DNA from: a virus
DNA length: 20,014 bases
Reading direction: 5' to 3' (one strand)
IMG/VR virus record: IMGVR_UViG_3300044491_001171
Coordinates: 1 to 20,014 of that record
Position 1 is the stretch's first letter. Each line of letters opens with the position of its first letter. Positions 1 to 20,014 of this stretch are shown here, in pieces. The notes beneath the pieces were generated by a model. That model searched no databases and was not told the origin of the DNA. It worked only from the letters and a program-made list of their open reading frames with translations. A program made the translations under genes and the position numbers.

Positions 1-1
1 C

Positions 2-196
2 GAATACGGATCAAAAGAATTTTATGCAGAACAATTTGCAGACTTGATTGCAGATGTTCAACATGACTCACCAGAATTTAGTGACAATCTAGTTGCTGGC
101 TTCTTGCTTGCCCTTGATGATTGGCGTCAGTATCACGTCAAGCAAATTCTGGAACTTGACAGAGTGGAATTCAACGCAAACGACAATTTAAGATAA
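2..196 (+). CDS. Hypothetical protein, C-terminal part (5' end outside window)
   Basis: An open frame runs from the window edge to a TAA at 194-196 and gives the last 64 residues of a protein whose start lies upstream. The fragment is acidic and probably helical. It has a central stretch DNLVAGFLLALDDWRQYH followed by KQILELDRVEF. No catalytic motif is visible and I do not recognise the family. It lies 7 bases upstream of nrdA on the same strand, so it probably belongs to the same DNA-metabolism transcript. In related cyanopodoviruses this region carries replication and nucleotide genes, but that gives only context, not function. Confidence 0.6.
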   Translation, partial: EYGSKEFYAEQFADLIADVQHDSPEFSDNLVAGFLLALDDWRQYHVKQILELDRVEFNANDNLR

Positions 197-203
197 ACTA
201 ACA

Positions 204-1574
204 ATGAGTAATTTAATATCCCGTACAGGACGGGTTCAATCCTGGATCGATGACCCTAAAGGCCGCCTTCCTGTCAGCTGCACCGTGTTTGTCGTAGAAG
301 ATCAGATGGAAGGCCCTAACGGGATAGAAGCCAGCTGGCGCTTCGCTAGCCATGCTCTTAGGTATGGAGCAGGTTGTGCAATTCATCTTTCAAGGTTGTC
401 ACCAGCGGGTATAGAACGTCCAAGTGGTGTTATGCCTTCAGGGCCAGTAAGTTTTGGGAAAATTTACTCTACATTAAATGAAGTGATTAGGCGTGGGAAT
501 CGTTTCAAGAATGGTGCGATTGTTTTGCATCTTGATTTATCTCACCCCGATGCTCTTGACTTTATTACTACTCCTAGATCCGAACTACCTTGGGTTAAAC
601 GTTGCATCAACATCACTGAAGAGTGGTGGCAGGATTGTACGTTCAAGGAAGAACTACTTTATGGAATCAAATCCGGTGACATCTGGCTAAACAAAGTTAA
701 GTATGACAATGAAGGAAAAAGAATCCGAGGAAACGTATGCCTGGAAGTATACCTGCCCTCACGCGGAACATGCTTGTTGCAACATGTCAATCTATCTGCC
801 TGTGAGTTCGGGGATATCCCAAGAGCTTTTGTTGAAGGTATGTCGGAATTGTGTGCCCTCCACGCAAAGACTGGCATCGGTGCTAGTGGGGAATATCTTG
901 AACCAGAAATCGACAGACAAGTTGGTCTCGGAATGCTTGGACTGGCCAACTTCCTACGAAGGTACGGAGTAACTTACGAACAATTCGGACTAGCCTTGGA
1001 TAACTTTAACCAAAGCAAACCAGCTGAGCATACAGCTGCCTATGCACTGGTTGAACAGCTCCATATGGGTATAAATCAAGCTGCACAGATAGCAAGAGAA
1101 CATAAGATGGTACGTGCATTTGCTATTGCACCTACTGCTTCTTGTAGTTATAGGTCTCAAGATCTAGATGGCTACACTGCAACACCAGAAATTGCACCAC
1201 CTATCTCACGTACTGTTGACCGTGATTCAGGCACCTTCGGAGTTTCTACTTATTCTTATGGAGACGTAGAGATTGCGTCAGAAGTAGGCTGGGAAAATTA
1301 TAAGAGAGTGGCTGACGGCATCATGACGATGCTCAGTCGCACAGGACTTCTTCATGGTTACAGCTTCAATTCTTGGAGTGATATGGTGACCTACGACAAT
1401 GAGTTCGTAGAAGAGTGGCTTCGGTCTCCGCAAACAAGCCTCTATTATTCGCTTCAAGTGATGAGCGATACCCAAGATAAGACTGACGCATATGCTGCAT
1501 TAGATGCAGAAGATGTAGAGAATTATCTAGAGGATATTCTAAATGAAGAAATTACATGTGATTGTCAAGAATGA
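204..1574 (+). CDS. nrdA: Ribonucleotide reductase, class I alpha (catalytic) subunit, compact phage type
   Basis: Reduces ribonucleotides to deoxyribonucleotides for phage DNA synthesis in the host cytoplasm. At 456 aa it is much shorter than bacterial NrdA (about 700-760 aa) and begins near the catalytic core, so there is no N-terminal ATP-cone. Visible active-site elements are: Cys26 in PVSCTV (first redox Cys); GAGCAIHLSRLSPAG at about 55-69; the thiyl-radical motif NVCLE with Asn177, Cys179 and Glu181; Cys190 in GTCLLQHVNL (second redox Cys); and the phosphate-binding loop APTASCS at about 309-315. A Tyr414-Tyr415 dyad in SLYYSLQ matches the radical-transfer tyrosines of class I enzymes (E. 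coli Y730/Y731) and argues against class II. The C-terminus ends with a Cys452-x-Cys454 pair, probably the thioredoxin/glutaredoxin-reducible tail. The ATG at 204 has no clear Shine-Dalgarno. The stop overlaps the nrdB start (ATGA), which fits an alpha/beta pair made together. Confidence 0.93.
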   Translation: MSNLISRTGRVQSWIDDPKGRLPVSCTVFVVEDQMEGPNGIEASWRFASHALRYGAGCAIHLSRLSPAGIERPSGVMPSGPVSFGKIYSTLNEVIRRGNRFKNGAIVLHLDLSHPDALDFITTPRSELPWVKRCINITEEWWQDCTFKEELLYGIKSGDIWLNKVKYDNEGKRIRGNVCLEVYLPSRGTCLLQHVNLSACEFGDIPRAFVEGMSELCALHAKTGIGASGEYLEPEIDRQVGLGMLGLANFLRRYGVTYEQFGLALDNFNQSKPAEHTAAYALVEQLHMGINQAAQIAREHKMVRAFAIAPTASCSYRSQDLDGYTATPEIAPPISRTVDRDSGTFGVSTYSYGDVEIASEVGWENYKRVADGIMTMLSRTGLLHGYSFNSWSDMVTYDNEFVEEWLRSPQTSLYYSLQVMSDTQDKTDAYAALDAEDVENYLEDILNEEITCDCQE

Positions 1575-2293
1575 GACTCGATCCTTACCAACAACTACTG
1601 AACAGAAAAAGAAAATGGACACCAGTCCAGACAACTGCCGGATTATGCAAGGCAGGAGCGGAAGAGACGGTACACCGTGCTCTTGCGTTGCGACATATGG
1701 AACTACCTGTGGGAGATTTTATCCGTGATGGCTTGGATACCGACGTACCGAAACTATCGCGGCAGTTATTGGAATCAAATATCACCGACGAGGAGAATCA
1801 CGACTTGGCACTTGGTTACATTGCCAATGCTTACGGTGTTAACCAAAAGGCTGAATCGGAAGCTTTGCGGCTCAGGGAAGCTTGGACTTCGCATCCTGAT
1901 CACACAATCCTCAAAGCAATGGTTGCCGAACGTGCAATTTTCTTCGTTCTTCTACCATTCTTTCGCGCTAATGGTGACGCTGGAATGCGAACAGTCAGCG
2001 CGGATATAAGTAGAGATGAACAAATTCACGTTGCTGCCAATAGCCTTGTTTGTCGGGAGCTGGGGCTTACTATCAGCCCTAGTCTTGATAAACTCCGCAA
2101 GGCAACTATCAATTGGGTGATGCAACCCTTAGGTATTAATACTACCGATAAATATTTAGATAAAAAATTTTGGCTGGATTCTAGTGATCGCTTGATGTAT
2201 GAGGGTAAAGCTCCTGAGCTTTCTTTCACCAAGTCAGCAAGAATGCCAGCTTTCTTTGAGCACTCAAATGTCAACCTCCCTCAGTACGCTTGA
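1571..2293 (+). CDS. nrdB: Ribonucleotide reductase beta (radical-generating) subunit, small, lacking the usual radical Tyr
   Basis: A ferritin-like R2 subunit that should generate the oxidant used by the adjacent alpha subunit. I chose ATG 1571 (240 aa) because it forms a 4-nt ATGA overlap with the nrdA stop; a TTG at 1562 would add only three residues. Metal ligands are visible as two E-x-x-H motifs, EENH (Glu74, His77) and DEQIH (Glu150, His153). There is a helix Glu at 120 (VAERAIFF), and a probable first ligand at Glu44 (HMELP) or Asp49. Four residues after the first ligand His, where E. coli R2 has Tyr122, the residue is Leu81. This rules out the ordinary class Ia/Ib tyrosyl radical and points to a tyrosine-less cofactor such as those of classes Ic/Id/Ie. 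A Tyr near the C-terminus (PQYA) could be the radical-transfer Tyr. The protein is about 100 aa shorter than usual NrdB, so it is easily annotated as hypothetical. Confidence 0.85.
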   Translation: MRLDPYQQLLNRKRKWTPVQTTAGLCKAGAEETVHRALALRHMELPVGDFIRDGLDTDVPKLSRQLLESNITDEENHDLALGYIANAYGVNQKAESEALRLREAWTSHPDHTILKAMVAERAIFFVLLPFFRANGDAGMRTVSADISRDEQIHVAANSLVCRELGLTISPSLDKLRKATINWVMQPLGINTTDKYLDKKFWLDSSDRLMYEGKAPELSFTKSARMPAFFEHSNVNLPQYA

Positions 2294-2447
2294 AGCTTTC
2301 GGAATGGAAGCTCGCGGTTTACTTAAACAACTAGACGAAAACTTTCCACCTGTAAATCCTAGCCCAGCAGATCCATACGAATACATCATGTATCGTGCTG
2401 GCCAACGAAGTGTTGTTGAATGGATCCAAGAAAATATGGAGACTTAA
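2268..2447 (+). CDS. Small conserved phage protein of unknown function (59 aa)
   Basis: The ATG at 2268 overlaps the end of nrdB by 26 bases in another frame and gives 59 residues beginning MSTSLSTLEAF. The C-terminal half holds a striking segment, PYEYIMYRAGQRSVVEWIQ, at about residues 39-57. It looks like a conserved helix-turn seen in small podovirus proteins, but I cannot name the family. The open frame extends further upstream inside nrdB; I prefer 2268 because the upstream extension is out of register with any initiation signal and would bury the start deep in nrdB. The protein may be tied to the reductase by translational coupling, or it may belong functionally with the head genes downstream. 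No function is claimed. Confidence 0.65.
   Translation: MSTSLSTLEAFGMEARGLLKQLDENFPPVNPSPADPYEYIMYRAGQRSVVEWIQENMET
2439..2442 (+). promoter_or_regulatory. Shine-Dalgarno (GGAG) fixing the start of the acidic protein
   Basis: GGAG lies 6 bases before ATG 2449, inside the end of the preceding gene. It supports 2449 rather than the upstream in-frame ATG at 2395, which has no comparable site and lies within the 59-aa gene. Confidence 0.6.
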
Positions 2448-2448
2448 C

Positions 2449-3069
2449 ATGTCCTTTAAAGATCAAACTACAGTTTCTTCTGAATCTAATGCCGACAAGG
2501 TTAAACTTATGTTTGACTTTGAGGAGCTTGGGCTCTTAATGTCAGACTTTAAAGATGGGTTCAAAAATACTACTGAAGTTACTAAAAAAAAGGGTAAGGC
2601 TAGAAAGGGCGGTGGTTTTAATTATGAGGAGGTGCTTACACCTGTCAGAGATTATGATTACTATCGTTCAAATGAGTTATGGCAAAAAATTGCTGACGAA
2701 TTAGATATTGATATGACTGCTGATGAGTTTGACGATGATAAATTAAGCGAAATGTATTCATTTGCTTATGATCAAAATGAAGAGTATGAAAACCCCACCT
2801 ATGCTGATTCATCTTTCGGAGATGATGATGATGATGAGGATGCTTATTATAAAGGTGTACCTACACTAGATGTTTCATACGATAACAAATATACGGACGA
2901 AGAAAAAGCTTTAAAGCCTGCATTCTCTGGTAATCATTTTAAAATTGGTGAGAGCATGTCTTTGAATTTAGGCGAAGGTTTTATTCAGTCTGGTTATATG
3001 ATGATGAATCCCTCTGGGTTACCAGAGGATTCTGGCTTTAAAGGTAACACTAATTCTTTACATAATTAA
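2449..3069 (+). CDS. Acidic hypothetical protein (206 aa)
   Basis: Starts MSFKDQTT behind a GGAG site and ends one base pair short of the next gene. The protein is strongly acidic, with clusters TADEFDDDKLSEMY and a run of five Asp followed by Glu-Asp at about residue 125, encoded by GAT repeats. A short basic island, TKKKGKARKGGG, lies at about 45-56. The C-terminal third is neutral, Gly/Ser/Met-rich and lacks obvious domains. There is no signal peptide or membrane segment. Its position just before the portal gene suggests a late or middle structural or assembly role, possibly as a partner of the basic protein that follows. This is inference; I do not recognise the family. Confidence 0.7.
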   Translation: MSFKDQTTVSSESNADKVKLMFDFEELGLLMSDFKDGFKNTTEVTKKKGKARKGGGFNYEEVLTPVRDYDYYRSNELWQKIADELDIDMTADEFDDDKLSEMYSFAYDQNEEYENPTYADSSFGDDDDDEDAYYKGVPTLDVSYDNKYTDEEKALKPAFSGNHFKIGESMSLNLGEGFIQSGYMMMNPSGLPEDSGFKGNTNSLHN

Positions 3070-3071
3070 TT

Positions 3072-3515
3072 ATGGCATACGGTAGAAGTAAATCAGGGGA
3101 TTTTGATCTTAGAAATCCAACTAAAAATTGGCTATCTCATTACCAAGGGCCTCATGGTGGTCTAGGAATGATGTCATATAGGGCTTTGAAAAGAGATGGC
3201 TATAACCCAATGCAGATCATGAGTGCTTTTGGTAGCTCAGGTCTTCCAAGCATTGGTTATCAAATGCAAAATGCAATGATGGCAGACATGGCGCCACCGC
3301 CACCTGTTTATCAAGCCCCTACATATAACCCACCGCCTGTTCCTAAACCTAAAACACTCACTACTGAAGGTAGTACTGTTGGTGGTGGTGCAAAAGGTGT
3401 CAAGATCAAACGATCTGATGCATCTAAAAAAGGTAGAAATACAAAAGGAACACGATCTTTGAATCGTAAGCAACGTAATACTGCCATGCAAATCAATAAT
3501 CTAAATCTTACATGA
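3072..3515 (+). CDS. Basic, proline-rich hypothetical protein upstream of portal (147 aa)
   Basis: The N-terminal 70 residues (MAYGRSKSGDFDLRNPTKNW onward) form a compact Gly/Met-rich part with LSHYQGPHGGLGMMSYRALK. A proline-rich linker with PPPPVYQAPTYNPPPVPKPK follows at about 75-95. The tail is highly basic (VKIKRSDASKKGRNTKG, then SLNRKQRN) and may bind nucleic acid or an acidic partner. The last four bases overlap the portal start (ATGA), so the protein is likely translated together with the portal and made in related amounts. It could be a minor virion or head-assembly protein. No enzymatic motif is seen and no family name can be given. Confidence 0.75.
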   Translation: MAYGRSKSGDFDLRNPTKNWLSHYQGPHGGLGMMSYRALKRDGYNPMQIMSAFGSSGLPSIGYQMQNAMMADMAPPPPVYQAPTYNPPPVPKPKTLTTEGSTVGGGAKGVKIKRSDASKKGRNTKGTRSLNRKQRNTAMQINNLNLT

Positions 3516-5065
3516 ATGCTAAAAAACGCTATGACAGTTTATCTTCGCAGCGTTCCCAGTTTCTTAATGTAGCAGAACAAGCAGGTAGACTTACTCTCCC
3601 ATATTTAATCAGAGGTGAAGAAGATCCAACAGGTGGCATGAGAAATCTCAAGACACCTTGGCAATCAGTTGGGGCAAAGGGTGTTGTTACTCTTGCCAGT
3701 AAACTAATGCTTGCACTTCTTCCTCCACAAACTAGCTTCTTTAAGCTACAAATGGATGATCAAATGTTAGGAGAGATGGGAGCTGATCCTGCTATTAAGT
3801 CTGAGCTAGACCTTTCTTTTGCAAAAATAGAGCGTACCATTCTTGAATCCATTGCTGCTTCTGATGATCGAGTAGTCGTTCATCAAGCACTTAAGCATTT
3901 GGTAGTGACTGGTAACGCTTTGATCTTTATGGGAAAAAAGAATCTTAAGCTCTATCCACTCAATCGCTATGTTATAGAACGTGATGGGAACGGAAACGTT
4001 ATTGAAATTGTCACGAAAGAACGTATCAGCAAGTTACTCATCAAGGATTTACTTCCTAAGGAAGAACCTAATAGAGTATCTGAAGATTATAATAGTCACG
4101 AAAAAGAATGTGACATTTACACCCATATAAAACGAGACAACAATCGTTTTGTATGGCATCAGGAAGTCTACGGAAAAATCCTTCCTGGTTCTCAAGGTAA
4201 AGCACCATTAGATACAAACCCTTGGATTGCTTTGAGATTCAATACTGTTGATTCTGAACCTTATGGTCGGGGCAGAGTAGAAGAATTTATGGGTGACATC
4301 CAAGCAATGGAAGCACTCTCTCAGGCACTTGTAGAAGGCAGTAGCGCAGCTGCAAAAGTTGTATTCACTGTATCCCCTTCAAGCACAACTAAGCCTGCCA
4401 CGTTGGCTGCAGCTGGTAATGGAGCAATCATCCAAGGTCGGCCAGATGATATTGGAGTTGTTCAAGTCGGTAAAACTGCTGACTTTGCTACAGCCTTTCA
4501 GATGGCGCAAACATTGGAACGTCGTATCTCTGAAGCCTTCCTTATTCTTTCAGTACGTCAGTCAGAACGTACTACTGCTGAAGAAGTTAGGATGACTCAA
4601 ATGGAACTAGAGCAACAGCTTGGTGGATTATTCTCACTATTGACTGTTGATTTCTTAGTGCCTTATCTTAATAGAAAACTTGCTGTATTCCAACGCACTG
4701 GCGAAATACCTAAAATTCCTAAGGGGATTGTTAAACCTACTATTGTTGCAGGTATTAACGCATTAGGTCGCGGCCAAGATAGAGAAAGTCTTGGTCAGTT
4801 TATGATGACTATTGCGCAAACTATTGGTCCTGAAGCTCTTACACGTTACATCAACCCCGAAGAAGTTATTAAGCGTTTGGCTGCTTCTCAAGGAATTGAT
4901 GTTCTTAACCTCGTAAAAACACAGGAGCAGATGCAGCAAGAGATGCAAGAACAAATGCAACAGCAGCAAGGTATGGAACTTACTAAGCAAGCTGGGCAAC
5001 TTAGTGCTGTTGAACAAAAAGCTGCGGAAGCTGAAATGAATCAACAAGGCGCACAACAACAATAA
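3512..5065 (+). CDS. Portal / head-tail connector protein (T7 gp8-like)
   Basis: A 517-aa protein, close to the 536 aa of T7 gp8. Such proteins form the dodecameric ring at one capsid vertex through which DNA is packaged and ejected, and they nucleate head assembly. The N-terminal region resembles the podovirus connector family: RSQFLNVAEQAGRLTLPYLI, then the characteristic PWQSVGAKGVVTLASKLMLALLPP at about 49-72 leading to FFKL. A central region SEPYGRGRVEEFMGDIQAME at about 249-268 and SEAFLIL also fit the family. The C-terminal 50 residues are Gln/Met-rich with QEQMQQEMQEQMQQQQ and end in Gln repeats, probably a coiled coil. It is followed directly by the scaffold gene, as in T7. The start overlaps the upstream stop and has no strong Shine-Dalgarno, so expression is probably coupled. 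Confidence 0.95.
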   Translation: MNAKKRYDSLSSQRSQFLNVAEQAGRLTLPYLIRGEEDPTGGMRNLKTPWQSVGAKGVVTLASKLMLALLPPQTSFFKLQMDDQMLGEMGADPAIKSELDLSFAKIERTILESIAASDDRVVVHQALKHLVVTGNALIFMGKKNLKLYPLNRYVIERDGNGNVIEIVTKERISKLLIKDLLPKEEPNRVSEDYNSHEKECDIYTHIKRDNNRFVWHQEVYGKILPGSQGKAPLDTNPWIALRFNTVDSEPYGRGRVEEFMGDIQAMEALSQALVEGSSAAAKVVFTVSPSSTTKPATLAAAGNGAIIQGRPDDIGVVQVGKTADFATAFQMAQTLERRISEAFLILSVRQSERTTAEEVRMTQMELEQQLGGLFSLLTVDFLVPYLNRKLAVFQRTGEIPKIPKGIVKPTIVAGINALGRGQDRESLGQFMMTIAQTIGPEALTRYINPEEVIKRLAASQGIDVLNLVKTQEQMQQEMQEQMQQQQGMELTKQAGQLSAVEQKAAEAEMNQQGAQQQ

Positions 5066-5073
5066 ATTATTAA

Positions 5074-5829
5074 ATGACAACACTCACATATGATGGAGCT
5101 GATTCATCAGCTGGTGAACTGAATGCAGAAGAGCAAGACTCTCTGCAGGTTGGTGAGCAGATGATGGCCGAGCAAGAATCTCTACTTGCAGGTAAGTTTC
5201 AAAATACAGAAGCCTTAGAGAAAGCTTATTTAGAACTACAAACTAAACTGGGATCTTCTAATGAAGAATCATATGAAGATGAACCCCAAGAAGAAGACAA
5301 CGCAGACATTGATACTAACTTTTTAGATACTTTATGGTCCGAAGCAAGTGAAGATAGTTATTCAGATGAAACCTTGTCTGCACTATCAGAATTAGATAGT
5401 ACTGAATTGGCTAACATGTACCTTGAGTACCGTAGTAATGTAGAGAGTCAAACAGAACAGCTAGAGTTGTCAGACGAAGATATCTCTTCTATTCAAGGTT
5501 CTGTAGGTGGGTCTGCGGAATATTCAGCCATGCTTGGTTGGGCCAAGGATAATCTTACTGAACAAGAAATTGAAATGTTTGATTCGGTTATGGATCGTGG
5601 AGACCCTGCCTCTGCTTTCTTTGCCGCGCAAGCTTTGCGTTATAGGTATACCGAAAATGTAGGTACTGATGGTCAAATGTTGACAGGCTCTGCCTCATTT
5701 GATTCTGCCGAAGGGTTCCGTAGTCAGGCTGAGCTTGTTAAAGCAATGAGTGATCCACGCTATGACAGCGATCCAGCTTATCGAAACGATGTTCTTACAA
5801 AACTAGATCGTTCTGATATCAACTTTTAA
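5074..5829 (+). CDS. Capsid assembly scaffolding protein (T7 gp9-like)
   Basis: A 251-aa acidic protein located exactly where T7 carries gene 9, between the connector and capsid genes. Scaffold proteins fill the procapsid, direct shell curvature and leave before or during DNA packaging. The N-terminus is Glu-rich (SAGELNAEEQDSLQVGEQMM), followed by KFQNTEALEKAYLELQTKLG, a segment typical of these scaffolds (about residues 46-65). A very acidic middle and a helical C-terminal half follow, with YSAMLGWAKDNLTEQEIEMF at about 148-167 and SAEGFRSQAELVKAMSDPRY, which is a well-conserved end signature of the family. The start has the A/T-rich context TTATTAAATG without a Shine-Dalgarno. Confidence 0.9.
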   Translation: MTTLTYDGADSSAGELNAEEQDSLQVGEQMMAEQESLLAGKFQNTEALEKAYLELQTKLGSSNEESYEDEPQEEDNADIDTNFLDTLWSEASEDSYSDETLSALSELDSTELANMYLEYRSNVESQTEQLELSDEDISSIQGSVGGSAEYSAMLGWAKDNLTEQEIEMFDSVMDRGDPASAFFAAQALRYRYTENVGTDGQMLTGSASFDSAEGFRSQAELVKAMSDPRYDSDPAYRNDVLTKLDRSDINF

Positions 5830-5844
5830 ACACTAACTTATTAA

Positions 5845-6198
5845 ATGAAAATTCTTACTCTTATTCCTGCAGCTATCTTTGCTGCAACTCCTGCATTTGC
5901 TGGACCTTATGCCGTCGTTGAAAACAACGCTGGCTTTAGTGGTTCTGATTTTAACGGCCACGCCACAGATTTTCACCTTGGGTATGAGAACAGTGCAAGC
6001 TTTGGTTCGTACTACGTACAGGCTGGTCCTACAATCTTTGCTCCTGATGGTGGCGTAGAAGAGACTAAGCTTACAGGTAAAGTAGGCGGTTCTATTCAAG
6101 CCAGTGATCGTGTATCTATCTATGGAGAACTAGCAGCATCATTTGATTCCGATGTAAATGACTACGGAACAAAGATTGGTGTTAAGTATAACTTTTGA
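5845..6198 (+). CDS. Secreted outer-membrane beta-barrel-like (porin-like) protein, 117 aa
   Basis: Residues 1-19 form a clear Sec signal peptide: Met-Lys, a hydrophobic core ILTLIPAAIFAAT, and a signal peptidase I site AFA before Gly20. The mature 98 residues alternate polar and hydrophobic residues with many Gly/Tyr/Phe, for example FHLGYENSASFGSYYVQAG and VSIYGELAASF. They end in KYNF, with the terminal Phe and the aromatic at -3 typical of the BAM insertion signal of outer-membrane proteins. That length would give a small barrel or a half-barrel that oligomerises. I infer export to the cyanobacterial outer membrane during infection. A virion role is less likely because of the signal peptide. 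The stop overlaps the hli start (TGATG), so the two are co-translated. The start context is TTATTAAATG, like the scaffold gene. Confidence 0.75.
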   Translation: MKILTLIPAAIFAATPAFAGPYAVVENNAGFSGSDFNGHATDFHLGYENSASFGSYYVQAGPTIFAPDGGVEETKLTGKVGGSIQASDRVSIYGELAASFDSDVNDYGTKIGVKYNF

Positions 6199-6362
6199 TG
6201 AACGATACACAAATCTGGCCTATTGAACCTCGGATGGAAGTAATGCAAGTAGATCAAGGTAAACATGCTGAGCAGTTGAACGGGCGTCTAGCGATGCTCG
6301 GAGTGATTGCAGCACTAGGTGCATACGCACTAACAGGTCAAATTATTCCAGGAGTTTGGTAA
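6198..6362 (+). CDS. hli: High-light-inducible protein (Hli/Scp), chlorophyll-binding
   Basis: A 54-aa single-helix protein of the chlorophyll a/b-binding superfamily. The diagnostic motif E-x-x-N-G-R-x-A-M-x-G is intact as Glu25, Asn28, Gly29, Arg30, Ala32, Met33 and Gly35. It is followed by a membrane helix (VIAALGAYALTGQII) ending in PGVW. Family members bind chlorophyll and carotenoid at photosystem assembly sites and quench excess energy. Phage copies are thought to keep host photosynthesis running during infection. It overlaps the previous and following genes by one base each. Its place between scaffold and capsid genes matches cyanopodoviruses such as P-SSP7, where hli is accompanied by psbA. 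No psbA is present here. Confidence 0.95.
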   Translation: MNDTQIWPIEPRMEVMQVDQGKHAEQLNGRLAMLGVIAALGAYALTGQIIPGVW

Positions 6363-6472
6363 TGCCAATGGTTAATGGAAAGAAGTATCCTTATACCGCT
6401 GCAGGTATGAAGGCTGCTTCTAGTGCTAAGAAAAAAAAGACCACTAAAAAACCTGCAGGTAAAAAATACTAA
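6362..6472 (+). CDS. Tiny Lys-rich protein (36 aa)
   Basis: Opens with the ATG of a TAATG overlap with hli and closes with another TAATG. The N-terminus MPMVNGKKYPYTAAGMKAA resembles a short segment I associate with small proteins of many marine cyanophages. The C-terminal half is almost entirely Lys/Thr/Ala (AKKKKTTKKPAGKKY). With this composition it probably binds nucleic acid or an acidic protein surface, but no function is established. It is too short for ordinary gene finders; the unbroken chain of overlaps and the recognisable start support it being real. Confidence 0.75.
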   Translation: MPMVNGKKYPYTAAGMKAASSAKKKKTTKKPAGKKY

Positions 6473-6636
6473 TGGCTAAATCCGGTCTCTATGCAAATAT
6501 CCACGCTAAGCGTAAGCGTATAGCTGAAGGTAGTGGAGAGAAGATGAGTAAGCCCGGAGCTAAAGGTGCTCCAACTGCAGCTAATTTTAAACGCTCTGCA
6601 AAAACAGCAAGGAAACCTTCTACTAGAAAGTCCTAA
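6472..6636 (+). CDS. Small basic conserved phage protein (54 aa)
   Basis: Translates to MAKSGLYANIHAKRKRIAEG, then SGEKMSKPGAKGAPTAANFK and a basic tail. The pattern GLYANIHAKRKRI...GSGEKM.KPG.KGAPTA is one I recognise as widely shared among marine phage small proteins of unknown function. Overlaps of one base (TAATG) at both ends place it in the coupled chain that begins with the secreted protein. It is rich in Lys and Arg, with no hydrophobic segment or Cys. Its conservation across unrelated tailed cyanophages, recalled from general knowledge, suggests a shared virion or DNA-associated role; this is inference. Confidence 0.8.
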   Translation: MAKSGLYANIHAKRKRIAEGSGEKMSKPGAKGAPTAANFKRSAKTARKPSTRKS

Positions 6637-6854
6637 TGAAAAAGAAAACAGGAAACGTTCAGAAAGCTTTTGATAGTAACTTTACAGCTCAGTCATATGA
6701 GATCGGGCCTGGACATGGTGCTGCTAAGAAAGGACAAAAAATCTATAACAAAGGGAAAAGTTCAACTAATAAAAATGAAAAGGAAACTTTTCTAAAACGT
6801 ACTGGCCCTCAACTACCTCTTGCTAAGAGAAAGATCAACAAAAAATATGGTTAA
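6636..6854 (+). CDS. Basic hypothetical protein (72 aa)
   Basis: Starts at the ATG of a TAATG overlap and encodes 72 residues, MKKKTGNVQKAFDSNFTAQS onward. It is Lys-rich throughout, with YEIGPGHGAAKKGQKIYNKG at about 21-40 and a tail LAKRKINKKYG that resembles the end of the 36-aa protein (both finish near KKY). It is the last member of the coupled chain and precedes the structured non-coding stretch before the capsid gene. No family is recognised. It may be a small head-associated or DNA-binding protein. Confidence 0.7.
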   Translation: MKKKTGNVQKAFDSNFTAQSYEIGPGHGAAKKGQKIYNKGKSSTNKNEKETFLKRTGPQLPLAKRKINKKYG

Positions 6855-6890
6855 CATTAGCCCCCTCAGAGGCTACATAATATCTGATTT

Positions 6891-6912
6891 TTCCTTGTTA
6901 ACTCACAAGGAA
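6891..6912 (+). repeat. Inverted repeat, 8-bp stem with 6-nt loop
   Basis: TTCCTTGT at 6891-6898 and ACAAGGAA at 6905-6912 are exact complements. No T-run follows, so it is not a usual intrinsic terminator. Confidence 0.75.
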
Positions 6913-6950
6913 CGGTTACGGATCTAGGACTGGAAAAACCTAGAGTCTGG

Positions 6951-6981
6951 CAGTGAAGCACCTCAGTGTAGGACTTCACTG
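6951..6981 (+). repeat. Inverted repeat, 8-bp stem with internal pairing
   Basis: CAGTGAAG at 6951-6958 pairs exactly with CTTCACTG at 6974-6981. Inside the loop CCT (6961-6963) can pair with AGG (6970-6972). Outward, two G-U and one U-A pair could extend the stem by three. Confidence 0.75.
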
Positions 6982-7008
6982 TTATTGGCATCGGCCCTTA
7001 CGAGGATA

Positions 7009-7031
7009 CCCTTTGCCGTCTAGACGGTGGG
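7009..7031 (+). repeat. Hairpin with palindromic core CCGTCTAGACGG
   Basis: The 12-nt palindrome at 7016-7027 is nested within CCC (7009-7011) and GGG (7029-7031), so an interrupted hairpin of about seven base pairs with a CTAG loop can form. As DNA, a perfect palindrome could alternatively be a dimeric protein-binding site. Confidence 0.6.
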
Positions 7032-7038
7032 AAAGACC

Positions 7039-7081
7039 ACATACTTAATTAATCCAAGATCTTGGAGTTTGAACATACTTA
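7039..7081 (+). repeat. Direct repeat ACATACTTA flanking a 14-nt palindrome
   Basis: ACATACTTA occurs at 7039-7047 and again at 7073-7081. Between the copies lies the perfect palindrome TCCAAGATCTTGGA (7053-7066). The second copy ends 12 bases before the capsid ATG. The arrangement looks like a binding or regulatory module, but no protein can be assigned. Confidence 0.55.
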
Positions 7082-7093
7082 CTTACTCCTTAA

Positions 7094-8218
7094 ATGGCAC
7101 AACAAAATTCTACACTGGTCACTAACCTAACACGTCCTGGCCAGTCTAATGGTGCGGGTGATTCTCGCGCTCTCTATCTAAAACTGTTTAGTGGAGAGAT
7201 GTTTAAAGGCTTCCAGCAGAACGCGATCGCTCGCGATTTGGTGATGAAGCGTACACTTAAGAACGGCAAGTCATTGCAGTTCATTTATACCGGTCGTACA
7301 ACGGCTGAGTATCACACCCCCGGAAATGCAATCCTCGGTAACACCGATGGTGCGCCTCCGGTGGCCGAGAAGACAATCACCATTGATGATCTTCTTATCT
7401 CCAGTGCATTTTTGTACGATCTTGATGAGACCCTTGCGCATTACGATCTGCGCTCTGAGGTATCTCGCAAGATTGGTTATGCACTTGCAGAAAAATATGA
7501 TCGCTTGATCTTCCGTGCTATTGCACGTGGCGCACGTCAAGCATCACCTATCACTAAGTCCAGCTTTGTTGAACCCGGTGGTACACAGATTCGTGTTGGT
7601 GCAACTACCAATGAATCTGATGCATTCTCTTCTGCTGGTTTGATTGCTGCTTTCTATGATGCTGCTGCAGCATTAGACGAGAAAGGAATCAGTCAGGATG
7701 GCAGGGTCGGGGTCTTGAACCCAAGGCAATATTATGAATTGATCCAAGCTGTTGGTTCCAACGGACTGGTCAATCGTGATACCCAAGGTTCAACCCTGCA
7801 AGCTGGCAACGGCATCATTGAGATTGCTGGTATCAAGATCTACAAGTCCATGAATATCCCCTTCCTTGGCCGTTACGGTACCAAGTACGGCGGTACGACT
7901 GGCCAGACTGATCCTGGTAACACTGGTGATTTCGTGAACCCTGCATTGGAAGATGCTTCCACTGCACAAACCGGCATCAACAATGACTATGGCACCGGCG
8001 CTGAGTTCGGTGCTGTATCTGCTGGCCTGATCTTCCAGAAGGAAGCGGCTGGTTGTGTTGAAGCTATCGGACCACAAGTCCAAGTAACCAGTAATGACGT
8101 GTCCGTGATTTATCAGGGTGACGTTATCCTCGGTCGTTTGGCTATGGGCGCAGATTACCTGAACCCCGCTGCAGCCGTTGAGCTGTATGTAGGTGCTTCA
8201 GCTCCTTCTGCATTCTGA
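7094..8218 (+). CDS. Major capsid protein (T7 gp10-like)
   Basis: A 374-aa protein forming the icosahedral shell (T7 gp10A is 345 aa). It carries the T7-family signature near the N-terminus: SRALYLKLFSGEMFKGFQQN at about 24-43, then KRTLKNGKSLQFIYTGRTTA, and LLISSAFLYDLDETLAHYDL in the central region. Codon choice shifts toward AAC, TTC, TAC, ATC and GGC compared with the A/T-ending codons of the portal and tail genes, as expected for the most abundant phage protein. It is preceded by a 239-nt structured leader and followed by a strong terminator, so it can be transcribed in excess over the tail genes. The start has no adjacent Shine-Dalgarno; a GGAG at 7064-7067 is too far away. I see no convincing slippery site for a T7 10B-like frameshift product. 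Confidence 0.96.
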   Translation: MAQQNSTLVTNLTRPGQSNGAGDSRALYLKLFSGEMFKGFQQNAIARDLVMKRTLKNGKSLQFIYTGRTTAEYHTPGNAILGNTDGAPPVAEKTITIDDLLISSAFLYDLDETLAHYDLRSEVSRKIGYALAEKYDRLIFRAIARGARQASPITKSSFVEPGGTQIRVGATTNESDAFSSAGLIAAFYDAAAALDEKGISQDGRVGVLNPRQYYELIQAVGSNGLVNRDTQGSTLQAGNGIIEIAGIKIYKSMNIPFLGRYGTKYGGTTGQTDPGNTGDFVNPALEDASTAQTGINNDYGTGAEFGAVSAGLIFQKEAAGCVEAIGPQVQVTSNDVSVIYQGDVILGRLAMGADYLNPAAAVELYVGASAPSAF

Positions 8219-8237
8219 TTTATTTATCAATTTATAC

Positions 8238-8264
8238 AGGATCTCTTCGGGGATCCTTTTTTTT
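8238..8264 (+). terminator. Intrinsic terminator after the major capsid gene, C(UUCG)G tetraloop
   Basis: AGGATCTC (8238-8245) pairs with GGGATCCT (8250-8257) through eight pairs including one G-U, closed by the extra-stable UUCG loop at 8246-8249, and a run of eight T ends at 8264. Its position matches T-phi of T7, downstream of gene 10. Partial read-through is required for the tail genes unless they have their own promoter. Confidence 0.93.
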
Positions 8265-8270
8265 ATTTAT

Positions 8271-8879
8271 ATGGCTTTTCCGACCACTAATTCTGAACAA
8301 GAGCTACCAGCAGTAAATCAAATTCTGCAATCATGTGGTCAGGCTCCTGTGACTACACTTGATCAAACCAACCCGGACGTTGCGATTGCTTATAGCACCC
8401 TTACTCAGGTGTCCCAAGAAGTCCAGGCCGAAGGATGGTCATTTAATCTTGAGCTTGATTATGAGTTCACACCAGATACAAATAATGAAATTTTAATTCC
8501 TAATAACATTTTGCAGATTGACCCTGCACCTGAGTATTTTGAATTAGATGTAGTTCGTCGTAATGGCAAGCTATACGACAAGGTAAAACATTCTTATACT
8601 TTTACTGATGTTTTAAAGTGTGATGTTAAATGGTTGTTTGACTGGATTGATATTCCTAAACCTATTCAAGATTATATTCTTGCTAGAGCTGCAACTATTG
8701 TCTCTTCAAGAATCGTAGGTGACACTACGCAATTTCAAATGCTTGGACAGAAGGAAGCTTATAACCGTGCAATGGCTTTAGAGTATGAATGTAATCAAGG
8801 TGATTACACATACTTTGGTCATCCAAGGGGAATCAATTCTTACAATAGTTTTAAACCGTACCATGCATTGTATCGTTAA
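8271..8879 (+). CDS. Tail tubular protein A (T7 gp11-like, adaptor)
   Basis: A 202-aa protein (T7 gp11 is 196 aa) forming the ring between the portal and the nozzle. The N-terminus MAFPTTNSEQELPAVNQILQ and the following SCGQAPVTTLD are typical of this family, which usually reads EL.AVN.IL..IG.APV. Further signatures are EVQAEGWSFNLE at about 63-74 and DYILARAATIVSSRIVGD at about 133-150. I chose ATG 8271 because it gives the conserved N-terminus; an in-frame ATG at 8193 would read through the end of the capsid gene and the terminator. The start is only six bases after the terminator T-run and has no Shine-Dalgarno. The stop overlaps the next gene (TAATG). Confidence 0.94.
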   Translation: MAFPTTNSEQELPAVNQILQSCGQAPVTTLDQTNPDVAIAYSTLTQVSQEVQAEGWSFNLELDYEFTPDTNNEILIPNNILQIDPAPEYFELDVVRRNGKLYDKVKHSYTFTDVLKCDVKWLFDWIDIPKPIQDYILARAATIVSSRIVGDTTQFQMLGQKEAYNRAMALEYECNQGDYTYFGHPRGINSYNSFKPYHALYR

Positions 8880-11341
8880 TGGCAGCTGTTACACAACGTA
8901 TAAGTAATTTCTTAGGTGGTGTTAGTCGCCAACCTGATTCAAAAAAACTGCCTGGTCAAGTTCGTGAATGCTTAAATGCATATCCTGATCCAACCTTCGG
9001 ACTAGTAAAACGTCCAGGCTTTAAATATTTAGATGTTCTAAAAGATACGGGTGGATCTGCTTTTAGTTCTAATGCTTTAGATAATGCTCATTGGTTTTAT
9101 ATTAATCGTGATAATGATGAACGTTATGTTGGATGTATTGCTGGTACTGAAGTACATGTATGGAATGCTATAGCCGATAGTAGTGGTAATTACGTTAAGG
9201 CTACAGTTACTTATTCTAATAATGGTATTGCCGGATATACAGCAACTAGCTATTTAAATACTACCAAAAAAAATTACAGCGTTCTCACAGTTCAAGATAC
9301 TTCAATTGTTACCAACTCAACAGTTACGGTAACTAAGAATGCAGACCCATCTTATACGTCTGGTCTTAATCATACATTAAAGTTGACTGGTGTTGAATAT
9401 AGTGCAGAGTATTCTGTGACTATAGGTAGCCAGACATATACTGAGACCACACGAAATGCTGATGAATTCACCCCCTCAAACTCTAACAAAGCTTTAGCAG
9501 CTGATGATATTCTGTCTGATCTCGAGACTGGTATTAATGCTCTAAGCATCAGTGGCTTAACTGTCACCAGATTAGATACTAGTATTGAATTGGTATCAAC
9601 TTCTGCTATTACTGTTACGGCACGTGGGGGTAAAGACTCTACTAAGCTACAGGTATTTTCTGATCAAGTAGAGAATGTTACAAAACTGCCTGAGCAATCT
9701 ATTCAGAATCGTATTGTCAAAGTAATCAATACTGAATCTGCCAGTGATACTTATTATGCAAAATTTGTACCAGCAAGTGGTACATCAGGCCCTGGCTTTT
9801 GGGAAGAAACTTTAGGGTTTGGAATGTCTAATGGTCTTAATACTACGACCATGCCACATGAGTTAGTAAACACTGCTTTAAACACTTTTGTATTTCAACC
9901 AGTATCTTATACAGCTCGCCTTGTCGGAGATGATACTACTAATAGTCATCCTACTTTTGTTGACAATAAAATTCAACAGGCATTTTTTCATAACAACAGG
10001 CTTGGGTTCTTAACGTCTGACAACGTATCGATGAGTCAGACTGGTGAGTTCTTTAACTTCTACCATATTTCTGCTTTAGCACAAACAGACTCGGATCCAC
10101 TTGACATCAATTGTTCAAGCATCAAACCAGCTGTTCTTCATGCTGTTATTCCAACAGCTCAAGGTCTTGTCTTATTCAGCAAGTCACAGCAGTTCATCAT
10201 GTTTTCTGATGATCAAGTATTAACACCTACTACAGCCATTATTAGGGGTATCTCTAACTATGAAATGGATCCTGATATTGATCCAGTTGATGTAGGAAGT
10301 AATTTAGCTTTTGTTAGTAAGACTCCTGGCTATGCACGTATCTTCGGTATGCAGACACGTGGTTCTCAAGAGAACCCTATTGTGGTTGATATCAGCAGAA
10401 TCGTTTCTGAGTGGGTTCCTGACACCATTGAGAACCTGATCTCTAGTCCAGCCAATAGTTTTATTGCTTTGTTTGGACCCTCTAGTAATTATATGTGGTT
10501 CTATCGTACCTATAACAACGGACAGGAAACACTGGTTCAGGCTTGGTATAGGTGGTATCTACCAGGCACAGTGCAACATGCAGTTGTTGATAATGACCGT
10601 ATGTACTGTGTCGTTAAACAAGATGGTAAATACATCTTACTTACGGCAAGTCTTACTCAAACGCCTGAAGACCAGATCCTTGTTAATAGTGATGGGCAAC
10701 AAATTAACCCTTACATAGATATGTATGCAGTAGCATCTTCTGTTACTTACGATTCATCCACTAACGTATCTAAGTGTTATCTTCCCTTTGATGACATTGC
10801 CAGTCTCACTCCAGTGCTAGTTATCAAAGGTACTGGTACTAATAACTTTAATGGTGTTACTGAGTCTGGCTTTACCATTAGTCCTGAACGTGGATCTGAT
10901 AGCACTGGCCCCTATTTCAGTGTACCTAATAAAGATCTTACTTCTAATGCAAGTGATGTAGTTGTAGGTTATAAATTTAACTATGATGTACAACTACCTA
11001 CTATTTATTTTAATTCTGATGCTGAGGGTAAGTCATCAGACTTTACAGCTAATGTTACCTTAGCTCGGCTTAAGTTTTCTGTTGGTCTTTCCAGTGGACT
11101 TGGCTTTAAGATCAAATCTAAAGGAAGAGCTGAATGGACTGATATCACACCAACACTAGATGCCAACTATTATTTGGCTGATGATGTCCCACTAGAGGAA
11201 CAGAATGTATTTACTGTACCTATCCACCAAAGGGCTGAAAACGTTTCCGTTCGTCTCTTTAGTGACACACCTTTTCCAGTCTCGTTAATTTCAATGATGT
11301 GGGAAGGAAACTATTCACCAAGATTTTATAGGAGGATTTAA
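8879..11341 (+). CDS. Tail tubular protein B (T7 gp12-like, nozzle)
   Basis: An 820-aa protein, slightly longer than T7 gp12 (794 aa), that forms the tail nozzle below the adaptor ring. The N-terminus contains the hallmark ISNFLGGVSRQPDSKKLPGQ, then ECLNAYPDPTFGLVKRPGF, at about residues 8-48. Central segments NNRLGFLTSDNVSMSQTGEF and ALAQTDSDPLDINCSSIKPA at about 371-420, followed by GLVLFSKSQQFIMF, are typical of this family, as is the beta-rich remainder. The start is the ATG of a TAATG overlap with gp11. The last codons contain the AGGAGG that serves the next gene. Confidence 0.95.
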   Translation: MAAVTQRISNFLGGVSRQPDSKKLPGQVRECLNAYPDPTFGLVKRPGFKYLDVLKDTGGSAFSSNALDNAHWFYINRDNDERYVGCIAGTEVHVWNAIADSSGNYVKATVTYSNNGIAGYTATSYLNTTKKNYSVLTVQDTSIVTNSTVTVTKNADPSYTSGLNHTLKLTGVEYSAEYSVTIGSQTYTETTRNADEFTPSNSNKALAADDILSDLETGINALSISGLTVTRLDTSIELVSTSAITVTARGGKDSTKLQVFSDQVENVTKLPEQSIQNRIVKVINTESASDTYYAKFVPASGTSGPGFWEETLGFGMSNGLNTTTMPHELVNTALNTFVFQPVSYTARLVGDDTTNSHPTFVDNKIQQAFFHNNRLGFLTSDNVSMSQTGEFFNFYHISALAQTDSDPLDINCSSIKPAVLHAVIPTAQGLVLFSKSQQFIMFSDDQVLTPTTAIIRGISNYEMDPDIDPVDVGSNLAFVSKTPGYARIFGMQTRGSQENPIVVDISRIVSEWVPDTIENLISSPANSFIALFGPSSNYMWFYRTYNNGQETLVQAWYRWYLPGTVQHAVVDNDRMYCVVKQDGKYILLTASLTQTPEDQILVNSDGQQINPYIDMYAVASSVTYDSSTNVSKCYLPFDDIASLTPVLVIKGTGTNNFNGVTESGFTISPERGSDSTGPYFSVPNKDLTSNASDVVVGYKFNYDVQLPTIYFNSDAEGKSSDFTANVTLARLKFSVGLSSGLGFKIKSKGRAEWTDITPTLDANYYLADDVPLEEQNVFTVPIHQRAENVSVRLFSDTPFPVSLISMMWEGNYSPRFYRRI
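11330..11335 (+). promoter_or_regulatory. Strong Shine-Dalgarno AGGAGG for the gp14-like gene
   Basis: AGGAGG is embedded in the final Arg-Arg codons of the tail tubular B gene, nine bases before ATG 11345. It is one of only a few clear Shine-Dalgarno sequences in this window. Confidence 0.8.
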
Positions 11342-11344
11342 ATT

Positions 11345-12547
11345 ATGGCAGCATGGGTATTACCCGCTGTTGCCGCAGGCACTGGACTCTTTAGCACCAT
11401 ATTTGGTGTAATGGGAGCTAATGACTCCAATAGCCGCGCAGAAGAAGCAGCAGAAGCGCAATACGAACAAGCTAAAGAACTTTACGAATTTGATTGGGAT
11501 CAAGTTCAACGTAAGTATGAATATGCCAATATTCAGCTAGGAATTGAAAAGACAAAGGATGCAAATCTTAGAGCTTATCAAGAGGCTCAGCTTACTCAGC
11601 AATATGATTCTCAAAATGCTCGTAGAGAATACGAGTATAAAAATAGAGTAGATGCTTTCAATCGCTCTGAGGATATATTTCAACAGCAGATTGGCGTCAA
11701 TGTTGTCAGTTCTTTGCTTGCTCAAGAGGAGGCTACAAGAGCTTTTAATGAACAGCAGATCGCTAATAACTTTCAAAAGGAAGGTCTATCAAGAGATTTG
11801 TTTCAAGCTTTAGATACAACTGCCTTTGCTAAGGCTGAAGTGCAATTGAATAGGCAGAGTTCTATACAAGGCGCTGCAACTAAACGTCGTGAAGCTGAGT
11901 TTCAATATCAGTCACAACGTAAGGAACTTGGCTTTAAATCTCAGCAAAATATGATTGAACAGCTTAAAGCTGAAGGATCTGCTAGGGCTAGAGGAACTGG
12001 TAGAAGTGCAGGTAAAAACGTACAAGCTGCCATGATGATGGCAGGTATGCAGCAAGCACAGATTATTGAAAACATTGCTGATTCTAAACAGCAGTTTAAG
12101 ATTGCATCCACTGCTATTAACAATAGCATGATGAATGATATTAATGCCGCTACGCTTCAGGATGGTCAGCTTGACAATACCATGAAGTATAAGCAACAAG
12201 AATATAATCAAAGTTTGCGTGAATTGAAGGCTTCTATGGATAGTGCTAGAGCAAATCTAGGTGCTACTAAAATGAAGATTAATCTTGATAAGCAGGTTGC
12301 TGATATGAGCGCTAATGCTAATCGTATGTTACAACCCACTATTGGCCCTGAGATTCCAAAACCACCAGAATTACCACCTTCAATATTCCTTGAACCTCTA
12401 AAACCAATTAGACCTCCTAAGCCTAAAAAATTGGCTCCTAATACTCAATCTGCTATGACTACATTTGCTAATGCTATGACTGGTCTTGGTAGCACTATTA
12501 GTAATGTTGCTTCTATCGGTCAGCAGACTAATCTTTGGGGACCTTAA
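11345..12547 (+). CDS. Internal virion / ejection protein (T7 gp14 position)
   Basis: A 400-aa protein, about twice T7 gp14 (196 aa), at the gp14 locus. Residues 1-24 form a hydrophobic Ala/Gly segment (AAWVLPAVAAGTGLFSTIFG) as in gp14-type ejection proteins that insert in the cell envelope. Residues from about 30 to 320 are rich in Glu, Gln, Lys and Arg with no Pro, predicting long coiled coils (EEAAEAQYEQAKELYEF and similar). A Met/Ala/Gly-rich stretch lies at about 225-240. A proline-rich linker, PEIPKPPELPPSIFLEPLKP, follows at about 335-354, then a short Thr/Ser/Gly tail. By analogy with T7 it is ejected first and helps form the outer-membrane pore. Assignment rests on locus, length class and composition more than on recognisable sequence identity. 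Confidence 0.83.
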   Translation: MAAWVLPAVAAGTGLFSTIFGVMGANDSNSRAEEAAEAQYEQAKELYEFDWDQVQRKYEYANIQLGIEKTKDANLRAYQEAQLTQQYDSQNARREYEYKNRVDAFNRSEDIFQQQIGVNVVSSLLAQEEATRAFNEQQIANNFQKEGLSRDLFQALDTTAFAKAEVQLNRQSSIQGAATKRREAEFQYQSQRKELGFKSQQNMIEQLKAEGSARARGTGRSAGKNVQAAMMMAGMQQAQIIENIADSKQQFKIASTAINNSMMNDINAATLQDGQLDNTMKYKQQEYNQSLRELKASMDSARANLGATKMKINLDKQVADMSANANRMLQPTIGPEIPKPPELPPSIFLEPLKPIRPPKPKKLAPNTQSAMTTFANAMTGLGSTISNVASIGQQTNLWGP

Positions 12548-12559
12548 CAACCATTAACA

Positions 12560-15500
12560 ATGTCTAAATTCAAAGGGTACGCCCAATCATCTGGATTCAG
12601 AAACATTCAAATTCCCGATACTTCTAAAAAAATTCTAGAGGAAGGCAATCTTACGATAAGTCGTATGAAAGAACTCCAACAGATGGAACGGGAGAATGCC
12701 GAAATCTACATTCGCGCTTTACAAGACAAGTACAGAGTTGAAGAAAAAAATAGAGATAATATTTTTCGATTAGAAAGCGAGAACCTTGCAACTGTTCGTG
12801 ATGCAATGGTTGAAAATGCCAATATTATTAATCAGAATGCAAGTACCGAAGCAGCACAAGCTAAGGAGCAATATCAGGCTTTAGCAGATTTCTCAAAAAC
12901 AGCAGGGGAAACAGCGGTAAAGATTGGTAAGCAAGTCTACGATAACCAAGTCAAGACTGGTGAATTCTTTGCTTCTGAATTGGCAATGTATGGCATCAGC
13001 ATGGCTGAAGCTGAGTACGTTAAAAATATAGATACTGCTTTTGTACAGAATGATGCTAAATTCAAAGCTATTGAGGATAAGTTACTAGCCGCTGGTGCTG
13101 GTAATGATGTCATTCAGCGTATTCGCAATATGAATTCTTCTACCTTCTATGGTCTTAAAAAGACTATGTTGGTAGATGCTGCTGATGAATATGCTGCTCT
13201 TGTGCCTCAATGGGAAGCAGCTGATCTTTTTGACGAGACTGGTAAATCCATAGGTATTAGTCTAGGTCAAGCACGACTGGGTAATCAATATAGGGATTTA
13301 GTTACTGCACAAGATTCCAGAAACAAATCTCGGTTTATTACTGATTATGGTGGTGCTGATGATAAAATGGTTAAGGCTTATCTATACCCTGGTATTGAGT
13401 CTTATGATCGTCAAGTACAACGATCCCGATCAGCTTCTATTGCAGATAATTTACAGAAGGAACGAAAGCTTCAAGAAGCCTCTGAAATTCAAACTACTTA
13501 TAAACACCGTGGATTGGCTGGTGTATGGAATCTAATTCAACAGCATCCTCTTCATAGAGATAAACGTCTTCAAGTACTTTCAGTTTTTACTGATATGGCT
13601 AAGGCTGGAACACTTGGTGATGGCACACCGGATAGCCAATTAGCTGTCTATCAGGAGCTACTTAATATGGAAGTATCTTTGACTCCTGGTGGACCTAAAC
13701 AATCATTTGGTTCTTTGTATGGTAATGATCTTGGTGAGCTAAAAGCTGTTATTGAAAGTAAGTATAGATCGGATGTACAATTCAATAGTTTCACTCGTAA
13801 GCAGCACATTCAAAAGGTTGCTGATGAAACTTATGATTGGTTCTTAGGTAATCGCGATAACTTTCAGAAGTCTGTACTTATTGAAGCAATCCAACAGTTA
13901 CAAGCGCAAGGCGCTGATGTCAGTAAGCTAACCTCACTAACAAACTACTCTTTAGATCAGGGCTACGTTCGTCAAGAGGCAGAACGTTTGAAGGCGTTAG
14001 CTGATCAAGGTCTTCTTACTTCTAGTGATTTAATAGGAGCAGATGGTGAGAACATTAAAAAGTTTGAACCAATAGTTAAGAGATGGGAAGCTACATTAGG
14101 TGCTCTCCCTCTGAAGGAAGATCAAGTTAAAAGCATATTTAGTACACGATTAAGAACTGTTCTGGGTGAAGATGATCTTACAAAAGGTGTTAGCGAAACA
14201 TACCATTTTGCTGTAGCTCGTGCTTTATCTACATATAAGGAGAGGTTAAAAAACAGCATTGATGATGCTAGCCCTACTGCAGCAGGTACGATTCAAAATG
14301 AGGCTATCGATTTTGTCCGTAGCCAAATTGAAAATTACACGAAACCAGAAAGTCCCTTCTTTGTTCGTACTCCCATTAAGGGTAGTGCAAACAAATCATA
14401 CTTTGCTCATTTTAAGATTGGCGATTCATTATATGTAGCGCCAGAAATATTCTCTTTGGATACTGACTTCAAAACAAGAATTATTAAGGATCCTGAAATA
14501 CTTAAAAATTCACATGTTATCAGTAGCGCGTATGCAGCACAAATAGCAAAACAAATACGAGACGGAAAGCCTTTGATTTTACCACCTTTTATTAACGAAT
14601 TATCTCAACTTAGTAAATTACCAGTTCATGAAATTGTTAATCAACAACTTGAACTTAAAGATTACAAGGAGCGTGCAGTTCCTGGTATTCGTCAAAAACT
14701 ACAAGAATCTGATGAAGTTCGAGAGCACCCTGAGCTTGTAAATATTTTAAATCAACCTTCATTGTCAAACATTAATAATGTTGTAAATGCAACTGGTCAT
14801 TCTGTCAGACGTGTACGCATAGGTACAGAAGGTTATAGCGATGTTGTCGCTTTGGGTCAACAAGCTGGTTTTAAAGCTCCTAATGTTATGGCAGCTATTT
14901 GGGCGAATGAAACTGGATATGGTAAATCCATGTCTGGTCGTAATAACCTGTTCAACATTAAAAGTACTGACGGAACTGGTGCTCGCACTACTACAACAGA
15001 ATATAGAAATGGTGTACCTTATTCTACTTCAGCCACATGGCGTGTATATGAGGCACCTAGTCAATCAGTAGCTGACTTTATTAAATTCGTTGCTAAATAT
15101 CCTGGTGTTAAGGAAGCTAAGACTCCTGTTGAAATGCTTGAAGCTTTACACCTTGACGGTCGAGGTTATGCGACTAGCCCTACGTATGTAGAGGATGTTT
15201 CACGCGTAATGGCTGGTTTCGGCATTGACCCTAATGCACCATTTATACAGTATTCAGGACCAGCTACTAGAGACCCTAATCAGTCTTCGAGTACTTTGCA
15301 ACACGTATACACTGTCGATAGCATTGGATGGGGTTCTACAGGACCACATTTGGATCAAAAACAGGAAGATAATCCTAATACTCCCGAGAATGAAAAGGGC
15401 ACATATTATGATTATAAAGATCCTGAAATCATGGAATATATCTTTGCTGAGGATTCAGAGTTAGGACTGATTCCTATCGGTGATGCACCTATGACAGGAA

Positions 15501-15688
15501 GCTGGGAATATCATACTAATAAAAAAAGTAATGGATATGACTATGGATTTTATAAGGGCACAAAGATTCTTCTTAAACCACCTGCACGTGTTGTCAGTAG
15601 TTTTCGCACATCAGAAGGTGATGACATGATGATTATTGAATTACCAAGTGGCCGCAGGCTTAAATGGCATCATGGGAGGTCTTCCTGA
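12560..15688 (+). CDS. Internal virion protein (T7 gp15 position) with C-terminal FlgJ/GH73-like glucosaminidase domain
   Basis: A 1042-aa ejection protein, about 300 aa longer than T7 gp15. The first 750 residues are alpha-helical, beginning with a coiled coil (EEGNLTISRMKELQQMEREN). Residues about 763-888 match the FlgJ-type N-acetylglucosaminidase family (GH73). Visible elements are AAIWANETGYGKSMSG with the probable catalytic Glu784, the hallmark NNLFNIK at 795-801, ATWRVYEAPSQSVADFIKF, and RGYATSPTYVEDVSRVMAGF near the end. It should cut peptidoglycan locally so that the ejection conduit can cross the wall. The last 50 residues (NGYDYGFYKGTKILLKPPAR, then an IIELPSGRRLKWHH end) vaguely recall an M23 peptidase-like beta fold, without the full metal-binding set. 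The gene ends in a TGATG overlap with the gp16-like gene and has no Shine-Dalgarno at its start. Confidence 0.88.
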   Translation: MSKFKGYAQSSGFRNIQIPDTSKKILEEGNLTISRMKELQQMERENAEIYIRALQDKYRVEEKNRDNIFRLESENLATVRDAMVENANIINQNASTEAAQAKEQYQALADFSKTAGETAVKIGKQVYDNQVKTGEFFASELAMYGISMAEAEYVKNIDTAFVQNDAKFKAIEDKLLAAGAGNDVIQRIRNMNSSTFYGLKKTMLVDAADEYAALVPQWEAADLFDETGKSIGISLGQARLGNQYRDLVTAQDSRNKSRFITDYGGADDKMVKAYLYPGIESYDRQVQRSRSASIADNLQKERKLQEASEIQTTYKHRGLAGVWNLIQQHPLHRDKRLQVLSVFTDMAKAGTLGDGTPDSQLAVYQELLNMEVSLTPGGPKQSFGSLYGNDLGELKAVIESKYRSDVQFNSFTRKQHIQKVADETYDWFLGNRDNFQKSVLIEAIQQLQAQGADVSKLTSLTNYSLDQGYVRQEAERLKALADQGLLTSSDLIGADGENIKKFEPIVKRWEATLGALPLKEDQVKSIFSTRLRTVLGEDDLTKGVSETYHFAVARALSTYKERLKNSIDDASPTAAGTIQNEAIDFVRSQIENYTKPESPFFVRTPIKGSANKSYFAHFKIGDSLYVAPEIFSLDTDFKTRIIKDPEILKNSHVISSAYAAQIAKQIRDGKPLILPPFINELSQLSKLPVHEIVNQQLELKDYKERAVPGIRQKLQESDEVREHPELVNILNQPSLSNINNVVNATGHSVRRVRIGTEGYSDVVALGQQAGFKAPNVMAAIWANETGYGKSMSGRNNLFNIKSTDGTGARTTTTEYRNGVPYSTSATWRVYEAPSQSVADFIKFVAKYPGVKEAKTPVEMLEALHLDGRGYATSPTYVEDVSRVMAGFGIDPNAPFIQYSGPATRDPNQSSSTLQHVYTVDSIGWGSTGPHLDQKQEDNPNTPENEKGTYYDYKDPEIMEYIFAEDSELGLIPIGDAPMTGSWEYHTNKKSNGYDYGFYKGTKILLKPPARVVSSFRTSEGDDMMIIELPSGRRLKWHHGRSS
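15674..15679 (+). promoter_or_regulatory. Shine-Dalgarno GGGAGG for the gp16-like gene
   Basis: GGGAGG lies eight bases before ATG 15688, which itself forms a TGATG overlap with the previous stop. This fixes the start at 15688 rather than the in-frame ATG at 15664, which lies upstream of the site. Confidence 0.75.
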
Positions 15689-18600
15689 TGGATCCACAAG
15701 ATAGAGAATTAACACCTGAAGAACAGGAATTGATTAATGCATCGGAAGAAAGAGATGAACTAGGTGATATGGCCCCACCGATGGAGGTGCCTAATCCTAT
15801 GTTTGATCCTGAGGCAGCACAGGCTCAAGCAGACCAAGTGTTTGCTGAGGCCCAAAGCCTACGAGATAATGCACCAGATCAATCAACCTATCTCTCTAAC
15901 ACTATTGAGTCAGTAGCTGCACCTGTTATGGGTGTGCTTGATTTAGGTCTTGATGTTATTGGTATGATCCCTGGCGGCGAGTCTATTGACAATGCTTGGG
16001 ATGAAGCTACTAAATACAAAAATCCTGGTATTCAAAAAGTCAGAGATGTGTTTGGTGTAGTCCTACCTTCCATGGTTGGGGCTGGTCTTGCCGTAAGAGG
16101 CTTACAAGGTATGACCAAGCTACCAATGCTTATGAAAGGTTTGGCTGCAATTGGTGCTACTGGTCTAATTGATGGTGCAGTTACTTATGTCAGTGATACT
16201 ACTGATGAAGGTGACAACCTAATGAAGATGTTGGATGACGTTGCACCTTGGATGAATATACCTGAAAACTGGCAAACACTTGATAGTGATAGCACTGAAG
16301 TACGTAAACAAAAGAATACGTATGAGGCTGTAGGTTTAAGTGTTGTAGGTGATGTACTTGGCTACGGCATTAACCTAGCCAAAGTTTTAAAAGGTGGTAA
16401 AGCTCCTGACTTTATGAGTTGGTTTAAACCAGCTGATGAGACAGCTGCTAATTATAAAGCTGCAAAAGAAATAGAAGCACCTATGGCTCAGCCTGGTGAT
16501 GAAGGCATTGAAGTACATGTCAGAACGCAGTCTTCGTTACGTGAATGGCAGCAAGATGAAATTGCAATTAGAAAACTCGAAGCTGATCCAGAAAGTATTG
16601 GTTATGATCCGTTCATTACACCTAAGCTTTCTACAGAAGCTGATAGAGCAACATTTAGTGTTCCGCCCGCTGCAGCTGTTAAAAACATGGCTGATAGCGC
16701 ATTTATTGATTCTGGACTATCCAAGGGTTCAGCCCCCAGTCCAATCACTGATGTGAGTTTAAGGGGTGCTGCTGATGGCAATGCTGATGCTCATGAACTC
16801 ATTCTTGATGTTGCTAGTGATGTAGCGGCTTCGGGACAATGGGAAGCTGCCATAAAAGGAGTGAAGCTATCACGACCTGTTATGGACCAACTTACTGAAC
16901 TTAATTATAATCGCATCTTTGAAATAGACGATGACGCTGCGCTGAAGAAAGCGTTGTATGAAAATGCAAGTGTCATTGGTGATTTACAAGTTTCTTACCT
17001 GAATGAAAGTGCAACTAGAGCTTCTGGTTTAGCACTACGTGATCTTGCTAAGATTTACCTTGATAACGGTGTTAGACGTACTTCTACAAGAGTTCTCAAC
17101 TCTACAGCAGGTGAGATCAGTGATATTGCTGATGCTTCTATTCGATTTAAAGAAGTTGCTAATACTAGTCGTGTAAGAACTATGGTTTTAGACCGTATGG
17201 AACTTGTTATGCAAGAGTATGGTCTTAGTAAATATATTGCTGGTTGGTCTCTTAATAACAAAAAGATCTTCAAGAGCAAGGCTTATCAGGATAACCCTGA
17301 TGAAACCATCCAATATATCAGGAAAAATTTTGACGAAAAACGTGCTGAGATGGTTGAAAAATCTGCAACTCTCAGAAAAGAAATTGATCGTCTTTATGAA
17401 GTCAATCCTAGTTCAATTGAACCATTGATGACAGCATTCTCAATGAGTGGCGGAGACATAGTTAGTCAGAAGGCTATGCTTGAATGGGCTAGTAATCAAG
17501 TCAAACTGAAAGGCTATTTGGTTAGTCCTGATGGTCAAGGCATGAACTTACTTGCACAAGGTTTATGGGCAGTACGTTATAACAATGTTTTGTCTGGTAT
17601 CTCTGCACTTAGGGCTATTGCAGGTAATACTACAAGTCTTATGGTTAAGCCCATTACAGCACTGATGGGTCATGGTATTGAAGCTGTAGTCAATGGTGAA
17701 TTTAAGAACTTCAAACGTGCTTGGTATGCATATGGCTCCATCATGGAAACTAACCAGCGTGCTTTAGCTCATGCTTGGGAAGGGTGGAAAAAAGCTAATG
17801 CTGACCCGCAAGCCTTTATGGATATTGCCCGTAAGGATAGGCTTGTTATTAGGGATGAACAGCAGTGGGAATTACTGCAAAATATAGCTGATACGGATTG
17901 GGCTAAGAACGGAAATCATGGCAAGCTTATGATGCATAGTTGGGCCAAATTAAACAAGAATGTCTCTGAGATGGCATTTATGCGTTACGGCACCAATGCA
18001 ATGATTGCGTCCGATCAATATGTGAACGCTGCACTAGCTACTCAAGCTTCACGTATGCGAGCTTATGACGAAGTATTTGAAGCTACTGGTAGGGCTCCTA
18101 CTAGACGTGCATTAGTTGCTGCGGAACGTAAAAATTACGAAGCAATGTTTGATAAGAATGGTCTGATTACTGATGATGCTGTGAAGAACAGTAGTTCTGA
18201 GCTTGCACTTAATCTAGATACTGATGTTTCTAACAAGATTACTGGTTTTATCTCTAACTTTCCAGTTCTCAAACCATTGTTCATGTTCCCACGTACTGGC
18301 ATTAATGCCTTAATGTTGGGACTATCTTATACCCCTGTTGCTCGTCTTGGTCCTAGTAATAAGTATTCCAAGATTCTAACTGCTGGAAATGACCAAGAAA
18401 AAATTTTCGAGGCTCTTCTTGAACATGGTGTAAAACGGTCTGATCCTAACGCTATGAACATCTACCAGAATCTTAAAGCTGAATATAAAGGTCGTATTGC
18501 CTTCGGTAGTTTGATCTCAGCAGGCTTATTAAGTTATGCTGTAGGTGGAAATATTCGTGGTAATGGTCCTGTAAATGCAGCCGAACGGCGTGCTATGAGA

Positions 18601-19569
18601 GATAACTATGGATGGAAACCAAAACATATTAACATTGGTGGTAAGTGGGTTTCTTATGCAGGCTTAGAACCTTTTGATACCCTACTCACTACGATTGGTG
18701 ATCTTGGTTATTATGCAACTGATATTGGTTCTGAACTTACTGAAGATGTTCTTCATAAACTTTCTTGGACAATTGCTGCTGGCTTCACTAACAAGACATT
18801 TATGTCTGGTCTAGAGCCTTTAGTAAAATTGGCAACTGGTGATAGCACTGCTTTTGCTCGTCTTATTGCCAATGAGGCACGGTCATTTATTCCATTGTCT
18901 GGCGCTGCTGGTGTTTTATCCAACGCGATCTCTTCCAGTCAAAAGGATATTCATGCAGATATGATTGGTTATGTTCAGAATAATCTACCGGGTGTCAATA
19001 CTCTTCTTCCAGAACGTATTGATGTTTGGACTGGTAAACCTATCAATGACATAGATAATCCTGTCTTACGTGCTCTCAATGCAATGAATCCTGTCCCTAT
19101 TAGTGGCGGGCCTGAACCGTGGAGACAATGGTTGCTTGAGTCCGGTTGGGACGGAATGAAGCTATTACGTAAGGATAGTTCTGGTAAGTATGAATATACA
19201 CCTGCTGAAAGATCTGAACTCTATAAAATTATGGGCAGAATGGATCTTTATAAGAAAGTAAAAGAACTTATGAAGTCTCCGCGTATTAAGCAAGAGTTAG
19301 CAAATATGCGTCGCTTACGTGGTTCCAATGCATCATTTGATTTTGTCGATTTGCGTGCTCAGGATATGCAAGTCTATAGATATTTAAACAATATCATTAG
19401 AGAGGCTCAGATCTCTGCTGAACAACAGCTAAGTATGCGCAATCCTACAATTCGCGATAAGGTTAAAGCATCTCAGATGATTGACCATTTGGTACGAAGT
19501 GGGAAAATTCCTGAGGCTAAGCGTCTTGCAGAAGCTTATAAAATTGATTTTGACAATCGAGACAAGTAA
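15688..19569 (+). CDS. Large internal virion / ejection protein (T7 gp16-like)
   Basis: A 1293-aa protein, nearly the length of T7 gp16 (1318 aa), at the gp16 locus. In T7 this protein is ejected with gp15 to form the periplasmic channel and help draw DNA into the cell. The N-terminus is acidic (ELTPEEQELINASEERDELG) and shows no lytic-transglycosylase motif of the kind that opens T7 gp16. Hydrophobic Gly/Ala segments at about 76-95 (VAAPVMGVLDLGLDVIGMIP), 121-139 and 147-168, and another at about 935-955 (FGSLISAGLLSYAVGGNI), could enter or cross the membrane. The C-terminal part contains GWKPKHINIGGKWVSYAGLE and FDTLLTTIGDLGYYATDIGS, resembling the membrane-active region of gp16 relatives. 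It ends with a charged helix. The start is set by GGGAGG and the TGATG overlap. Confidence 0.88.
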   Translation: MDPQDRELTPEEQELINASEERDELGDMAPPMEVPNPMFDPEAAQAQADQVFAEAQSLRDNAPDQSTYLSNTIESVAAPVMGVLDLGLDVIGMIPGGESIDNAWDEATKYKNPGIQKVRDVFGVVLPSMVGAGLAVRGLQGMTKLPMLMKGLAAIGATGLIDGAVTYVSDTTDEGDNLMKMLDDVAPWMNIPENWQTLDSDSTEVRKQKNTYEAVGLSVVGDVLGYGINLAKVLKGGKAPDFMSWFKPADETAANYKAAKEIEAPMAQPGDEGIEVHVRTQSSLREWQQDEIAIRKLEADPESIGYDPFITPKLSTEADRATFSVPPAAAVKNMADSAFIDSGLSKGSAPSPITDVSLRGAADGNADAHELILDVASDVAASGQWEAAIKGVKLSRPVMDQLTELNYNRIFEIDDDAALKKALYENASVIGDLQVSYLNESATRASGLALRDLAKIYLDNGVRRTSTRVLNSTAGEISDIADASIRFKEVANTSRVRTMVLDRMELVMQEYGLSKYIAGWSLNNKKIFKSKAYQDNPDETIQYIRKNFDEKRAEMVEKSATLRKEIDRLYEVNPSSIEPLMTAFSMSGGDIVSQKAMLEWASNQVKLKGYLVSPDGQGMNLLAQGLWAVRYNNVLSGISALRAIAGNTTSLMVKPITALMGHGIEAVVNGEFKNFKRAWYAYGSIMETNQRALAHAWEGWKKANADPQAFMDIARKDRLVIRDEQQWELLQNIADTDWAKNGNHGKLMMHSWAKLNKNVSEMAFMRYGTNAMIASDQYVNAALATQASRMRAYDEVFEATGRAPTRRALVAAERKNYEAMFDKNGLITDDAVKNSSSELALNLDTDVSNKITGFISNFPVLKPLFMFPRTGINALMLGLSYTPVARLGPSNKYSKILTAGNDQEKIFEALLEHGVKRSDPNAMNIYQNLKAEYKGRIAFGSLISAGLLSYAVGGNIRGNGPVNAAERRAMRDNYGWKPKHINIGGKWVSYAGLEPFDTLLTTIGDLGYYATDIGSELTEDVLHKLSWTIAAGFTNKTFMSGLEPLVKLATGDSTAFARLIANEARSFIPLSGAAGVLSNAISSSQKDIHADMIGYVQNNLPGVNTLLPERIDVWTGKPINDIDNPVLRALNAMNPVPISGGPEPWRQWLLESGWDGMKLLRKDSSGKYEYTPAERSELYKIMGRMDLYKKVKELMKSPRIKQELANMRRLRGSNASFDFVDLRAQDMQVYRYLNNIIREAQISAEQQLSMRNPTIRDKVKASQMIDHLVRSGKIPEAKRLAEAYKIDFDNRDK

Positions 19570-19584
19570 AATTGCATTTAGCTA

Positions 19585-20014
19585 ATGGCTATTACTCAGA
19601 ATACATACACAGGCAATGGTAGTACTACTACCTATTCCTTTACATTTCAATATTTAAAAACTACAGACATCAAGGTTAGTCTTGATGGTGTAGTTACAAC
19701 TGCATACACACTGTCTAACGCTACAACTATTTCTTTTACCAGCGCTCCTGGCTCAGGAGTGGCAATCAGGATCTTCCGTCAAACAGATGCTGATGCACTT
19801 AATGCAACCTTTTATCCAGGATCTGCAATTAGGTCTTCAGATTTAAATAATAATTTTACACAGAATCTATACGTCACGCAGGAATCAGAACGTGATGTAG
19901 CTATTTCTGATACCACTGCTAACACTGCTAAGGCAACAGCTGATACAGCTCTAACCAACTCAGCAGCAGCTCTTAGTACGGCTAACACTGCAGATACAAA
20001 CGCTAGTGCTGCTG
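19585..20014 (+). CDS. Tail fibre protein (T7 gp17-like), N-terminal part, cut by window end
   Basis: ATG 19585 opens a frame that remains open to the window edge (143 residues). The first 110 residues match the T7 tail-fibre attachment domain: MAITQNTYTGNGSTTTYSFT, then FQYLKTTDIKVSLDG, AIRIFRQTDAD and GSAIRSSDLNNNFTQNLYV. This domain binds the fibre to the tail tube junction. From about residue 115 the sequence becomes Ala/Thr/Asp/Asn-rich with short quasi-repeats (TANTAKATADTALTNSAAAL), the beginning of a trimeric coiled-coil shaft. The receptor-binding end lies outside the window. It follows the gp16-like gene after 15 bases, as in T7, and has no clear Shine-Dalgarno. Confidence 0.93.
   Translation, partial: MAITQNTYTGNGSTTTYSFTFQYLKTTDIKVSLDGVVTTAYTLSNATTISFTSAPGSGVAIRIFRQTDADALNATFYPGSAIRSSDLNNNFTQNLYVTQESERDVAISDTTANTAKATADTALTNSAAALSTANTADTNASAA

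Follow-up and report, generated by a model that had tools for sequence, protein, structure and literature searches.

In the sea, T7-like cyanophages rank with the most abundant viruses. In Syn5 at least, one known phage promoter drives transcription of most of the genome, raising the question of how the capsid protein is made in excess. The viral DNA analysed here (20,014 nt, hereafter the window) contains a T7-like cyanophage late region. Its major capsid protein (MCP) ORF (7094-8218) matches the PHROGs major head protein (E-value: 4e-86), and the BLAST relatives are Synechococcus and Prochlorococcus podoviruses. The 239 nt between the MCP ORF and a 72-aa ORF (6636-6854) contain, on either strand, no ORF reaching 50 aa. 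A sequence-only reading had described this region as a non-coding, hairpin-rich capsid leader, and the description is borne out by the ORF check, by the inverted repeats found there and by its folding relative to dinucleotide shuffles (z = -2.33; 3 of 200 shuffles equal or better). The accompanying statement that most gene gaps are under 20 nt is not universal (6363-6471 spans approximately 109 nt), although 6855-7093 is the longest non-coding stretch noted in the window.

Inverted repeats were confirmed at 6891-6898/6905-6912, 6923-6928/6939-6944 and 6951-6958/6974-6981, together with palindromes at 7016-7027 and 7053-7066 (Table 1). Comparison with relatives alters how the five repeats originally listed are to be read. 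The first two (6891-6944) also vary in a compensatory manner, and form a separate element with a narrower distribution. The third (6951-6981) is real, with a longer stem than had been claimed. The fourth (7009-7031) is not a conserved pairing: comparison gives the core stems in its place, and a 12-nt palindrome (7016-7027) overlaps two of those stems. The fifth (7053-7066) is real and is a loop-less perfect palindrome. Covariation, proposed earlier as a check on these stems, was found both in the third repeat and in the core. The Rfam search proposed with it gave no match at the gathering score, nor any up to an E-value of 10 in 6840-7110, consistent with a new RNA; in the relatives, the only matches were to glutamine-II, tRNA and, once, abiF, all outside the core. 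No paper describing the capsid leader RNA was found in the literature searched. The suggestion of a functional, new cis-regulatory RNA is thus strongly supported (conserved, covarying and position-specific, with no Rfam match), and from comparative evidence the leader is almost certainly a real, functional RNA.

Table 1. Features of the capsid leader and its surroundings (window coordinates)
Feature	Position	Strand	Description	Basis
Element U	6888..6946	+	hairpins 6891-6898/6905-6912 and 6923-6928/6939-6944, joined by ACGGTTACGGA	comparison, folding
Cassette A, hairpin type (hp2)	6948..6984	+	stem 6948-6958/6974-6984, 15-nt loop CACCTCAGTGTAGGA at 6959-6973	comparison
Core	6984..7017	+		covariation in 146 distinct cores, covariance model, identical to MFE fold
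Core stem P1	6987-6990/7014-7017	+		covariation
Core stem P2, lower	6993-6994/7010-7011	+		covariation
Core stem P2, upper	6996-6998/7003-7005	+		covariation
Core tetraloop	6999-7002	+	UACG	structural parse
Core internal loop	7006-7009	+	AUAC, conserved	structural parse
Module C	7016..7027	+	palindrome CCGTCTAGACGG, overlaps P1 and module D hairpin	inverted-repeat search, comparison
Module D	7027..7040	+	hairpin GUGG-GAAAGA-CCAC, stem 7027-7030/7037-7040	covarying stem, conserved loop
Module E	7053..7066	+	loop-less perfect palindrome TCCAAGATCTTGGA	palindromicity conserved, sequence not
Module F	7064..7089	+	alternative hairpin GGAGU (7064-7068)/ACUCC (7085-7089), uses module E 3' arm	MFE
MCP gene	7094..8218	+	downstream of leader	ORF list, BLAST relatives, PHROGs
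Intrinsic terminator	8238..8265	+	AGGATCTCTTCGGGGATCCTTTTTTTTA, UUCG/U8, directly after MCP	terminator scan, comparison

The core of the leader emerged as a conserved block at 6984-7040 when the upstream regions of 80 close MCP loci were aligned. A DNA pattern scan of IMG/VR gave 120 loci, to which further MCP relatives were added afterwards. The MCP gene lies 47-117 nt downstream of the core in all 117 assessable pattern matches; the other three of the 120 contigs end less than 80 nt past the element, so that MCP is not assessable in them. Exactly one core pattern is present per locus in 298 loci, which represent 146 distinct sequences. This fixed position 5' of one gene holds for the core, and the exceptions concern the hp2 cassette alone.

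Pairing in the core is kept while the paired letters change. Conserved letters were used to build both the gap-free subset (A2) and the regular expressions, so only varying pairs count and invariant ones are given no weight. Plain MAFFT alignment misplaces gaps in the variable-length P2; a structural parse and A2 were used. Upper P2 occurs in 22 sequence versions with every position paired in 146/146 distinct cores (shuffled means: 62-84 at the two variable positions of the three bp). The closing pair x-x' is TA, AT or GC in 128/146 (shuffled mean: 79), the lower P2 pair is GC, AT or TA in 143/146 (shuffled: 100) and the second P1 pair is GC or AT in 146/146. The module D stem falls into four families (GUGG/CCAC, GUCG/CGAC, UCUG/CAGA and UUCG/CGAA), paired in 146/146, around a conserved GANAGA loop. 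Every core pair is kept in at least 128 of the 146 and most in all of them, far above shuffles. Within A2, 99.7% of cells are paired, with a covariation score of 0.268 versus 0.082 for shuffles; slid controls reach 38-65%. The tetraloops are nearly all of the YNMG type (UACG in 122), and the internal loop has the consensus A[UC]A[AC]. Folding 6985-7041 by MFE reproduces the covarying structure exactly.

A covariance model (R1) trained on one clade finds the S-CBP clade and others, with E-values from 1e-5 to 1e-14. The Syn5-like versions were not detected above noise by R1, and are taken as homologous from their position and from an anatomy that looks similar by eye. In the background set, only three marine MAG contigs (L203, L259 and L270) scored above 25 bits; a DNA pattern scan of bacterial genome contigs gave mostly chance matches, and these three alone score as real. 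They are assigned to bacterial MAGs yet carry a capsid-leader core, and are probably phage contigs binned with MAGs.

Directly 5' of the core, comparison of several hundred related loci places one of three things: the hp2 hairpin, a tRNA-like fold or a real tRNA. The window has hp2, not the tRNA-like form. More than 50 different hp2 stem sequences, all still pairing, surround a near-invariant loop, CACCTCAGWGTMGGA; S-RIP2 and S-CBP1 also carry this type. The tRNA-like type, carried by P-SSP7, P-SSP2, S-TIP37 and Syn5, has an acceptor stem, a short D-like hairpin and a T-arm (T-loop TTCGATT or TGCAAGT), with no anticodon arm. Its minimal forms have acceptor stems of 5-6 bp, lack CCA and, taken singly, are little better than shuffles, making the acceptor-stem test weak locus by locus; ARAGORN called no tRNA in them. 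At the same position, ARAGORN calls tRNA-Trp and tRNA-Gly elsewhere: Gly(UCC) in L090 and L125, weaker in L123 and L197, and Trp(CCA) in L419, with a degenerate tRNA in L444 (Rfam tRNA scores from 70 to 32 bits). In all six Rfam tRNA calls, which cover at least two amino-acid types, the last base of the tRNA (the discriminator) is core nucleotide 1. In the tRNA-bearing relatives, a tRNA or tRNA-like fold adjoins the mRNA in the register of an RNase Z site. An abiF RNA match (47.8 bits) also lies just 5' of a degenerate tRNA in one cyanophage capsid leader (L032, 2761-2797).

These cassettes are exchangeable. L444 (tRNA) and L446 (hp2) have identical cores and nearly identical 75-nt downstream flanks, and are unrelated in sequence up to the junction; L077 and L156 show the same kind of swap between tRNA-like and hp2 forms. 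On its own, hp2 precedes psbA in L579 (reverse strand, approximately 2858) and, in L117 (374), L182 and L558, a small ORF that itself lies 5' of MCP. As hp2 precedes psbA and another ORF, it acts as a portable module, and cassette A as a whole is portable and exchangeable. Among 29 isolate or fosmid records, hp2 is confined to cyanophages; loop matches in L550 and L576 were rejected as chance, the stem being absent. In L558 (reverse strand, 1-140), L117 and L182, hp2 and a long hairpin stand before a second ORF of approximately 180 aa upstream of MCP; the L558 protein has no PHROGs match.

Signals for transcription were sought on both sides of MCP. The sequence-only reading had seen a loose likeness to the Syn5 promoter in ATTGG...GCCCTTA (6984-7000). 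In the RNA, these letters make up the 5' side of the covarying stems, and a Syn5 promoter in the window leader was rejected, as ATTGGGCACCCGTAA is absent at the site. The polymerase of Syn5 has only two promoters (PMC3950665), and the published sequence occurs in the Syn5 genome only at 4929 and 44797, being absent from the MCP leader (20017). Because both are far from MCP, post-transcriptional control of the Syn5 capsid is plausible. No sigma-70 -35/-10 hexamers are listed in 6855-7093, and the whole window has fewer than shuffles. A strong terminator follows MCP in 30/30 main-clade loci examined; the same terminator was not found in the S-CBP and Syn5-like loci tested.

The preferred reading, to which we give about an even chance, makes the leader a modular, cis-acting punctuation RNA of T7-like cyanophages, one that would process the transcript and protect the 5' end of the capsid mRNA. 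It joins two functions raised earlier, a capsid-leader stabiliser and an RNase processing site, both as predicted roles, and builds on what the comparison shows: a covarying structure at a set position, cassettes that are exchanged, a register shared with real tRNAs, and the terminator. The exchangeable front piece (hairpin, tRNA look-alike or tRNA) suggests that tRNA-type cutting trims and protects the capsid message. Cassette A would mark a boundary within a long late transcript. A nuclease would part the capsid message from the RNA 5' of it, cutting at core nucleotide 1 (6984) or beside it; the candidates are RNase P/RNase Z where the cassette is a tRNA or tRNA-like. The new mRNA would begin approximately 2 nt before the P1/P2 core, and this folded 5' end may be poorly accessible to the 5'-sensing RNase E and the 5'-3' RNase J, conferring stability, while the cassette would protect the 3' end left on the RNA upstream. 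Together with the terminator, such processing could yield a discrete, stable capsid mRNA with no dedicated promoter.

Cyanobacteria possess RNases P, Z, E and J (PMC10989914), and infection by P-SSP7 raises RNase E (PMC9692554). Against the processing reading stand the weak minimal tRNA-like stems lacking CCA and the S-CBP and Syn5-like clades lacking the same terminator. We also know of no nuclease for the hp2 type carried by the window phage, which counts against it too. As tRNA genes are common in phages, the presence of a tRNA alone is no proof of processing. The exchangeable cassettes and terminator make the question of capsid excess testable in the cultured phages P-SSP7, S-TIP37, S-RIP2, S-CBP1 and Syn5.

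A purely translational leader is possible, if clearly less probable. The core, modules C-F and the palindrome would set ribosome access with no processing, either as an enhancer or through autoregulation by the capsid protein or a host RNA-binding protein. The core and module E always lie within approximately 120 nt of the ATG, and alternative E/F pairings are possible around the purine-rich GGAG/GAGAG stretch before it; in relatives, the module E 3' arm pairs with pre-ATG sequence more than shuffles do. The T7 gene 10 leader, which boosts translation, is a parallel. Left unexplained are the exact register in which a tRNA, tRNA-like fold or hp2 abuts the core and the portable hp2 before other genes.

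The palindromes bring in a further explanation, a DNA-level element (recombination hot spot, att-like tRNA site or binding site for a dimeric protein) behind both them and the tRNA junctions. Module C overlaps P1 and is therefore mutually exclusive with full P1. It is degenerate in the S-CBP clade, and in Syn5-like phages (L448-L493) takes the form of hairpins with G-U pairs and self-complementary loops. The same phages have a hairpin with the loop GGCC(U)AA in place of module D. Module E is centred approximately 38 nt 5' of the MCP ATG in most relatives. In 220 distinct downstream sequences, with arms of at least 6 bp, the loop length is 0 in 146, against at most 13 for any single other length and approximately 6 in shuffles; the palindromes comprise 65 different sequences and use 14 of the 16 possible centres. 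A hairpin would have no need of a self-complementary loop; possible roles are RNA-RNA pairing between transcripts or a symmetric role in DNA. The loop-less perfection and very variable sequence of module E would fit a DNA element, as would the similarity of L444 and L446 stopping exactly at the tRNA 3' end. The stems nonetheless contain G-U pairs and covary as RNA, the leader has one orientation only and a fixed position relative to MCP, and 65 different palindromes suit no sequence-specific dimer, so that a DNA-level element is improbable.

It is likewise improbable that the core acts as a riboswitch, sensing a metabolite to set capsid expression. The idea draws on the conserved internal loop (AYAM/C) and GANAGA hexaloop and on the glutamine-II riboswitches upstream in relatives. 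A glutamine-II riboswitch (RF01704), followed by a short ORF with a YRG motif, is in fact found in the capsid-leader gap of most isolates examined (loci include L281, L282, L283, L285, L286 and L008); the window leader has no RF01704 match. The core has few invariant unpaired positions for an aptamer, its loop conservation is mostly that of a generic YNMG tetraloop, it has no overlapping expression platform, it serves a single structural gene and it matches nothing in Rfam even at an E-value of 10. A promoter or leader for the phage RNA polymerase, suggested by the partial likeness to the Syn5 promoter and by the T7 promoter before gene 10, is very improbable, since Syn5's own MCP leader lacks the Syn5 promoter, conservation tracks RNA base pairing while stem sequences change freely, and the element is not repeated elsewhere in any locus.

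The short ORF bears on a bolder form of the punctuation reading. In 44/46 tRNA-like loci this ORF ends within the tRNA-like fold, with its stop codon 35-46 nt before the core; in hp2 loci the stop codon is scattered, 43 to 291 nt from the core. On this rather unlikely proposal, tRNA, tRNA mimic and 15-nt-loop hairpin are interchangeable parts of an undescribed punctuation system that releases a self-capped capsid mRNA. In the mimic phages, the glutamine-riboswitch-controlled ORF ending inside the mimic would let nitrogen status control, through ribosomes, how the mimic folds, and capsid mRNAs would pair through the loop-less palindrome as a concentration sensor.

By its compensatory covariation and fixed position, the leader belongs with structured cis-acting leader RNAs, and it may be a form of tRNA punctuation, the RNA itself being absent from Rfam. 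As in the mitochondrial model of tRNA punctuation, the mRNA follows directly on a tRNA or tRNA-like fold, and its 5' end is predicted to arise from RNase Z cutting where the tRNA ends (6/6 in exact register). Unlike that model, the leader is viral and has a single site per genome in the loci read, its tRNA is usually reduced to acceptor and T-arm or replaced by a hairpin, and cleavage is predicted. The series includes forms intermediate between a functional tRNA and a signal consisting of RNA structure alone. The T7 gene 10 region has a phage promoter, RNase III sites, a leader and a terminator; the present locus similarly places a leader and terminator round the capsid gene of a T7-like phage, but its leader lacks a promoter match and its covarying RNA is of another kind. 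The c4 antisense RNA of P1-like phages (RF01695) is a phage RNA processed by RNase P, an enzyme proposed here for the tRNA-type cassettes; the leader matches neither its sequence nor its structure (Rfam). Selective RNA processing and stabilisation operate in the cellulosome operon of Clostridium cellulolyticum (PMC4423207), which shares with the leader the proposed intergenic processing and structures setting differing segment stability, but the leader has tRNA-derived cassettes and a conserved covarying core, and its processing is predicted. The glutamine-II riboswitch/Downstream-peptide motif (RF01704) shares the same intergenic region in many relatives, with its short ORF ending inside the tRNA-like cassette, and is an element separate from the leader and absent from the window.

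Element U (z = -1.99 in the folding test) recurs in podoviruses, both related and Syn5-like, where it immediately precedes the cassette and its stems change in a compensatory way; it may be an independent small RNA. It is also present in the T4-like phage S-CAM7 (L498, 1501-1557), where it is followed by a terminator.
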